Assembly (NCBI GenBank): GCA_944387375.1 | Contig: CALXEQ010000002.1 | Span: forward strand, 62,001-126,000 | Reading direction: 5' to 3' | Source: an uncultured Clostridia bacterium | Lineage (GTDB): Bacteria > Bacillota > Clostridia > TANB77 > CAG-465 | Length of the DNA: 64,000 bases | Shown here: piece after piece, positions 1 to 64,000 of the stretch | Position numbering within the stretch: the first letter of the stretch is position 1 | Layout of the letters: every line of letters begins with the position of its first letter | Notes under the pieces: generated by a model | The model's database searches: none | The model's input: only the letters and a program-made list of their open reading frames with translations | What the model was told of the DNA's origin: nothing | Translations under genes and position numbers: made by a program

Positions 1-1006
1 CATCATTTCCATTTTCATTATATACTCTTAAAGAATTATATGTTAAATTTTTATCTATAATATCTGTAAATACTAAACTTGAATAATGAAAAGAATCATC
101 AAAACGAGTTGAAATTTGTTGTTCAACTGTATAAGTTAAAGTATCTCCAAGCTGTGCTTGTGTCTTAGATACTGTCTTTACAGGATTACTTGGTACAACA
201 GCTGTAAGTGGTGTATATTGAAGATGATAACCAATACTTGTACCATAATTTAATCCATATAACTCTATATTCAAATGATCTTTATTATTATATCTAAATG
301 ATACACAGTTTAAAGAACCTGCTTCTGTACTACCACTAGTAGTTCCGTAGTACACATCATAATATACTCTTGAACCATTAACAGATGTTCTATTATCTAC
401 ATGAGCCATATTTGTTGTTGTATATAAATATGCCTCTGATATTTGTGAACTACCTGACCCCTCATTAGTATCTTCTGAAAATATAGATAAATATGCTGTA
501 TCTATATTAATTGGTGTTGTTTCTCCATGATAATAAAAATACACATCTACATCTACATGCTCTATGTGTTGATACCACCACTCATTAGATGACATCATTT
601 GACTTCCAAAAGCAGACCAATATAAATATGGACCATCTCCATTAGTTACTATATCTGAATAAATTAATTTCATATCAATTGGTCTACCTAATAAAGTTCC
701 ACAATTACTAAAATTAACTGTAACTGTACTATCTAATGTCTGACCTGTAGAAGCATTATCATAATACACACCTCTTGTTGGGGCACCAGAACTTGTAGTT
801 CCTTCTCCTAAATGATATGCCTGACTACCTGAAACACTTACTGTAGGAAGTGTAGTATAGTTTAATACTAATGTATCAAATGTACTTGGTGTAAATAACG
901 TTTGTGAATTTATTGTTGTATAAGCATATATATTATTAACATTTCCTCCAACTATATAAATAAAAGTCAATAATATAAAGCAAAAAACAAATTTTAACTT
1001 TTTCAT
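1..1006 (-). CDS. Secreted surface protein with pilin-like isopeptide-type repeat domain (C-terminus outside window)
   Basis: The 335 visible residues begin at ATG 1006, preceded by AGAGGGAAG. The frame stays open to the window edge, so the C-terminus is missing. Residues 1 to about 29 form a Sec signal peptide: Lys-rich start, hydrophobic core, then a polar region ending near NIYAYT. The mature part is rich in Thr, Ser, Tyr and Asn and predicted beta-rich. Near residue 290 it reads NPVKTVSKTQAQLGDTLTYT, followed by YSSLVFTDIIDKNLTYNSL. This is the pattern that opens DUF11/isopeptide-forming fimbrial D2-like domains in Gram-positive adhesins. The inferred role is a cell-surface structural or adhesive protein. 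A sortase motif would lie outside the window. Confidence 0.72.
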   Translation of the reverse strand, partial: MKKLKFVFCFILLTFIYIVGGNVNNIYAYTTINSQTLFTPSTFDTLVLNYTTLPTVSVSGSQAYHLGEGTTSSGAPTRGVYYDNASTGQTLDSTVTVNFSNCGTLLGRPIDMKLIYSDIVTNGDGPYLYWSAFGSQMMSSNEWWYQHIEHVDVDVYFYYHGETTPINIDTAYLSIFSEDTNEGSGSSQISEAYLYTTTNMAHVDNRTSVNGSRVYYDVYYGTTSGSTEAGSLNCVSFRYNNKDHLNIELYGLNYGTSIGYHLQYTPLTAVVPSNPVKTVSKTQAQLGDTLTYTVEQQISTRFDDSFHYSSLVFTDIIDKNLTYNSLRVYNENGND

Positions 1007-1158
1007 ATACTTCCCTCTTTCTTTCAATTTTATATAACAATTTTATAACAAAAAACGACTTTTTTCAATTAATAACAGCACTTCAAAAGTTTATGTAATA
1101 TATAAAAAATATTAATGTAACATATGTGAAATTGTGTACTCTTTTAGTACAAAAAAGC

Positions 1159-1191
1159 ATAAAAAAAAGATGAGGGTTTTCCTCATCTTCA
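1159..1191 (-). terminator. Rho-independent terminator after rpsO
   Basis: The arms GAAGATGAGG and CCTCATCTT enclose a short AAAA-type loop. On the minus strand they are followed by a run of eight T. The hairpin lies 11 bases after the rpsO stop codon. Confidence 0.88.
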
Positions 1192-1201
1192 ACACCAAAT
1201 A

Positions 1202-1465
1202 TTATTTTCTTAAATTTAATTTTGCAATAATATCTCTATATCTTTCAACATCTTTAGTTTCAAGATATCTTAAAAGTCTTTTTCTTTTTCCAACCATAAT
1301 TAAAAGACCACGTCTAGAATGATTATCTTTTTTGTGAACTTTTAAATGCTCTGTTAATTCATTGATTCTTTCAGTAAGAAGTGCGATTTGTACTTCTGCA
1401 GAACCAGTGTCTTTTTCTTTTCTAGCATAAGTTGTTAAAATTTCAGCTTTTCTTTCTTTAGTCAT
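1202..1465 (-). CDS. rpsO: 30S ribosomal protein S15
   Basis: The 87-residue protein has the usual S15 length and the family's hallmark segments: [22 protein letters not shown], split here as [11 protein letters not shown] and [11 protein letters not shown], then [26 protein letters not shown]15 binds the central domain of 16S rRNA early in small-subunit assembly. The start is fixed by GGAGG eight bases upstream of ATG. The gene follows an M23 peptidase gene on the same strand after 115 bases. That gap holds inverted repeats that could form an autoregulatory leader. A strong terminator follows. Confidence 0.98.
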
Positions 1466-1580
1466 TTTCTTATCCTCCTTCTTCTTCCTTGCCTAAAGCT
1501 AAGATATACGAGGTTTTAATGTAATATCTGAGCAATAGGTGATATATAATAAATTACATTATGTAATCTATTTTTGAATT
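1466..1580 (-). promoter_or_regulatory. rpsO: rpsO leader with alternative base-pairing potential
   Basis: Read on the minus strand, the leader carries ATTACAT (1567-1561), ATGTAAT (1559-1553) and a second ATTACAT (1525-1519). The middle segment can pair with either flank but not both. Known S15 leaders in bacteria are autoregulated by competing RNA structures. Whether this one is S15-responsive is inference. No convincing promoter was seen inside the gap. Confidence 0.35.
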
Positions 1581-2606
1581 TTAAACTCCATTTAAATATG
1601 TCCATGGATTTACTGGTACACCATTTACCCTAGTTTCAAAGTGTAAGTGGTTACCTGTTGCCCAACCAGTTTGACCAACGCCAGCAATTGTTTGACCAGC
1701 ACTAACTTGCTGACCAGCACTAACATATAATGCACTACAGTGTGCATATATAGCTACTAATCCATTACCATGGTTTATTTTAACACAGTATCCATAACCT
1801 GTTGAATCCCAACCAGAAAATATTACTGTACCTGCCATATATGCATATATATCAGCACCAGAAGCTCCGCCTATATCCACACCATTATGTCCATAATATC
1901 CCCAATAATCACAGTTTATTCTTCTACTAACTGTAGGCCATACAGCAGTACCATCAACTGGTGTTGCAACTGCTCCTGTATAAACTGTTGTCGGATATTG
2001 ATATGATGGTGTTGTCTCTTCTACTACTTCCTCTTGAGGAGTTTCAACTGGTTTATTTCTATCTACAATATCTGCTAATATAGTATCTGCTCTTTCTGTT
2101 GAAGTAACATCACCAAGTTCAGAAACTTTTTGAACATTTACATCTGCATTAATATCTGAAACTTCTGCTTTTAATTTTTCCACATATTGATCTGCTTGAT
2201 CCTCAGATGTAAATACCATTTGTTGCTCACCATCAACAGTTAACTCATAAATAGTATATTCAGTTTTTATTTCTGCTCTTAAGTTTGTATAAACATTTTG
2301 CTCTTCAAGTAAAGAGTCTCTAATATAACTTTGTTCAAAAGTTGGCTCACTTTCTAAATAAACTTTTACATTTTCGTCTATATTTTGTTTCTCAGTTACT
2401 AAGTCATTATATACTTCATCGAATTGTTGTTCATTTGAAAAATATCCAATAAATTCTCCGTTAATATATGCCTTAACAGCTGGCTTATATGTATTAAGTA
2501 CAGTAAAGTATACTGCTGAAAAAATCATAAGTATCGATACTACTGTAAATAATATAAATTTTAGTGTACTGAGCACACCTTTCTTTCCCATAATTAAATT
2601 TTGCAC
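1581..2606 (-). CDS. Membrane-anchored M23 family zinc metallopeptidase
   Basis: This 341-residue protein has one membrane segment (about 12-32), a charged extracellular region to about 215, and a C-terminal LytM/M23 domain. The zinc-site motifs are intact: HNGVDIG (HxxxD) near 240 and NHLHFET (HxH) near 320, plus HGNGLVAIYAHCSAL. M23 enzymes cut peptidoglycan cross-links or bind wall peptides. The anchor and spacer suit spore-engulfment or cell-wall remodelling; the exact role is unknown. The start is ambiguous. GTG 2606 has AGGAAG almost touching it, and ATG 2591 lies about 14 bases from the same site. Confidence 0.88.
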   Translation of the reverse strand: MQNLIMGKKGVLSTLKFILFTVVSILMIFSAVYFTVLNTYKPAVKAYINGEFIGYFSNEQQFDEVYNDLVTEKQNIDENVKVYLESEPTFEQSYIRDSLLEEQNVYTNLRAEIKTEYTIYELTVDGEQQMVFTSEDQADQYVEKLKAEVSDINADVNVQKVSELGDVTSTERADTILADIVDRNKPVETPQEEVVEETTPSYQYPTTVYTGAVATPVDGTAVWPTVSRRINCDYWGYYGHNGVDIGGASGADIYAYMAGTVIFSGWDSTGYGYCVKINHGNGLVAIYAHCSALYVSAGQQVSAGQTIAGVGQTGWATGNHLHFETRVNGVPVNPWTYLNGV

Positions 2607-2814
2607 CTTCCTTTTTTATAGGCTACAAGTATTATTATACCATTTTGCCCTTATTTTGTCAAATTTGCATTATTTCATTTGTTCCAGAAGCAGGTTCATT
2701 TTAACATACTATATTTTGTTTGTCAAGTTTTTTACACTTTTGTAACATTTGTAACAATTATAGTATAATATATTCATATTCTAAGCATTTTAGTATATTC
2801 TTTTGTTAGTACTC

Positions 2815-2843
2815 TTGTACTTTACTAATATTTATTGTATAAT
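2815..2843 (+). promoter_or_regulatory. Sigma-A promoter for nfeD-SPFH operon
   Basis: TTGTAC (2815-2820) and TATAAT (2838-2843) are separated by 17 bases. The start codon of the next gene is 46 bases downstream. Confidence 0.55.
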
Positions 2844-2889
2844 TATAATATACTAGTTATAAATTTCAACACACAAAGGAGGGATATTT

Positions 2890-3330
2890 ATGTTACCTAT
2901 GTGGGCGTTATGGCTAATAGCAAGTGGTGTCTTCTTTCTTGGTGAAATTTTTACGGTTTCGTTTTTATTATTCTGGCCAGGTATAGGAGCTTTTCTTGCG
3001 TTTTTAACTAGTTTGCTATTACCCGAAAATATTTTTATTCAAGTAGCTGTATTTGTTATATCTACTATATTAATGATTTTCTTTACTAAACCATTGGTAA
3101 AGCGTATGTTCAAAAATCAAGATACAACATCTATGAATAACAGTGCTATACTTGGTAAAAAAGGTATTATAGTCAAAGAAATTGATGATGATAATCCTGT
3201 AGGTCAAGTAAAAGTAAATGGTGAACTTTGGTCAGCCATAAAATCCGAAAAAGCAAAACCTATCAAAGTTGGAGAAAGTGTTATTATCGAAAAAATTGAT
3301 GGAGTTAAACTTTTAGTAAGAAAACCATAA
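2890..3330 (+). CDS. NfeD-like membrane protein
   Basis: This 146-residue protein has closely spaced hydrophobic segments between about residues 5 and 70. A soluble C-terminal OB-fold follows (about 85-146), containing LGKKGIIVKEIDDDNPVGQV and ending in VIIEKIDGVKLLVRKP. That arrangement is the short, protease-less form of the NfeD family. NfeD proteins work with SPFH/flotillin proteins in membrane organisation, and the SPFH gene follows after 18 bases. GGAGG precedes the ATG. The two genes form one transcription unit. Confidence 0.9.
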   Translation: MLPMWALWLIASGVFFLGEIFTVSFLLFWPGIGAFLAFLTSLLLPENIFIQVAVFVISTILMIFFTKPLVKRMFKNQDTTSMNNSAILGKKGIIVKEIDDDNPVGQVKVNGELWSAIKSEKAKPIKVGESVIIEKIDGVKLLVRKP

Positions 3331-3348
3331 TTTAAGGAGGTATAATAT

Positions 3349-4290
3349 ATGGGTATATTTATTTTTATTCTCTTACTTTTATTCTGCTTATTTGTAGCAG
3401 CTGCTTCTATTAAGGTTGTTAAACAATCAGAAGTAAAAATAATCGAACGTTTTGGTAAATATAGATTTACAGCAGAAGCTGGTCTTAACATTATTTTACC
3501 TTTTGTTGATAAAGTAAGAGCTGTAGTAAGTTTAAAACAACAAACAATGGATGTTACACCACAAAGCGTTATAACAAAAGATAACGTAACAATTACAATT
3601 GACACAGTTGTATTCTATCAAATTATGGATCCAGTAAAAGCTGTATATGAAATTGAAAGTTTACAAAAAGGTATAGCTTATATTGCTATTACTACTATTC
3701 GTGATATAGTTGGTAAAATGGATCTAGATGCTACATTCTCATCAAGAGATGCTATAAATACACAATTAAGAGATGTATTAGATGAAGCTACTGACAAATG
3801 GGGATGTAAAGTTGACCGTGTTGAAATAAAAGACATTAAGCCACCTGCAGACATTAGAGATGCAATGGAAAAACAAATGAATGCAGAAAGAAATAAAAGA
3901 GCTATTATACTTGAGGCTGAAGGTAAACGTCAAGCCGACATTACTTTAGCAGAAGGTAATAAACAAGCTACTATATTAGATGCTGAAGCTGAAAGAGAAT
4001 CTAGCATTAGAAAAGCACAAGGTATTAGAGAATCTAGAATACTTGAAGCTGAAGGTAGTGCCGAAGCAATTAAAAAAGTTGCCGAAGCTAAAGCACAAGA
4101 AATTCAAATGGTATATGGAGCTATAATGGCTTCTAAACCTGATGATAAACTTGTTGCTATTAAATCACTAGAAGCACTAGAAAAAGTATCAAACGGAACT
4201 GCAAACAAAGTATTCATTCCATTTGATGCAACAAAAGCTATGGGCGCTCTTGGAGCAATGACAGAAATTACTGATAAAAAATCTAAATAA
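3349..4290 (+). CDS. SPFH/Band 7 family membrane protein (stomatin-like)
   Basis: The 313 residues comprise an N-terminal membrane segment (about 1-20) and a Band 7 domain (about 22-190). The Band 7 domain has VVKQSEVKIIERFGKYRFTA and a conserved ITKDNVTITIDTVVFYQI. A charged Ala/Glu-rich helix follows (about 190-260: EAEGKRQADITLAEGNKQAT). The family forms large membrane-attached oligomers that shape microdomains and modulate proteolysis or membrane repair. Pairing with an upstream NfeD gene is typical. AAGGAGG precedes the ATG. Substrates or partners cannot be read from the sequence. Confidence 0.94.
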   Translation: MGIFIFILLLLFCLFVAAASIKVVKQSEVKIIERFGKYRFTAEAGLNIILPFVDKVRAVVSLKQQTMDVTPQSVITKDNVTITIDTVVFYQIMDPVKAVYEIESLQKGIAYIAITTIRDIVGKMDLDATFSSRDAINTQLRDVLDEATDKWGCKVDRVEIKDIKPPADIRDAMEKQMNAERNKRAIILEAEGKRQADITLAEGNKQATILDAEAERESSIRKAQGIRESRILEAEGSAEAIKKVAEAKAQEIQMVYGAIMASKPDDKLVAIKSLEALEKVSNGTANKVFIPFDATKAMGALGAMTEITDKKSK

Positions 4291-4304
4291 GTACAATTTA
4301 TATA

Positions 4305-4343
4305 AAAAATAATAGCGAGATTAAATTCTCGCTATTATTTTAT
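4305..4343. terminator. Bidirectional terminator between SPFH gene and dnaE
   Basis: Perfect 13-base arms (4308-4320 and 4327-4339, core TAGCGAGA/TCTCGCTA) enclose a TTAAAT loop, with A-runs and T-runs on both sides. It serves the plus-strand SPFH gene and the convergent dnaE, whose stop codon lies in one arm. Confidence 0.88.
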
Positions 4344-7300
4344 TTTTACATTTTCTTTACCAAATGCAAGCACTAGTTTTTCAATTACTTCATTACTATC
4401 AACTAAGAAATCTTTTTTATTTAATAATCTTAATTTATTTGTACCATCATAAAAAATATATACTTCATTATCTCCATGATATTCTTTACTTAATTCTTTA
4501 ATATATCCTATTACTCTATCTTCTAAGTCAAATTTATCTTTTGGAATTCTTATGTATATTTTTTTTATATTTTCTTTGCTATCTATAACTTTTTTATTAG
4601 CATTATCATTTATATTTGTAATATTTAAAATATTAGATACTATAAGTTTTGGCTTTTCATCTTCTTTTAAAGAAATTTTTCCTGTAACTCTTAATACATT
4701 TTCATCTACAAGTTCTTTTAAATATTTTTCATAAATATTTGGAAAAATAACAAGTTCTATATCTCCATACATATCTTCTAATGTAGCAAACATCATATTT
4801 CTACCAGATTTTGTAACTAACAATTTTCCTTTATGAAATATTCCACACATTACTTCATTTTTTCCATCATAGTCAACAGAATCCTCTTCATCTTCATTAT
4901 CTTCTAAATTTATTTGAACACTAGTTACAGTAGCATTTTTATTTATATATTCTTTATACTCATCTAAAGGGTGTCCAGATATATAAAGGCCTAACATTTC
5001 TTTTTCCATTTCTAACAGTTCTTTTTTTGTTGGTGTTCTTCCACTTTTTTCAATTTTTATACTTTCTCCATCTTTCTCAATTTCGCCAAAAAAATCTATT
5101 TGATTTACATAGTTATTTTTTCTAGTACGATTTACTCCATCTATAATTGATTCAAAGTTTTCTAATAAATCATACCTATTATATTCCTTTTCTATTTCAT
5201 CAAAACATCCTGCTTTTATTAAACTCTCAATGCATTTTTTATTTATTGTATCAGAGGATACTCTTTGACAAAAATCTAAAAAACTAGTATACCTTCCATT
5301 CAATTTTCTTTCTTTTATTATATCTTCTATAGCATTTTGTCCAACATTTTTTATAGAGTTTAATGCAAATCTTATTTTTCCATTTATAACAGCAAATTTT
5401 AAATAACTTTCATTTATATCTGGTCGTAAAACTTCAATTCCCATCTCCCTACATTCATTTATATATATTGGTATCTTATTTTGATTTCCTATAAAAGAAT
5501 TCATAAAAGCTGCCATAAATTCATTTGGATAATGACATTTTAAATATGCTGTTTGATATGCAACAACAGCATATGCAGCTGCATGAGACTTATTAAAAGC
5601 ATATTTTGCAAACTCTGCCATCTCATCAAATATCTTATTTGCACTTTCATTATCTATACCATTTTTTTGAGCTCCTTGAATAAATACTTCTCTTTCTTTA
5701 TTCATTACATCTATTTTCTTTTTTCCCATGGCTCTTCTTACTATATCTGCTCTACCTAAACTATATCCAGCAAGTTTTCTAAAAATTTGCATAACTTGTT
5801 CTTGATATACCATACATCCATAAGTAGGTCTTAAAATATCTTCTAAAGATTTATGTGTGTACTCTATATGATCTTTATTGTTCTTATTTTTTATATATCT
5901 TGGAATTTGATCCATAGGTCCTGGTCTATATAATGAAATCATTACAATAATATCATCAATGCAATCAGGTTCCATTTTCATCATCATTTTTCTAAATCCT
6001 GGGCTTTCCATTTGAAATACACCAATAGTTTTACCCTGAGTTAACATTTTATATGTTTCTTTATCATCATATTTGCCAAAATCTACATCTATTCCTCGTA
6101 TTTTTTTCACTAATTTTTTAGTATCACTAATTACAGTAAGAGTTCTTAATCCTAAAAAATCCATTTTTAAAAGTCCAAGTTCTTCTAATGTTGTCATAGT
6201 ATATTGTGTAGAAATTTGTCCATCATTTTCATAAAGCGGTACATAATTTACAACTGGCTCTTTTGTTATAACTACACCACAAGCATGAGTTGAAGCTTGT
6301 CTTGGTAACCCTTCTATTTTCTTAGATATATCTATTATTTTTTTTGTTTCAATGTCCTCTTCATACATTTTTCTTAACTCGCTATTTTCTTGCAAAGCTT
6401 TATTTATAGTTATCTTTAAATTGTGTGGTACCATCTTTGCAATCATATCCGCTTTTTGATATGGTATATCTAAAACTCTTGCAACATCACGTATTGCAGC
6501 GCGAGCTGCCATTGTGCCAAAAGTTATAATTTGAGCAACATGATCTTTTCCATATTTATTTGACACATAATCTATTACTTCTTGACGTCTCTCGTAACAA
6601 AAATCCACATCAAAATCTGGCATACTTACTCTTTCGGGATTTAAGAATCTTTCAAATATTAAATCAAAACGTAACGGGTCAATATCTGTTATTCCAATTA
6701 AGTATGCAGCAATAGATCCTGCTCCACTTCCACGTCCAGGACCTACTGGTATTCCTTGAGACTTCGCATAATTTATAAAATCTGCAACTATTAAAAAATA
6801 GTCAATATATCCCATTTTATCTATTATGCTAATTTCATAATCTAATCTCTCTTTTACTTTCTCATAATCTTCTTTTTTATACCTTTTATCTATTCCCTCA
6901 TAACATTTTCTTTTAAAATATTCAAGATGAGTAATATTTTCATCTATTTTAAATTCTGGCAATATTGTATGACCAAATTCTAATTCTACATTACACATAT
7001 CTGCTATTTTTAGTGTATTTTCTATAGCAGATGGTACATTTTTGAACGCATCCCTCATTTCATCTGGTGTTTTTACATAAAATTCATTAACTTTAAACCT
7101 TAACCTATCTTCATCATTTAATGTTTTTCTAGTTTGGATACATAAAAGTACCTCATGAAAATCATAATCTTCTTTATTTAAATAATGACAATCATTAGTT
7201 GCTACAAGTTCTACTCCAAATTCATTTGAAAATTCTATAAGTCTTTGATTTACTAATATTTGTTCTCTTAATTTATTATCTTGAAGTTCTAAAAAATATC

Positions 7301-7805
7301 TTTCTTTTCCAAATACGTCTAGATATTCTTTTAGCATATCTTTAGCACCTTGAATATCTCCATTTATTATCTTACGAGAAAGTCCACCAGCAATACATGC
7401 AGACAGACATATCAGTCCTTCATTATATTTTTTTATAACTTCCATATCTATTCTTGGCTTATAATAAAAACCTTCTGTATAACCAATTGAGCATAATTTA
7501 ACTAAGTTTTTATATCCTATATTATTCATAGCAAGTAAAATTAAATGATTAGGTTCAGAATCTATTCTTCCATCCTTATCTAATCTACTTCTAGGAGCCA
7601 CATAAAATTCACATCCTATAATAGGTTTTATACCATTTTTTTTACATGCTTTATACATTTCTATAGCACCAAACATATTTCCATGATCTGTAATAGCTAC
7701 AGCAGGCATATTACATTCTTTTGCTTTTTTTACCAAATCATCTATTCTTATTGCACCATCTAATAAACTATACTGTGTATGTAAATGCAAATGTACAAAA
7801 CTCAC
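4335..7805 (-). CDS. dnaE: DNA polymerase III subunit alpha (DnaE type)
   Basis: The 1156-residue replicative polymerase subunit has an N-terminal PHP domain (HLHLHTQYSLLDG at 5-17, ITDHGNMFG), then palm and fingers. The catalytic acidic motif PDFDVDF sits near residue 400, after GPGRGSGAGS. The thumb and tandem HhH region and a C-terminal OB-fold (about 970-1070) follow. Length and domain order match bacterial DnaE rather than PolC, because no 3'-5' exonuclease domain interrupts PHP. The start is GTG 7805 with AGGTGAT upstream. It is transcribed towards the SPFH operon and shares its terminator. Confidence 0.97.
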   Translation of the reverse strand: MSFVHLHLHTQYSLLDGAIRIDDLVKKAKECNMPAVAITDHGNMFGAIEMYKACKKNGIKPIIGCEFYVAPRSRLDKDGRIDSEPNHLILLAMNNIGYKNLVKLCSIGYTEGFYYKPRIDMEVIKKYNEGLICLSACIAGGLSRKIINGDIQGAKDMLKEYLDVFGKERYFLELQDNKLREQILVNQRLIEFSNEFGVELVATNDCHYLNKEDYDFHEVLLCIQTRKTLNDEDRLRFKVNEFYVKTPDEMRDAFKNVPSAIENTLKIADMCNVELEFGHTILPEFKIDENITHLEYFKRKCYEGIDKRYKKEDYEKVKERLDYEISIIDKMGYIDYFLIVADFINYAKSQGIPVGPGRGSGAGSIAAYLIGITDIDPLRFDLIFERFLNPERVSMPDFDVDFCYERRQEVIDYVSNKYGKDHVAQIITFGTMAARAAIRDVARVLDIPYQKADMIAKMVPHNLKITINKALQENSELRKMYEEDIETKKIIDISKKIEGLPRQASTHACGVVITKEPVVNYVPLYENDGQISTQYTMTTLEELGLLKMDFLGLRTLTVISDTKKLVKKIRGIDVDFGKYDDKETYKMLTQGKTIGVFQMESPGFRKMMMKMEPDCIDDIIVMISLYRPGPMDQIPRYIKNKNNKDHIEYTHKSLEDILRPTYGCMVYQEQVMQIFRKLAGYSLGRADIVRRAMGKKKIDVMNKEREVFIQGAQKNGIDNESANKIFDEMAEFAKYAFNKSHAAAYAVVAYQTAYLKCHYPNEFMAAFMNSFIGNQNKIPIYINECREMGIEVLRPDINESYLKFAVINGKIRFALNSIKNVGQNAIEDIIKERKLNGRYTSFLDFCQRVSSDTINKKCIESLIKAGCFDEIEKEYNRYDLLENFESIIDGVNRTRKNNYVNQIDFFGEIEKDGESIKIEKSGRTPTKKELLEMEKEMLGLYISGHPLDEYKEYINKNATVTSVQINLEDNEDEEDSVDYDGKNEVMCGIFHKGKLLVTKSGRNMMFATLEDMYGDIELVIFPNIYEKYLKELVDENVLRVTGKISLKEDEKPKLIVSNILNITNINDNANKKVIDSKENIKKIYIRIPKDKFDLEDRVIGYIKELSKEYHGDNEVYIFYDGTNKLRLLNKKDFLVDSNEVIEKLVLAFGKENVKIK

Positions 7806-7854
7806 CTTAAATCACCTACGTGTATTATATCAAAATTTTATGTCAAAGTATAGA

Positions 7855-7892
7855 ATAAAAAAGAAATTCTATACAAAAATTGTATAGAATTA
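7855..7892 (-). terminator. Terminator after the 95-residue membrane protein gene
   Basis: Twelve-base perfect arms (AATTCTATACAA and its complement, 7865-7892) are followed on the minus strand by TTTCTTTTTT. It separates this gene from dnaE. Confidence 0.85.
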
Positions 7893-8177
7893 ATTATAAA
7901 TTTTAAAAACTTTAATATAACGTTTTAGTGCTTTTCTTAATGAAATTTCCCTACTATATCCATGATTCATTTCATAGTCAAACACATATTCTTTAAATAT
8001 TTGCTCCTCAATTAAATCATAATTTATTGAATATGTTTCAATATCATATATTTCTATATCTCTCAATTGTCTTTTTAGTTCATATCCACTAGGATAATTA
8101 TTATATCTGCTATTACTTATATTATCTTTTAAAATAAGCGCTAATGTAAAAATTGAAATTATACCAATATATAGCAT
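7890..8177 (-). CDS. Small membrane-anchored protein of unknown function
   Basis: I do not recognise this 95-residue protein. Residues 1-16 are hydrophobic (MLYIGIISIFTLALIL) and form a single membrane anchor or signal. The remainder is soluble and charged, with many Tyr, Glu and Lys (YDIETYSINYDLIEEQIF, then ALKRYIKVFKIYN). AAGGAGGAG precedes the ATG, and a strong terminator overlaps the stop, so it is a stand-alone gene. No catalytic motif is visible. Confidence 0.7.
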   Translation of the reverse strand: MLYIGIISIFTLALILKDNISNSRYNNYPSGYELKRQLRDIEIYDIETYSINYDLIEEQIFKEYVFDYEMNHGYSREISLRKALKRYIKVFKIYN

Positions 8178-8344
8178 ATCATCTCCTCCTTAACATTAGT
8201 TTTATAGATAGATATATAAATAATAAGTAAGAACATTATATCATATTATGTAAATTAAGTCAAAAATATATATTTATATATTTGCAGGCATACTATTTGT
8301 AATTTGTCCAATATCTTCTTTTTCAAATTGTATTTTTCCATCTT

Positions 8345-8749
8345 TTACATATAGTCTATACTTTTGTGTACAGTCATCAATCCCTCATCCATTTCTTTAA
8401 TTTCTAGTATTAAATTTGATGTTTTCTTACTATATGTTGAAGAAATTTCATATCTAAACTCGTATGTTTCACTAGTTCTCTCTAATTGCTTCAATTTTTC
8501 TTTATTTTCATCACTAAATTCTACATCAGTGATTATATTTTTAAAGCAATTTTCATTTAATATTATATTACTTCCATCTAAATCAAAACTATTAATATAT
8601 TCTCCATATATTTGTCTTAATACTTCTACTTGATTTTCTTCACTTTCAAGTATTTTTTTATTATTTTGCACATTATATAAATAAATTCCACTTATTACTA
8701 ATGCAATAATAATTATAACTATAATAATCTCTAAAATATATTTTTTCAT
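8345..8749 (-). CDS. Small membrane-anchored protein of unknown function
   Basis: The start is placed at ATG 8749, preceded by GAGGTGG, giving 134 residues. The in-frame GTG at 8758 lies inside that binding site and is rejected. Residues 4-25 form one very hydrophobic membrane segment (ILEIIIVIIIIALVISGIYL). The extracytoplasmic part is about 105 residues with predicted alternating strands (RYEISSTYSKKTSNLILEI). I recognise no family. The 3' end runs into a pyrimidine-rich gap without a clear terminator. Confidence 0.65.
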   Translation of the reverse strand: MKKYILEIIIVIIIIALVISGIYLYNVQNNKKILESEENQVEVLRQIYGEYINSFDLDGSNIILNENCFKNIITDVEFSDENKEKLKQLERTSETYEFRYEISSTYSKKTSNLILEIKEMDEGLMTVHKSIDYM

Positions 8750-8801
8750 ATATTCCACCTCTAAAAATATAATATAATATATTTTTTAAAATTACAATAT
8801 A

Positions 8802-8850
8802 AAAATAACCTAAATTGTTAAACTATTTTTCTAACAATTTAGGTTATTTA
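8802..8850 (-). terminator. Terminator after spoIIE
   Basis: Eighteen-base arms (core AACCTAAATTGTTA and its complement) enclose an 11-base loop. On the minus strand a TTTTTA stretch follows, immediately after the spoIIE stop. Confidence 0.8.
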
Positions 8851-8853
8851 AAA

Positions 8854-11199
8854 TTATTTTTCTATTTTGTTTACTATTAAAGTAATATCATCATCATACA
8901 CACCATCATTATTTATATTAATAACTTCTTTTAACTCTTGGGCGATTACTTTTGCAGATTTTGTTATATCACATGTAGATAAAAAGTTTTTAATGTAATT
9001 GTTATTTGGATCTATAGTATCTGGAATAACACCATCAGATAACTGTATAACAAAATCTCCATAATCTAATTTTTTACAAATTGGTATATAATCACTGCTA
9101 TCGACAAGCCCTACAGGAATATTGGTAGATGTTATAGTAACTACTTTTCCTTTTTCAATTAAATAAGTAGGTGCAGCTCCAAGCTTTATAAAATAACATT
9201 GGGCATCTTTTTCGTTAATTATAGCTGCATCTAAGGTTGCAAATAGCTCATCTTCACCTTTAAGTTTTATAACACTATTTATTATCTCAATAGCTTTATC
9301 TTCATCAAATCCACCACTAAGTAATCTTTCTAACATATTTATAACTGTAGATGAACTTCTTGATGCATTTTCACCAGAACCAACACCATCACTTATTACA
9401 CTAAGCTGTCTTAAATCTTGAAGTTCAAGTTGCAAATATGAATCTCCAGAAATATTCTCACCTGTTTTTGTATAAGAAATAATCTCAGATTTTATATTAT
9501 ACTTTGGTGTTGAAACAATTTTTATTTTAGACTTTTCTGTTTTAGATATATTTAAAATTAATTTTATACACATATTTTGTTCTAATATATTACTACATAG
9601 TTCTACTATTTGCTTTTTCTGTTTATCTATATTAGTTAAAATATCTGTTATAAAAGTATATTCTATTGTCTCTTTATCTCGCTTAAAATCATCTTCATAA
9701 ACATTATACCCATAAAATTTTAATTCATTTCTTAATTTCTTTTGTGCTTCGTCCTTTACAAGACTTCCCTCTTTTATATTTTCAGATATATTATTTAATA
9801 ATTTAGATACTTCTTTATATTGATTAGAAATTTTCTTATTATTTTCTATCTCCTTTTGCTTAAGCACTCTCATTAGCTTCATACTATTATATATATCATA
9901 TAAATTATTAATAATAATCTTTGAATCTTTACAATTAAATTTTAACATTTCTGGTTCTATTGGTTCTCCGCTTTCAAGTCTATCTGCTAAATATTCAGCC
10001 GTCATATCTAAATTTTCTTTTTCAATACACTCATTAATATTCTCACACGCAAAACATGTATTATTAACATAGCTTAAAATATATTTTTTTATAACCTCTA
10101 TTGTTTCCTCTTCTGTTTCTTTTGTTCTTTCAACAGTTATATCTGCTAAACTACTAAATACTTCTGATACTGCTCCTATTTTTTCTTTTGCCTCTTTAGT
10201 AGGATTTAATAAATTATTCTTAAATGTCTCAAGTCCTCTTGTTAAATCAAATAAATTATCTAACTTTCTTTCAATATACTTAGGCATTAAAAACAATACT
10301 ATAGATGCTATTAAAGCCTCACATATTACTATATTAATTTGTGACATACCTGTTGCATAATACGATATATATACATTTCCAGCTACAAAAGCAATAATAA
10401 CTGGTATTTTTCCAAATCTTCTTAAAAGTCCGGAAATAAATCCACTAAAAGCTATTGCAACAACAAAAGACATTGACACATCACATAAGCATGTATAACT
10501 AAGTCCAATAATAAGACCCGCTGTTGCACCAAGTATTGCTCCATTTCCCCAACCATAAATTAATATCAAAATCAATGCTAGTATTTCTACAATTTTAAAT
10601 CCTAATACACTCACAGATCCTAATGATGATAGTAAAATAGCAATAGTTAAAATCATTGCTATACTTTCTTCTTTTGTATATACAAATCCATTTTTTATAT
10701 TAAGTATTACGTTCATTCCCGTAACTACAATTAAATATATTATTCCTGGTAGAACAATTGTAGAAAGTACACTAAATAGTTGTGTAAATAAATCTCCTGT
10801 TATAAAAGTTGAAACTATTTGTAGTATTGCAATTGAAGCCATAAATTTAATAAATACAGTATACTTTCTATTTATTCCTTCTATATTTACTATAGCTGTT
10901 ATTAAATTATATAGTAGAAAAAATATTAGTAGCATTACAGTAGCTGAAGAATATCCGCCTATAGCTAGTCCAGCAACAGACGCAATTAAAACAAGTATTA
11001 ACGGTACTTCAAAAGCACTTGCAACTGCAAGCAATACATAATTAAATGGTCTAAAGTCTCCAATTAAAGTCTTTGTTGAAAGTAACAAGGCAAAAACCAT
11101 AAATAAAATATTTTTAAAATTAACTATTTTTTTAATCGTACTAAATATTGACGTTACTTTTTCATCAATATCGTTATCTAAGTACTTGTTATATATCAT
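8854..11199 (-). CDS. spoIIE: Stage II sporulation protein E, PP2C-type phosphatase
   Basis: The 781-residue protein has about ten membrane segments in residues 30-310, a central cytoplasmic region (about 320-550) and a C-terminal PP2C domain. Metal-binding motifs are visible: GENISGDSYLQ near 580, VISDGVGSGENA near 605 and QLSDGVIPDT near 730. SpoIIE dephosphorylates SpoIIAA to release sigma-F in the forespore and localises to the polar septum. The order and length match the family. AGAGGTG precedes the ATG. This gene is the firmest evidence in the window that the organism belongs to a spore-forming lineage. No full Spo0A box was found upstream. Confidence 0.95.
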   Translation of the reverse strand: MIYNKYLDNDIDEKVTSIFSTIKKIVNFKNILFMVFALLLSTKTLIGDFRPFNYVLLAVASAFEVPLILVLIASVAGLAIGGYSSATVMLLIFFLLYNLITAIVNIEGINRKYTVFIKFMASIAILQIVSTFITGDLFTQLFSVLSTIVLPGIIYLIVVTGMNVILNIKNGFVYTKEESIAMILTIAILLSSLGSVSVLGFKIVEILALILILIYGWGNGAILGATAGLIIGLSYTCLCDVSMSFVVAIAFSGFISGLLRRFGKIPVIIAFVAGNVYISYYATGMSQINIVICEALIASIVLFLMPKYIERKLDNLFDLTRGLETFKNNLLNPTKEAKEKIGAVSEVFSSLADITVERTKETEEETIEVIKKYILSYVNNTCFACENINECIEKENLDMTAEYLADRLESGEPIEPEMLKFNCKDSKIIINNLYDIYNSMKLMRVLKQKEIENNKKISNQYKEVSKLLNNISENIKEGSLVKDEAQKKLRNELKFYGYNVYEDDFKRDKETIEYTFITDILTNIDKQKKQIVELCSNILEQNMCIKLILNISKTEKSKIKIVSTPKYNIKSEIISYTKTGENISGDSYLQLELQDLRQLSVISDGVGSGENASRSSSTVINMLERLLSGGFDEDKAIEIINSVIKLKGEDELFATLDAAIINEKDAQCYFIKLGAAPTYLIEKGKVVTITSTNIPVGLVDSSDYIPICKKLDYGDFVIQLSDGVIPDTIDPNNNYIKNFLSTCDITKSAKVIAQELKEVININNDGVYDDDITLIVNKIEK

Positions 11200-11307
11200 A
11201 TCTTACACCTCTTTATGTTTCTTTTATACTGTATATTCTACTATATCAAATAAAAATAATTTGTCATATTTTATTAAACGATCAATTTAATTTAAATTAA
11301 TATTATA

Positions 11308-11341
11308 GAAAAATAGTCAAATTAAAATTTGGCTATTTCTC
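11308..11341 (-). terminator. Terminator after the AT-hook protein gene
   Basis: The arms AAATAGCCAAA and TTTGACTATTT, read on the minus strand with one G-U pair, are followed by TTCTATA. The hairpin lies just after the stop of the next gene. Confidence 0.7.
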
Positions 11342-11348
11342 TAAAAAA

Positions 11349-12599
11349 CTATTTATTTTTTCTTGGTCTTCCAACTCTCCTTTTTTCTTTAGCTACTTCT
11401 TCTTTTTTTGGTCTTCCAACTCTTCTTTTAGGTTTTTGTTCAACAACCTCTTCAACTACATCTTCATTTTCTTTATTTTCATTATTAGTTTCTTCTTCTA
11501 TAACCACTTCGTCTAATTTTAATTCATCTTCATTAATGTCTTCATCATTATCTTCTTTATCTTCATTTTCTTCGTCTTTGTTTAAAATTTTATCTATTTT
11601 TTCTTTAACTTCATCCATTTGAGTTAATTCTCTTGCTTTTTCAAATAAGAAATTATCTATTTCTTCTTCATCTTCATTAGCAAGAATTTTAGAATATTCT
11701 AAATATTCATCTTCTGTTGAAATAGTTCTATGAACATCATTAACTTTAGTTTTAATCATCATATCATAGATTTCTTTAAACATTTTTATATAATCGTTAT
11801 CATTTACTATATCTTTGCAATAACTTTCATCATAAATTTTTAATATCTTATCAAAAATCTTATCTATTATTTTAAAATATCTATATGAATTTTTACAAAT
11901 ATTAATTATAAGATTATATTCATACATATGCTTGTCTATATCTGATTCAATACCTTTAATCATACTTTCTATAACATATTCTATAAGCTCTCTTTCATCA
12001 GAAGGTAACTTTGATATGTCATAATTGTCATTAATATATCCAACATATTCATCAATATTTTTAAATAATTCTTTATATAGTTCTTCTTTATACTGATCTG
12101 TCTGAATAGCAACATCAATATCTTCTGCTGTTTTTATTACTTGATTATATCTTTGTGCTTTTCCTTCATCTTTTATATTTTGCTTTACTTCATCTATTGC
12201 AGATGATATAGCAAGTAAATTAAACTTTATATCTTCTTTAGATTTAAATTTTGATCTAGTTACTCTATCATATTCCATTTCAAGAAATGTTTTTTGTAAT
12301 TCAAGTCTTGTAGTTTTGTCTGCAGAATTTATATTTTCAATTATATCATCTGGATAAGACATTTTTAACTCGTACATACTTCTTTGCATAATATCATATT
12401 GATATTTTACAAAAACAATCTCTCTTAAAATATTTTCTTGATATAACTTTTTGTCGTCTCCCTCAGTTTTTCGTATAACTGCTAAATGCTCATCAATAGC
12501 TTTATTCATTTTATTCATATTTAGCATTATTACAACGCTTTGTATTACTCTGTCAAAAAAATTAATCTTTTTTTTCGAACTTACAACAATATCTGCCAT
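11349..12599 (-). CDS. Acidic helical protein with two C-terminal AT-hook motifs
   Basis: I do not recognise a family for this 416-residue protein. The body (1 to about 330) is Lys/Glu-rich and predicted all-helical. An acidic linker with many Glu, Asp and Asn follows (about 335-385). The tail carries two near-identical basic units, RRVGRPKK and RRVGRPRK. These match the AT-hook core (GRP flanked by basic residues), which binds the minor groove of A/T-rich DNA. No membrane segment is seen. GGGAGAG precedes the ATG. The gene has its own terminator, and about 250 bases separate it from addB. An architectural or DNA-tethering role is inference. Confidence 0.75.
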   Translation of the reverse strand: MADIVVSSKKKINFFDRVIQSVVIMLNMNKMNKAIDEHLAVIRKTEGDDKKLYQENILREIVFVKYQYDIMQRSMYELKMSYPDDIIENINSADKTTRLELQKTFLEMEYDRVTRSKFKSKEDIKFNLLAISSAIDEVKQNIKDEGKAQRYNQVIKTAEDIDVAIQTDQYKEELYKELFKNIDEYVGYINDNYDISKLPSDERELIEYVIESMIKGIESDIDKHMYEYNLIINICKNSYRYFKIIDKIFDKILKIYDESYCKDIVNDNDYIKMFKEIYDMMIKTKVNDVHRTISTEDEYLEYSKILANEDEEEIDNFLFEKARELTQMDEVKEKIDKILNKDEENEDKEDNDEDINEDELKLDEVVIEEETNNENKENEDVVEEVVEQKPKRRVGRPKKEEVAKEKRRVGRPRKNK

Positions 12600-12851
12600 A
12601 TAACAACTCTCCCTCTTTTGTTCTATATTTAAACAAAAAATATATTATTTATTATTTTTTGTAATTTAAAATCTTCAATTTAACTTAAAAATTAAATGCT
12701 TTAAATCTATTTATATTATATCTTTTTTTCAAATAATTTCAACCCTTTAAATAATAAAAACTGTAATTTTCGTAACATTTTTTTAATAACTAAAACACAT
12801 GTATGTAATATTGTAATATAAATTACCAAAATATGGCAAATAACTGTAAAA
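12600..12851. other. AT-rich intergenic gap
   Basis: This 252-base gap lies between addB and the AT-hook gene. I see no gene in it. A weak hairpin, ATAACTGT/ACAGTTAT (12839-12862), straddles the addB stop codon but lacks a good T-run. The rest is poly-A/T-rich and presumably holds the promoter of the AT-hook gene. Confidence 0.4.
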
Positions 12852-15800
12852 TCAGACAGTTATATTTTTTCTACACGTACTAGAATAATTACAATATTTA
12901 CAATAATCTTGTTTTTTATCTGGTGCAATTTTTACTATTCCATCAGATATATTTTTTCCTATTTGACCTAAAACATTTTTTGTTTCTTTACAAAGCTCTT
13001 CAAATTCATCCTCTGATAAAGCTTTTTTACTTTCTCCTTTTAGTGCTCTTGTTGTTATATCAATTAAACTATTTGAACTATCTGATTCAAAATTTCTGTC
13101 CATTTTATTTAATATTTCTAAATCTTTTAAAAATATACCATTCATTTTTAATTTTTTCATTAGTATCTTTTTTATATTTTCATTATTTTGTTCATATTGA
13201 CTAAGAGCTACAAGCTTGTCTGATAAATTAAAATATAATATTCCTGCTGGTTTAACATTTTTTACATTCTTATTTTCCATAAAACACATAAGATAGCTTA
13301 TAAGTTGTAAAGATATCCCCTCTTTTATATTTTCTAATTTTAAGTCTTTAGAACTAGATTTATAATCTACTATTCTTACATAGTTTTCATCATTATAATT
13401 TAAAATATCTACCCTATCTATCTTTCCTATTATTTTCATAATTCTATCTTTTGACACCTGAATTTGCATAGGTAAAAATATACTATCATCCTTAAATTCT
13501 ATCTCATATCCATATGGTTCAAAATCACTTTGATTATAGCTTATAGCAATAGTTTTTATAACTTTTACCATTGTATTTATAAGTTTTCTTTTAAGCACCA
13601 TATATTTTACACTTTGCTTTTGCTTAGAAAGATTCTTTTCAATTGTATCTTCTATTATTTCTTCAAGTATTTTGTAATACTTTGATTCAATATTTTCTAA
13701 TGTAGAATCTAATATTTCTTGCCATTTAATATTTTTTAAAAGAAGAGTTTTGGAAAATTGCTCAAGTACTGAATGCATAAAACTTCCAATTTCTAATACA
13801 TTTATCTTTGCCTCTTTATTAGGATTTACTTTTAAAATATACTGCATAAAATATGAAAAAGGACATTTTTTATATAGCTCAAGCCTACTAACACTACTTT
13901 TAAATTCTTTTCCGTATATCTTATCTATAATTTCATTACTTAAATTTGAATCATCTTTTTTAAAATTTAATATATTTAAATATTTTAAATTCTCTGTAAA
14001 ATATTCATACATACTATATAATAATTTAATATCTTTTTTCTCACCATCTAAATTGTTTATATTTTTCACAAACCACATAAATAATTCATCTTTTGAGTAA
14101 ATATTAGAAAAGCTATTATCCAAATTATTACTAACAACTTCACCATCAATATTAAAACTACTTACCTGCTCTATTAGAGTTAATAAGCTAGATTTTCTTG
14201 TAGCCTTACCGTCCATAGTAGATGACGGAATAGAAATATATAATAACTCTGATATATTATTTAAAGCTTCATATATATTAAAAAATCCCATATTTAATTT
14301 AGTTATTGTTGTTTCTCTTACATCTACATCTTTTTCATGTAGTTTTTCTAACTCATTATCTGTGAAAAATATATCTTCATCTACATTTTTAGGAAATTTT
14401 CCTTCTACTACTCCTATAAAAAAAGCTATTTTTTTAGGTTCAACTTTTGAAGAATTTATATCTACAATTTCTATTTGATCTTTTGTTGGTGGAAGAGTTT
14501 TTATTTTTACATCTTTTATAACTAAATTAAAAATATTATTAAATTCATCTATTGATATTTTTTCATCTTTATATACTCTTATAACTGAATTAAATATATT
14601 AGATAGCTCTTCCCACACTTGTGCCTCAAAATTTTCTTTATCTAAATCAATGCTGTCATTTTCAAGAAAAGATAATATATTAGAATAATTTGTAAATATA
14701 TTATTTGAAAGCATATGATCATATATTATTTGTATATATTCTTTACATGTAATATTATTCATCACTGATACAAATGAATATTGTTTTACTATTTTATCTT
14801 TTATTTCATTTAGTCTTTCTAAATCATATTTATTATCTTGTGTATTAAGAGTAAATTTATTATTAACTAAATATTTATTTAAGTTAAACTCTCTCATATA
14901 ATTTTCAAGCATATATATATCTTTTAGTTCTATGCTTGTTATACCAAGTTTTAATATATCAAATATAAGCTCTAAATTTAGTCCTCTATTTGCTAAATTT
15001 AAAATTGCTTGTATGTATTTTACAATTATTGACTCTGTTATATTTCTACTTTTAGCAATATATACATTCAAATTATTTTCATAAAAAATTCTTGTTATTG
15101 TCCTTTCATACTCATCAATATTAGTTGTATAAATTGCAAAATCTGAAAATCTATATCCTTCTTTTATTTTTTTAGATATTATATCTGCAACCCCTTTTAT
15201 CTCTTTTAAAATATTAGTATGCATAGTAAACTTTATATTTTTAAGCTTTATTTTTTCTTTTTTATTATCTTTTAAATCAAACACATTATTAGCTATATAT
15301 TTGATGTCTTCTTTAGTTTTAAATATATTTTCATATTTTACTATATTTTCAACAGCCTGATTATTTCTGTTAGCTATTTTACATACTTTCTTATATGTTG
15401 TATTAGATATCTCAAATATGCTATTAGAATTAAATATATCCTCTATTCTTGCTATATCAGTATTTAATGAAATAGTAATATCTTTTTTATTCTTCATTAA
15501 AAAATCTAAAAATTTATATTCATTGCTGTTAAAGTTATTATATCCATCAAAATATATTGTAGTATTCTTTATATTGTTAACATCATATTTTTCTAAAAAC
15601 ATTTCCATTTCATCTACACTATCAATATAATCTGATTTCATTTTTTCTATATACTTTTGATATATATTTAAAAGCTCTTTAAATTTTTTATCTATTCTTT
15701 TATCTTCAAATGATACATCATTATATTTTTCTAATGTTATATCATTTTTTCTAAACAAATCCATATATATATCTAAAACATCTAAAAAGCCGGGATACCT

Positions 15801-16133
15801 TTTAACTTTATCAAAAACATTAAATAAATTTGGATTTTCTTTAATAACTTTAGTGATCAAAATCTTTCTATCAAGCTTTGACATATACTTTTCATCAATA
15901 TGAAGATTTTGATTTTTTAAGTTCTCTTTAATAAATTCAGATACTGTAGTAATATTTACCCCAATTACTCCAGGCTTATTTAAAATCTTCATATATTCTT
16001 TTTCTGCTATTGCCCTACACTGTGATGGTACAAATAAAATTACATCTTTATTTTCTAATATATCTTGATTAATCATATTGTATATATGAGTTGTTTTTCC
16101 TGTTTTAGACTTTCCTAAAATAAAGTTAATCAT
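12852..16133 (-). CDS. addB: ATP-dependent helicase/nuclease AddB
   Basis: The 1093-residue protein begins with a Walker A motif, GKSKTGKTT (about 7-15), inside an inactive-helicase-like region. It ends in a RecB-type nuclease with VDYKSS and the QLISYL segment. The iron-sulfur cysteines are present: KKCPFSYF near 790 and CKYCNYSSTC at the end. AddAB resects double-strand breaks to Chi sites for recombination. The partner addA, usually adjacent, is not in the window, because addB ends before a gap and an unrelated gene. GAGGAG overlapping the end of scpB sets the start. Confidence 0.92.
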   Translation of the reverse strand: MINFILGKSKTGKTTHIYNMINQDILENKDVILFVPSQCRAIAEKEYMKILNKPGVIGVNITTVSEFIKENLKNQNLHIDEKYMSKLDRKILITKVIKENPNLFNVFDKVKRYPGFLDVLDIYMDLFRKNDITLEKYNDVSFEDKRIDKKFKELLNIYQKYIEKMKSDYIDSVDEMEMFLEKYDVNNIKNTTIYFDGYNNFNSNEYKFLDFLMKNKKDITISLNTDIARIEDIFNSNSIFEISNTTYKKVCKIANRNNQAVENIVKYENIFKTKEDIKYIANNVFDLKDNKKEKIKLKNIKFTMHTNILKEIKGVADIISKKIKEGYRFSDFAIYTTNIDEYERTITRIFYENNLNVYIAKSRNITESIIVKYIQAILNLANRGLNLELIFDILKLGITSIELKDIYMLENYMREFNLNKYLVNNKFTLNTQDNKYDLERLNEIKDKIVKQYSFVSVMNNITCKEYIQIIYDHMLSNNIFTNYSNILSFLENDSIDLDKENFEAQVWEELSNIFNSVIRVYKDEKISIDEFNNIFNLVIKDVKIKTLPPTKDQIEIVDINSSKVEPKKIAFFIGVVEGKFPKNVDEDIFFTDNELEKLHEKDVDVRETTITKLNMGFFNIYEALNNISELLYISIPSSTMDGKATRKSSLLTLIEQVSSFNIDGEVVSNNLDNSFSNIYSKDELFMWFVKNINNLDGEKKDIKLLYSMYEYFTENLKYLNILNFKKDDSNLSNEIIDKIYGKEFKSSVSRLELYKKCPFSYFMQYILKVNPNKEAKINVLEIGSFMHSVLEQFSKTLLLKNIKWQEILDSTLENIESKYYKILEEIIEDTIEKNLSKQKQSVKYMVLKRKLINTMVKVIKTIAISYNQSDFEPYGYEIEFKDDSIFLPMQIQVSKDRIMKIIGKIDRVDILNYNDENYVRIVDYKSSSKDLKLENIKEGISLQLISYLMCFMENKNVKNVKPAGILYFNLSDKLVALSQYEQNNENIKKILMKKLKMNGIFLKDLEILNKMDRNFESDSSNSLIDITTRALKGESKKALSEDEFEELCKETKNVLGQIGKNISDGIVKIAPDKKQDYCKYCNYSSTCRKNITV

Positions 16134-16136
16134 ATA

Positions 16137-16691
16137 TTACTCCTCTTTTTCTTGATAATCCGAAACTAACATTTGCTCATCTTTTATTTTTATATTTTCA
16201 TATTCCGGTAAATCTTCAATTTTTTCTATTCCACATGCCCTTAAAAACTCATTTGTAACACTATATGCTGCTGGTCTACCTGGTAAATTAAGTCTTGCTA
16301 CCTCTTCTATAAGTCCACATTCTAAAAGTCTATTTACAGAAAAATCACTATTTACGCCACGAATATTTTCTATTTCACTTTTTGTTATCTTAGGATTATA
16401 TGCAATTATAGCTAATGTTTCTTGTGCTGCAATAGATAAATTTTGTCTTTTAGTATTTTCTACAAACTTATTAACATATTCATAATATTCTTTATTTGTG
16501 ACAAGTTGATACATATCATTTACTTTAACTAAACTTACTCCTTGCTCATTATTATATTTATTTTTTAAGTTTTCTATAGATTTTTCTATCTTTTCTTCTT
16601 CAACTTCTAATGTTTGACTTAACTCACTAATTGAGATTTCTCTTCCAAGTGCAAACATTACTGCCTCTACTATATTATCTAACTTTTCCAT
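16137..16691 (-). CDS. scpB: Segregation and condensation protein B
   Basis: The 184-residue protein has two winged-helix domains. The signature is intact: LSIAAQETLAIIAYNPKITK, then IENIRGVNSD and LIEEVARLNLPGRPAAY. ScpB dimers join ScpA and SMC in the condensin that compacts and segregates the chromosome. The smc gene is also in this window at about 33 kb, in a separate unit; scpA is not. AAGGAG precedes the ATG, and only three bases separate it from addB, so the two are co-transcribed. Confidence 0.96.
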   Translation of the reverse strand: MEKLDNIVEAVMFALGREISISELSQTLEVEEEKIEKSIENLKNKYNNEQGVSLVKVNDMYQLVTNKEYYEYVNKFVENTKRQNLSIAAQETLAIIAYNPKITKSEIENIRGVNSDFSVNRLLECGLIEEVARLNLPGRPAAYSVTNEFLRACGIEKIEDLPEYENIKIKDEQMLVSDYQEKEE

Positions 16692-16823
16692 ATCTATCTC
16701 CTTTTTACTAACTAGATTATACCAAAAATATATTATTTTTTAAAGTTATTTTAAACTAAAGCATATTATAATTTAATATTTTATTATTTAATAGCTTTTT
16801 GATGTTGTATTTAGTCATTTTTA

Positions 16824-16852
16824 TTGTTTTTATATCACTTTTGTGTTATAAT
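16824..16852 (+). promoter_or_regulatory. Promoter of the clpE-type gene
   Basis: TTGTTT (16824-16829) and TATAAT (16847-16852) have a 17-base spacer. No CtsR operator (GGTCAAA repeats) is visible around it. Confidence 0.5.
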
Positions 16853-16901
16853 TTCTATATTATTTTATAATAAATAATATATATAGGAGATGATAAATTT
16901 T

Positions 16902-19229
16902 ATGCTATGTTCTGTATGCAAAAAAAATCTAGCTGTTGTTTTTATTAACAAGTTAGATAAAGATGGTAAACCTACAGGAGAAACTACAGGATTATGTATT
17001 GAATGTGCAAAAAAACAAGGTATTGATCCCTTGGCTAATATAATGAAAGAAATGTCTAACATGAACCCTGAGGATTTAGAAAATATGTCAAATCAATTCG
17101 ATAGTATGATTGGTTCATTAGATGGAAGTGATGAATTAGCTGGTCTTGATGATGACGATGAAAAATCTAATAATAGTCTTGGAAGCATATTTGGTAACAT
17201 TCTACCTTTTGGTAAAAATAATAAAAAAGACGATAATGATAAAAAAGATGGAAAAAAGAAAAATAAAAAAACTAGATACTTAGATACTTTTGGAGAAAAC
17301 TTAACAGAAAAAGCTCGTCAAGGTAAAATAGATAAAGTTATAGGAAGAGATGTTGAGCTTCAAAGAATGATACAAATTCTTAATAGACGTTCAAAAAACA
17401 ATCCAGCTTTAATTGGTGAACCTGGTGTTGGTAAAACAGCAGTAATAAATGCTCTGGCTATGAAAATAGTAAATGGTGACGTTCCTGGTAAATTAGTTAA
17501 TAAAGAAGTATATCTAATAGACATGACATCTCTTGTTGCTGGAACTCAATTTAGAGGTCAGTTTGAATCAAGAGTAAAAGGGTTAATTGATGAATGTAAA
17601 TCTCTAGGAAATGTTATCTTAGCAATAGATGAAGTTCATAATATTGTTGGTGGTCTTGAGCATGACAATTCTATGAATGCCGCTAACATGTTAAAACCAG
17701 CACTTGCAAATGGTACAGTGCAACTAATTGGTGCAACTACTCTTAAAGAATATAGACAATACATAGAAAAAGACAGTGCACTAGAGCGAAGATTTCAACC
17801 AGTAATGATTGATGAGCCATCTGAAGAAGATTGCTTTAAAATATTAAAAGGTATTAAAGGATACTATGAAGATTATCATAAAGTAAAAATTCCAGATAAA
17901 ACTTTAAGATATGCAGTAGATCTATCTTGTAAATATATACATGATAGATTTCTTCCAGATAAAGCAATCGATTTACTTGATGAAGCATGTGCTAGAGTAA
18001 ATTTGGAAGATTTAAACCTAGCAAAAATAGAGAAACTTCAAAAACAATTAGATGAAGCAATTGCTCAAGAACAAGAAATTCAAGAAGAAATAGCAAAAGC
18101 TTCAGATAATAATAATGAAAATTCAGCAGTAGATAATGCAATATTTGAAAGAGCTGCTAAAAATAAAGAAATAAAATGTAAATTGAAAACAAAACTTGAT
18201 GATTTAATTGCAAACTCCAAACCAAAAGAAGTTACATATGATAACATAGCTCAAGTTGTTGAACTTTGGACAAAAATTCCTGTTATGAGAATAAAAACTT
18301 CTGAAACAGAAAAACTTTTATCTCTTAAAGATAACTTAAGCAAAAAAATACTTGGTCAAGACTATGCAATAACAAAGCTATCTAATGCTATACTTAGAAA
18401 AAGAGCTAATATAACTTCTTCTAAAAGGCCTCCTTCATTTATATTTGTAGGACCTACTGGTGTTGGTAAAACAGCTCTTGTTAAAGCTTTAGCATATGAG
18501 CTTTTTGATAATGAAGATGCAGTTATTAAACTAGATATGTCTGAATATATGGAATCTAATTCTACTTCTAAACTTATAGGTTCTCCTCCAGGATATGTAG
18601 GATATGATGAAGCTGGACAATTAACAGAAAAGGTTAGAAGAAATCCATATAGCATTGTTCTATTTGATGAAATTGAAAAAGCACATCCAAGTGTGTATAA
18701 CATACTACTTCAAATTCTTGACGAAGGTATTCTTACTGATTCACAAGGAAGAAGTGTATCATTTAAACATACAATTGTTATTCTTACATCAAATCTTGGT
18801 ACAAACTTTAAATCTGATGGATATGGATTTGCAAATACTAATATAGAAACAGATATGTTAGAAAATAAAACTGCAGAAGCACTAAAAGAATTCTTTAGTC
18901 CTGAATTTTTAAATAGAATTGATGATATAATAACATTTAACAAACTTGATGATAAAACAATACTAAACATCTCAGAATTAATGATTAAAGAGTTACAAGC
19001 TGAGACTAAAACAAAAAATATACTATTTGAATATACACCTGAAGTTGTAGAATTTATTGCTAAAAAAGGACACAGTGATAAATTTGGAGCAAGACCTCTA
19101 AGACGTGCTGTTCAAACATATATAGAAGATATTTTAGCTGTAGGATTTATTAAAAATGAAATTAAAGAAAATAAAAAATATACTTTAGATGTAGATAAAG
19201 AAAATGATAAAATAATTATAAAAAAATAA
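16902..19229 (+). CDS. clpE: ClpE-type AAA+ unfoldase with N-terminal zinc finger
   Basis: The 775-residue class I Clp ATPase starts MLCSVCKK, with a second CIEC about 30 residues later. That is the N-terminal zinc finger of ClpE. A Lys/Asp-rich linker (about 100-135) replaces the usual Clp N domain. NBD1 has GEPGVGKTA and ILAIDEVHN; a short coiled middle domain follows (about 380-430). NBD2 has GPTGVGKTA and IVLFDEIEKAHP. It unfolds substrates for ClpP. ATG 16902 is chosen: AGGAG is 12 bases upstream and the family begins with the CxxC. The in-frame ATG 16890 touches the binding site. Confidence 0.9.
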   Translation: MLCSVCKKNLAVVFINKLDKDGKPTGETTGLCIECAKKQGIDPLANIMKEMSNMNPEDLENMSNQFDSMIGSLDGSDELAGLDDDDEKSNNSLGSIFGNILPFGKNNKKDDNDKKDGKKKNKKTRYLDTFGENLTEKARQGKIDKVIGRDVELQRMIQILNRRSKNNPALIGEPGVGKTAVINALAMKIVNGDVPGKLVNKEVYLIDMTSLVAGTQFRGQFESRVKGLIDECKSLGNVILAIDEVHNIVGGLEHDNSMNAANMLKPALANGTVQLIGATTLKEYRQYIEKDSALERRFQPVMIDEPSEEDCFKILKGIKGYYEDYHKVKIPDKTLRYAVDLSCKYIHDRFLPDKAIDLLDEACARVNLEDLNLAKIEKLQKQLDEAIAQEQEIQEEIAKASDNNNENSAVDNAIFERAAKNKEIKCKLKTKLDDLIANSKPKEVTYDNIAQVVELWTKIPVMRIKTSETEKLLSLKDNLSKKILGQDYAITKLSNAILRKRANITSSKRPPSFIFVGPTGVGKTALVKALAYELFDNEDAVIKLDMSEYMESNSTSKLIGSPPGYVGYDEAGQLTEKVRRNPYSIVLFDEIEKAHPSVYNILLQILDEGILTDSQGRSVSFKHTIVILTSNLGTNFKSDGYGFANTNIETDMLENKTAEALKEFFSPEFLNRIDDIITFNKLDDKTILNISELMIKELQAETKTKNILFEYTPEVVEFIAKKGHSDKFGARPLRRAVQTYIEDILAVGFIKNEIKENKKYTLDVDKENDKIIIKK

Positions 19230-19234
19230 TAGAA

Positions 19235-19269
19235 AACCCTAGTTATTAAACTAACTAGGGCTTTTTTTA
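19235..19269. terminator. Bidirectional terminator after clpE
   Basis: CCCTAGTTA (19237-19245) pairs with TAACTAGGG (19252-19260) across a TTAAAC loop, followed by seven T. The A-run on the other side lets it also end the convergent minus-strand gene. Confidence 0.9.
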
Positions 19270-20358
19270 TATTTGCTCAGATGAAAACCAATAATAATTT
19301 CCTGAGTCATCTAACTTAAATGTATGTTTAAATTTTCCTGCTTGATTAATATATTCATCCATAATCTCATCATATGTTTTTCCATTATATAAAATGTTAC
19401 CATTTTCACTTGTTCTTTGCAAACTAACAATCATATTTTCACAGTCAGAATCATTATATAAAGCACTTGTTGTATATGAACCAGACCCATAAACATCATT
19501 AAAAGCTACAAAATTATCATAAATATATAATTCTTTTCTGTCTTCACTTAATTCACACTCATATATTTGTGATTTATATCTGAAGGTTTCACCTCCGCCT
19601 CCTGCATATTTATGTCCATAAAAACAATTATCTTCTGGAACATACTCATATACATATCCAAGTGATGTTTCTGCATCAATTAAAGGAACTTCTTGTGATG
19701 CACCAAACACAGATTTATATCTTTGACTTACAGTATTTAAATCAAATTTTATAATTGTACCTAGTTCTGTAGGGGTCATTCCAATCATTTTATTGTCTAA
19801 TTTTGATACTATTTTATCAAACTCATCTTTTTGATCTAAAACACTAATAAATGTTGTTTTAAATTCATCTTGTAATTGTCTTAAAACAAATAACAATTTA
19901 TTATTATCACTTATATTATCTTTTGTTATTAATTGACCATAATATGGTTCATATCCTCTAATTTGTGTAGGAATTTTAGCATATGCAGCTACAACTATAT
20001 CATCAGTTGGAGACAACTTTAAGCTAATTTTCCCCTCATCATTATCCACATTTGGAACATCTATTGTACTATCTATTAAATCGTCATATATATAAACATC
20101 ATTATTATTCAATTTAAAGAAATATATTACTAAAAATACAATAGTAGCTATTAATATTCCTATCAAAATAAGTAAAATACAAGAAAAAACACTTGGCTTT
20201 CTATAATGTACTACTACTTCTCTTTTTTCATCTTTTATTTGTTTAGGTTTAATATTACTTGCAGATCTTGCTACATTTTCTTCTTTTGTTACATTTTTAT
20301 CTAGTTCTTGTTTTTTTGACTCATCTGGTAGGTTTGTTTTTTGATCTTCGTTATCCAT
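19267..20358 (-). CDS. Single-pass membrane protein of unknown function
   Basis: This 363-residue protein has a charged cytoplasmic tail (1 to about 60), one strong membrane segment (about 62-88: ILLILIGILIATIVFLVIYF) and a large extracytoplasmic domain. The outer domain ends in a mixed alpha/beta region with YGHKYAGGGGETFRYKSQIY and a Trp-rich tail, NYYWFSSEQI. I do not recognise a family. GGAGG precedes the ATG. It lies downstream of the comEC and BofC-like genes on the same strand, and could be co-transcribed or independent. Confidence 0.72.
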   Translation of the reverse strand: MDNEDQKTNLPDESKKQELDKNVTKEENVARSASNIKPKQIKDEKREVVVHYRKPSVFSCILLILIGILIATIVFLVIYFFKLNNNDVYIYDDLIDSTIDVPNVDNDEGKISLKLSPTDDIVVAAYAKIPTQIRGYEPYYGQLITKDNISDNNKLLFVLRQLQDEFKTTFISVLDQKDEFDKIVSKLDNKMIGMTPTELGTIIKFDLNTVSQRYKSVFGASQEVPLIDAETSLGYVYEYVPEDNCFYGHKYAGGGGETFRYKSQIYECELSEDRKELYIYDNFVAFNDVYGSGSYTTSALYNDSDCENMIVSLQRTSENGNILYNGKTYDEIMDEYINQAGKFKHTFKLDDSGNYYWFSSEQI

Positions 20359-20408
20359 AACAATACCTCCTAACTATAGAGTAGCATAAGAGGTAAAAAT
20401 ATTCAATA

Positions 20409-21008
20409 TTAACTTTCTAAATCTTCAATAAATAAATTTAACTCTTCTCTTGAATTAATATATGTTCCCTTTTCTACTTTTTCTTTTAACTCTTCTCTTA
20501 AATAATCTACATTTACATTATCTATAGTCATATAAACTGTCTTGTTATCTTCTGATTGTATAGAATATACATTAATATTTCCATTTTCTAAAATAACTAA
20601 AAAGTGGTTTGGACAATTTCCACTTAATGTTCTAGCATATATTATCCTATTTGTTCCCTCTGCTTTTACATTATAATTAAGTCCATTTTCTTCTTGGTAT
20701 TTCTTCTCTTTTTCTTTTACTTCATCTATTGTAGTTCCATACTCCATTTTACTATTTGTTACACTTTCTCCACATCCTGAATAGTCATCTTCATATACAA
20801 CTTCAATGTCATATGTTTTTGTTGAAACACTTACTGCCTCTTTCATATTCGGATTAAAAGCATAATCTCTTGCATAATCTAGTAAACTTTCATTATTCAC
20901 ACTTATACCAGATGAAAATCTTGTTTGAAAATACCCAAAAGTAACACCAGAAATTAAAAATACTACTAAAACTAAACAATAAATTAATTTATCTTTTAAA
21001 CTTATCAT
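20409..21008 (-). CDS. Membrane-anchored BofC-like protein
   Basis: The start is set at ATG 21008, preceded by AGGTGAT, giving 199 residues. The longer frame to 21056 lacks a binding site. One membrane segment (about 5-25) is followed by an extracytoplasmic domain. That domain has a Cys-containing strand, YDIEVVYEDDYSGCGES, a second Cys in RTLSGNCPNHF, and LVILENGNINVYS. The order (anchor, strand pair, Cys turn, ENGxxxVY strand) resembles the C-terminal part of BofC, which restrains the SpoIVB signalling protease during sporulation. The resemblance is by eye and weak. It follows comEC by 48 bases. Confidence 0.5.
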   Translation of the reverse strand: MISLKDKLIYCLVLVVFLISGVTFGYFQTRFSSGISVNNESLLDYARDYAFNPNMKEAVSVSTKTYDIEVVYEDDYSGCGESVTNSKMEYGTTIDEVKEKEKKYQEENGLNYNVKAEGTNRIIYARTLSGNCPNHFLVILENGNINVYSIQSEDNKTVYMTIDNVNVDYLREELKEKVEKGTYINSREELNLFIEDLES

Positions 21009-21056
21009 AAAATCACCTATATAAATATGTTTTACATATTTATATATAATATACAT

Positions 21057-23174
21057 TTAAAATTTAATTGCTCCATTTTGTTCAGTAATATATACATTAA
21101 AATAATATTTTTTTAATAGCTCTACTACACTTTCATCTGGATGACCATATACACTTTTATCTGCAGATATTATTGCATTACAATTATTTATTTTAGATAT
21201 AAAAGGTTCAAATGTAGATGTTTTTGAGCCGTGATGTGCTACTTGATAAAAACTTATTTTTTTAAGTTTTTCTTTAATACTAAAATCATTTATATATTTA
21301 TTTAATATATATTTTTCTGTGTTTTTAGTAGCATCTCCCATAAACAATGCATATTTATAATTCCACTCTATTAAATATACGGTAGAATTTGCGTTTAAAA
21401 TATCATCATCTATTATTTTGCTATTTGGTGGAGATAAAATATCTATATTAATGTTTCCAATTGTTATTTTATCTTCCTCTTTAATATAAATTATTGGTAT
21501 TTTCCTCCTCTTTAAAAGCTTTACAAGTTCTAAATAATCATTACTTTTTTCTCCTGGAATAGACATTATAATCCATCCTACATCCACATTTTCCAATAGT
21601 TTTTCTATACCATTTATATGATCACTATGAATATGAGTAATTAAAATAGCATCTATATATTTTATATTTTTTCCATTTAAATAATTTATCATTATATTTG
21701 ATGCATTATTTTCTCTTGTAGATCCTATATCTACTATTATGTTTGTAATGCCATCACGAATATATGCCATATTTCCTTGATTTACATTAAAAAATATAAT
21801 ACATTTTTCAAAAAAGCTAGTATAAACAAACCATATAAAAACACATGATGTAGATAATATTTTAAATATTTTTACTAATTTTCTTATAGTTTTTCTGCTC
21901 TTCCAAAAAATAACATATAATTTTTTATCATATAAAAATAGCAAAACTAAAATATAGTAAATTATTATAATCAAAATAGGCGGTATTGGAAAAGTTATAT
22001 TTATATAATTTATGCTATTAATATAATCTACTAGCATAACTAATAAACTAATCAAAAAATTAACAATGATTATTAATATATTAGAAATATATGGGATAAA
22101 GAACAATATAAAAAGAATAAAACTAAAACTCATTATATAATCTAGTAAAACTCCTAATAATAAATTTGAAAAAATACACATTAGAGAAAAATATCCAAAA
22201 CAATATAACAAAATAGGTAGAATTAATATTTGTGAACTTAATGTTAAAGAAATATTATCTATAATATACTCTACTACTTTACCTTTTACTTTAAATTTTA
22301 CTTTTATATATGAATTTATTAAAGAATAAAACAATTTTATACTTAATACAGAAAAGAATGAAAGAAGTATCCCAACGTTAAAAATATAATATGGATTTAT
22401 TAAAGCAACAATATATAGTGATATAAAATATCTTTTTATATAGCTATATTTTTTATTTATAGATAATAGAAAAAACATACAAATAGCTCTAAATAGTGTA
22501 ATATTGAACAAACATATACACAAAAAATATATAAGTAAAATACACTTTAATATTATTAATTTTTTAGTTTTTGTGATCTTTTCAAAGCTTCTAAGTAGAA
22601 AAATAATATGTGAGCCTGATACACATATAAAATGACCAATTCCTATACTCATAAATTTGTCTTCTACATTAGAATCTAAAAACATATCATCACCATACAT
22701 TATGCTCTTTAGTATATTTGAATTTGTATATGACATATTTAGCTCCAACTTATTTGAAAACATTGTTCTAATTTTAAATATTAAACTTTCATTATTTATC
22801 TCTTCTTTTAAAATCTTACTGCAATAAATTCTATTTACTATACCATTTGAATTTAAGTATCTTTTATAATCAAACTCATATGGATTGTTATTTTTCTTAA
22901 TTTCATACATTTTTCCTAAAACAACTAGCCTATCTTTATTTTTATATTTATACTCTTTATTATCACATGATAGTAAAAAATAATTACCATCATATTTTAC
23001 TTTATATGTAATTCTATCCTCCTCTTCTTTATATAAAGAGTTTACTTCCACTTCAAATACTTGTTGTTTATTTAAAAGAGATTTATATTTTTCATTATAA
23101 ATATACATATATTCTTTTATCCTAATAAAAATAGTAAATATTAAAATTATTATAACAATTATTTTTATTTTCAT
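21057..23174 (-). CDS. comEC: ComEC/Rec2 family DNA-uptake channel
   Basis: The 705-residue protein has an N-terminal membrane segment plus a soluble OB-like part (about 40-130) and a multi-pass Competence domain (about 165-440). The C-terminus is a metallo-beta-lactamase domain with ITHIHSDHINGIEKLL near 515 and VAHHGSKTSTFEPF near 635. ComEC carries single-stranded DNA across the membrane during natural transformation. It is slightly short of the usual 750-800 residues but all three parts are present. No clear Shine-Dalgarno precedes ATG 23174. No other competence gene is in the window. Confidence 0.92.
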   Translation of the reverse strand: MKIKIIVIIILIFTIFIRIKEYMYIYNEKYKSLLNKQQVFEVEVNSLYKEEEDRITYKVKYDGNYFLLSCDNKEYKYKNKDRLVVLGKMYEIKKNNNPYEFDYKRYLNSNGIVNRIYCSKILKEEINNESLIFKIRTMFSNKLELNMSYTNSNILKSIMYGDDMFLDSNVEDKFMSIGIGHFICVSGSHIIFLLRSFEKITKTKKLIILKCILLIYFLCICLFNITLFRAICMFFLLSINKKYSYIKRYFISLYIVALINPYYIFNVGILLSFFSVLSIKLFYSLINSYIKVKFKVKGKVVEYIIDNISLTLSSQILILPILLYCFGYFSLMCIFSNLLLGVLLDYIMSFSFILFILFFIPYISNILIIIVNFLISLLVMLVDYINSINYINITFPIPPILIIIIYYILVLLFLYDKKLYVIFWKSRKTIRKLVKIFKILSTSCVFIWFVYTSFFEKCIIFFNVNQGNMAYIRDGITNIIVDIGSTRENNASNIMINYLNGKNIKYIDAILITHIHSDHINGIEKLLENVDVGWIIMSIPGEKSNDYLELVKLLKRRKIPIIYIKEEDKITIGNINIDILSPPNSKIIDDDILNANSTVYLIEWNYKYALFMGDATKNTEKYILNKYINDFSIKEKLKKISFYQVAHHGSKTSTFEPFISKINNCNAIISADKSVYGHPDESVVELLKKYYFNVYITEQNGAIKF

Positions 23175-23280
23175 TATTATATAATACTATATTTTAATCT
23201 TATTGCATAATTTATAATATACATATTTTTTATCTATTTTTGTAGGAGATAGATTTTGTATATTTTATATGTATATATTA

Positions 23281-23327
23281 ACACTTCTTTAATTTATACA
23301 TATATTATTATAGAGCTATATGCTCTA
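23281..23327 (+). promoter_or_regulatory. Sigma-K-like promoter and 5' hairpin of collagen-like gene 1
   Basis: ACA at 23281 and CATATATTA at 23299-23307 fit the mother-cell sigma-K pattern (AC, about 15-17 bases, CATAnnnTA). TAGAGC/GCTCTA (23311-23327) forms a six-base-pair hairpin just before GGGAGG. Positions 23297-23325 recur with one mismatch upstream of the second collagen-like gene (25382-25410). Confidence 0.62.
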
Positions 23328-23340
23328 TGGGAGGTATCTT

Positions 23341-24237
23341 ATGAATAATAATTTTAATGATTGCAATTGTAATCGTCCATGTGATGGCTGCCCAGGTCCA
23401 AATCCTATTTTATGTACCAAGTACATAAAAGGACCAACTGGACCAATAGGACCTACTGGTCCTCAAGGAGTTCAAGGAATCCAAGGTATTCCAGGGCCTC
23501 AAGGAAATACGGGACCTACTGGTCCTCAAGGTGTGCCAGGACCTACTGGACCAACTGGTGCTACTGGAGCAACACCTGTACTTACAGTTGGTACTGTAAT
23601 AACTGGTACTCCTGGAACACCTGCATCTGCTACTATAACAGGTGTATCGCCTAATTTTATACTTAATATGGTAATTCCTGCTGGACCTACTGGTCCGCAA
23701 GGAATACAAGGACTTCAAGGTGTGCAAGGAGCAACAGGAGCTACAGGTGCTACTGGTGCTACTGGTGCTACTGGGCCTGCCGGTGCTGCTGGTGCTGGAA
23801 CAGTGGGACCTACCGGTCCTCAAGGAGCTACTGGCCCTACTGGGCCTACAGGGGCTACTGGTATTGGTATAACTGGACCTACTGGTGCTACTGGTGCTCA
23901 AGGTGTAACCGGACCTACTGGTCCTACTGGTGCTAGTGTAACTGGGCCTACCGGACCTACAGGTGTGGCTGGTGCTGCTGGAGCAACTGGTCCTACTGGA
24001 CCTACCGGTGCTAGTGTAACTGGACCAACTGGACCTACTGGTGTGGCTGGTACTGCTGGAGCAACTGGTCCTACTGGGCCTGCTGGTGCCGCTGGAGCAA
24101 CTGGTCCTACTGGACCTACTGGTGTAGCTGGTACTGCTGGAGCAACTGGTCCTACCGGGCCTGCTGGTGCCGCTGGAGCAACCGGACCTACTGGTCCTAC
24201 TGGAGCAACTGGTCCTACTGGACCTACAGGACCATAG
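23341..24237 (+). CDS. Collagen-like exosporium-type protein (GXT-repeat)
   Basis: The start is ATG 23341 with GGGAGG nine bases upstream, giving 298 residues. A short Cys/Asn-rich head ([22 protein letters not shown]) precedes two blocks of Gly-X-Y triplets, mostly [12 protein letters not shown] and GPQG. A non-collagenous insert of about 45 residues ([20 protein letters not shown]) splits the blocks near residue 80. The protein ends in triplets without a C-terminal globular domain. Thr-rich collagen-like rods like this form BclA-type filaments on spores and are often O-glycosylated. The sigma-K-like promoter and the adjacent glycosyltransferase agree with that role. Confidence 0.88.
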
Positions 24238-24246
24238 GAGTAGTCT

Positions 24247-25326
24247 ATGGGAAAATATAAAATATGTGTATATGCAATAGCAAAAAACGAATCTAAATTT
24301 GTAAAAAGATGGGTAGATTCTATGCAAGAAGCTGACGCAATATATGTATTAGATACTGGCTCTACAGATGATACTGCTCAAAAATTAAAAGAACTTGGAG
24401 TTAATGTAAAAATTGAAAAAATTACTCCTTGGAGATTTGACATAGCAAGAAATAAATCTTTAGAGCTAGTTCCCAAAGACACAGATATTTGTGTTTGTAC
24501 AGATTTAGATGAAGTACTGCAAAAAGGCTGGCGTAAAGAATTAGAAAAAGTATGGACTACAAATGCTAACAGAATACGTTATACGTATAACTGGAGATTA
24601 GATAGTAATAATAATCCATTAGTAACATTTCTTACAGATAAAATGCATTCAAGAAATGATTATATTTGGACTCATCCAGTTCATGAAATTTTAACTTTTA
24701 AAGGCGAAAAAGAAAATATACTAATCGCAGAAAAAATTGTTTTAAATCATTATCCTGATCTAAAAAAATCTAGATCTAGTTATCTTCCTTTACTAGAGCT
24801 ATCTGTAAAAGAAGATCCAAATGATGATAGAAACACTCATTACTTAGGTAGAGAATATATGTACTATGGAAAATGGAAAAAATGCATAGAAACACTAAAA
24901 AAGCACCTTTCTCTTCCTAGTGCTACTTGGAAAGATGAAAGATGTGCTTCTATGAGATTTATCTCTCGTGCATATATTAATTTAAATCAAATAGATAATG
25001 CTAGACTTTGGCTAGATAAAGCTATAAATGAAGCTCCTTATCTAAGAGATCCTTACGTAGAGAGAGCTTTATTAGAATATAAAGAAGAAAATTGGGATGA
25101 TGTATTATATTATTGTACTCAAGCTTTAAAAATTAAGACACATCAAATGACTTATATAAATGAAGTATTTAGCTGGGATCATACTATATATGATTTACTA
25201 TCTCTTTATTTTTTCAACATCAAAGAATATGATGTATCTTTATTATTTGTAAATAAAGCTTTAAAAATTAGTCCAAATGAAGAAAGACTAATAAATAACA
25301 AAAAATTTATAGAAAAATTTATATAA
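24247..25326 (+). CDS. Family 2 glycosyltransferase with TPR-like C-terminus
   Basis: The 359-residue protein opens with [20 protein letters not shown] and LDTGSTDDT, the nucleotide-sugar-binding start of GT-A family 2 enzymes. The metal-binding acidic motif follows in [10 protein letters not shown] near residue 83. WTHPVHEI and LNHYPDL follow, then helical TPR-like repeats from about 190 to 350 ([30 protein letters not shown], in short segments). It starts nine bases after the collagen-like gene, and its Shine-Dalgarno overlaps that stop codon. The inference is that it glycosylates the Thr-rich collagen-like rods. It has no membrane segment. Confidence 0.87.
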
Positions 25327-25330
25327 CTTT

Positions 25331-25364
25331 AGAGATGGTCATAAAAAAACCATCTCTTTTTGTA
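25331..25364 (+). terminator. Terminator after the glycosyltransferase gene
   Basis: AGAGATGGT and ACCATCTCT flank an A-rich loop and are followed by TTTTTG. It separates the first spore-coat unit from the second collagen-like gene. Confidence 0.85.
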
Positions 25365-25410
25365 ACAAAACTTGTCCTATGTACATATATTATTATAGAG
25401 CTAGATGCTC
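25365..25410 (+). promoter_or_regulatory. Sigma-K-like promoter and 5' hairpin of collagen-like gene 2
   Basis: ACA at 25365 and CATATATTA at 25384-25392 are 16 bases apart, again the sigma-K pattern. GAGC/GCTC (25399-25410) forms the matching short hairpin. Positions 25382-25410 copy 23297-23325 with a single T-to-G change. Confidence 0.62.
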
Positions 25411-25426
25411 AAAAAGGAGTTTTTTA

Positions 25427-26329
25427 ATGAATTTTTTTGATTTAAATAATACAAATCAATGTCCATGTAACACAAATAGTACAATAACTTGTACAAAATG
25501 TATTACTGGACCTACTGGTCCTACAGGACCTCAAGGAAGAATAGGACCTACTGGCCCTCAAGGAATTCAAGGTATACAAGGTATACAAGGGATTCCTGGT
25601 TCCACAGGATTACAAGGACCAACTGGAGCTACTGGACCAACTGGTCCTGCTGGTATAATTGGACCTACTGGTATAACTGGTGCAACAGGGGCAACTGGAG
25701 CTACAGGTGCTACTGGAGCAACTGGTATTGCTGGACCTACTGGTATTTCTGGTCCTACTGGTCCTACTGGAGCTACAGGCGCTACTGGAGCAACTGGTCC
25801 TCAAGGTGCTACAGGTATATCTAATGCAATCCTTCCATTTTCATCTGGGCAGCCAATAACTTTAACAACTAACAACGAAAATACTAATGGTGTTCCAAGC
25901 TTTATTGGATTTGGTGGTTCTGCTGCAGGTAACCAAGCATTAGAATCTTCAATAGATATGGCACTAATAGATAACCTATCTTTCTCTATTCCACGTAATG
26001 GAACATTAGATAGCTTAACAGCATATTTTTCAACTACTATACCAACTGATTTAACAAATACAACTGTAACTATATTTGCTAAACTATATAAATCTGATAT
26101 TCCAGATAACAATTTTGTAGAAATTCCTAATACTACTATAACTTTAACACCAAATCTTACAGGAAATGTTCCAGTTGGAGCAATTGTAAGTGGTACTATT
26201 AATAATCTTAATATACCAGTTACGCCTAAAACTAGACTTTTATTTGTATTTTCTGCAAAATCTTCTGGTGAAAGATTCCAAAATAGTATCATAGGATATG
26301 CTAGTGGCGGATTATCTATTGTAACTTAA
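25427..26329 (+). CDS. BclA-like collagen-repeat protein with C-terminal globular domain
   Basis: The start is ATG 25427 after AAGGAG, giving 300 residues. The longer frame to 25379 would begin inside the promoter. A short head with [14 protein letters not shown] is followed by about 110 residues of Gly-X-Y triplets (GPTGPT, GIQGIQ, GATGAT). The globular C-terminal domain (about 133-300) opens [16 protein letters not shown], contains [15 protein letters not shown] and ends [13 protein letters not shown] and YASGGLSIV. This is the exosporium BclA-type layout, in which the C-terminal domain trimerises and caps the filament. The final segment resembles clostridial BclA C-terminal domains. Confidence 0.9.
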
Positions 26330-26332
26330 CTT

Positions 26333-26372
26333 TAAAAGATGTCTAACTTTTTTGTTAGACATCTTTTTTTCT
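26333..26372 (+). terminator. Terminator after collagen-like gene 2
   Basis: AAAAGATGTCTAAC pairs with GTTAGACATCTTTT over a six-T loop, followed by a T-run. Confidence 0.92.
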
Positions 26373-26395
26373 AATTCTAATACTGTCGCTATTTC

Positions 26396-26424
26396 TTGAC
26401 TTTTAAAGCATTTAAGTATATACT
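26396..26424 (+). promoter_or_regulatory. Promoter of the oxidoreductase operon
   Basis: TTGACT (26396-26401) and TATACT (26419-26424) have a 17-base spacer. A second, weaker pair (TTGATA 26429, TATATA 26452) lies just downstream. Confidence 0.6.
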
Positions 26425-26476
26425 AAATTTGATACTAATATATTAATATAGTATATAGTTTTAAGGAGGATTTTTT

Positions 26477-27052
26477 ATGATTGAAATTAGATGGCATGGA
26501 CGTGGCGGTCAAGGTGCTAAAACTGCATCATTATTACTTGCAGATGCCGCATTCAATACTGGAAAATATATTCAAGGATTTCCTGAATATGGTCCTGAAA
26601 GAATGGGTGCACCAATAACAGCCTATAACAGAATTAGTGATACTCCTATAAGAGTTCATTCTAATATTTACGAACCAGACTACGTAGTAGTAGTCGACGA
26701 TACTCTTTTAGATTCTGTAGATGTGACTAGTGGTCTAAAAGAAAATGGAGCTATTCTTATCAATAGTAATAAAAAGCCTGAACAATTAAGAGAAAAGCTT
26801 AATGGATACAAAGGAAAAATTTATACAATAGATGCTACTAAAATTAGTATGGAGTGTCTAAAAGCTAATTTTCCAAATACAGCAATGCTTTCTGCTATTG
26901 TAAAAATAACTGGAATTATGACAAAAGACGAACTATTAGCTGACATGGAAGGTTCATTTAAACATAAATTTGCGAGAAAACCTGAAGTTATTGAGCCAAA
27001 CATGCAAGCAGTAAAAAGAGCTTTTGATGAAGTTACAGGAGGTAATGAATAA
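26477..27052 (+). CDS. porC: 2-oxoacid:ferredoxin oxidoreductase gamma subunit
   Basis: The 191-residue subunit starts MIEIRWHGRGGQGAKTA, the typical gamma-subunit opening. FPEYGPERMGAPITAYNRIS follows at about 35-54. It is one of four subunits that oxidise pyruvate (or a related 2-oxoacid) to acyl-CoA and CO2 while reducing ferredoxin. AAGGAGG precedes the ATG. The order gamma-delta-alpha-beta and tight spacing are those of pyruvate and 2-oxoisovalerate enzymes. Pyruvate is the more likely substrate but sequence alone does not settle it. Confidence 0.93.
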   Translation: MIEIRWHGRGGQGAKTASLLLADAAFNTGKYIQGFPEYGPERMGAPITAYNRISDTPIRVHSNIYEPDYVVVVDDTLLDSVDVTSGLKENGAILINSNKKPEQLREKLNGYKGKIYTIDATKISMECLKANFPNTAMLSAIVKITGIMTKDELLADMEGSFKHKFARKPEVIEPNMQAVKRAFDEVTGGNE

Positions 27053-27318
27053 TGGGTGAAGTTGGTTTTGGTGGAAATATATTAAAAGATGGAAATTCTA
27101 TGGAATTTAAAACTGGTTCATGGAAAAATAAATATCCTGTACATGATAAAGAAAAATGTAAAAACTGTATGTTTTGCGTTGGATATTGTCCAGAAAATTG
27201 CATAAAACAAAAAGACGGTATTCTTACTGATATAGATCTTGACTATTGTAAAGGATGTGGCGTATGTGCAAAAGTATGTCCATTTAAAGCAATAGAAATG
27301 AAATCTAAAGAAAATTAA
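27052..27318 (+). CDS. porD: 2-oxoacid:ferredoxin oxidoreductase delta subunit (2[4Fe-4S] ferredoxin)
   Basis: The 88-residue protein has two complete CxxCxxCxxxCP clusters: CKNCMFCVGYCP and CKGCGVCAKVCP. They bind two [4Fe-4S] centres that pass electrons from the thiamine site to external ferredoxin. The ATG overlaps the porC stop by one base (TAATG), which couples their translation. Confidence 0.95.
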   Translation: MGEVGFGGNILKDGNSMEFKTGSWKNKYPVHDKEKCKNCMFCVGYCPENCIKQKDGILTDIDLDYCKGCGVCAKVCPFKAIEMKSKEN

Positions 27319-27328
27319 GGAGGTTATT

Positions 27329-28504
27329 ATGGCTATTAGAGAAAGATTAAGTGGTAACGAAGCTGTTGCTACTGCAATGAAACAAATTAATCCTGATACT
27401 GTTGCTGCCTACCCTATTACTCCTTCTACAGAAGTACCACAGTACTTTTCAAATTTTGTTGCAAATGGTGATGTTAAAACAGAATTTATCGCTGTAGAAA
27501 GTGAACATAGTGCAATGAGTGCTTGTATTGGTGCTTCTGCTGCTGGTGGTAGAGTTATGAGTGCAACATCATCTCAAGGTCTTGCGTATATGTTTGAAAT
27601 GTTATATGTTGCTGCTGGTATGAGACTTCCAATAACATTAATATGTGGCAATAGAGCATTGTCTGCTCCATTAAATATTCACAATGATCACTCTGATTCT
27701 ATGGGAGTAAGAGATGCAGGATTTATACAATTATATTGTGAAAATAATCAAGAAGCTTATGACAATACTATAATGGCAGTAAAAATTGCTGAAAGAGCAA
27801 GTATTCCTGTAATGGTATGTTATGATGGTTTTATTACATCACACTCTGTTGAAAATATAATGTTAATAGAAACAGAAGATGTCCAAAAATTTGTTGGAGA
27901 GCGTAAGCCAACACAATATTTACTTGATGATGAAAGAAATATTTCAATGGGTCCAATGGACTTACAAAAGTACTATTTTGAACATAGAAAACAGCTTGCT
28001 GATGCAATGAGAGGAGCTAAAACTATAATAGAAGAAGTATCTGATGAATTTTATAAATTAACAGGTAGAAAATATGATCTATTTGAAAATTATAAAATGG
28101 ATGATGCAGAACTTGGTATTGTTGTCTTAAACTCTACTGCTGGAACTGCAAAAGATGCTATAGATGAATTAAGAAAAAATGGTATAAAAGCTGGTCTTAT
28201 TAAACCTAGAGCATTTAGACCTCTACCATATAAAGAAATACCAGAAAAATTAAAAAATCTAAAAGCTTTAGCTATACTAGATAAATGTGACAGTGTTAAC
28301 GGATATGCTGCTCCTCTATTTACAGAACTTACTTCTGCAATGTATAGTGCAGGACTAAATGTTCCTACAGTAGATTATATCTATGGACTAGGTGGTGTAG
28401 ATGTAAAAGTTGATGACATACTTGAAGTATATAAAAAATTAAATGAAATTGCTAAAACTGGTAACGTTGAAAAAACAACTTACTATTTAGGAATGGATAA
28501 TTAG
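27329..28504 (+). CDS. porA: 2-oxoacid:ferredoxin oxidoreductase alpha subunit
   Basis: The 391-residue subunit carries the pyrimidine-binding transketolase-like domain: AYPITPSTEVPQYF at about 32-45, VESEHSAMSACIGASAAGGR, and ATSSQGLAYMFEML. A C-terminal domain follows (LGIVVLNSTAGTAKDAIDEL near 260). It pairs with PorB around thiamine diphosphate. AAGGAGG precedes the ATG, ten bases after porD. The gene ends in TAG, showing that TAG is a normal stop in this genome. Confidence 0.95.
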   Translation: MAIRERLSGNEAVATAMKQINPDTVAAYPITPSTEVPQYFSNFVANGDVKTEFIAVESEHSAMSACIGASAAGGRVMSATSSQGLAYMFEMLYVAAGMRLPITLICGNRALSAPLNIHNDHSDSMGVRDAGFIQLYCENNQEAYDNTIMAVKIAERASIPVMVCYDGFITSHSVENIMLIETEDVQKFVGERKPTQYLLDDERNISMGPMDLQKYYFEHRKQLADAMRGAKTIIEEVSDEFYKLTGRKYDLFENYKMDDAELGIVVLNSTAGTAKDAIDELRKNGIKAGLIKPRAFRPLPYKEIPEKLKNLKALAILDKCDSVNGYAAPLFTELTSAMYSAGLNVPTVDYIYGLGGVDVKVDDILEVYKKLNEIAKTGNVEKTTYYLGMDN

Positions 28505-28516
28505 GAGGTATAAACA

Positions 28517-29479
28517 ATGGCATATAGTTTAAAAGAATCTGTAGCAAAAGAAGCAAGATTTGTATCTGGTCATAGAATGTGTGCTGGATGTGGTGCTCCT
28601 CCAGCAATTAGAAATATCTTAAATGCTCTAAAAGAAGAAGATAATGCAGTTATTTCTTGCGCTACAGGATGTTTAGAGGTATCAAGTTGTATATATCCTT
28701 ATACATCTTGGAATAAAGTATCATTCATACATACAGCTTTTGAATGTGCATCTGCTACTTTATCTGGAGCTGAAAGAACTTACTATAACTTAAAAAAAGC
28801 TGGTAAAATAAAAAAGACTACTAAATTCATAGCAATTGGTGGAGATGGTGGTACTTTAGATATTGGTCTTCAATCATTATCTGGAGCTATGGAAAGAGGA
28901 CATGATATAACATATATTTGTTATGATAACGGAGCTTACATGAATACTGGTACTCAACGTTCTTCTTCTACTCCACATTTTGCAGATACTACTACTTCTC
29001 CAGCTGGAAAAGTACTACCAGGTAAAACTCAAAAAAGAAAAGATTTAACTGAAATCATGGTAAAACATAATATTCCTTATGTTGCACAAACTGCACTTTT
29101 TGGTAATTTACAAGATATCTATACAAAAGGTGAAAAAGCAATTTATACTGAAGGTCCAACATTTCTTGCTGTATTTTCACCTTGTCCTAGAGGATGGGGA
29201 TATCCATCAGAAGACTTAGCAGAAATAGAAAAACTTGCTGTTCAAACATGTTTTTGGCCATTATATGAAGTTGTTAATGGTGTTTATAAAATAAATTATA
29301 AACCTGCTAAAAAACTACCTGTAACTGAATTTATAAAAACACAAAAAAGATTTAGACACATGTTTAAGCCTGGTAATGAATGGATGATTGAAGAGCTACA
29401 AAAAGAAATTGATGACAAGTGGAATTATTTATTAATGATGGAAGAAATAACAAATAAAAAAGAAAATACAGAAGAATAA
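28517..29479 (+). CDS. porB: 2-oxoacid:ferredoxin oxidoreductase beta subunit (thiamine diphosphate-binding)
   Basis: The 320-residue subunit shows the iron-sulfur cysteines MCAGCGAPP and CATGCLEVSSC. The thiamine diphosphate motif is GGDGGTLDIGLQSL followed by YDNGAYMNTGTQRSSSTP. It is the catalytic partner of PorA. AGGAGG precedes the ATG, 12 bases after porA, and a terminator follows. Anaerobes of this class more often carry a single-chain pyruvate enzyme; here the activity is split over four genes. Confidence 0.95.
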   Translation: MAYSLKESVAKEARFVSGHRMCAGCGAPPAIRNILNALKEEDNAVISCATGCLEVSSCIYPYTSWNKVSFIHTAFECASATLSGAERTYYNLKKAGKIKKTTKFIAIGGDGGTLDIGLQSLSGAMERGHDITYICYDNGAYMNTGTQRSSSTPHFADTTTSPAGKVLPGKTQKRKDLTEIMVKHNIPYVAQTALFGNLQDIYTKGEKAIYTEGPTFLAVFSPCPRGWGYPSEDLAEIEKLAVQTCFWPLYEVVNGVYKINYKPAKKLPVTEFIKTQKRFRHMFKPGNEWMIEELQKEIDDKWNYLLMMEEITNKKENTEE

Positions 29480-29484
29480 TAAAA

Positions 29485-29533
29485 AAGAAGTAGACTAAAT
29501 TTAAATAATTAAAATTTTAGTCTACTTTCTTTT
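29485..29533. terminator. Bidirectional terminator between porB and dinB
   Basis: AAGTAGACTAAA (29488-29499) pairs with TTTAGTCTACTT (29516-29527). A-rich and T-rich flanks on both sides suit two convergent genes. Confidence 0.85.
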
Positions 29534-30721
29534 ATTGTATTTTAAAGCGCTACAATAATCTACTTTATCCCCATATTTATGTTTAAGTTCATCCATTGCT
29601 TTCATAGCAGTAATCTTCTTTTTATTTTTCTTATTTTTCTCATTATTCATAGAAAAAAAATCTAATTGAACATTATCACTACTATTTCCTTTAAGTCCAG
29701 AAGCATTTACACATATATACCTTACTTTCGTTCCATTTGTATAATTGTCATTTAAAAGTTCAATAACCGCTTTTACTATTTTATCATATGAATTAGTATA
29801 TTCTATTTTCTTTTGTCTACTGGACGTTACAAACATACTATCTTTTAAAGATATAGATATAACACTTGTCTTCATATCAATCTCTCTTAATGAATATGAA
29901 ACTTTACTAGCCAACTTTAAAAACTCTTTTTCAAGTTCAATCACATTATCTATATCATTTTCAAAAGTTATTCCATTACTTACACTTTTTCTCTCATCTT
30001 TTTCATAATAAAATTTTACTCTATCATCATCAAGTCCATTAGCATATTTATATATTTGTTCGCCTAGTTTTCCTAAATGTTTAACTATTCTATATTTATT
30101 ACTTAATGCTAAGTCTCCTATTGTCTTTATTCCCATTTTATTTAATTTATTCTTTGTATTTTTTCCAACGTAAATTAACATTTCTACAGGTAAATGATAA
30201 ATTTTACTTTTATAACTATCATAATCAAGTACTGTTATTGCATCTGGCTTTTTAAGTTCACTTCCAAGTTTTGCTAGTGACTTATTAAAGGATACTCCAA
30301 CAGAAATTGTTAATCCATATTTTTTCTTAATTTCTTCTTTTATTTTATATGCAATTTCATAGGGAGTACCAAATATATTTATACTTTCTGTTATATCTAA
30401 AAAAGCTTCATCTATACTAAATCTCTCTACTCTATCAGTATATTCTAAATATACATCATTTACTAAATTTGAATATTTAACGTATTCATCATGATGAGGC
30501 TTAACTAAAATTAATTTTGGACATTTTTTTAGAGCAGAATATACAGTTTCCGGTGTATAAATTCCGTATTTTTTAGCAATTTCATTTTTAGCAAGTATTA
30601 TTCCATGTCTCTTATTTGGATCACCTGATACTGCCATTGGTACATTTCTATACTCTGGATGTTTTAGCATTTCAACTGATGCAAAGAAATTATTTAAATC
30701 ACAATGCAAAATCCATCTCAT
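29522..30721 (-). CDS. dinB: Y-family DNA polymerase IV
   Basis: The start is placed at ATG 30721 (MRWILHCDLNNFFASVE), with GGTGAT just upstream, giving 399 residues. The catalytic acidic residues lie in HCDLNNFFASVE and RFSIDEAFLDITES. A helix-hairpin-helix thumb (GIKTIGDLALS) and a little-finger domain follow. This polymerase copies past damaged bases with low fidelity. The upstream region is short, AT-rich and shows no obvious LexA box. Confidence 0.93.
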   Translation of the reverse strand: MRWILHCDLNNFFASVEMLKHPEYRNVPMAVSGDPNKRHGIILAKNEIAKKYGIYTPETVYSALKKCPKLILVKPHHDEYVKYSNLVNDVYLEYTDRVERFSIDEAFLDITESINIFGTPYEIAYKIKEEIKKKYGLTISVGVSFNKSLAKLGSELKKPDAITVLDYDSYKSKIYHLPVEMLIYVGKNTKNKLNKMGIKTIGDLALSNKYRIVKHLGKLGEQIYKYANGLDDDRVKFYYEKDERKSVSNGITFENDIDNVIELEKEFLKLASKVSYSLREIDMKTSVISISLKDSMFVTSSRQKKIEYTNSYDKIVKAVIELLNDNYTNGTKVRYICVNASGLKGNSSDNVQLDFFSMNNEKNKKNKKKITAMKAMDELKHKYGDKVDYCSALKYNKRK

Positions 30722-30767
30722 ATTAATCACCGAAATCATTATATCAAACATTTGTTTACATGTCAAA

Positions 30768-30801
30768 TAAAAAAAATAATAGATTAAATAAATCTATTAT
30801 C
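30768..30801 (-). terminator. Terminator after the 82-residue protein gene
   Basis: ATAATAGATT and AATCTATTAT (30776-30800) enclose a five-base loop and are followed on the minus strand by eight T. Confidence 0.82.
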
Positions 30802-31045
30802 CTATTTCATTTACAAAATGGAATACTTTTCCATTAGCTGTTGTTACTTGCTTTCTGTATAAATCTAATTTTACTATATTTTTAGAAACATATTTATTTT
30901 CATCTTCATCACTTTTATATATAAAATAAAAGTTAAAGATGCTTCCTTCTTTTAGTAAATCTTTAAAATTATTAAATTTCATACTTTCATCTTTTGAATT
31001 AATGAATTTTTCAATTTCTATATTTTTAATCTCATCTTTATTCAT
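30797..31045 (-). CDS. Small cytoplasmic protein of unknown function
   Basis: I do not recognise this 82-residue protein. It is Lys/Glu-rich with no membrane segment. A helical start (IKNIEIEKFINSKDESM) is followed by strands (SIFNFYFIYKSDEDENKYV, KNIVKLDLYRKQVTTANGKVFHFV). AAAGGAGGAG precedes the ATG, and both a dedicated terminator and clear start signals support expression. Confidence 0.72.
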   Translation of the reverse strand: MNKDEIKNIEIEKFINSKDESMKFNNFKDLLKEGSIFNFYFIYKSDEDENKYVSKNIVKLDLYRKQVTTANGKVFHFVNEIG

Positions 31046-31121
31046 TAAAACTCCTCCTTTGATAATTATCTTTAATTATATATTTATTTTACAAGGCAAT
31101 TATATCACAAAATTTATGTAA

Positions 31122-31159
31122 AGTCAAATATAAATAAGCAGTAAAAACTGCTTATTTAT
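31122..31159 (-). terminator. Terminator after the 194-residue protein gene
   Basis: AAATAAGCAGT (31132-31142) pairs with ACTGCTTATTT (31147-31157), followed on the minus strand by an ATATTTG tail. Confidence 0.72.
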
Positions 31160-31736
31160 ATGAAATATTATATAATCTATGAACACCTTTATTTACATTG
31201 TTTATAAATTCTTCTTCTTCTCCTTTATTTAAAAAATATGAATTTAATAATAAATTAAATTTTTCATTTTGAACATGCTTTATATGTAATCCTATACCAT
31301 CTTGTGCTATTGCATTAGATCTATCAAAATATTCTTTCACTTCATTATCTGGTACATCTAAGCATTTAGTAAAATTAATACTTATTATTTTAAAATTACA
31401 ATCTTGCATTTTATATACAAATTCATAAAATAACATTACTGCTTTTTCTATTTCTGAGAAAATATTTTCTATGTTATTATAAAACTCAATTTTTACATAA
31501 AAATTAAAACTTTTTGGTTTAAGTACTATTTTATACTCTATACCTCCTCTTCTTTTAAAAAGTACTGTCATAACTCTTTCTTTATGATTATCATAAATAT
31601 TAGAAATATCATACCCCAATACTTCCTTAAAAGTATTATTGCATTCTTGTGCGATGTTATCAATTAGGTATCCATCAATAAAGTCAATATTCAATTTAAG
31701 TCCTTTTAACGCTAAATCTACCTTTTGTATATTCAT
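31152..31736 (-). CDS. Protein of unknown function
   Basis: The start is ATG 31736, with GGAGG seven bases upstream; the upstream in-frame TTG is rejected. The 194-residue product has no membrane segment. It alternates strands and helices (VMTVLFKRRGGIEYKIVLKP, then FNFYVKIEFYNNIENIFSEI, then a region ending GEEEEFINNVNKGVHRLYNI). I recognise no family. It lies between smc and dinB with its own start and stop signals. Confidence 0.72.
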   Translation of the reverse strand: MNIQKVDLALKGLKLNIDFIDGYLIDNIAQECNNTFKEVLGYDISNIYDNHKERVMTVLFKRRGGIEYKIVLKPKSFNFYVKIEFYNNIENIFSEIEKAVMLFYEFVYKMQDCNFKIISINFTKCLDVPDNEVKEYFDRSNAIAQDGIGLHIKHVQNEKFNLLLNSYFLNKGEEEEFINNVNKGVHRLYNISYK

Positions 31737-31821
31737 ACGCAACCCTCCTTAAAAAAATTATTTTTTAATCTGTAATTTTTTGAGTATATAGATTATATCA
31801 CTTCTATTAGCTTATGTCAAC

Positions 31822-31858
31822 AAAAAAATAGACTATATTTTAAAATATAGCCCTTTTA
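31822..31858 (-). terminator. Terminator after smc
   Basis: GGCTATATTTTA and its partner ending GACTATTTTTTTG, read on the minus strand, form a stem followed by seven T, two bases past the smc stop. Confidence 0.78.
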
Positions 31859-31860
31859 AA

Positions 31861-34800
31861 TTATTTCATTTTCATAGATACCACTTTAGATATTCCATAT
31901 TCTTGCATAGTAATACCGTATACTGAAGATGCAACTTCCATTGTTCCCTTTCTATGAGTTATAACAATAAATTGATTTTTCTTAGAATATTCTTTTATAT
32001 ATTCTGCAAATCTATGTACATTTACATCGTCTAAAGCAGCCTCTATTTCATCAAGTATACAAAATGGTGGAGATTTAATTTGCAAAATAGCAAATAATAA
32101 CGCTGTAGCTGTAAGAGCTCTTTCTCCTCCTGAAAGTAAAAGCATACTTTGAAGCTTTTTTCCTGGTGGTTGTACTTCAATTTCAATACCACTATTTAAT
32201 ACATCATTTTCATCAGAAAGTTTTAATTCTGCTTTTCCTCCACCAAATAGTTCTTTAAATGTAGCATCAAAATTTTCTGTAATAATTTTAAAATTCTTAC
32301 TAAATTGCTGCTTCATTATACTAGTCATATTAGATATTAAATTTTCTAATTTCTTCTTTGTTTCTTCTAAATCATTTTTTTGATTAATTATAAAATCATA
32401 TCTTTCTTTTGTTTTTTGATATTCTTCTATAGAGCTTACATCTACATCTCCTATTTCTTTAATTTCTTTTCTTAATTTATTTGCTTCTCTTTCTACTTGT
32501 TTTATATTAATTTCACTCATATCCTCTGTTATTAAAGCTTTTGAACTAGATATAGTAAGTTCATATTCATCCCACATTTTATTTTTTAAATTAGTAAGTT
32601 CCATTTCAAATTTAACTCTTTTAGCTTCTTCTTTTGCTCTTTTTTCTTTAATAGAATTTAATGTATTTAAAGTTATTACTATACCACTATCTATTTGTTC
32701 CATTTCCATATCATATGAGTTTTTCTGTTCTTTTAGTTTATCATTATTTTGTTCATATTCCTCTTTAGCTTTTGAGCTAGATTCAATCTCATTTTTTAAA
32801 ATATTGATCTCATTTACTATTTCTTCTTTTTGATTATTTAGTAAATTTATTTCTTCTTTTCTTTTACTTATTGAAGCTTCAAAGTTTTTTATGTCATTTT
32901 CTATTTTATCTTTCATTTCATCAATTGATAAAACTGTCTCATCAAAAGATGAAAGTGATACTTTTAGATTTACAACATCTTCATTTAAAATATCTATTTC
33001 ATTTTGTTTTTCTTTATTAAATCGTGTATATTCATCTACAATATCTTGGTTTTTAGAATTCTCAACTTCTATATTAAATATTTCCTTATTATTAATTTCT
33101 ATATTATCTTTTAAAGTATTTATATTTTCTTGAATACTTTGAAGCATATTTTTATAATTTTCTTTTTGTTCCTCTATTTTTTGTATTTCTTTAGTTACAT
33201 TTTCTCTTTTTTCAGTTAAAGTTGCTATTTTTATTACTAACTCCTCTTTTTGAGGCTGAATATTATCATATTCGATCTTAACAGTACTCTTTTGCTCTTC
33301 AAGCTTTACTATTTGCTCTTTTATCTTTTCTAACTCTTCTTGTGTCTTAGAAATTTTCTCTTTAAGTTCTACTATTTTTTCTTTTCTTCCTATTACTCCG
33401 CCTGATTTTATAGAATTTCTTCCTCCTGTTATACTTCCAGTTTGTGAAATAAGCTCTCCAGACAATGTAACAATTCTTAATGTATTTTTTATTTTTTTAG
33501 ATATAGTAATTGCATTATCAACATTATTTACAATTAATGTATTTGCAAGTGCTAATTTCACAGCTTTTTCATATTTTAAATCATATGTAACTAAATCTGA
33601 TGCAAATCCTATAACCCCATCATATTTTAATGCTTTATTGTTGCTATTTGAAACAGAAACTATATTATCTAAAGGTAAAAAAGTAACTCTTCCAAGTGAA
33701 TTATCATTTAAATAAGTTATTAAATTTTTAGCTATTAATTCATCTTTAACAACTATATTTTGAATAAATCCACCCAGTGCAATTTCTATTGCATATTCAT
33801 ATTTTTCATCTGTAGAAATAATTCCAGCAATAGTTCCATATACTTTACTATTATTTTTAGAATAATCTAATATAGCTTTAACGCTTTTACTATAACCCTC
33901 ATTTTCATTTTCCAAGTTTACCAAATAATTATGTTTAGCTTTTATTGTCATTAAGTCTTGATTAATTTTAGTTTTTCTTTCATCTAAAACATCTATTGTA
34001 TCTTGTACATTTTTTAATTTATTTTCAACATCACAAATACTATTATTTATTTTTATTAGTTCTTTGTTATTTTTTTCTAATTCCAAATTTAATTCATTAT
34101 AGTCTGAATTTAAACTATCTTTTAAAGATATATTTTTATCATTTTGTTTTACTTTATCTTCTAGTTGTTTTTGTTCTGCTTCAATAGTAGCAAGCGTACT
34201 ACTATTTTCATTTTTAAGCTCAAATTTTCTCTCATTATTTTCATCTATATTCTTTTTTAAAGATTCAATTTCAAGTCCTCTTTCATCTAATGTACTTACA
34301 ATTTTTGAAAGAGCATCTTCTTTTTGAGATAATTCTTCTTCAAATTTCTTTTTATTTAAAAATACATTCTCTCTTTTTTTATTTCTTTTTTCAATCTCCT
34401 CTTTTAATAATTCTATTTTCTGATTATCTTCTTCTATCTCATTATTTAACCTTATAATATTTGCTGATGCCGTTTTATCATTTGCATCCAATAATGAAAT
34501 TTTAGAATTCATTTTTTCTTTTTCATTTTCTATTTTATAATACTCTTCTCTTAAAGATTCAATTTTATTTGATATTTCTTGTATTTTTAACTTTAACTCT
34601 TGCTTTTTATTTTCATTTTCAACAGTTAATCCCTCTTGTGTTTTTATATCTCTATCTAATGTTTCTAGTACATCATCAATTTTCTTTAGATCTGACGCAT
34701 TATTTTCTACACTATTAATAAATAACTTTACATCAAGTAGTTTTAAATTTTCTCTTAAATTTAAATATTTTTTTGCAGTTTCTGCTTTAGATTGTAATGG

Positions 34801-35409
34801 ACCAATATTATTTTCCATTTCATTTAAAACATCACTTACTCTTTGAAGCGTTATTTGAGTGTTATCCAACTTTCTTGTTGCCTCTTCTTTTCTCGTTCTA
34901 TATTTTACAATACCTGATGCTTCTTCAAATATATGTCTTCTTTCTTCAGATTTACTAGATAAAATTTCATCTATTTTTCCTTGAGAAATTATACTATACC
35001 CATCTTTTCCAAGACCAGTATCCATAAATAAATTTTGGATATCTTTTAATCTACATTCATTACCATTTATTAAGTAATTACTCTCACCATTTCTATATAC
35101 TCTTCTTGTAACTATTACCTCATTATATTCTATAGGTAATGTAGCATCTGAATTATCTAAATACATAGAAACTTCAGCAAATCCAACCTTTTTTCTTGCC
35201 TGAGTTCCTGAAAATATTACATCTTCCATCTTAGAACCTCTAAGATTTTTAGCACTTTGCTCTCCTACTACCCAACGTATTGCATCAGATATATTACTTT
35301 TACCACTTCCATTAGGACCAACTATAGTTGTTATTCCATCTAAAAATAATATTTCTGTTTTATCTGCAAACGATTTAAAACCTTGTATTTCTAACTTCTT
35401 TAACTGCAT
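31861..35409 (-). CDS. smc: Chromosome segregation ATPase SMC
   Basis: The start is ATG 35409 (MQLKKLEIQGFKSFADKT) after AGGGGAT, giving 1182 residues. The extension to 35460 has no binding site. The N-terminal ATPase half has Walker A GPNGSGKSN near 35. Two long coiled coils flank a hinge (about 500-670: VYGTIAGIISTDEKYEYAI). The C-terminal head has signature LLLSGGERALTA and Walker B CILDEIEAALDD. SMC with ScpA and ScpB forms the condensin. Length and layout match Bacillus SMC. No rnc or ftsY neighbours are present, unlike many Firmicutes. Confidence 0.97.
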   Translation of the reverse strand: MQLKKLEIQGFKSFADKTEILFLDGITTIVGPNGSGKSNISDAIRWVVGEQSAKNLRGSKMEDVIFSGTQARKKVGFAEVSMYLDNSDATLPIEYNEVIVTRRVYRNGESNYLINGNECRLKDIQNLFMDTGLGKDGYSIISQGKIDEILSSKSEERRHIFEEASGIVKYRTRKEEATRKLDNTQITLQRVSDVLNEMENNIGPLQSKAETAKKYLNLRENLKLLDVKLFINSVENNASDLKKIDDVLETLDRDIKTQEGLTVENENKKQELKLKIQEISNKIESLREEYYKIENEKEKMNSKISLLDANDKTASANIIRLNNEIEEDNQKIELLKEEIEKRNKKRENVFLNKKKFEEELSQKEDALSKIVSTLDERGLEIESLKKNIDENNERKFELKNENSSTLATIEAEQKQLEDKVKQNDKNISLKDSLNSDYNELNLELEKNNKELIKINNSICDVENKLKNVQDTIDVLDERKTKINQDLMTIKAKHNYLVNLENENEGYSKSVKAILDYSKNNSKVYGTIAGIISTDEKYEYAIEIALGGFIQNIVVKDELIAKNLITYLNDNSLGRVTFLPLDNIVSVSNSNNKALKYDGVIGFASDLVTYDLKYEKAVKLALANTLIVNNVDNAITISKKIKNTLRIVTLSGELISQTGSITGGRNSIKSGGVIGRKEKIVELKEKISKTQEELEKIKEQIVKLEEQKSTVKIEYDNIQPQKEELVIKIATLTEKRENVTKEIQKIEEQKENYKNMLQSIQENINTLKDNIEINNKEIFNIEVENSKNQDIVDEYTRFNKEKQNEIDILNEDVVNLKVSLSSFDETVLSIDEMKDKIENDIKNFEASISKRKEEINLLNNQKEEIVNEINILKNEIESSSKAKEEYEQNNDKLKEQKNSYDMEMEQIDSGIVITLNTLNSIKEKRAKEEAKRVKFEMELTNLKNKMWDEYELTISSSKALITEDMSEINIKQVEREANKLRKEIKEIGDVDVSSIEEYQKTKERYDFIINQKNDLEETKKKLENLISNMTSIMKQQFSKNFKIITENFDATFKELFGGGKAELKLSDENDVLNSGIEIEVQPPGKKLQSMLLLSGGERALTATALLFAILQIKSPPFCILDEIEAALDDVNVHRFAEYIKEYSKKNQFIVITHRKGTMEVASSVYGITMQEYGISKVVSMKMK

Positions 35410-35487
35410 ATCTATCCCCTTCAATATACAAATTATATTATATCTAGCCTTTTTTTGCAACTTTTTATTTATTTTTTGTTTATTTTC

Positions 35488-35516
35488 TTGATTATGTAAA
35501 GTAAATATGGTATAAT
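35488..35516 (+). promoter_or_regulatory. Sigma-A promoter of the 101-residue protein gene
   Basis: TTGATT (35488-35493) and TATAAT (35511-35516) with a 17-base spacer ending in TATGG. The start codon is 80 bases downstream. Confidence 0.78.
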
Positions 35517-35595
35517 ATAAGTGGATGGTTAATATATAATTTTACTAACTATGTAAAATTCATTGACCCAAAAAATAATTTTAGGAGGTATACTT

Positions 35596-35901
35596 ATGAA
35601 AAGTATGAAAGAAAGTAAAGAAAAAAAAGTAATTTTTGAAGGAGGAAATGTAAAAAGATATCTTATAGATATTTATGAAGAAAACGAAACAATTCAAAGC
35701 TATGTTACTTTTGAAGATTTCGTTGAATTAGTAATAACTAATTATCCATCAAAAATTGAAATTTTATCAAAGAGAGTATTAGACTTTGAAGATTTAGTAA
35801 TACATGAAAATTACTCTCATGTAGATCATAGCAACAACTATGACGAAGAAAAGGATGTTGAAATTAATTTTAGAAAATTATCTTTTAATGATATTTTCTA
35901 A
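35596..35901 (+). CDS. Small acidic protein of unknown function
   Basis: ATG 35596 with TAGGAGG nine bases upstream gives 101 residues. The product is soluble and charged (MKSMKESKEKKVIFEGGNVK, then VTFEDFVELVITNYPSKIEI) and ends in a His/Asp/Glu-rich tail, NYSHVDHSNNYDEEKDVEI. I recognise no family. A near-consensus promoter and good start signals suggest strong expression. Confidence 0.74.
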   Translation: MKSMKESKEKKVIFEGGNVKRYLIDIYEENETIQSYVTFEDFVELVITNYPSKIEILSKRVLDFEDLVIHENYSHVDHSNNYDEEKDVEINFRKLSFNDIF

Positions 35902-35907
35902 ATTAAA

Positions 35908-35947
35908 ATAAAAAGAGGGCTCACTTAACAGTGGGCTCTTTAAATTT
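35908..35947 (+). terminator. Probable terminator with internal loop
   Basis: AAAGAG and CTCTTT close a stem with an inner CAC/GTG pair and a GGCT/GG internal loop (35912-35941), followed by TAAATTTG. The T-run is weak. Confidence 0.5.
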
Positions 35948-35948
35948 G

Positions 35949-35977
35949 TTGACATTACGTAAACTTAATGGTATAAT
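35949..35977 (+). promoter_or_regulatory. Consensus sigma-A promoter
   Basis: TTGACA (35949-35954) and TATAAT (35972-35977) are both perfect with a 17-base spacer. A palindrome, TTACGTAA (35956-35963), sits in the spacer and could be an operator. Confidence 0.85.
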
Positions 35978-36025
35978 TCTATTATCATTAATTATTTTAT
36001 TCTAGTTTAATTAAATAATGAAGAA

Positions 36026-36066
36026 AGGAGTATGATATATTAATATATATATCATAAAAGAATATT
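36026..36066 (+). promoter_or_regulatory. Shine-Dalgarno separated from start codon by a perfect hairpin
   Basis: AGGAG (36026-36030) is 36 bases from ATG 36067. The gap contains perfect ten-base arms TATGATATAT and ATATATCATA (36031-36056) with a six-base loop. Folding removes 26 bases and leaves a spacing of ten. Within the first arm lies a minimal reading frame, ATG ATA TAT TAA. Confidence 0.55.
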
Positions 36067-36426
36067 ATGAACAAAAAAGGGAAAAAATTAGAAAAATTAA
36101 AAGGAGCTATTGAATTATTTAATATGCAATTAAATGATTTACTAGATGATGATAGTAGTCAAATTATAGTATCTAAGAATTTATTTAACGCTTTTGATAA
36201 TAGCTCAAAATGTAAAAAAAATTATGATGAAACGACATCTTTATCGTTATTTAAGTATGTTGTATTTTTATACAACGATACAATTGAACATACTAAAAAA
36301 TACGGGGCACTAACATATTTAGAAAAAGTAATAAATTGCCTGGATTATATTACACCATCTGAAATTATAGAATTGTCTTTGCAAAGTTTAAATTCTATAC
36401 TTGAACAAAATCCCCGGCAGAATTAG
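36067..36426 (+). CDS. Unknown helical protein, first part of a probably frameshifted gene
   Basis: The 119-residue frame has a basic start (MNKKGKKLEKLKGAIELF) and predicted helices through SLFKYVVFLYNDTIEHTKKY and ITPSEIIELSLQSLNSILEQ, ending NPRQN. I recognise no family. Near its end lies CCC CGG, two rare codons for this AT-rich genome, just before its TAG. The downstream frame begins at the same place in the +1 frame. Joining them gives a 235-residue helical protein. Either one surplus C in CCCC or a +1 shift would explain it. A perfect promoter lies upstream. Confidence 0.6.
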   Translation: MNKKGKKLEKLKGAIELFNMQLNDLLDDDSSQIIVSKNLFNAFDNSSKCKKNYDETTSLSLFKYVVFLYNDTIEHTKKYGALTYLEKVINCLDYITPSEIIELSLQSLNSILEQNPRQN

Positions 36427-36775
36427 GAAAAAATATTTAAGCATTAAAAACGCTCGACATACTTTAACAAATAACGAATTTAATGTATTTTGTTATATTT
36501 TAAAAAATAACAACAGCTATGTAAATGTATCTGATGCAAAAAAAAGATATAATTATATAAAAAACATATATAATAATAACACTATTTTGCAAGACAATAT
36601 CAGTTATTTAGCTTTTTTAAAAGAATTTGCTAAATATAATTATGAAAACATAGTAAAATTAAGGATGTTTGAAATATTAGATATTTTCAATTTACATGAT
36701 GTAAACTTTGAAAATATTAATGAAAGTAAAAAATTAATTAATGATTATAACAACAGTGTTTGTAATACATTATAA
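36401..36775 (+). CDS. Unknown protein, second part of a probably frameshifted gene
   Basis: The frame is open for 124 residues from a TTG at 36401 that lacks any Shine-Dalgarno, so independent initiation is doubtful. Its real contribution is probably from Gly (36416) onward, 119 residues in the +1 frame relative to the upstream gene. The sequence is Asn/Lys/Tyr-rich (HTLTNNEFNVFCYILKNNNS, then YLAFLKEFAKYNYENIVKLR) and predicted helical. No family is recognised. The terminator at 36811 follows. Confidence 0.55.
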   Translation: MNKIPGRIRKKYLSIKNARHTLTNNEFNVFCYILKNNNSYVNVSDAKKRYNYIKNIYNNNTILQDNISYLAFLKEFAKYNYENIVKLRMFEILDIFNLHDVNFENINESKKLINDYNNSVCNTL

Positions 36776-36807
36776 TTAATATATTATAATTAAACTAGAA
36801 TAATCGC

Positions 36808-36838
36808 AAAAAGAGTGCACTTTAAGTGCACTTTTTTA
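36808..36838. terminator. Bidirectional terminator
   Basis: AGTGCAC and GTGCACT (36814-36832) enclose TTTAA, with AAAAAG before and TTTTTT after. It ends the frameshifted gene and, on the other strand, the 491-residue protein gene. Confidence 0.85.
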
Positions 36839-38311
36839 CATCATTCCAAACTTTTTAGTTGATGCTCTAAATGTTTGGTTACAAAGTTTACTCCAAACTT
36901 TATATTCTTGCATATCTTTATCTATTATTTCTATATGATATACATCTTCAGATAATTTTATTATTCGTACAATATCATTTTCTTGATAATCTATATTACT
37001 TAATTTTTCACTTTTAAATGTTAGATATGATTGTCTTGGCTTATATGTTATTTTAGCCTTTTTATCATTTAACTTAACATTATTTTTTGCATCAACTATT
37101 TCTAAATCTATATTTTTAACCTTATATAAAGTACCATTAATTTCCTCGTTTTGTGCCTCATCAAGTCCAAAGAACTCTGGAATCATCGTCTTTATATAAT
37201 TAGGTACTCTTATTGCATCTGGCTCTTTTGAATTTTTAGATGAAAGCTCAAAAATCAAATTAGATACATTATTTAAATTTAATTTTTTTACCTTAACTAA
37301 TTCATCTTGATCTTCTGGTAAAACTTCTTTTTTTCTTTTTGATGACTTTTTAGGAGCTTTTTCTTTAGTTATATCTAATTTTAAATCAGCTTTTGAAAAT
37401 AGCATATCATTTATATCTAATGTTTCATTTGGATCTATACCATCTAAATCTGGTATATCTTCTTCATCCTCTTGACTTTCTATATTTTCTTCTTGTTTTT
37501 TATCTTCTGCTTTAGATATTTCTTCTTTTTCTTGTTCAGGTAATTCATCCTCTTTATAGTCTATTGTAATTTCTTCTTGTTTTTTAGGTGATTGTAATTC
37601 TTCTTCTGGAATATCTATATCTATTGATATGTCTGATAAATCTACTTTTGGTATTTCAACTTCTCTATTTAAAATATCGTCTGGCTCTTCTACAAGCTCT
37701 TTTTTACTTTCCTCTTTTTGAGGCTTTTTACCTAAAAGCTCAGATATACTCATAACACTATGATTATATTGTCTAGTAGAAAATATCTCTTTATCTTCTA
37801 CAAGTTTATTTACGCCATCCTTATCTAATTTATTAAAGCCCTCAAGCTCTACAATTTTTAATAGCTCTTTTATTTGTGATTTATATAATTGCTTATCTTC
37901 ATTATTTTTTAAATCATATTCTACTTTTGTATATAAAGATAAATCTGTTTGTATTCCACTCTCAGACATATTTGATGTACAAACATACATTTCTACCTTA
38001 TCTGTATACTCAAATATACAAATATTAGAAGCAAATTCATTTATATTATTATTTGAAAAATAATATACATCACTTGTATAAGATAAAAGTCCATCAAGCA
38101 TGCTCCTTGTTGTTGTCTTTTTATCTATTCCTATTACAAAAAACAATTTAGTCTTAATATCTATTAAATCTTCTTCTATTATTTTATACCCAGTTTCTTT
38201 AAAATTTCCTATAAAAAAATATGCTTTTTTTGCATTATTTTCTAAACAATTAGAAATAGCATTTGCTATTGTATTCTCATTTTCTCTTTGCATTATTATT
38301 TTTACTTGCAT
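36836..38311 (-). CDS. Protein with degenerate phospholipase-D-like domain and acidic linker
   Basis: The 491-residue protein has a PLD-like N-terminal domain (about 1-165). FFIGNFKETGYKIIEEDL, FFVIGIDKKTTTRSMLDGLL and VEMYVCTSNMSESGIQTDLS follow the order of PLD-like nuclease folds. The last matches the GSSNLTxGG strand, but the catalytic HxK is absent (ASN where it should be). A highly acidic linker follows (about 195-345). The C-terminal domain (about 345-491) has IRVPNYIKTMIPEFFGLDEA and YLTFKSEKLSNIDYQENDIV, and may be a B3-like DNA-binding fold as in PLD-type restriction enzymes such as NgoFVII. That is inference. AAGGAG precedes the ATG. Confidence 0.68.
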   Translation of the reverse strand: MQVKIIMQRENENTIANAISNCLENNAKKAYFFIGNFKETGYKIIEEDLIDIKTKLFFVIGIDKKTTTRSMLDGLLSYTSDVYYFSNNNINEFASNICIFEYTDKVEMYVCTSNMSESGIQTDLSLYTKVEYDLKNNEDKQLYKSQIKELLKIVELEGFNKLDKDGVNKLVEDKEIFSTRQYNHSVMSISELLGKKPQKEESKKELVEEPDDILNREVEIPKVDLSDISIDIDIPEEELQSPKKQEEITIDYKEDELPEQEKEEISKAEDKKQEENIESQEDEEDIPDLDGIDPNETLDINDMLFSKADLKLDITKEKAPKKSSKRKKEVLPEDQDELVKVKKLNLNNVSNLIFELSSKNSKEPDAIRVPNYIKTMIPEFFGLDEAQNEEINGTLYKVKNIDLEIVDAKNNVKLNDKKAKITYKPRQSYLTFKSEKLSNIDYQENDIVRIIKLSEDVYHIEIIDKDMQEYKVWSKLCNQTFRASTKKFGMM

Positions 38312-38357
38312 AATAACTACTACACTCCTTATATTAATACTTATATGATATAATAAA

Positions 38358-38397
38358 AAGAAAAAAAAGTAAAGACTTTATTATCTAAAGTCTTTAT
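38358..38397 (-). terminator. Terminator overlapping the fhs stop
   Basis: AAAGACTTTA and TAAAGTCTTT (38371-38395) enclose a five-base loop and are followed on the minus strand by CTTTTTTTTC. Confidence 0.85.
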
Positions 38398-39970
38398 ATT
38401 TTGATGACTTTCCAAGTCCTGGTAATGTCATAATGTTTCCAGCATAAGCCACAATAAATCCAGCTCCGGCATCAATTTTTATATTTCTTATTGTAACTGT
38501 AAAATCTTTCGGTCTTCCTAATATTTTTGCATCATCAGTAAGAGACGATGGTGTCTTTGCAATACATATTGGTAACTTATCATATGAATTATCATTTGCA
38601 ATTTTTATATTTTCAATAGCTTTATCTAAGAATTTTACATCTTTTGCTCCATATATTTCTTTACAAATTATTGATATTTTATCTTGTATAGATTCTTCAA
38701 GACTATACAATGGTTTGTAATTTGATATAGTTTTGTCTAATATTTCAACAACTTTATTTGCAAAATCTACTGTACCTTGAGAGCCTTTTTCAAAACATTG
38801 CGATATTTCAACTTCAACATCATATTTTTTAGCAAATTCTTTTAAAAACTCTATTTCTTTTTGAGTATCTGTTTCATATTTATTAATACATACCATAACC
38901 GGTACACCATATTTTTGCATGTTTTCAATATGTTTTCCTAAATTAACACTTCCCTTTTCTAAAGCTTCTAAATTTTCTTGTGTTATGTCATCCATACTAA
39001 CATTTCCATTATACTTTAGTGCTTTAACTGTTGCTACTATAATAGCTAAGTCCGGTTTTAAAGATGCTTTTCTACATTTTATATCCATAAATTTTTCAGC
39101 ACCTAAATCTGAACCAAATCCAGCTTCAACTATACAGTAATCTGCAAGTTTTAATCCAAGTTTTGTTGAAATTACAGAATTACATCCATGTGCAATATTT
39201 GCAAATGGTCCAAGATGAACAATGCAAGGTGTTTCTTCTATTGTTTGCACTAAATTAGGTTTTAATATCTCTTTTAAAAGTGCCATCATCGCTCCAACAA
39301 CTTCAAGATCTCTTGCATATACAGGTTTATTATCTAATGAAAAAGCTACAAGTATATTTCCAAGCATTTTTCTTAAATCTTCTTTGTTTTGTGCTAAGCA
39401 ACATATTGCCATAATTTCAGAAGCTGCAGTTATTTCAAATCCTGTATTATAACTTAATTTTTTACAATTTATTGTGATGTCTCTAAGAGATCTATCATTC
39501 ATATCTATTACTCTTTTTATGAATATCTTATCTTTATCTATATTTAATTCATTTCCATTATATATATGATTATCTATTACTGAACATAATAAGTTATTTG
39601 CTGATGTAATAGCATGAAAGTCTCCTGTAAAATGCAAATTTATATCTTCTTGTGGCTCCACAGTTGCTTTTCCTCCACCAATAGCTCCACCCTTTATACC
39701 AAAAACAGGACCTAAAGATGGCTCTCTTAAAACAACTATTGACTTTTTTCCTATTTTATTTAGTCCCATACTAAGTCCTATTGATTGAGTTGTTTTTCCT
39801 TCTCCAAAAGGTGTTGGATTAATTGATGTCATTAATATTAACTTACCATCCTTTTTGTCCTTAATTTTTTCATAATATTCATCTGATATTTTAGCTTTAT
39901 ATTTTCCATAAAGCTCTAGTTCTTCATCTGGAATGTTAAGCATTTTACTTATCTCTTCTATTTTCTTCAT
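38381..39970 (-). CDS. fhs: Formate-tetrahydrofolate ligase
   Basis: The 529-residue enzyme joins formate to tetrahydrofolate using ATP, giving 10-formyl-THF for purine and one-carbon metabolism or the methyl branch of acetogenesis. The nucleotide loop is PTPFGEGKTTQSIGL at about 52-66. LREPSLGPVFGIKGGAIGGG, HFTGDFHAITSANNLL and the C-terminal DAGAGFIVAYAGNIMTLPGL are the family's most conserved stretches. It is about 25-30 residues shorter than the usual 555 but has no visible gap in motifs. AAGGAGG precedes the ATG. No other Wood-Ljungdahl genes adjoin it. Confidence 0.96.
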   Translation of the reverse strand: MKKIEEISKMLNIPDEELELYGKYKAKISDEYYEKIKDKKDGKLILMTSINPTPFGEGKTTQSIGLSMGLNKIGKKSIVVLREPSLGPVFGIKGGAIGGGKATVEPQEDINLHFTGDFHAITSANNLLCSVIDNHIYNGNELNIDKDKIFIKRVIDMNDRSLRDITINCKKLSYNTGFEITAASEIMAICCLAQNKEDLRKMLGNILVAFSLDNKPVYARDLEVVGAMMALLKEILKPNLVQTIEETPCIVHLGPFANIAHGCNSVISTKLGLKLADYCIVEAGFGSDLGAEKFMDIKCRKASLKPDLAIIVATVKALKYNGNVSMDDITQENLEALEKGSVNLGKHIENMQKYGVPVMVCINKYETDTQKEIEFLKEFAKKYDVEVEISQCFEKGSQGTVDFANKVVEILDKTISNYKPLYSLEESIQDKISIICKEIYGAKDVKFLDKAIENIKIANDNSYDKLPICIAKTPSSLTDDAKILGRPKDFTVTIRNIKIDAGAGFIVAYAGNIMTLPGLGKSSKYKDFR

Positions 39971-39983
39971 AAAAGCGCCTCCT

Positions 39984-40017
39984 TAAAAAAAATCTGTAAT
40001 AAAATTACAGATTTTTA
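39984..40017 (-). terminator. Terminator upstream of fhs, ending the ATPase gene
   Basis: AAAATCTGTAA and TTACAGATTTT enclose TAAA-type loop bases, followed on the minus strand by a long T-run. fhs starts about 15 bases further on, so it must have a promoter in or near this short gap or depend on read-through. Confidence 0.8.
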
Positions 40018-40089
40018 CTAGCAACATCTGTATTGCTACTATTATATTATTTTAAATTATATTTGTCAATTTAAACAAATATAACTTTA

Positions 40090-41871
40090 TTATTCTCCAC
40101 TCTTTCCAGATTTTAATCTTAAATATCCAAGCTCAAACCATTCATTATATGCAAGATTTAATCTAAAAACAACTTTTGGCTTTGCACCAGCTCTATTTTT
40201 ATCTACTACACATGCATAATATCTAACATTTGGGTCTTTAAATCGTTCTAAATCAAAAAACTTAGTATCAACTTCTTCTTTAGAATATTCATAATCATCT
40301 AAGTTTTCATTATGTATTTGTTTAATAAGCATTAAAGTATCTAATACTTCTTTTACTGTTCTACTTACTGCTAAATCATTAACATTTAAGTTTATTGGTA
40401 AAGTGGAACTTTCTGTAAGTTGCAATGAAGAACAAATAAATATCTTTAAATTTTGTGCTAAATTAGATAATATTGTAGCTGTTCTTTTTATTTCTTCACC
40501 ACTTCCAATATGCTCTGTATCTGTTTTTAATGTATCATAAAACATGTATTCAACTTTATACCTATAATAATAATTTGTAATAACCTTTTTTAATTCATCA
40601 TTTGTATGATCAGTAATGTTAATAAAGTAAATTGAATTATTTATCTGCTTATCTAACCAATCTGTTGCAGCTGTTACTTTATTAAACTCAGTAGATACTC
40701 TTGTAAGTCTATTTACAAACTCTTCTTGAGATTCATTTTCTTTTCTTAATACAAATCCTTCCTCATCAACTTCTACATCACTTGGGTTATCTGGTCTATA
40801 TTTGCATTCTAAAAGCTCTCCTTCAGTTTTTCTTATTTCTTGCCCATGTAGCTTTTGAATTGCAGGATTATTTATTATAGTTGTTATTAAACAAAGTCTT
40901 ACTTTTTCTTCAGACATTTCGTTAGATATAATTAGCACTTTCTTTTTATGTACAAAAGCTATGTATGCAGCAAGACTTATAGTAAACCTACTCTTACCTG
41001 AGTTTGATGGCATAGCATAAGCCATAGTCTCTCCAAGTCTTACTCCTTTAAATACAGAAGATAATATTTCAAATGGTAATTTTAATCCATTTGTTAAAGT
41101 ATTATCTCCCCTTACTAAAAAGCTTGTTAATCCATCATTTAATATTGCACTTTTAAATTTAGCTGTTGCAGTTATTTGTTCAATTGCCGCCTCTACTTCT
41201 TCTGTTGTCATTTGATCATATAACTCATAATGAGTTATATTAACAATTTCATCCTTTATTTCTTGTATTGGCATTCCATTGTATGCTTTTCTTAATATGA
41301 ATATTTTCTTTAATTCTGTATATATCTTCTCAAAATCATAATTTTGTTGTGCAACACACTTTTTTAATTTATTTTTTAAAGTATAAACATCTCCAGAATC
41401 AACAGCAAAGTTAAATCCTTCCTTTGCTTGACTTGGAGCATACGCTTCGCCCTCTGTAAATAATACCCCTTTATATATATTCATCATTCTAGGATCTGCA
41501 AATAAACAAATACTTAAAACATAATAATACATACTAATAGCTGCTGGATTATTTAATAATAGTCCTATATATATACACTCTAAATCTAATCTTCTTAATT
41601 TTTCTGGATAATTAAGACCAACTTCTGGATCTATAAAATCTTTTATATCATGTTTAATCTCTTCTTGTGTATCTGATACTTTTGGATTTTGAGTAGCACC
41701 TGGGGTAACATAGCTTTTTTCTTCTGGTTCCTTTTTCATCTTTCTTAGTGCTTCTTTTAAATCTTCATCATTTATTAAATCTTCCAACTTATTTTTAGCG
41801 TCAGAAATATCATACTTTCCTGAAGATTTTCCTAAATTTCCATACTTTTTTTCTAAATCATTAATATCCAT
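40090..41871 (-). CDS. DnaB/RecA-fold ATPase of unknown role
   Basis: The start is ATG 41871 after GGAGAGG, giving 593 residues. The in-frame GTG 41877 lies inside that site. An N-terminal helical region (about 85-245) loosely resembles a DnaB N-domain. A RecA-like core from about 255 contains YAMPSNSGKSRFT, in which Met replaces the usual Gly/Ala of Walker A. VLIISNEMSEEKVRLCLITT and YMFYDTLKTDTEH (Walker B-like) follow, then IFICSSLQLTESSTLPI and a basic-loop region VDKNRAGAKPKVVFRLN. These match the order of SF4 replicative-helicase cores. It does not look like the housekeeping DnaB, and the genome should carry that elsewhere. Confidence 0.7.
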   Translation of the reverse strand: MDINDLEKKYGNLGKSSGKYDISDAKNKLEDLINDEDLKEALRKMKKEPEEKSYVTPGATQNPKVSDTQEEIKHDIKDFIDPEVGLNYPEKLRRLDLECIYIGLLLNNPAAISMYYYVLSICLFADPRMMNIYKGVLFTEGEAYAPSQAKEGFNFAVDSGDVYTLKNKLKKCVAQQNYDFEKIYTELKKIFILRKAYNGMPIQEIKDEIVNITHYELYDQMTTEEVEAAIEQITATAKFKSAILNDGLTSFLVRGDNTLTNGLKLPFEILSSVFKGVRLGETMAYAMPSNSGKSRFTISLAAYIAFVHKKKVLIISNEMSEEKVRLCLITTIINNPAIQKLHGQEIRKTEGELLECKYRPDNPSDVEVDEEGFVLRKENESQEEFVNRLTRVSTEFNKVTAATDWLDKQINNSIYFINITDHTNDELKKVITNYYYRYKVEYMFYDTLKTDTEHIGSGEEIKRTATILSNLAQNLKIFICSSLQLTESSTLPINLNVNDLAVSRTVKEVLDTLMLIKQIHNENLDDYEYSKEEVDTKFFDLERFKDPNVRYYACVVDKNRAGAKPKVVFRLNLAYNEWFELGYLRLKSGKSGE

Positions 41872-41942
41872 ATACACCTCTCCCTTATATATAAAATTTT
41901 ATTGCATTTTTTTAAATTTGTAAAGTAAATCTAAATTTTAAC

Positions 41943-42020
41943 TAAAAAAATCTCTATATATAATATAAGCAAATATATTGTATAAAATAACAATTACTTG
42001 CTTTTATCTACATAGAGATT
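41943..42020 (-). terminator. Long imperfect hairpin after the TVP38-like gene
   Basis: AATCTCTATGTAGATAAAAGCAAG pairs imperfectly with the distal TTGCTTATATTATATATAGAGATT, quoted here only as the segment ends AATCTCTAT/ATAGAGATT. It is followed on the minus strand by seven T. The loop is about 25 bases. Confidence 0.6.
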
Positions 42021-42025
42021 AAAAT

Positions 42026-42748
42026 TTAAAATTTTACTGCTTTTATTGCCTCTTTAGTAACCTTTGTTTTATCTAATTTATTTGCTACAAATACAAAAAT
42101 TCCAACTGCTATAAATGTTATAGCATATATTAATATGCTCATTTTCCAATTTCCAAGTGATAGATGTTCTCCAGCAATAGTAGAAGATATTACAGAAGGA
42201 AATCTAACAAATGTAGATATTAATATAAATCTTAAAGGTTTTATAGGTAAAAGACCAGCTATATATAGCAATAAATCTTTAGGTGTACCTGGAATAATAA
42301 ATAATATAATCATTATATACTCTATTTTTTTCGGATTTTTAAATATTTTACTTTTTTCAATTTTATCTATTTTTTCTTTATCGCAAAATTCATAAACAAA
42401 TTTTCTTCCATATATTCTTACCAAATAAAATATTATTGTAGTTATAATTGCCACTGATACCGTTATAAAAATATAACCACCAATAGTTCCATAGCACATT
42501 CCCGCAAGTATTTCTATAGGCTCGCCTGGTAAGACAATTAAAAATACTTGTGCTACTTGTAGCCCAAATAGCATTAACATTCCCAAAAAGCCCGATTCAT
42601 TGACTCTTTGCTTAAAGGCAACTTGTCCTTCTACTGTGCTTAAATCTTTAATTACAGGAAATAGGTACAGTATTATTCCAACAAATAATACTATAACCAT
42701 TCCCATTAATACAATTTTAAACCATTTTATTTTTTTATTTTTTTTCAT
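42026..42748 (-). CDS. TVP38/TMEM64 family membrane protein
   Basis: The start is ATG 42748, one base after the permease stop. Its Shine-Dalgarno, GAGGAAAT, is formed by the last codons of that gene. The 240-residue product has about six membrane segments. The family core includes PGEPIEILAGMCYGTIGGYI and IIPGTPKDLLLYIAGLLPIK, then STFVRFPSVISSTIAGEHLS. VTT-domain (SNARE-associated) proteins move lipids or undecaprenyl phosphate across membranes. Its coupling to a Bce-type ABC transporter suggests a joint role in cell-envelope antibiotic resistance; that link is inference. Confidence 0.88.
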   Translation of the reverse strand: MKKNKKIKWFKIVLMGMVIVLFVGIILYLFPVIKDLSTVEGQVAFKQRVNESGFLGMLMLFGLQVAQVFLIVLPGEPIEILAGMCYGTIGGYIFITVSVAIITTIIFYLVRIYGRKFVYEFCDKEKIDKIEKSKIFKNPKKIEYIMIILFIIPGTPKDLLLYIAGLLPIKPLRFILISTFVRFPSVISSTIAGEHLSLGNWKMSILIYAITFIAVGIFVFVANKLDKTKVTKEAIKAVKF

Positions 42749-42749
42749 C

Positions 42750-44783
42750 TTAAATTTCCTCATTTATATTCTTTTCAAATTGTACATCTGTTGCAACAAA
42801 ATAAATACTATATACTAAGAAAAATATACCAAATACAAAACAAATATTTTTAATAATTTCTTTATATGTTACAGCAAGTGTAAATATATTTCCTATAGAT
42901 AACACTATAGGTACACTAATTAAAACAGGAATTAATATAGGTAATAAAAAATATATAAATATTTGTTTAAAGATTATTTTATTCATATCCATTTCATCCA
43001 TTCCTAAGTCCTTTAAAACCTTATATCTATATTTATACTTTTCAGATTCACTTAGCTGTTGTATAGCAAGAAGTGTAGCAGATATCATTATTAAAATTAA
43101 TGATACATATATAGCTGAAAAAGATATAATTGTATAAAAAGATTTTGTCTCACCTATTCTTTGCCCTCTACTTAGTACATTTCCAAGTGAAATTTCTACA
43201 TCATATTCTTTTTCAATGCCGTCATAAATTCCTACTTGTGGAAAATGATATGTCTTTATATATGAACACAAATCATCATAAAAAGCTTGTGTTGTTTTTT
43301 CTTTTGTGTTTACTACTAACTTATACTCCAAATTATTAGATAAATAGTCACTTGATATCTCATTTTCTTTTATGAATTCTATCTCATTATCATTTACAAC
43401 AAAAAAATATACAAATCCATTAAAACCCAATTGACCTAAATTTATATCTTCAACTTGCTTTATTTTATATTTTTTATTACAAGCAGTAATATAATTGCCA
43501 TTCTCTTTAATATATTTATTTATATAATTACTTGCTGTAGATATAGTATTGACTATTATTTCATCATTTGAAAGTTCTACACTAGAATAGCCTATCATTT
43601 CTCTTAATTTATTATAATCACTTAATTTTATTACATTATCTACCTTGTTATATTTTCTATCTCTTAAACTAGTATCTTTTAAAGCTTCTATTAAAGGTGT
43701 TTGTTCTATTGTATATATTTTATACTCATGCATATTAACTACATCAGAATTTTTCTTTATATATTCTTTATACTTGGTAAAATCCCCATCAGTTGTACTT
43801 ATCATAATTTCAAAAGGGTAAAGTATTTCCATTTCATTATTTAACATATTATTCATAAGCATTGAAATATTCAAGCCAATTATTATAATTACAAACATAA
43901 CTGCAAGTGTTGACATTGTAATGCTCATAGTATTAACTTTGGATGCTAAATTTCTATATAAAAACATATTACTATTTTTATATTTTCTTCTTTTATTGTT
44001 AATATAAAAATCTAATATAAATCCAGATATACTTATATAAAATAAATATATCCCAACAATTAAACTAATTAATGCTATTAGGACTAAATTAAATGATACA
44101 TTTGAGCCAAAACTAAACGTATATTTAACTACAAAAATTGAAACCAATAAAAGAATAACTGAAAATGCAAAGATAATTTTATTATATTTTACTTTTCTCA
44201 TTACATGATTTTCATTTTGTTTTTCCGAATATAATAGTTCATACACCTTTGATTTTTTTATCTTTTTTCTATTTTTTAAAATTATTATTCCGTATATTAA
44301 TACAAAATATAATATGGTAAGCAGTAATGCCTTATAGCTAAATACTATATTAATTTGATACGGCTGTTTAAAAATATTCATTACTATTGATATAAGTACT
44401 TGATATAAAAACATTCCAAGTAGAATGCCAAACATTAGTGCTATAGCACCAATAATAATGTTTTCTTTTACAAACATACTTGAAATATCTTTTTTTTCTA
44501 TTCCAAGTATTTGATATATTGCAAATTCTTTACTTCTTTTTTCGAGTATGAATTTCATTGTGTAATTAATAAGCCAAGCAATGCTAAAAGCAATTATAAT
44601 AGATAAAATCACAATTACTTGCTTAAAATATTCCATTTGATTTGAAAGTTCACTAACGTCTTTTGAAAAAGCTAAAAAATTAAAGCTAAAAATTAATCCA
44701 ATAGATATAGTAACTGTTATAAAGTAAATAATATAATTTAATGCTTGTCTTTTAGCATTTCTAAAAGATAATTTACCTAACAT
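42750..44783 (-). CDS. BceB-type ABC transporter permease
   Basis: The start is ATG 44783 (MLGKLSFRNAKRQ), preceded by GGAGGTGA, giving 677 residues. The reading-frame extension to 44816 is rejected. About ten membrane segments are visible. A large extracytoplasmic domain of about 220 residues (about 335-555) lies between segments VII and VIII, the diagnostic layout of BceB permeases. These work with BceA to free cell-wall precursors from peptide antibiotics and also signal to BceS. It overlaps the ATPase gene by 11 bases, so translation is coupled. Confidence 0.92.
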   Translation of the reverse strand: MLGKLSFRNAKRQALNYIIYFITVTISIGLIFSFNFLAFSKDVSELSNQMEYFKQVIVILSIIIAFSIAWLINYTMKFILEKRSKEFAIYQILGIEKKDISSMFVKENIIIGAIALMFGILLGMFLYQVLISIVMNIFKQPYQINIVFSYKALLLTILYFVLIYGIIILKNRKKIKKSKVYELLYSEKQNENHVMRKVKYNKIIFAFSVILLLVSIFVVKYTFSFGSNVSFNLVLIALISLIVGIYLFYISISGFILDFYINNKRRKYKNSNMFLYRNLASKVNTMSITMSTLAVMFVIIIIGLNISMLMNNMLNNEMEILYPFEIMISTTDGDFTKYKEYIKKNSDVVNMHEYKIYTIEQTPLIEALKDTSLRDRKYNKVDNVIKLSDYNKLREMIGYSSVELSNDEIIVNTISTASNYINKYIKENGNYITACNKKYKIKQVEDINLGQLGFNGFVYFFVVNDNEIEFIKENEISSDYLSNNLEYKLVVNTKEKTTQAFYDDLCSYIKTYHFPQVGIYDGIEKEYDVEISLGNVLSRGQRIGETKSFYTIISFSAIYVSLILIMISATLLAIQQLSESEKYKYRYKVLKDLGMDEMDMNKIIFKQIFIYFLLPILIPVLISVPIVLSIGNIFTLAVTYKEIIKNICFVFGIFFLVYSIYFVATDVQFEKNINEEI

Positions 44784-45540
44784 CTCTAAAATCACCTCCA
44801 AGAAGTGATAATACATCTAAAATGTTATTGTAAAACTCTTTTTGGGTTTTATCTCCCTTTTCTATCTTATTAAATATTCTACCATCTTTTAAAAATAATA
44901 TTTTATTACAATAGCTTGCACAAAAAGGATCATGTGTAACCATCAAAATTGTAACCTTTAGTTTTTCATTCATTTCTTTTAAAATATCTAGTAATTGCCT
45001 TGCAGACTTTGAATCTAAAGCTCCTGTTGGCTCATCTGCAAGAATTAATTTAGGATTATTTATTATAGCTCTTGCCACTGCACATCTTTGTCTCTGACCA
45101 CCAGATATTTGATACGGATACTTATTTAATATATCATCTATTCCAAGTTTTAAAGCAAGTTCAAACACTTTGTTATCTATATCTTTTTGTAGCACTTTAT
45201 TTATTGTAAGTATTAAAGCAATATTTTCTTCAACTGTTAATGTATCTAATAAATTAAAATCTTGAAATATAAATCCTAAGTTTTCTCTTCTAAATTTAGC
45301 TATATCTTCATCATTTATTTTTGTTATATCTTTATTTTCTAAATAAATATGCCCTGAACTTACATTATCTATAGTTGATATACAATTTAGTAAAGTTGTT
45401 TTTCCACTACCACTAGCTCCCATTATTCCTATAAACTCTCCACTGTTTACACTAAAACTAATATCATTTATAGCTTTTGTTATATTCTCTTTACTACCAT
45501 AATATTTTTGTATACTATCTACTACAAGTAAATTTTCCAT
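44773..45540 (-). CDS. BceA-type ABC transporter ATP-binding protein
   Basis: ATG 45540 after AGGGAGAG gives 255 residues; GTG 45549 is too close to that site. Walker A is GASGSGKTTLLN (about 43-54), the signature is YQISGGQRQRCAVARAII, and Walker B is LILADEPTGALDSK. D-loop and H-loop (VTHDP) are present. It powers the adjoining BceB-type permease. A TTACA-N4-TGTAA operator and TATAAT lie upstream, predicting activation by the neighbouring response regulator. Confidence 0.95.
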   Translation of the reverse strand: MENLLVVDSIQKYYGSKENITKAINDISFSVNSGEFIGIMGASGSGKTTLLNCISTIDNVSSGHIYLENKDITKINDEDIAKFRRENLGFIFQDFNLLDTLTVEENIALILTINKVLQKDIDNKVFELALKLGIDDILNKYPYQISGGQRQRCAVARAIINNPKLILADEPTGALDSKSARQLLDILKEMNEKLKVTILMVTHDPFCASYCNKILFLKDGRIFNKIEKGDKTQKEFYNNILDVLSLLGGDFRDVR

Positions 45541-45564
45541 TTTATGCACTCTCCCTTTAAGAAT

Positions 45565-45628
45565 ATTATATTATTCTTAAACTTATTTTAATATATTAGT
45601 TTCTTAAACTTGTCTTACAATTTTGTAA
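45565..45628 (-). promoter_or_regulatory. BceR-type operator and promoter of the ABC transporter operon
   Basis: TTACAATTTTGTAA (45615-45628) matches the TNACA-N4-TGTAA pattern known for BceR-like regulators. The -10 TATAAT is at 45570-45565 with no good -35, as expected for an activated promoter. Two direct repeats, TTCTTAAACTT (plus strand, 45574 and 45601), lie between. The distance from the operator edge to the -10 edge (45 bases) equals that of the second site at 48 kb. Confidence 0.68.
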
Positions 45629-45644
45629 GAGAAACTTTAAAAAA

Positions 45645-46652
45645 TCATCTTATATACTCATATTTTGGTATTATTATTTTTACTATCGTATACTCATCTT
45701 CATTACTTTCTATCTGTATAGTAAGTCCTAACTCATCGCAAAGCTTTTTGCACAAAAAAAGTCCAATTCCTGTAGATTTAGAATTTTTTCTACCATTACT
45801 TCCTGTAAAACCTTTCTCAAATACCCTATTTATTTCACTACTTTTTATACCTATTCCGTTATCTTTTATATATAAACAAACATTTTCTTTATTTTCTTCT
45901 TGATATATAGAGATAATTGGATTGTCATCATTTTTATATTTTATACTATTAATTATAATTTGATTTAAAATGAACTCTAGCCATTTTTCATCAGTATATA
46001 CATTTACATTAAATTCGTTAATTTCAATTTTGACTTTATTTTGAATTAATGTATTCTTATTTTTAAATATAACATTATTTATACATTCATTTAATGATAT
46101 CTTTTTTATCATATAATCATTAGATACACTATCAAGCCTTGCATAAAATAATGCTTGCTCAACAAAATTATTTATTTTTGCATTTTCCTCAATAATTTTT
46201 CTAGTTATATCATTTCTATTATTATTACAATATAAATCTATAGATGTTATAGGAAGTTTTATTTCATGAACCCAACTTTCTATATACTCTTTATATTCTT
46301 TTTGCTTTCTTTGAGATTGTGCAATTTTATCCAGCATAGACTTATTTGCAAGTTTTAATATTTTATAATATTCAAGTAATTCACAATTACTTGGTTTTCT
46401 CATTATTTCTCCTATTAAATATTTTTCATCCAGTTTATCTATTGTTTCTTTAAGCTCTTTTATTATTCTATTTTTTTTATTATAATTTAATAACATAATA
46501 AATGCTGCTATTAATGTAGTAATAACAATAATTAAAATGATTTCTGAACTTCCTACATTAATAGCATCTAAATATAATACCATAAATAAACAATATATTT
46601 CATACACTAAAATATATAATATTTTATCTTTTATATACCTTACTAAACTCAT
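45645..46652 (-). CDS. BceS-type intramembrane-sensing histidine kinase
   Basis: The 335-residue kinase has two N-terminal membrane segments (about 11-28 and 34-54) with almost no extracellular loop. That is typical of kinases that sense through the partner permease. The phosphorylated His lies in SWVHEIKLPITSIDLY near residue 130. N-box NQIIINSIKYKND, G1 IKDNGIGI and G2 STGIGLFLCKKL are intact. Its ATG overlaps the regulator stop (ATGA). Confidence 0.94.
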   Translation of the reverse strand: MSLVRYIKDKILYILVYEIYCLFMVLYLDAINVGSSEIILIIVITTLIAAFIMLLNYNKKNRIIKELKETIDKLDEKYLIGEIMRKPSNCELLEYYKILKLANKSMLDKIAQSQRKQKEYKEYIESWVHEIKLPITSIDLYCNNNRNDITRKIIEENAKINNFVEQALFYARLDSVSNDYMIKKISLNECINNVIFKNKNTLIQNKVKIEINEFNVNVYTDEKWLEFILNQIIINSIKYKNDDNPIISIYQEENKENVCLYIKDNGIGIKSSEINRVFEKGFTGSNGRKNSKSTGIGLFLCKKLCDELGLTIQIESNEDEYTIVKIIIPKYEYIR

Positions 46653-47320
46653 ATTAGCTTATACCCTTGTCCTCTCTTTGTTTCAATTAAATTATCCACA
46701 TTTATTTGTGATAATTTTTCTCTTATCCTAGTAATATTTACACTTAAAGTATTATCATCTATATATAATTGATTATCCCACATATACTCTACTATATCTA
46801 TCCTTGATACTATTTTATTGCTATTTTTAATTAGAAAATATAATATTTTAAATTCTGTTTTAGAAAGTTCTATTTTATTATTTTTATATGATACTGTAGA
46901 ATCTAGTATATTTAATACTATTTCTTTATATTTTATATTTATTTCCTCTTTATTTTCTGGATATGTTCTGTTTAAAATATTTTTTATTCTAGCAAGCAAT
47001 ATTGGAATATTATACGGTTTTTCTATATAATCATCTCCACCTATCATTATCCCATTTAGTTCATCCATAGAATTATTTCTACTTGTAACAAATATAATTG
47101 GTATCTTAGAAGTTGCTCTAATCTTACTACATATCTGATAACCGTCTTTACCTGGTAAATTTATATCTAATAATACAAGATTTGAATTACTCCTTAATAT
47201 TTTTTCTTCTACATCATTAAATTCTTTTATTACTTCAACTATATATTCACTATTTTCAAGTAATATTTTTAATTCTTCTCTGATTTGTACATCATCTTCT
47301 ACAATTATAATTTTATACAT
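46649..47320 (-). CDS. BceR-type response regulator
   Basis: The 223-residue OmpR/PhoB-family regulator has a receiver domain (1-115). The phosphoacceptor Asp is in NLVLLDINLPGKDGYQ, with Thr/Ser in IIFVTSRN and Lys in YIEKPYN. A C-terminal winged helix follows (KTEFKILYFLIKNSNKIVSR, then TLSVNITRIREKLSQI). It is predicted to bind the two TTACA-N4-TGTAA sites at 45.6 and 48.05 kb. AAGGAGG precedes the ATG. Confidence 0.95.
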   Translation of the reverse strand: MYKIIIVEDDVQIREELKILLENSEYIVEVIKEFNDVEEKILRSNSNLVLLDINLPGKDGYQICSKIRATSKIPIIFVTSRNNSMDELNGIMIGGDDYIEKPYNIPILLARIKNILNRTYPENKEEINIKYKEIVLNILDSTVSYKNNKIELSKTEFKILYFLIKNSNKIVSRIDIVEYMWDNQLYIDDNTLSVNITRIREKLSQINVDNLIETKRGQGYKLI

Positions 47321-47330
47321 TAATACCTCC

Positions 47331-47978
47331 TTATGCTATAATATCTATTTTATTTGTATATATTCTGTTCATATAGTCATCATTATAATGTGTATCTATA
47401 AATTTTTCAAACTCATTAGCTGGCGGAATATTATTCATTCTTTCTTTTTGCCTTATACCTGCAATACATGATATTGAAATATTAAATACCATAAAAAGCA
47501 TAACAAAATATGTAACTATTTTTATTTTCTTTTGGCATATAAGTTTATCTATTTTTTCTATAAATGGACTTATATATGTTATATATAATACACCTGCAAG
47601 TCCCCAATATGTACAATGTAATAAGCTTGTCCTACCATCTATATTAAAAGGTAAATTTGAATAATTCCATGATACAGTATTAAATAATTTTTGTTGAATA
47701 TATGAACATAAAAATTCTACAATTCCACCTAAAATCATAGTATAGAAAAATGCATGAATTTTATTCTTACATTTTACTTTGCTAAAAAACAAATAATACA
47801 TCACAGCACCTATCCCATATACTGGTGTAAAAGGTCCATATATAAGTCCTTGTCTTGATTCAAAGAAACCCTTTTGCACAAATACTACAATCATTTCCGT
47901 AATATATCCTATAATACATCCTATCACAAATATCCAAAAAATCTTCATTATTTCTTTAATTAATTTATTGTCTTTCAT
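47331..47978 (-). CDS. Multi-pass membrane protein, CmpB-like (putative ABC permease family)
   Basis: The start is ATG 47978, preceded by GGGGAAAT, giving 215 residues. Five or six membrane segments are visible. The family-like stretch is GLIYGPFTPVYGIGAVMYYL near 60, followed by GGIVEFLCSYIQQKLFNTVS and WNYSNLPFNIDGRTSLLHCT. This matches the 'putative ABC transporter permease' CmpB family, whose function is not established. It begins the operon with the response regulator and kinase, downstream of the second BceR-type operator, so it is likely part of the antibiotic response. Confidence 0.8.
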   Translation of the reverse strand: MKDNKLIKEIMKIFWIFVIGCIIGYITEMIVVFVQKGFFESRQGLIYGPFTPVYGIGAVMYYLFFSKVKCKNKIHAFFYTMILGGIVEFLCSYIQQKLFNTVSWNYSNLPFNIDGRTSLLHCTYWGLAGVLYITYISPFIEKIDKLICQKKIKIVTYFVMLFMVFNISISCIAGIRQKERMNNIPPANEFEKFIDTHYNDDYMNRIYTNKIDIIA

Positions 47979-47999
47979 AATTATTTCCCCTTTACAATT

Positions 48000-48063
48000 A
48001 TTATAACGACAAAAAATTAATTTAGATATCAATTTATATTTATTTTTCCTTACAGTTTTGTAA
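48000..48063 (-). promoter_or_regulatory. BceR-type operator and promoter of the regulator operon
   Basis: TTACAGTTTTGTAA (48050-48063) matches TNACA-N4-TGTAA. TATAAT lies at 48005-48000 with a poor -35. The operator-to-10 distance is again 45 bases. The operon it controls includes the regulator and kinase, implying positive autoregulation. Confidence 0.68.
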
Positions 48064-48099
48064 GAAAAAATAGACACCTTTTTAAAAGATGTCTATTCA
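48061..48099 (-). terminator. Terminator after the RelE-like gene
   Basis: AATAGACATCTTTT pairs with AAAAGGTGTCTATT on the minus strand, followed by TTTTTTCTTAC. It insulates this gene from the Bce-like module, and its tail abuts the operator. Confidence 0.8.
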
Positions 48100-48434
48100 T
48101 AATTTTTAACATATTCTTCAAAATCTTTTATATATCCTTTTCCACTTCTTCTTTTTATTTCAACCTTATGACATTCTAAGTCAAATCCATTATCATTACG
48201 CACAAATCTATACAATATTCTAAGTTGTGATGAATTTTCTGCAACAAATTTATATGTATAAAAACCTTTTCCTAACACATCATACTTTATAGCATCATTA
48301 TTAAATATCTTTTCAAAAGGTGTACCTGTACTTTCAAATGTTGTTATTTGTCTTTCCAATTTTTTTAAAGCCCGATTTATTAATTCTTGTTCTTTATTAT
48401 CAAACTTTTTTAACTCTAATATAAATTTTATCAC
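48093..48434 (-). CDS. Small basic protein, possibly RelE/ParE- or phage Gp49-like
   Basis: The start is GTG 48434 with AAGGAGGAG upstream, giving 113 residues. The frame extends to 48533 but that part overlaps a structured RNA. Helices with Lys/Leu (KKFDNKEQELINRALKKLER) precede strands (YDVLGKGFYTYKFVAE, LRILYRFVRNDNGFDLECHK) and a basic tail, VEIKRRSGKGYIKDFEEY. The order resembles RelE/ParE-fold mRNA interferases or phage Gp49-like proteins. No antitoxin gene adjoins it. The family call is tentative; the gene itself is well supported. Confidence 0.62.
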   Translation of the reverse strand: MIKFILELKKFDNKEQELINRALKKLERQITTFESTGTPFEKIFNNDAIKYDVLGKGFYTYKFVAENSSQLRILYRFVRNDNGFDLECHKVEIKRRSGKGYIKDFEEYVKNYE

Positions 48435-48452
48435 AAGACTCCTCCTTATAAA

Positions 48453-48618
48453 TAAAAAAGATAGAGATAACGATATAATGATAAAACCCTTGTGTAAAGG
48501 TGGGTATCTTGTTGCAATCATTAGGATCCTCAAAACATAGAGTCTTCGACACAGATTACATTATTCCTGATTCCCTATCATATGCTTGTAGATTTTCATA
48601 TACTTTGTTTCTCTATCT
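48453..48618 (-). ncRNA. ssrS: Structured RNA, probably 6S RNA
   Basis: AGATAGAGA at the 5' end (48618-48610) pairs perfectly with TCTCTATCT at the 3' end (48467-48459), followed by TTTTTT. AAC/GTT extends the stem with a bulge. Inside, AATC-AGGA pairs with TCCT-AATGATT, leaving a large central bubble. Its 3' side has a small CCTT-tacac-AAGG hairpin in CACCTTTACACAAGGG, close to CACCTTGAACCAAGGG of Escherichia coli 6S RNA. The predicted transcription start, seven bases after TACAAT, falls exactly at the stem base. 6S RNA mimics open promoter DNA and sequesters RNA polymerase. Length of about 166 fits. It could be another rod-like RNA. Confidence 0.55.
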
Positions 48619-48624
48619 ACTTAT

Positions 48625-48653
48625 ATTGTAACATTAAATTTTAATTAAGTAAA
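48625..48653 (-). promoter_or_regulatory. Promoter of the 6S-like RNA
   Basis: On the minus strand TTTACT (48653-48648) and TACAAT (48630-48625) have a 17-base spacer. The predicted start lies at about 48618. Confidence 0.55.
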
Positions 48654-48660
48654 TAGTATA

Positions 48661-48688
48661 TTGATAAAATATTTTGGTAAAATATAGA
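48661..48688 (+). promoter_or_regulatory. Possible promoter of the small membrane-protein pair
   Basis: TTGATA (48661-48666) and TATAGA (48683-48688) are 16 bases apart, divergent from the 6S-like promoter and 50 bases before the next start codon. Confidence 0.42.
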
Positions 48689-48737
48689 ATATTAATTTAT
48701 TAAATGTTATAATTAAAATATAAATTTGAGGTGGTTT

Positions 48738-48929
48738 ATGAATAATTTAATTATTGGAATTATTTCATTTTTTATTATATTTATAATTCAAATAATTTTT
48801 ATACTAATTAAAAGTAAATCTAAAATTATACTAAAAATATTTCTAGCTTTTATATCATCTATTTTACTAGGCTTTGTAATTTTCTTAATTAGTACAATTA
48901 TATTTTTAGGTAGCAATTTATCTATATAG
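48738..48929 (+). CDS. Small membrane protein of unknown function
   Basis: ATG 48738, preceded by GAGGTGG, gives 63 residues. Two hydrophobic segments (about 3-22: LIIGIISFFIIFIIQIIFIL; and about 34-58) are linked by a short basic loop, LIKSKSKIILK. No family is recognised. It is 12 bases upstream of a second small membrane gene, probably in one transcript. Confidence 0.6.
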   Translation: MNNLIIGIISFFIIFIIQIIFILIKSKSKIILKIFLAFISSILLGFVIFLISTIIFLGSNLSI

Positions 48930-48941
48930 GAGGCTTAAATT

Positions 48942-49172
48942 ATGATTAAACAAAATATTTATAAAATATTATATATAATTTCTTTGTTATTATTTTTTGT
49001 ATTTATTATTATGCTATGTATAGACTATGCAAACTATAATCCTTTTGAAACATCTGCTCCTTTCTATGCATTTGTTATTGTACGATTAGTAGAATTTGTT
49101 GTTCCAAGTATTTTACTTTTACTTATTGGTAAAATTATAAAGAAAAAACAAATTATAAAGACTCATGAATAA
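48942..49172 (+). CDS. Small two-segment membrane protein of unknown function
   Basis: The 76-residue protein has membrane segments at about 7-27 (ILYIISLLLFFVFIIMLCI) and 43-66 (FVIVRLVEFVVPSILLLLIG). A short loop, DYANYNPFETSAPFYA, joins them, and the tail is basic, KIIKKKQIIKTHE. AGGAGG precedes the ATG. A terminator overlaps its stop. Confidence 0.68.
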   Translation: MIKQNIYKILYIISLLLFFVFIIMLCIDYANYNPFETSAPFYAFVIVRLVEFVVPSILLLLIGKIIKKKQIIKTHE

Positions 49173-49188
49173 AATCATAAGTCTTTTA
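49155..49188 (+). terminator. Terminator after the small membrane-protein pair
   Basis: AAAGACTCATGA and TCATAAGTCTTT (49157-49186) with an ATAAAA loop and a short T-run. Confidence 0.72.
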
Positions 49189-49325
49189 TATTAAAATAAC
49201 AATGTAATTAATTACTTATTTATATTCTCAAATAACTTAATTTTTCATATAATATAGATTATCATTTACTTTAGTGATATAATTAGCACATATATACTTA
49301 AATATTAAAAATAGGAGTGATATTT

Positions 49326-50204
49326 ATGATAGATATGCATATGCACACAACATATTCTGATGGAGATAAAACATTAGAAGAAGTATTAAAAATGTGTGAA
49401 GAAAAAAAGCTAAAATATATATCAATAACAGATCATAATACTTGTAAAGGATATGAAGATGAAGCTATGTATAAAAATATCTTTTCAGGTAAAATAATAA
49501 AAGGTGTTGAAATGAACGCAACATTTAAAAATAAGGAAATAGAAATTCTAGGATATAAAATAAAAAAGCCTGAAATAATAGAAGAATGGTCAAAAAAATT
49601 CTTTTCAGAAGAAGTATTAAAAAAACAACAAGAAGAATCAAAAAAGAAATTACTTGATATATGTGATAAAAAAGGACTTATTTACGATGAAAGTAAAATA
49701 GAAAAAGATATTCCAGTAACAGATTATATAACAATTTATATTTATAAAGAACTAATAAGGCACAAAGAAAATTATGATATTCTTGGAGAGTTTGCACACT
49801 CATTAAATAGTTTTATTAGAAAAGGATTAATGAATCCAGACAGTGAATATTATACTGGTTCAGATAATACTCCAAAGCCTCAATATAACGATGTTATAGA
49901 TATAATACATAAATCTGGTGGACTAGCTTTTTTAGCACATCCATTTGAATATAGATTTGATGATACATTAACCTTTATAAATGAACTTAGAAAAGAAAAA
50001 GAATTAGATGGAATTGAATGTTTTCATCCATCTGCAAATGAAAATCAAATGAAAATCTTAGTAGACTATGCAAAGAAAAATAATATGTATATTAGTGGTG
50101 GTAGTGATTATCATGGAAGCAAAAAGCCAGACATTGAAATTGGAACTGGCAGAGGAAATTTACATATACCTAAAGAAATAATAGAAAATTGGGTAAAACT
50201 ATAA
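49326..50204 (+). CDS. PHP-domain phosphoesterase
   Basis: ATG 49326 after AGGAG gives 292 residues. The PHP metal-binding motifs are in order: HMHTTYSDG at 4-12, ITDHNTCKGY, KGVEMNA, FLAHPFEYR near 200, and GGSDYHGSK near 258. The layout is that of stand-alone PHP phosphoesterases related to nucleoside 3',5'-bisphosphate phosphatase (RnaseAM/YciV type), with a helical insert at about 85-170. Likely substrates are pAp or short RNA ends; the exact one is not known. The gene has its own terminator. Confidence 0.87.
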   Translation: MIDMHMHTTYSDGDKTLEEVLKMCEEKKLKYISITDHNTCKGYEDEAMYKNIFSGKIIKGVEMNATFKNKEIEILGYKIKKPEIIEEWSKKFFSEEVLKKQQEESKKKLLDICDKKGLIYDESKIEKDIPVTDYITIYIYKELIRHKENYDILGEFAHSLNSFIRKGLMNPDSEYYTGSDNTPKPQYNDVIDIIHKSGGLAFLAHPFEYRFDDTLTFINELRKEKELDGIECFHPSANENQMKILVDYAKKNNMYISGGSDYHGSKKPDIEIGTGRGNLHIPKEIIENWVKL

Positions 50205-50226
50205 AAAATTTTAAATTCATATTAGT

Positions 50227-50259
50227 ATAAAAAGCTTATCAAAAATGATAAGCTCTTTT
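50227..50259 (+). terminator. Terminator after the PHP gene
   Basis: AGCTTATCA and TGATAAGCT (50233-50254) enclose AAAA and are followed by CTTTTG. Confidence 0.85.
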
Positions 50260-50306
50260 GCTATATAACTTTTAATACTTAAATTAATATATTATAAATA
50301 CAAAAA

Positions 50307-50349
50307 ATTATAGGTTAAAAAGTTTAAAAAACTATTTTAACCTATAAAA
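50307..50349 (-). terminator. Terminator of the tRNA operon
   Basis: TATAGGTTAAAA and TTTTAACCTATA (50309-50346) surround a 14-base loop, followed on the minus strand by ATTTTTTG. It lies 13 bases past the last tRNA gene. Confidence 0.78.
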
Positions 50350-50359
50350 ATTTACTATA

Positions 50360-50433
50360 TGGAGGCACCTATCAGATTCGAACTGATGATCAGGCTTTTG
50401 CAGAGCCGTGCCTTACCACTTGGCTAAGGTGCC
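50360..50433 (-). tRNA. tRNA-Cys (GCA)
   Basis: The cloverleaf has acceptor GGCACCT/AGGTGCC, discriminator T, an encoded CCA, and anticodon loop CTGCAAA (anticodon GCA). The T-arm is CAGTTCGAATCTG. It is last in a five-tRNA transcript. Confidence 0.96.
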
Positions 50434-50484
50434 ATTAATAAATTATATTAAATATATATATTTTTATTACAAAAATATATAAAA

Positions 50485-50560
50485 TGGAGCGGGAAACGGG
50501 GCTCAAACCCGCGACCTCTGCCTTGGCAAGGCAGCGCTCTATCAACTGAGCTATTCCCGC
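50485..50560 (-). tRNA. tRNA-Gly (GCC)
   Basis: GCGGGAA acceptor, anticodon loop TTGCCAA (GCC), T-arm GCGGGTTTGAGCCCCGT and encoded CCA. Its sequence is identical to the separate tRNA-Gly gene at 52036-52111. Confidence 0.97.
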
Positions 50561-50567
50561 AAAAAAC

Positions 50568-50643
50568 TGGTGGTCAGAGAGGGAATCGAACCCCCGACAC
50601 GGGGATTTTCAGTCCCCTGCTCTACCGACTGAGCTATCTGACC
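50568..50643 (-). tRNA. tRNA-Phe (GAA)
   Basis: GGTCAGA acceptor with matching TCTGACC, anticodon loop CTGAAAA (GAA), T-arm GGGGGTTCGATTCCC and encoded CCA. It lies eight bases from the tRNA-Gly gene. Confidence 0.97.
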
Positions 50644-50651
50644 GATAATTT

Positions 50652-50728
50652 TGGCGACCTGAATGGGGCTCGAACCCACGACCTCTAGCGTGACAGGCTA
50701 GCGTTCTAACCAACTGAACTACCAGGCC
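50652..50728 (-). tRNA. tRNA-Asp (GTC)
   Basis: GGCCTGG/TCAGGTC acceptor with a G-U pair, discriminator G, anticodon loop CTGTCAC (GTC), T-arm CGTGGGTTCGAGCCC and encoded CCA. Confidence 0.96.
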
Positions 50729-50736
50729 ATAATAAG

Positions 50737-50812
50737 TGGTGGGCACTACAGGGCTCGAACCTGTGACCCCCTGCTTGTAAGGCAGATGCTCTCCCAACTG
50801 AGCTAAGCGCCC
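50737..50812 (-). tRNA. tRNA-Val (TAC)
   Basis: GGGCGCT acceptor, anticodon loop CTTACAA (TAC), T-arm CACAGGTTCGAGCCCTG and encoded CCA. It is first in the order Val-Asp-Phe-Gly-Cys. Confidence 0.97.
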
Positions 50813-50831
50813 ATTTACCTTGACACGTACT

Positions 50832-50860
50832 ATTATACCTAATCAGTAGGATTTTGTCAA
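50832..50860 (-). promoter_or_regulatory. Consensus promoter of the tRNA operon
   Basis: On the minus strand a perfect TTGACA (50860-50855) and TATAAT (50837-50832) have a 17-base spacer, about 20 bases before tRNA-Val. Confidence 0.9.
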
Positions 50861-50888
50861 TAGTTTTAAAAGAAAATTTAGAAGTAAT

Positions 50889-50917
50889 AGTGAATGTACA
50901 AAGTTTGTACATTCACT
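50889..50917. repeat. Perfect 14-base inverted repeat
   Basis: AGTGAATGTACAAA and its exact complement are separated by one base, just past the stop of the next minus-strand gene and upstream of the tRNA promoter. There is no T-run on either side. It may be a terminator-like 3' stabiliser or a protein-binding site. Confidence 0.6.
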
Positions 50918-50922
50918 AAAAT

Positions 50923-51945
50923 TTATTTTATGTATCTTATGTTTTTTATCACTTTAGTATTATCACTATTTAGAAATTCTTTACTTTCAATATCGATTAA
51001 TTTTACTTCTTCTTTTTCTTTAATTTGCAAATATTTATCTTTTAAAAAGCTTATATCATCTATATAGCTATTTGAACTATACAATATATTACTGCTTCCT
51101 GCTTTATTTATTAACATCACTTTATCTTTTTCATTTGTTAAATAAATATAATTAGAAGAGTTATATGGAATAAAATATACATCATTTTTTATAGAATTGG
51201 TAATTTCTTTTGTATAAAAATTATATACTCCTTTAAAATTATTTTCATTATCTATTTGAACATCATACACTAATTTATTTCTTTCATAGTAATCATAATA
51301 ATAAATTTCCTTTACGTTTTTTTGTATACTAGTTTCATTTTTCTGCATATCAATTTGCACAAGAGTATCATTTTTAGATAAGTATATTATATCATTTTTT
51401 ATTATAAATTTTTTTGATGTTACATTATTACAAATTTCTTCTACTTGATTATTTGTATACTTAAATAATATGCCACCACTAATATAATATACATCTTCAT
51501 CATATACCTCAAAACTATCTACAGTACAATTTAAATTAATTTGTGACTCTATCTCATATTCTTTATCAAGTGGTATTACAGATATAGTTCCTGTATCTTT
51601 TTCTAACAAATATAATTTTCTATTATAATACAAATAATCATATTTTTTTGATTCATCTATACTAGTAATATTTATATATTCATCTGTTCCTTTTATTGCA
51701 ACAACATTAGAATTACAAATTCCAAAAGCATAAAATCCATTTAATTCATCATTTAAATATCCATATTCTTCTTTCATCTTATCTTCTTCATCTAAATGTG
51801 AATAATATAATTTTTCATCTGATTCTTTTGGCGTATTGCTATAAAAGTTTAAAATTTTTACTGTTAAAAATGCTAATACTATAAAAGCAAAAATTACCAA
51901 AATTATAGTAATTATGCTTGATCTTCCTTTTAAATTCTGTTCCAT
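50923..51945 (-). CDS. Membrane-anchored beta-propeller-like protein of unknown function
   Basis: The start is ATG 51945 after GAGGGAAT, giving 340 residues. A single membrane segment (about 14-33) is followed by an extracytoplasmic region. That region repeats short strand units of about 40 residues (YDYLYYNRKLYLLEKDTGTI, FEVYDEDVYYISGGILFKYT, KFIIKNDIIYLSKNDTLVQI). The pattern suggests a DUF5050-like beta-propeller. No enzyme motif is seen. Function is unknown. Confidence 0.72.
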   Translation of the reverse strand: MEQNLKGRSSIITIILVIFAFIVLAFLTVKILNFYSNTPKESDEKLYYSHLDEEDKMKEEYGYLNDELNGFYAFGICNSNVVAIKGTDEYINITSIDESKKYDYLYYNRKLYLLEKDTGTISVIPLDKEYEIESQINLNCTVDSFEVYDEDVYYISGGILFKYTNNQVEEICNNVTSKKFIIKNDIIYLSKNDTLVQIDMQKNETSIQKNVKEIYYYDYYERNKLVYDVQIDNENNFKGVYNFYTKEITNSIKNDVYFIPYNSSNYIYLTNEKDKVMLINKAGSSNILYSSNSYIDDISFLKDKYLQIKEKEEVKLIDIESKEFLNSDNTKVIKNIRYIK

Positions 51946-51992
51946 ACTATTCCCTCTTATAAAAATAATAGCATTAACATGAAAAAAAATCA

Positions 51993-52029
51993 ATAAAAAA
52001 AGCACCCATACTTAATAATATGGTTGCAT
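51993..52029 (-). terminator. Terminator of the single tRNA-Gly gene
   Basis: GCAACCATA and TATGGGTGC, read on the minus strand with one mismatch, enclose a loop and are followed by TTTTTTTATTG. Confidence 0.75.
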
Positions 52030-52035
52030 TCTATG

Positions 52036-52111
52036 TGGAGCGGGAAACGGGGCTCAAACCCGCGACCTCTGCCTTGGCAAGGCAGCGCTCTATCAACTGA
52101 GCTATTCCCGC
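52036..52111 (-). tRNA. tRNA-Gly (GCC), second copy
   Basis: All 76 bases match the tRNA-Gly at 50485-50560: same anticodon GCC and encoded CCA. It has its own promoter and terminator. Confidence 0.97.
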
Positions 52112-52129
52112 ACTTTTTAGAGCATAATT

Positions 52130-52158
52130 ATTATACACTAAAATTTTCCAAAAGTAAA
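52130..52158 (-). promoter_or_regulatory. Promoter of the single tRNA-Gly gene
   Basis: TTTACT (52158-52153) and TATAAT (52135-52130) on the minus strand have a 17-base spacer, 18 bases before the tRNA. Confidence 0.6.
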
Positions 52159-52166
52159 GTGTTTAT

Positions 52167-52781
52167 TTAATCATCATTAATGCTACTATTTTTCATCAAC
52201 ATATACACACTAAGTCCTATAGCAAATCCAAGTAACCATCCACCAATTATATCTCCAGCATAATGTACACCTAAATATATTCTAGTAAATCCTATAGCAA
52301 TTACTAACAACATCATTGCTATTATTAATGGATATTTTATTCTTTTGCTTTTAATAAATTTATATGCATAAATAATGAGTACTGTATATAAAGCCATATT
52401 AATCATAGCATGTCCTGATGGAAAACTATATGAGTTTTCTGTAACAAGCCTTAATATGTCAGGTCTTTCTCTTGCAAAAATTAATTTTAATATAATATTT
52501 AATATAAATGATGTGCTTACTGCTATACTAACTGGAAGTCCTAGCTTATTTCTTAATTTTGGTATTAAAAAGATTGTAATACATATTAAGGATATACCTA
52601 TTGGTCCTCCAAAATTAGTGATAAAAATTAAAATATTTGTAAGTATATCTGACATATGCTCAACACTTTCAAAATATACCCAAGACTCAAAACCAGATAA
52701 TATATCTGCATTTATTGCAATTGCTAATATTATAAATAAAACAATAGACATTACTATAAGTAAAATATTTTTTTTGCTCAT
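52167..52781 (-). CDS. PAP2-family membrane phosphatase
   Basis: The 204-residue protein has about six membrane segments and the three PAP2 motifs: KLIFARERPD (KxxxxxxRP) near 100, SFPSGHAMIN near 118, and TRIYLGVHYAGDIIGGW (RxxxxxHxxxD) near 165. Family members hydrolyse undecaprenyl diphosphate or phosphatidate at the outer membrane face. GGAGG precedes the ATG. A stand-alone gene; the substrate cannot be assigned. Confidence 0.93.
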   Translation of the reverse strand: MSKKNILLIVMSIVLFIILAIAINADILSGFESWVYFESVEHMSDILTNILIFITNFGGPIGISLICITIFLIPKLRNKLGLPVSIAVSTSFILNIILKLIFARERPDILRLVTENSYSFPSGHAMINMALYTVLIIYAYKFIKSKRIKYPLIIAMMLLVIAIGFTRIYLGVHYAGDIIGGWLLGFAIGLSVYMLMKNSSINDD

Positions 52782-52821
52782 TTTTTTCCTCCATATAGTT
52801 AAATATTTTATATCTAAAGAA

Positions 52822-52876
52822 AATAAAAATCAATAATTTTAGTTTTTAAAATATCAAACATAAAACTATTGATTTA
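52822..52876 (-). terminator. Terminator after the ABC1/UbiB kinase operon
   Basis: AATCAATA and TATTGATT (52828-52874) form the base of a long hairpin, followed on the minus strand by TTTTATTTTC. One arm holds the stop codon of the kinase gene. Confidence 0.6.
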
Positions 52877-54418
52877 CATTCCTTTATGAAAATAGTCAAC
52901 AAGCATTTTTATTATCAACCATAAACTTAATATAAATGCTGCAATAAAATATATATTTCTTAATATCTCACTTTCTACCATACTGGCGCCAAGTAGCAAA
53001 GCAGCATCTAATACGCCAATTATTATTTGATGAAGCATACTCTCTAACTTATCTATTTGTCTGTCAGAGTTAGTCATCTCAATATCAAATTTTGTTTCTC
53101 CTCTGTTTATATCTGTTATTAAATTAAGAAGCTCATTAGGAATTTTAGGCAGACTACTTCCAAGACTTAGTATATCTCTTCCTGCTTTTGATATTGTGTC
53201 TTTTGACATTAATTCACTTATACTTTCTTCTCTAATTTTATTAGATAATACCATAAATAAATTTATGTTAGGACTTACAGATTCTAAGCTTCCTTCTATT
53301 ACACCAATACCGCGTATTAACATTGTAATATTTCTATCAAGTTTTAAATTATGCTTTCTTAACATATTAAACATACTATTTATAAATTCCATAGTATTTA
53401 TATCATTTATATTAGTAGTAGCATTTTTATCTAAAATCTGCTCTATATCTATTCTTAATTTTGTATGATCTATTTCATATTTTGAGTTAGACATTGAAAC
53501 AAGAGTTCTTTCTATCTCATAAATATCATTTTTAACAATTGCTTTCATACAATTTTTAAGTAAAGATTTATTTCTTGCACTAAGTCTTCCCATCATGCCA
53601 AGATCTAAATAGATAATTTTACCATCACGTATTAATATATTATCTAAATGAGGATCTGCATGAAAAAATCCATCATCTATTGCTTGCTTAATATAATTAT
53701 TTGCAAGTTTTAGCCCTATTTCTTCTAAATCATATCCATATGATAATAATTTATCTTTCTCATCTAGTTTTATTCCATCTACATATTCCATTACTAAAAC
53801 ACGTTTAGTAACTAAACTTCTATAAACTTTAGGAGCACCTATGTATACAATATCTTTATTATTTTCAGCAAATTCCTCAAGATGGCTTGCCTCTATTTCA
53901 AAGTTCATCTCTTCTTTTGCTACATTAAACATCTCATCAATAGCTTCTGTTAAGTCCATAACTTTAATAATACTGTTTAAATGCAATATATTGATAGCTT
54001 TCTTTATTAACTTAATATCCATAGACATAGTTTCATAAATATTTTCTCGCTGGACTTTTACAACAACTTTATCTCCATTAACAAGAGTAGCCTTATGCAC
54101 TTGAGCTATTGATGCAGACCCAAGTGATTTCTCATCAATATCTGAAAATACATCATATATATTTCCAAACTCATCTTCTAAAATCTCTTTTATCTTAGAA
54201 AAACTCATTGGACTTACATTAGACCTTAATTTAGACAACTCATCACAGTATTCTTTGGGTAAGATATCATATCTACTAGACATTATTTGCCCAATTTTTA
54301 TAAATGTAGGTCCAAGTTTTGAAAGAGTATTGTATAACTTTTCAGGTGTTATACCTCTTATTAAATTACTATCTTTTAAAATAGTAATTATTTCCTTAAG
54401 TCTTTCCTTCTCTCTCAT
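52874..54418 (-). CDS. ABC1/UbiB (AarF) family atypical kinase
   Basis: The 514-residue protein carries the ABC1 signatures: LSKLGPTFIKIGQIMSSR near 30, SLGSASIAQVHKA near 105, and VVVKVQREN with the ATP-site Lys. The catalytic segment is DGFFHADPHLDNILI, then YLDLGMMGRL. Two membrane segments close the C-terminus (about 460-510). UbiB-like kinases or ATPases support isoprenoid-lipid metabolism at membranes. It lies 17 bases after a phasin-like gene, an arrangement seen elsewhere with AarF. Confidence 0.92.
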   Translation of the reverse strand: MREKERLKEIITILKDSNLIRGITPEKLYNTLSKLGPTFIKIGQIMSSRYDILPKEYCDELSKLRSNVSPMSFSKIKEILEDEFGNIYDVFSDIDEKSLGSASIAQVHKATLVNGDKVVVKVQRENIYETMSMDIKLIKKAINILHLNSIIKVMDLTEAIDEMFNVAKEEMNFEIEASHLEEFAENNKDIVYIGAPKVYRSLVTKRVLVMEYVDGIKLDEKDKLLSYGYDLEEIGLKLANNYIKQAIDDGFFHADPHLDNILIRDGKIIYLDLGMMGRLSARNKSLLKNCMKAIVKNDIYEIERTLVSMSNSKYEIDHTKLRIDIEQILDKNATTNINDINTMEFINSMFNMLRKHNLKLDRNITMLIRGIGVIEGSLESVSPNINLFMVLSNKIREESISELMSKDTISKAGRDILSLGSSLPKIPNELLNLITDINRGETKFDIEMTNSDRQIDKLESMLHQIIIGVLDAALLLGASMVESEILRNIYFIAAFILSLWLIIKMLVDYFHKGM

Positions 54419-54435
54419 AATATCAACCTTACTTA

Positions 54436-54762
54436 TTATTCTTTATCTTTAGTTTCTGTTTTTTTCTCTTCTTTTTTATCTGATTTTTTAAGCATTTCTT
54501 TTAATTCTTTTTTATCTTCTTCACTCATATTGTTTATTATATCTACTAGCTCTTCTTTTGTTGTTGGTGCAACTTCAACAGTAACATTTTCTTTTATTTT
54601 TTCTTTTAAATCTCTTTTTAATTCTTCGTTTTTAATCATGCCTTCTTTATATAAAGTTTCGCCTTTTTCTAATAGTTCTTTTTTTAATTCCATAGCTTTT
54701 TCACCAGTTAATGATATAGCTCCAAGTCCCATTAATAACACATTTTTTAGTTCTTCTTTCAT
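54436..54762 (-). CDS. Phasin-like coiled-coil protein
   Basis: ATG 54762 after AGGTGG gives 108 residues. The first 25 residues, MKEELKNVLLMGLGAISLTG, form an amphipathic helix, and LKKELLEKGETLYKEGMIKN is a heptad-like coiled coil. The C-terminus is Lys/Glu-rich (KKSDKKEEKKTETKDKE). This resembles the short phasin/PhaF-type proteins that precede ABC1-kinase genes. It is probably a lipid- or granule-surface adaptor; no polyhydroxyalkanoate gene is in the window. Confidence 0.75.
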   Translation of the reverse strand: MKEELKNVLLMGLGAISLTGEKAMELKKELLEKGETLYKEGMIKNEELKRDLKEKIKENVTVEVAPTTKEELVDIINNMSEEDKKELKEMLKKSDKKEEKKTETKDKE

Positions 54763-54821
54763 ATTAATTACCACCTTTCTAAAATCTATTATATCATGTT
54801 ACAAATTAAAAATAAATAAAA

Positions 54822-55550
54822 CTATAAAAACATATCCTCTAATTTTTTACGTTCTTCTTGTCTTTCTTTAGAATATTCTCCAAATTCAAAATCTTTTTGA
54901 CATTGTTCTTCAACTTTTCTTGCCACTTCTTCTACTACATTAGATAAGTTTCCATTCATTTTATCTGAATTTTCTTTATAATATTCATTTAATTTTTCTT
55001 CTGTATTGCTCATTATTTTTTTTATCTCGACCTCAGATAAGCCATCCAATTGCAAATATCTTAACACATTATACTTTAAATTAAGTAATACATCTGCATT
55101 TTGATTAGAATTTGTTTGTATAGAGTTTTTTGTAGCTTCTTCAAACGTATTTTGTGTAAAATTATCAGTCTCTCTTTTATATTGCTCTATACCTTCCTCA
55201 CTTGGCTCTTCATACAATTTATCTATTTCTATTGATATAAACTTAATCATGTTATCATACTTTTCATCAAATTCATCATTTCGTGAAATATTAGCCATTC
55301 TTTTTAATTCAGATTTTGCATCTTCAATAAGATCATCAACTTTTTGTTTTCTTTTTATATCGCTGTACTTACATTCCTGTAGAATTTCTTCTATTCTTCC
55401 TTTTAAATTTGACATTACACTATCTATATTTACGTCATCAACATGTATTACACCATTCATCTTGATAATAGCTGATTTTTCAGAAAGCTCGTCTCTTACT
55501 TCAAATTGAATATTTTGTCTTTTTAATTCTTTATCTAAACTTTCTTCCAT
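54822..55550 (-). CDS. Coiled-coil protein of unknown function
   Basis: The start is ATG 55550. Its Shine-Dalgarno, GAGGAG, lies inside the end of a preceding 42-residue frame. The 242-residue product is almost entirely helical and charged (LKGRIEEILQECKYSDIKRK, NVVEEVARKVEEQCQKDFEF), with strands near 27-50 (FEVRDELSEKSAIIKMNGVI). No membrane segment or family was recognised. It leads into the phasin-like and ABC1-kinase genes, so is likely part of that operon. Confidence 0.7.
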   Translation of the reverse strand: MEESLDKELKRQNIQFEVRDELSEKSAIIKMNGVIHVDDVNIDSVMSNLKGRIEEILQECKYSDIKRKQKVDDLIEDAKSELKRMANISRNDEFDEKYDNMIKFISIEIDKLYEEPSEEGIEQYKRETDNFTQNTFEEATKNSIQTNSNQNADVLLNLKYNVLRYLQLDGLSEVEIKKIMSNTEEKLNEYYKENSDKMNGNLSNVVEEVARKVEEQCQKDFEFGEYSKERQEERKKLEDMFL

Positions 55551-55551
55551 A

Positions 55552-55680
55552 CTATATCTCCTCTTTATTTTTTCCAAATATCTCATTATAATGCTTTAAA
55601 GATAATTCTTTATCTACCACTTGAGATTCTAAATTTTTTAAAAATTCTTGTCTTTTTTCTTCTTTATTATTTTCTTCCAT
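55552..55680 (-). CDS. 42-residue charged peptide, translationally coupled to the next gene
   Basis: ATG 55680, preceded by GGGTGAT, opens a 42-codon frame ending TAG at 55554-55552. The product is Lys/Glu-rich and helical (MEENNKEEKRQEFLKNLESQ and ending YNEIFGKNKEEI). One base separates its stop from the next ATG, and its last codons supply that gene's Shine-Dalgarno. This geometry suggests a real small gene or leader peptide. Confidence 0.55.
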   Translation of the reverse strand: MEENNKEEKRQEFLKNLESQVVDKELSLKHYNEIFGKNKEEI

Positions 55681-55834
55681 ATGTAATCACCCTATATAAA
55701 TAGAATAGCAAAAATATAATCTTTTTTCAATAATAATATATGAATATTTAAACTTGATAAAAAATTATATTTAATATATCATGTTATTAGAGGTGTTATA
55801 TATGAAAAAAATTTATAAAAAATAGTGGTTTTAT

Positions 55835-56551
55835 TTGATATTATTATTAATACTACTTATTATTTCATTTGTAATAATATTATTAAGGAATAATTTAACT
55901 CCAGAAGAGACTGTAAGTAGATTTATGTATCTTATAGAAAATAAAGAATATGAAAAAGCAAAAAAATATTCTAATAGAAAATTAGAAAACTTAGATTTAA
56001 TTTCTAATATTGATCTTAGTAAATTAACTTTCACATTTTCTGATGATAAAAAAAATGCAAATGCTACAATATCAGAAGAAGAAATTCAAGTAAATTTATT
56101 ACATGTTACATTAAACAACTCAATCTTAGGATGGAAAATAAATAATCTAGAAATATCAAAAGATAATATTGATCCACAAATAATAGAAGATAGATTGAAG
56201 AATAAAGAGAATGTAAGTGATATTCAAAAAGTATATTGGGCCCAATCTAGTGCCTCAACAAAAGATGAAATTTCTGAATATATAGCAGATAATACAATGG
56301 TAGCAGCAATTTTTATTAATTTAATGCAAAATAAAGATTATGATAAAGCAAATGAGTTATATAATATATCTGATGGTAATAATATGTTAACATTTGAACA
56401 ATTAAAAGAATATGATTGGGAAAAATGTATAAAAAAATATAACTTTAAATTAATTGATAATCTTAATGGTATAACTTTAAACATAGGAAATGATACTTTA
56501 TATGTCTACGTAACTAATGGATATATTTCAAGTATTTTAAAATCAAAATAA
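55835..56551 (+). CDS. Membrane-anchored protein of unknown function with an in-frame amber codon near its start
   Basis: The expected gene begins at ATG 55802 (AGAGGTG ten bases upstream) and reads MKKIYKK, then TAG at 55823, then WFYLILLLILLIISFVIILL without another break. The open frame resumes at TTG 55835, which gives 238 residues but has only AGTGG before it. One membrane segment is followed by an extracytoplasmic domain with two similar halves (PEETVSRFMYLIENKEYEKA near 22 and MVAAIFINLMQNKDYDKANE near 150), like repeats in DUF4878-type lipoproteins. The TAG is a nonsense change, a sequence error, or bypassed by weak reinitiation. Confidence 0.6.
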   Translation: MILLLILLIISFVIILLRNNLTPEETVSRFMYLIENKEYEKAKKYSNRKLENLDLISNIDLSKLTFTFSDDKKNANATISEEEIQVNLLHVTLNNSILGWKINNLEISKDNIDPQIIEDRLKNKENVSDIQKVYWAQSSASTKDEISEYIADNTMVAAIFINLMQNKDYDKANELYNISDGNNMLTFEQLKEYDWEKCIKKYNFKLIDNLNGITLNIGNDTLYVYVTNGYISSILKSK

Positions 56552-56589
56552 TAAATGATATTTTATATAAATACATAAAATTTATATAG

Positions 56590-56624
56590 AAATAACATCT
56601 TACATAATGTAAGATGTTATTTCT
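56590..56624. terminator. Perfect palindromic terminator
   Basis: AATAACATCTTACAT and ATGTAAGATGTTATT form a near-continuous palindrome (56591-56621) with TTTCTATAT after it. It lies between two convergent genes. Confidence 0.72.
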
Positions 56625-56703
56625 ATATTGAATTTAAATATTATTATAGATTACATGTAATTGACTTGTTCTAATATCACTATATAAAATAATAATTTTC
56701 TAA

Positions 56704-58071
56704 TTATAATAGTCCCTTATAATATTTCCAAGCAATTATCCTAAATGCACTGTGATCTATACTTTCTTGTGTGATTTTCCCTTCATTTATTGCATTTTTA
56801 ATATCATTATATGCTTGTTCATAATCCGTTAAAATTAGCATATCATTTCCAGCAAGTACTGCTTTTACTGCAGGAGAATCATCTATATAATATTTTATTG
56901 CTCCCATATCTAAATCATCTGTCATGACAATACCTGTAAATTTTAAATCATTTCTTAAAATATTATGAATATTTAAAGATAAGGATGCTGGTGTATTCTC
57001 CTCAACTTGACTAATAATATTATGCGAAACTAATATAGCTTCTGCACCTTCATCTATCCCTGCTTGAAATGGCAAAAAGTCTACACTTTTAAATTGCTCT
57101 AATGATCTTTCATCAATTGATATTCCAGTATGAGTATCTTTATTATTTCCATATCCAGGAAAATGCTTTAATACATAAGAAACATTATTTTGTTTGCTTG
57201 CTTTTATAACTGTTTGTATAAAAGTAGATGTTTCAGAGGCATCTTTTCCAAATGATCTTTCATATATAAAATCATTAGAATCAGTTGACACATCTGCTAC
57301 TGGAGCTAAATTAACATTAAATCCTAAACTAGATAATAATTGACTCATTTCTAATGTAGTTGACTCTATTTTGTCATATCCTCCACTTTGATATAATTGC
57401 TGTGGTGAAGAAAATTTTTCACTGCGTAAATTAGGATTGCTACTAACTCTAACTACAGTTCCTCCCTCTTCATCTACAGCAATAATCATAGGAATTTTAG
57501 AATTTTCTTGATAACTTTGAATCTTAGTCTTTAATGATTCTTTTGTTTCATTTTGAGTATCACGTCCAAAAAGTATATATCCACCTAAATTAAATTTAGA
57601 TATATCTTCTATTTGATTTACTTCAGGAACTCTTACCAAAAACATTTGTCCTATCTTCTCATCTATTGACATTTCTTTTAATTTTTTATATGCATCTACA
57701 TAATAATGGCTAAATATTCCATTGTCATTCCAATCAATTGGTACTCTATCTTCTGTATCAATTACTTTTATATTATGTATCTTGATATTTTCATCATTTT
57801 TATCTGATAGTTCTCCCTCATATTCAATAGAGACACTGTCTCCAAGATATATACTACCAGAATCTATACCATCTAAATTTATATTATATTCTACATTATT
57901 TATATCTTTTAGTACAATATCATTATCTGTTATATTATAAATGGTACCAGTCAATGAATTCAATACAATTTCTTTTTGCTCATCACTTTGTTTAAAAAAG
58001 CTAAAATAGCAAAATATCACAACAATAATTACAAAAATTATCATTAAACTAATAACTAACTTTTTTTTCAT
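56704..58071 (-). CDS. Glycoside hydrolase family 3 beta-N-acetylhexosaminidase-type, membrane-anchored
   Basis: The 455-residue protein has a membrane anchor (about 4-26). An extra domain of about 80 residues (about 35-120: LTGTIYNITDNDIVLKDINN) looks like a small OB-fold. The GH3 barrel follows: IGQMFLVRVPEVNQI, DEEGGTVVR, VNLAPVADV, KHFPGYGNNKDTHTG and GIVMTDDLDMGA, with the catalytic Asp in the last. KHFPG-x-G-x4-D-x-H is the NagZ hallmark (its His acts as general acid). It probably trims peptidoglycan glycans outside the membrane. GGAG precedes the ATG. Confidence 0.92.
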   Translation of the reverse strand: MKKKLVISLMIIFVIIVVIFCYFSFFKQSDEQKEIVLNSLTGTIYNITDNDIVLKDINNVEYNINLDGIDSGSIYLGDSVSIEYEGELSDKNDENIKIHNIKVIDTEDRVPIDWNDNGIFSHYYVDAYKKLKEMSIDEKIGQMFLVRVPEVNQIEDISKFNLGGYILFGRDTQNETKESLKTKIQSYQENSKIPMIIAVDEEGGTVVRVSSNPNLRSEKFSSPQQLYQSGGYDKIESTTLEMSQLLSSLGFNVNLAPVADVSTDSNDFIYERSFGKDASETSTFIQTVIKASKQNNVSYVLKHFPGYGNNKDTHTGISIDERSLEQFKSVDFLPFQAGIDEGAEAILVSHNIISQVEENTPASLSLNIHNILRNDLKFTGIVMTDDLDMGAIKYYIDDSPAVKAVLAGNDMLILTDYEQAYNDIKNAINEGKITQESIDHSAFRIIAWKYYKGLL

Positions 58072-58132
58072 GATTTTACTCCTACTATTATTTTATATTA
58101 TTTCATCTAAAAAATATATAAAATTTTGCTAT

Positions 58133-58173
58133 TTTATAAAAAATAAAGTGCTACAAATAATGTAACACTTCAT
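58133..58173 (-). terminator. Terminator after the frameshifted gene
   Basis: AAGTGTTACA and TGTAGCACTT on the minus strand, with one G-U, form a stem followed by TATTTTTTA. Confidence 0.7.
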
Positions 58174-58177
58174 TTTT

Positions 58178-58775
58178 TTATTTATTTCTTTTATATATCC
58201 TATATGTTAAATCTTTAGCAATCTTTTTAATAGAAGATACATCAATATTTGATGGTAAATTTTTATCTGAACTTAAAATATGCTTTAACATTTTATCATA
58301 TTCACCTTGATAAATTACATCTATATTTTTAATATCTATAAACTCCTTAGAATCATCTTTTGAAAATTCAATTATTTTTTTATAATTTTCTCTTAAATTA
58401 GTAACAATTTTATTTTCATTTGATGCGGGTTTATAATCCAAAACTATACTTGCAAGCATAGAATGTTTTTCACTATATGATGATCTTCCATTTTGATATT
58501 CTCCATTAAATACAGCTCTAAATTTATAAAAATATTTCAATTTTTGTTCACTTACATAATTTATAGTTACTCTTCTTCTATTTTTAGTTGCTCTACTATA
58601 GCCTATATCTACTGTCTTAAAACTATTAAAATACATATTATTTAATATATAATTTATAGCTTCTGCTTTTTCGGCATCTGTACTACCGACTCCCTATATT
58701 TCCTATTCTTACTAAATCCCATTTGTAATCAACATTAAAATTGATATCCTTTTTTATTTGTTCTTTCCCTTTCAT
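58178..58775 (-). pseudogene. Frameshifted gene of unknown function
   Basis: ATG 58775 has an excellent Shine-Dalgarno (AAGGAGG). The first frame reads 30 codons (MKGKEQIKKDINFNVDYKWD, LVRIGNIGSR) and stops at TAG 58685-58683. The +1 frame is open from just before that stop to 58178. Removing one base from GGG (plus-strand CCC, 58692-58694) restores one reading frame of 198 residues through IGNIGVGSTDAEKAEAINYI. The intact tail includes YSRATKNRRRVTINYVSEQK and ends LTYRIYKRNK. I recognise no family. It lies just downstream of the AAA+/M41 gene but after a terminator. Confidence 0.72.
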
Positions 58776-58891
58776 ATGAACCTCCTTAATTATTAAATTT
58801 TTCTTTAGGACTAAAAAATCATAATGTGTGTAAATTTTATCACATTTTCCTTTTTATGTCAATTTATTATCTCAAATAATACCATTAATAT

Positions 58892-58955
58892 ATAAAAAAA
58901 GGCTTAATAACATACAATAAATTTTAATTCCATGTGTTATTAAGTCTTTTTTATA
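58892..58955 (-). terminator. Long-stem terminator after the AAA+/M41 gene
   Basis: GACTTAATAACA and TGTTATTAAGCC (58900-58946) enclose a loop of about 23 bases and are followed on the minus strand by seven T. Confidence 0.8.
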
Positions 58956-58961
58956 ATAAAC

Positions 58962-61900
58962 TTATTTAAATTTTTCAATAAGTTCTTCTTCGTTTATCTC
59001 TGTCTTTTCCATTAAATAATCTACCACATTAATCATTTTTTCTTTATTTTCTTCAATCAATTTTATAGTTTCTTCAAAACATTCCTGTAATATTTTATTT
59101 TCTTCTATATATACTAATTTTGATACTTCTGACGTCATATTATTAATAACTGCAAAACCTAGATCTGACATACCATAATATCTTATCATATATTCAGCAA
59201 TTCTTGTAGCCTTTTTTAAATCTGAACTATTGCCATTTTCATATGATCCAAAAAACACTTTTTCTGCACACATACCAGCTAATGAAATTTTAATTTTATT
59301 TCTTAACTCTTCTTTAGATTCAGTATATCCCTCAGAAGCTATGCTATATCGAACATATCCTAAAGTTCCTGTTCCTTCTGCATTTATAGTTATTTTCTTT
59401 ATTCCCGCTTTTTTGGTTAAAAGAAGTCTTACTACCGCATGTCCAACCTCATGAGCTGCTGTTCTATATAAATCATCTTTACTTATTTTATCAAGATCGA
59501 TCATGTTTTCTCCATTTAAAAGTAATTTTGTTATTTCTTTTATTGTTGGTATATCTTCTTTTTTTATTATTTCTAAATTATCTGAACAATTCTTTGCGTG
59601 ATTTAAAAAAGTCTCTTGTAAAACTCTATCAACAAATCTACCATTACCAATATTTTCTACATTTTCAAAATATTTCATAATTTTCATAACTTCAGCCTTA
59701 GCTTCATTTTCTAATATTAAGTTTGCTTTTGATACTTTTAATTCAAATATCTCCATCAATTCCTTGTCTGAATAATCTTTAAAATCAAATATATATCCTA
59801 TTCTTGAAGTAATTCCAGGATTTATATCTAAAAATTCACCCATTTCTTTTTTGTATCCAGCAAATATAACTATCAAATCATCTTTATTATCTTCCATTGC
59901 TTTAATTAATGTAGCTATTGCCTCTTTACCATATCCACCTCTATCTGTACTATCAGCTAAAGTATACGCTTCATCAATAAATAACACACCACCCATTGCC
60001 GATTCAATAACATTAGATGTCTTTATAGGAGTTTGTCCAACATATGGTGCAATTAAATCTTTCTTTTCCACTTCTATAACTTTATTTTCATGAATAATAC
60101 CAAGATCAAAAAGCATTTGAGCTATTATTCTTGCCACTGTTGTCTTACCAGTTCCCGGATTTCCTGTAAATATCATATGCATATTCTTAGATGGGATATT
60201 TATATCTGTATTTTTTATTTTATTTAAAAATGTTATATATGTTTTAAATTCTTTTATCTTTTCTTTTAAATCTGTCAATCCAATAAGTTCATTTAACATT
60301 TTATCCGTATCAGCATTATCTGACCTTTTTACATTATTAATTTCTTCTATTGTAGGTAAATCTTCTAAAGTTATTAAAAGCTCATCACAATTTTCTCTTT
60401 GAGAATGTTTTATTATAGTTTCTTGTGATATTTTATCTACAAATCTACCATTTCCAAAATTCTTCTTATTAGAAAAATATTTACAGATTTTTAATAACTG
60501 ATTATTTATTTCTTTATCTATTTTAAATCCCATTTTCTGCATTTTTAAATTATATATTTCTACTAATTCATCTGGTGTATAATCTGGAAAATCAAAAGTG
60601 TAACCTATTCTTGAAGAAATACCTGCATTCATTCTTAAAAATTCTTGCATCTCATTTTTATAACCTGCAAAAATAACTACCAATTCATCTTTATTATCTT
60701 CCATTGCCTTAATTAATGTAGCTATAGCTTCTGAAGAAAAATCATTTTTATTTTCTGATGCTAAAGTATATGCCTCATCTATAAATAAAACTCCTCCCAT
60801 AGCTTTTCTTATAACTTCTGATGTTTTAGGAGCTGTTTGTCCCACATACTCTCCAACTAAATCTTTTCTTTCGACTTCTATTAATTTATTTTCCTTAATT
60901 AATCCTAAATCAAAAAGCATTTTAGACATTATTCTTGCTATAGTTGTTTTACCAGTTCCTGGATTTCCTGTAAATATCATATGCATGTTAGTAGAAGCTA
61001 GTTTAAGACCTTTAGCCTTTGATTTTATTTGAAATAACATATACTTTTCAAAACTTTTAATCTTATCTTTTACACTTTCAAGTCCTATAATATTTTTTAA
61101 AGACTCTTCTACTGTTTCTTTTTTATACATATTTTCTGGAAATTCAACTCTTCCTTTGGTATTACAATACATAGCAATATAACTTGCAAACTCTCTATTT
61201 GAAAACGGTACAAAATTAGAATTTAAAGACACATATTCCACAAACTGTTCTTTATATGTATCTGCTGATTTTTTTAGTTCATCTATCAATTCATTTTTTA
61301 ACAATTTAATAAATAATTTATACATCTCTTCTAAAGATATATCTTCAATTTTAAACCTATAATTTTGATAAATAAATTGTAATTTAGGGTCAATTTCTAA
61401 TAATTCATTTATTTCTTTTTCTGTTCCATTTAATACAATATAATTTTTATACATCATCTTTGTAAGTAAATTTATTGCATGCTTATACTGTTTTATTTCT
61501 ATATCAGCAGATTTATTTTTACTTTGCAGAGTACTTTTATAATCTTGTACAAACTCTTTTATATTAGATAAAAAATAAACTCGATTTTCTTTTAATTCCG
61601 TATAATTTATTGCACCTTGAGTATAGTATTTTATCCCATTTATATCTGTTTCTTCAGATTTAACATTCTCCCTATACGCATTCATTGCAGCAAAATTATG
61701 AAGAGAAATCCTATAAAACGCCCTATTTCCAGCAATCTTATTTACTTTACTTAAAGTATCTATAATCTTATTTTCTATTTTTTCTTTTACTACAATATCT
61801 TCTCCTTCTATAGTGCAATGTAAATTTTGTTGATTAGGATTTAATATTATATCTATTAATTTTTCAATATTAGGAATTTTATAATCATCAAATTCTTGAG

Positions 61901-62804
61901 TTAATACTGATATCCTCTCTTTTCTTTCTTTTTCGTTTTTTTCTTTTAATTCTTGATTTTTTAATTCAATATCTAATTTATTTTCATTATAATATTTTCT
62001 ATCCTCATATATTATATCTTCTCTACCAATTTTTCTTAAATAATAAATATATCCTGCTATTTCTATAGGACACATTTCTAAACCACATTTATCTGTTTGA
62101 CAAGGATTAAAAGTTAAAGTTGTAGCTCTATTAATACATAATTTTTTACCATTATCTTTTTCTTTATTTTGCTCTTCAATCGTTTCAGTAGTAAGTATTT
62201 TAAAATCTTCACAGTTATATTTAGTATCAATAACTACTCTATTTTTATCTGATAATCTATTTCTAACATAAATACAATTTTTATCCACTAATTTTTTTGC
62301 TAAATTATAATACTTTTTAGAAACATTTTTTAATCCGTTTTCTACTTTAAGATTAAATTCAAAATAATCATTAACTTCATTTTTTTGTCTAAATTCATTT
62401 CTATCTTTAAATGCTGAATCTAACATATCATTATCATTTAAATATCTTATATATGCTGCAACCAATTTGGGACATTTTTCATATTTACAATTTTCACACA
62501 TAAAGTCCCTATTAATTCTAGTTACCATTTTTCTTCTATTAGATGTAATAATATCTTTTAAATCACCATTTTTAAATTTTTCATATAGTTCTTTAGTTGT
62601 TGTTTTATAATCACATAATGAATTTATATTTGACTCTATGATTATATCTTTTAATTCTTCTTGTTTTTCATCTTTATACTCAGGAATTATTTTTAGCTTT
62701 CCCTCTTTAATTATTAGTAAAGCTAAATTAATTGTATCATCTGAGAAATACCTTAATCCTTCTTTCCTATCCCACTTAAATTTATACTTTTTATCTTCAC
62801 TCAT
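58962..62804 (-). CDS. Tandem SpoVK/CbbX-type AAA+ protein fused to an FtsH-like M41 peptidase
   Basis: The 1280-residue soluble protein starts with a region (1 to about 290) holding two copies of a Cys motif: CENCKYEKCPKLVAAYIRYL near 98 and CQTDKCGLEMCPIEIAGYIYYL near 240, quoted here to CPIEIAGY. A helical region follows. AAA+ module 1 (about 575-800) has GNPGTGKTTIARIM and GVLFIDEAYTLAS. Module 2 (about 840-1080) repeats GNPGTGKTTVARII and GVLFIDEAYTLAD. The C-terminus has AAHEVGHAVVRLL, an HExxH zinc site, and the rest of an M41 domain (LAGMCAEKVFFGSYENGNSS). FtsH has one AAA+ domain and membrane anchors; this has two CbbX-like modules and none. GGGAGG precedes the ATG. Confidence 0.9.
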   Translation of the reverse strand: MSEDKKYKFKWDRKEGLRYFSDDTINLALLIIKEGKLKIIPEYKDEKQEELKDIIIESNINSLCDYKTTTKELYEKFKNGDLKDIITSNRRKMVTRINRDFMCENCKYEKCPKLVAAYIRYLNDNDMLDSAFKDRNEFRQKNEVNDYFEFNLKVENGLKNVSKKYYNLAKKLVDKNCIYVRNRLSDKNRVVIDTKYNCEDFKILTTETIEEQNKEKDNGKKLCINRATTLTFNPCQTDKCGLEMCPIEIAGYIYYLRKIGREDIIYEDRKYYNENKLDIELKNQELKEKNEKERKERISVLTQEFDDYKIPNIEKLIDIILNPNQQNLHCTIEGEDIVVKEKIENKIIDTLSKVNKIAGNRAFYRISLHNFAAMNAYRENVKSEETDINGIKYYTQGAINYTELKENRVYFLSNIKEFVQDYKSTLQSKNKSADIEIKQYKHAINLLTKMMYKNYIVLNGTEKEINELLEIDPKLQFIYQNYRFKIEDISLEEMYKLFIKLLKNELIDELKKSADTYKEQFVEYVSLNSNFVPFSNREFASYIAMYCNTKGRVEFPENMYKKETVEESLKNIIGLESVKDKIKSFEKYMLFQIKSKAKGLKLASTNMHMIFTGNPGTGKTTIARIMSKMLFDLGLIKENKLIEVERKDLVGEYVGQTAPKTSEVIRKAMGGVLFIDEAYTLASENKNDFSSEAIATLIKAMEDNKDELVVIFAGYKNEMQEFLRMNAGISSRIGYTFDFPDYTPDELVEIYNLKMQKMGFKIDKEINNQLLKICKYFSNKKNFGNGRFVDKISQETIIKHSQRENCDELLITLEDLPTIEEINNVKRSDNADTDKMLNELIGLTDLKEKIKEFKTYITFLNKIKNTDINIPSKNMHMIFTGNPGTGKTTVARIIAQMLFDLGIIHENKVIEVEKKDLIAPYVGQTPIKTSNVIESAMGGVLFIDEAYTLADSTDRGGYGKEAIATLIKAMEDNKDDLIVIFAGYKKEMGEFLDINPGITSRIGYIFDFKDYSDKELMEIFELKVSKANLILENEAKAEVMKIMKYFENVENIGNGRFVDRVLQETFLNHAKNCSDNLEIIKKEDIPTIKEITKLLLNGENMIDLDKISKDDLYRTAAHEVGHAVVRLLLTKKAGIKKITINAEGTGTLGYVRYSIASEGYTESKEELRNKIKISLAGMCAEKVFFGSYENGNSSDLKKATRIAEYMIRYYGMSDLGFAVINNMTSEVSKLVYIEENKILQECFEETIKLIEENKEKMINVVDYLMEKTEINEEELIEKFK

Positions 62805-63139
62805 TTTTTCCTCCCAAATGAATTTTATATAAAAGTACTTAATTTATATACCTCTCATAGTTTTACATCTTTTTAAGTGTCAATTTCTTCTTTATTACTG
62901 CATTTTTATTCATAAAAACTCATTTGTATAAATTATATCATATTATCTAATAATAATATACTTTTCTACTTATTTTATATAGAATATAATTTTTTTCTTT
63001 TATTTAAGGCTAATTAAAAAAACATTTACTTAAAAAGTAAATGTTTTTTGTCTAATAATATATAATACAATTTTAATTATCAATTTTAAAAGATAACCAT
63101 TAAGAAAAATCTATTTAAAAACACTTTAGAAATTTTTAA
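62805..63139. other. AT-rich gap between the AAA+/M41 and radical SAM genes
   Basis: This 335-base gap holds a terminator (63016-63049) for the radical SAM gene. On the minus strand a TATAAT (about 62941-62936) probably belongs to the AAA+/M41 promoter; its -35 is unclear. I found no credible small precursor-peptide gene in it. Confidence 0.5.
63016..63050 (-). terminator. Terminator after the radical SAM gene
   Basis: AAAAAACATTTACTT and AAGTAAATGTTTTTT (63017-63049) with an AAA loop; the pairing runs on into A/T-rich tails on both sides. Confidence 0.82.
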
Positions 63140-64000
63140 CTATTTGTTTTTATTCATATATTCAATCATTGCATTTATATACATTTTTTGAATATTACAT
63201 AATAGTTTATAGTCATTTTCTGCATAATATATTGCTCCTAAACATAGTCCTTGACAAATATTGTTATACAGACAATCTTTACATACGGTATCTCTTTTCT
63301 TTATTGCAGTTTCAAGTTGAGCTTTTTTTGCCCCCTTTACCATATGGCAAGGACTTCTTTTACCATCAACATCATATGCAAATCTACATATTCCTGCTTC
63401 ACAATTGTGCACTAGAGAATTGTTAAATGTCAATATATCATAATAATTAGATAATGGTACCATTCTTATAATCTTACCACTTTTTATATATTCAAAAAAT
63501 ATTTTAACTAACTCTGTTATTTGCTCCTGTAATTTTTCTAAGTACTCTTTATTATTTAAACTTAATTTTTCTCTTGATATATTAGGCTCAAAATGAATTT
63601 TTTTAAAGCCCAAATTAACTAAATACTTAAAAGTTTCAACTAATTCTAAACTATAAGGAGTAAAAGTAGCTCTTGCTGTAATTATTTTATTATCAACTTT
63701 TTCTAATAATTTCTTTATATTATTTTCTATAGAATAATAATGTTGCTTTCCTTTTGAATCTATAATTGGTCTTTGCTTATTTTGTACTTCATAGTTTCCA
63801 TCTATACTTATTTGAACAGAGTCAAAATTATTTTTACTTATAAAATCAATAATTTTGTCATTTAGTTTTAAAGCATTTGTTGAAATTGAAAATGTAAAAT
63901 TATAGTCTTTTAAACTATTACAATATTCTACAACCTCATAAATTAATTTCTCATTTAGTAATGGTTCTCCCCCAAAAAAACATATTTTTAATTTTTTGGT
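63140..64000 (-). CDS. Radical SAM/SPASM enzyme, C-terminal part (N-terminus outside window)
   Basis: The frame is open from the window edge for 286 residues. It begins in the radical SAM barrel with KICFFGGEPLLNEKLIYEVV, then TFSISTNALKLND and VQISIDGNYE. The CxxxCxxC cluster loop must lie outside. The C-terminal SPASM-like domain has eight Cys: NCEAGICRFAYDVDGKRSPC, then DTVCKDCLYNNICQGLCLG and LLCNI. SPASM enzymes carry extra iron-sulfur centres and modify peptides or proteins (RiPP maturases, sulfatase maturases). It is on the same strand as the AAA+/M41 gene and separated by a terminator. Confidence 0.88.
   Translation of the reverse strand, partial: TKKLKICFFGGEPLLNEKLIYEVVEYCNSLKDYNFTFSISTNALKLNDKIIDFISKNNFDSVQISIDGNYEVQNKQRPIIDSKGKQHYYSIENNIKKLLEKVDNKIITARATFTPYSLELVETFKYLVNLGFKKIHFEPNISREKLSLNNKEYLEKLQEQITELVKIFFEYIKSGKIIRMVPLSNYYDILTFNNSLVHNCEAGICRFAYDVDGKRSPCHMVKGAKKAQLETAIKKRDTVCKDCLYNNICQGLCLGAIYYAENDYKLLCNIQKMYINAMIEYMNKNK

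Follow-up and report, generated by a model that had tools for sequence, protein, structure and literature searches.

The window, i.e. the whole stretch of 64,000 nucleotides that was analysed, carries on its minus strand an open reading frame (58962-62804) that starts with ATG, has a GGAGG-type ribosome site just 5' of it and encodes a chain of 1280 residues. The features of this gene and of its flanks are the following:

58962..62804, minus strand: whole gene, encoding a Cys4-Cys4-degenerate AAA-AAA-AAA-M41 protein of 1280 aa (Pfam, NCBIfam, orthologue in genome G014)
62385..62777, minus strand: Cys4 module 1 (residues ~10-140; C64, C103, C106, C111), putative zinc site (invariant cysteines)
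61980..62357, minus strand: Cys4 module 2 (residues ~150-275; C198, C235, C240, C245), putative zinc site (invariant cysteines)
61134..61892, minus strand: degenerate CbbX-type AAA+ module (residues ~305-557; hhalign and structure model)
60330..61133, minus strand: active CbbX-type AAA+ module 1 (residues 558-825; intact motifs, superposition on CbbX 3syl)
59535..60329, minus strand: active CbbX-type AAA+ module 2 (residues 826-1090), adjoining M41 (intact motifs, tree)
58977..59507, minus strand: Peptidase_M41 domain (residues 1100-1276; Pfam, CbbX-M41 clade with support 100/98)
59439..59453, minus strand: HEVGH zinc/catalytic motif (residues 1118-1122; alignment with FtsH)
63014..63045, minus strand: A+T-rich hairpin and T-run separating the window gene from the radical SAM gene upstream of it, possible terminator (by eye)
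58894..58944, minus strand: 10-bp inverted repeat with a 22-base loop and a T-run past the stop codon, possible terminator (by eye)

The first-pass annotation had described two nearly alike AAA+ modules followed by HEVGH and the rest of an M41 domain, all in one chain of 1280 residues and with no membrane anchor. Pfam, NCBIfam and the motif positions agree with this order. In detail, Pfam detected two AAA domains (E 4.6e-36) together with two AAA_lid_6 domains, and the NCBIfam model of SpoVK matched two stretches above its cut-off (E 5e-146). The Peptidase_M41 assignment, on which the fusion stands or falls, covers residues 1108-1275 and positions 4-188 of the 191 in the profile (E 7.5e-27; 94.9 bits, the cut-off being 29.9). 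The equivalog of full-length FtsH, TIGR01241, reached 110.6 bits against a cut-off of 600, so that the chain does not qualify as an FtsH. Among solved structures, the motors are closest by sequence to CbbX and the C-terminal part to FtsH-type proteases. A Kyte-Doolittle scan of the chain found no hydrophobic anchor, the highest mean over 19 residues being 1.1 versus 2.28 in a related FtsH.

The M41 domain was then aligned with FtsH. Its third zinc ligand is D1195, 77 residues past H1118, and the motifs HE.GH and SSDL..AT are invariant across the fusion family; HE.GH and the third-ligand Asp are unchanged in 13 of the 13 aligned fused sequences. Profile, HExxH and third Asp ligand together mark the window protein as a member of peptidase family M41.

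Altogether the chain has three AAA+ modules, two active and one degenerate. The term ‘double’ used in the first-pass annotation therefore holds for the active motors, and a third, dead AAA+ module and the N-terminal Cys4 region had been overlooked. The dead module shows neither Walker A nor Walker B. It is related to the active modules (hhalign probability 92%, E 7e-7), its structure model is closest to CbbX 3syk (Z 11.5, 240 residues, rmsd 4.1), and its dN/dS of 0.10 against the G014 orthologue indicates purifying selection. In the case of the Cys4 modules, the first is homologous to the second (hhalign E 3.4e-15), meaning that a duplicated module makes up the first 275 residues. The cysteines of both copies are invariant in 12 relatives, and no convincing match to a known domain was found for them in Pfam.

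The Walker A motifs of the active modules start at residues 613 and 881, which gives a spacing of 268. Module 1 has Walker A GNPGTGKT, Walker B LFIDEA, the pore loop YVG, the GY of sensor-1, the second arginine finger and the GNGR of sensor-2, and module 2 has this full set likewise intact. Across all active modules recovered, the ATPase motifs are intact apart from single misses in two sequences, one of which is cut by a contig end. The SpoVK/CbbX/EccA clade has been described by three signature positions, among them the Tyr of the sensor-1 GY (PMC10659427). All three were found in the motors of the fusion family. Firstly, sensor-1 reads IFAGY in every active module. Secondly, the arginine-finger region reads N[PAS]GI.SR in the fused modules and NPGLRSR in the viral-contig protein L085, the upstream Asn being kept. 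Thirdly, the sensor-2 Arg, usually lost in FtsH, occurs as GNGR in nearly all active modules and as GNAR in one. Most fused modules have A, S or T in place of the first arginine finger but retain the second Arg; this first position is variable in non-fused members too. In the motor tree, with three FtsH rows as outgroup, the fusion-family motors group with SpoVK/CbbX-like proteins and away from FtsH (SH-aLRT 100). As judged from these sequence characters, the motors are of the SpoVK/CbbX group and not FtsH-type AAA modules.

To describe the arrangement of the domains, an AF2 model covering residues 555-1280 (AAA1-AAA2-M41; pLDDT 82, pTM 0.53) was compared to known structures. Module 1 superposed on CbbX 3syl with a Z of 26.8, with ~38% identity to CbbX across the module, and module 2 plus M41 superposed on the FtsH chains 7zbh_I (Z 24.0, 361 residues, rmsd 4.7) and 2ce7_E (Z 23.6). 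The last Walker A and HExGH are 237 residues apart, versus 222 in FtsH. Both active modules align in order with D1-D2 of Cdc48/p97, at an rmsd near 10 and with their relative placement not fixed. The initial identification as a soluble SpoVK/CbbX-M41 fusion is thus backed by profile matches and trees as well as by signature residues and the predicted structure.

The M41 chambers whose structure is known are hexameric, and every chain contributes a single M41. Since each chain also has one M41 here, the simplest geometry would be six chains, with each type of AAA+ module in its own stacked ring. Alternatively, the tandem modules could be neighbours within a single mixed ring, comparable to dynein, and both the chains and the M41 domains of the assembly would then number fewer than six. 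Covalently linked tandem modules, the dead one included, do resemble concatenated rings, and the poor D1-D2-like placement in the superposition could be read in the same sense. However, with the dead module counted, the chains of relatives contain 2, 3 or 4 AAA+ modules, and these numbers cannot all fill one six-membered ring, as four does not divide six. The hexameric nature of known M41 chambers and the Walker A spacing, which is close to that of stacked two-ring AAA proteins, also speak for stacking, and we regard a mixed ring as unlikely.

Because the ATPase motifs are intact, each module has an aromatic pore loop, an M41 domain retaining its full set of zinc ligands stands behind the last motor and the chain is soluble, an ATP-driven unfoldase-protease is suggested. 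We consider it probable that the window protein is a zinc protease, soluble and ATP-dependent, whose CbbX-type rings unfold specific substrates and pass them into a chamber formed by M41. We infer proteolysis, a hexamer, stacking, recruitment of substrates by the N-terminus and zinc in the Cys4 modules, possibly arranged as follows. The duplicated Cys4 modules, which probably bind zinc, would recruit a narrow substrate set or an adaptor. The degenerate AAA+ module may act as a non-hydrolysing collar or scaffold. The two CbbX-type AAA+ rings would hydrolyse ATP and draw the chain through a pore lined with conserved Y-V-G loops, and the M41 domains, hexameric as in FtsH, would enclose a zinc-protease chamber in which the incoming chain is cut. 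Several observations count against this protease: the Cdc48-like superposition of the two modules is poor (rmsd near 10), no conserved neighbour hints at a substrate, the motor can persist without M41 (L042, L047), and most fused modules lack the first arginine finger.

The protein could also be a remodelling chaperone of the CbbX/SpoVK/EccA type whose M41 makes only limited activating cuts, i.e. a processing enzyme that does not degrade its target. Characterised members of the clade each act on a single dedicated target (PMC10659427), and the N-terminal modules are of a substrate-recruiting type. Additionally, the family is rare and patchy, unlike general quality-control proteases: its N-terminal half was matched in 5 of the 291 sampled genomes of the class, and the fusion occurs in 4 of the 28 genomes of the genus set. 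Nevertheless, the last motor is followed immediately by M41, an order also seen in FtsH, on which the predicted unit can be superposed; the pore loops are intact as well, and a mere processing role is in our opinion quite improbable.

The fusion is present in 14 bacterial genomes of Clostridia (genomes or loci G000, G014, G003, G016, G039, G051, G054, G056, G180, G245, G302, L038, L044 and L049) and on one viral contig. The closest copy, in G014 (contig label uncultured Clostridia BRZ_CM__bin36), is 93% identical, also 1280 aa long and has its domains in equal order; dN/dS between the two genes is 0.107 overall and 0.04-0.17 per domain, indicating purifying selection. The possibility had been raised that other genomes keep two separate genes instead. 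As G014 and 12 further genomes keep the fusion, an assembly artefact is excluded for the window gene. For the family, an artefact of assembly or annotation, or a decaying gene, has a practically negligible chance of being correct: the genomes are mostly metagenome-assembled, the G051 gene is a split frame and a second L038 copy is frameshifted, but independent assemblies in several families and the viral contig keep the fusion, and the low dN/dS and the identical length in G014 oppose decay.

The viral-contig protein (L085, on a 467-kb IMG/VR contig) has 1089 aa and 43% identity over motor and M41. Terminase_6N was not found on this contig, so that its viral status rests on IMG/VR and on gene style. 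When the phylum was searched with a motor-M41 profile, the motor part alone matched among the matches listed outside G000. Among the matches listed from plasmids and cultured phages there were only tandem CbbX proteins without M41, two plasmid records covering at least 80% of the query.

Regarding the history of the family, a search for the three-part architecture across Clostridia and a phylogeny of the M41 domain had both been proposed beforehand. The search recovered the fusions of the 14 genomes, with layout kept and motor number variable, and ‘double’ does not describe the family as a whole. One active module precedes M41 in L041, L043, L045, G180, G245 and L085; two do so in the window, G014, L044, L048, L049 and G302; three in L038, L039 and L040. 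Apart from the viral-contig protein L085, these relatives come from other gut Clostridia. Two relatives, L042 and L047, have no M41 domain. In the phylogeny, the CbbX-fused M41 domains are monophyletic (100/98) and apart from the local FtsH. The last modules of multi-motor proteins, window module 2 included, form one clade (98/93), hence the split between first and last modules is old. The single modules of L041, L043 and L045 are first-module-like before Walker A and last-module-like after sensor-1, and the M41 of L041 is sister to that of the two-motor L044 (98/92). L041 is most simply read as having probably lost a motor by in-frame recombination, and the simplest history of the family would be a single ancient fusion with later losses, as in L042 and L047. 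It can be added that tandem copies occur at L038:7380-17776: first a complete CbbX-M41 gene with three motors, then an N-terminal domain standing alone, and finally another copy, which has two motors and is interrupted by a frameshift.

The genomic surroundings were also compared. The neighbour genes differ in each lineage, and no conserved neighbour that could hint at a substrate emerged across the lineages compared. Two adjacent radical SAM genes lie 5' of the window gene (63140-64000 and beyond; L022:7140-9437) and are conserved in G014, one of them being related to PapB-type peptide maturases. A precursor peptide for this pair was not recognised, and no Cys-rich precursor was evident. A RiPP system together with the pair is unsupported: the pair stands beside the gene only in G000 and G014, ~335 bases away, with a hairpin and T-run in between. 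This hairpin (63014..63045) is nearly identical in G014 and under the threshold of the terminator scan; in the case of the repeat at 58894..58944, the loop is too long for that scan. A defence system was rejected too, as PADLOC matches are weak and at the AAA level and the neighbourhoods are ordinary and lineage-specific. Neither does the protein look like a stand-in for missing proteases. Of 18 genomes tested, some with and some without the fusion, 17 encode ClpP; almost every genome of either group lacks canonical Lon, and G000 still has an FtsH of its own. The ORF after the window gene (58178-58775) has no family match, and its start seems truncated or frameshifted versus a 176-aa copy in G014. 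In G014, a CRISPR-like array (L023:78-715; 10 copies of a 36-base repeat at a 66-base spacing) lies near a contig end, ~5 kb from the fusion gene.

Compared to FtsH, m-AAA and i-AAA, the window protein similarly has an AAA+ module followed at once by M41, complete with HExxH and the third Asp ligand, and its predicted AAA-M41 unit superposes on FtsH protomers. Unlike them it is anchorless, has SpoVK/CbbX-type motors with AAA_lid_6 and belongs to a family with a dead motor besides one to three active ones and with a separate M41 clade. CbbX is the red-type Rubisco activase. With the CbbX/SpoVK/EccA clade the window motors share the GY of sensor-1, the upstream Asn and the sensor-2 Arg, whereas tandem modules and an M41 peptidase set the fusion family apart. 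In common with Cdc48/p97 and other two-ring AAA proteins there are two active classical AAA modules in tandem at similar spacing; in contrast to Cdc48/p97, the motors fall outside the Cdc48 group by sequence and the protease is covalently attached. Tandem CbbX-like ATPases, i.e. paralogues of the same order (G039:C28, G036:C23) and Ligilactobacillus plasmid proteins, also link two or three CbbX-type modules but have no protease domain, and the G039/G036-type paralogues carry a Cys-rich zinc-ribbon-like N-terminus in place of that of the fusion family. Paralogues of ~1300 aa with such an N-terminus, three CbbX-type modules and no M41 were seen at L032:7546-11442, L033:6260-10168, L034:7340-11236 and L031:5352-9239.

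Other M41 fusions were encountered as well. A second kind, common in the order, consists of a Clp-like N-terminal region, a ClpA/ClpB D1-type AAA and then M41 in ~640-770 aa (L042:3391-5391 in G009; L193, L195-L203), matched by both ClpA and FtsH profiles; the G009 copy lies 256 bases downstream of an M41-less CbbX-family member. Short AAA-M41 proteins of 466-488 aa with no obvious membrane anchor (L206-L209, family f5 genomes) form their own M41 clade. On IMG/VR contigs (L100:1291-3459 and L101), a 722-aa protein joins a ClpB D2-small-type AAA part to M41.

In their comparative study, Delerue et al., 2023 found no evidence of peptidase associations in the SpoVK/CbbX/EccA clade and inferred for it, unlike for most classical AAA+ proteins, assembly rather than degradation (PMC10659427). 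This lack of a peptidase partner is an empirical generalisation on the clade rather than a defining trait, and it does not hold here, where M41 is in one chain with the motors. The CbbX-M41 family is a direct counterexample to it. No earlier description of a CbbX-M41 fusion was found in the open-access literature searched, subscription papers lying outside its scope. From its domains, the family is predicted to be one of AAA+ proteases, in which the pairing of motor and protease is unusual and the number of motors varies.

More tentatively, and with somewhat less than even confidence, we propose that the SpoVK/CbbX clade holds true soluble unfoldase-proteases, in which two to four stacked AAA+ rings, one of them dead, stand over an M41 chamber. 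Species would differ in how many active rings they have, whole modules having been gained or lost, and the machine would also have entered a giant phage. If true, such AAA+ proteases would have an architecture whose motor number is tunable. The family also offers a natural experiment, in which one motor type occurs with and without protease and in one, two or three active copies. It makes it possible to test if whole chains are threaded through the pore by CbbX-type motors, how many AAA+ rings can serve an M41 chamber, and if the M41 protease module is portable, which the separate Clp-type fusions of the same order likewise suggest.
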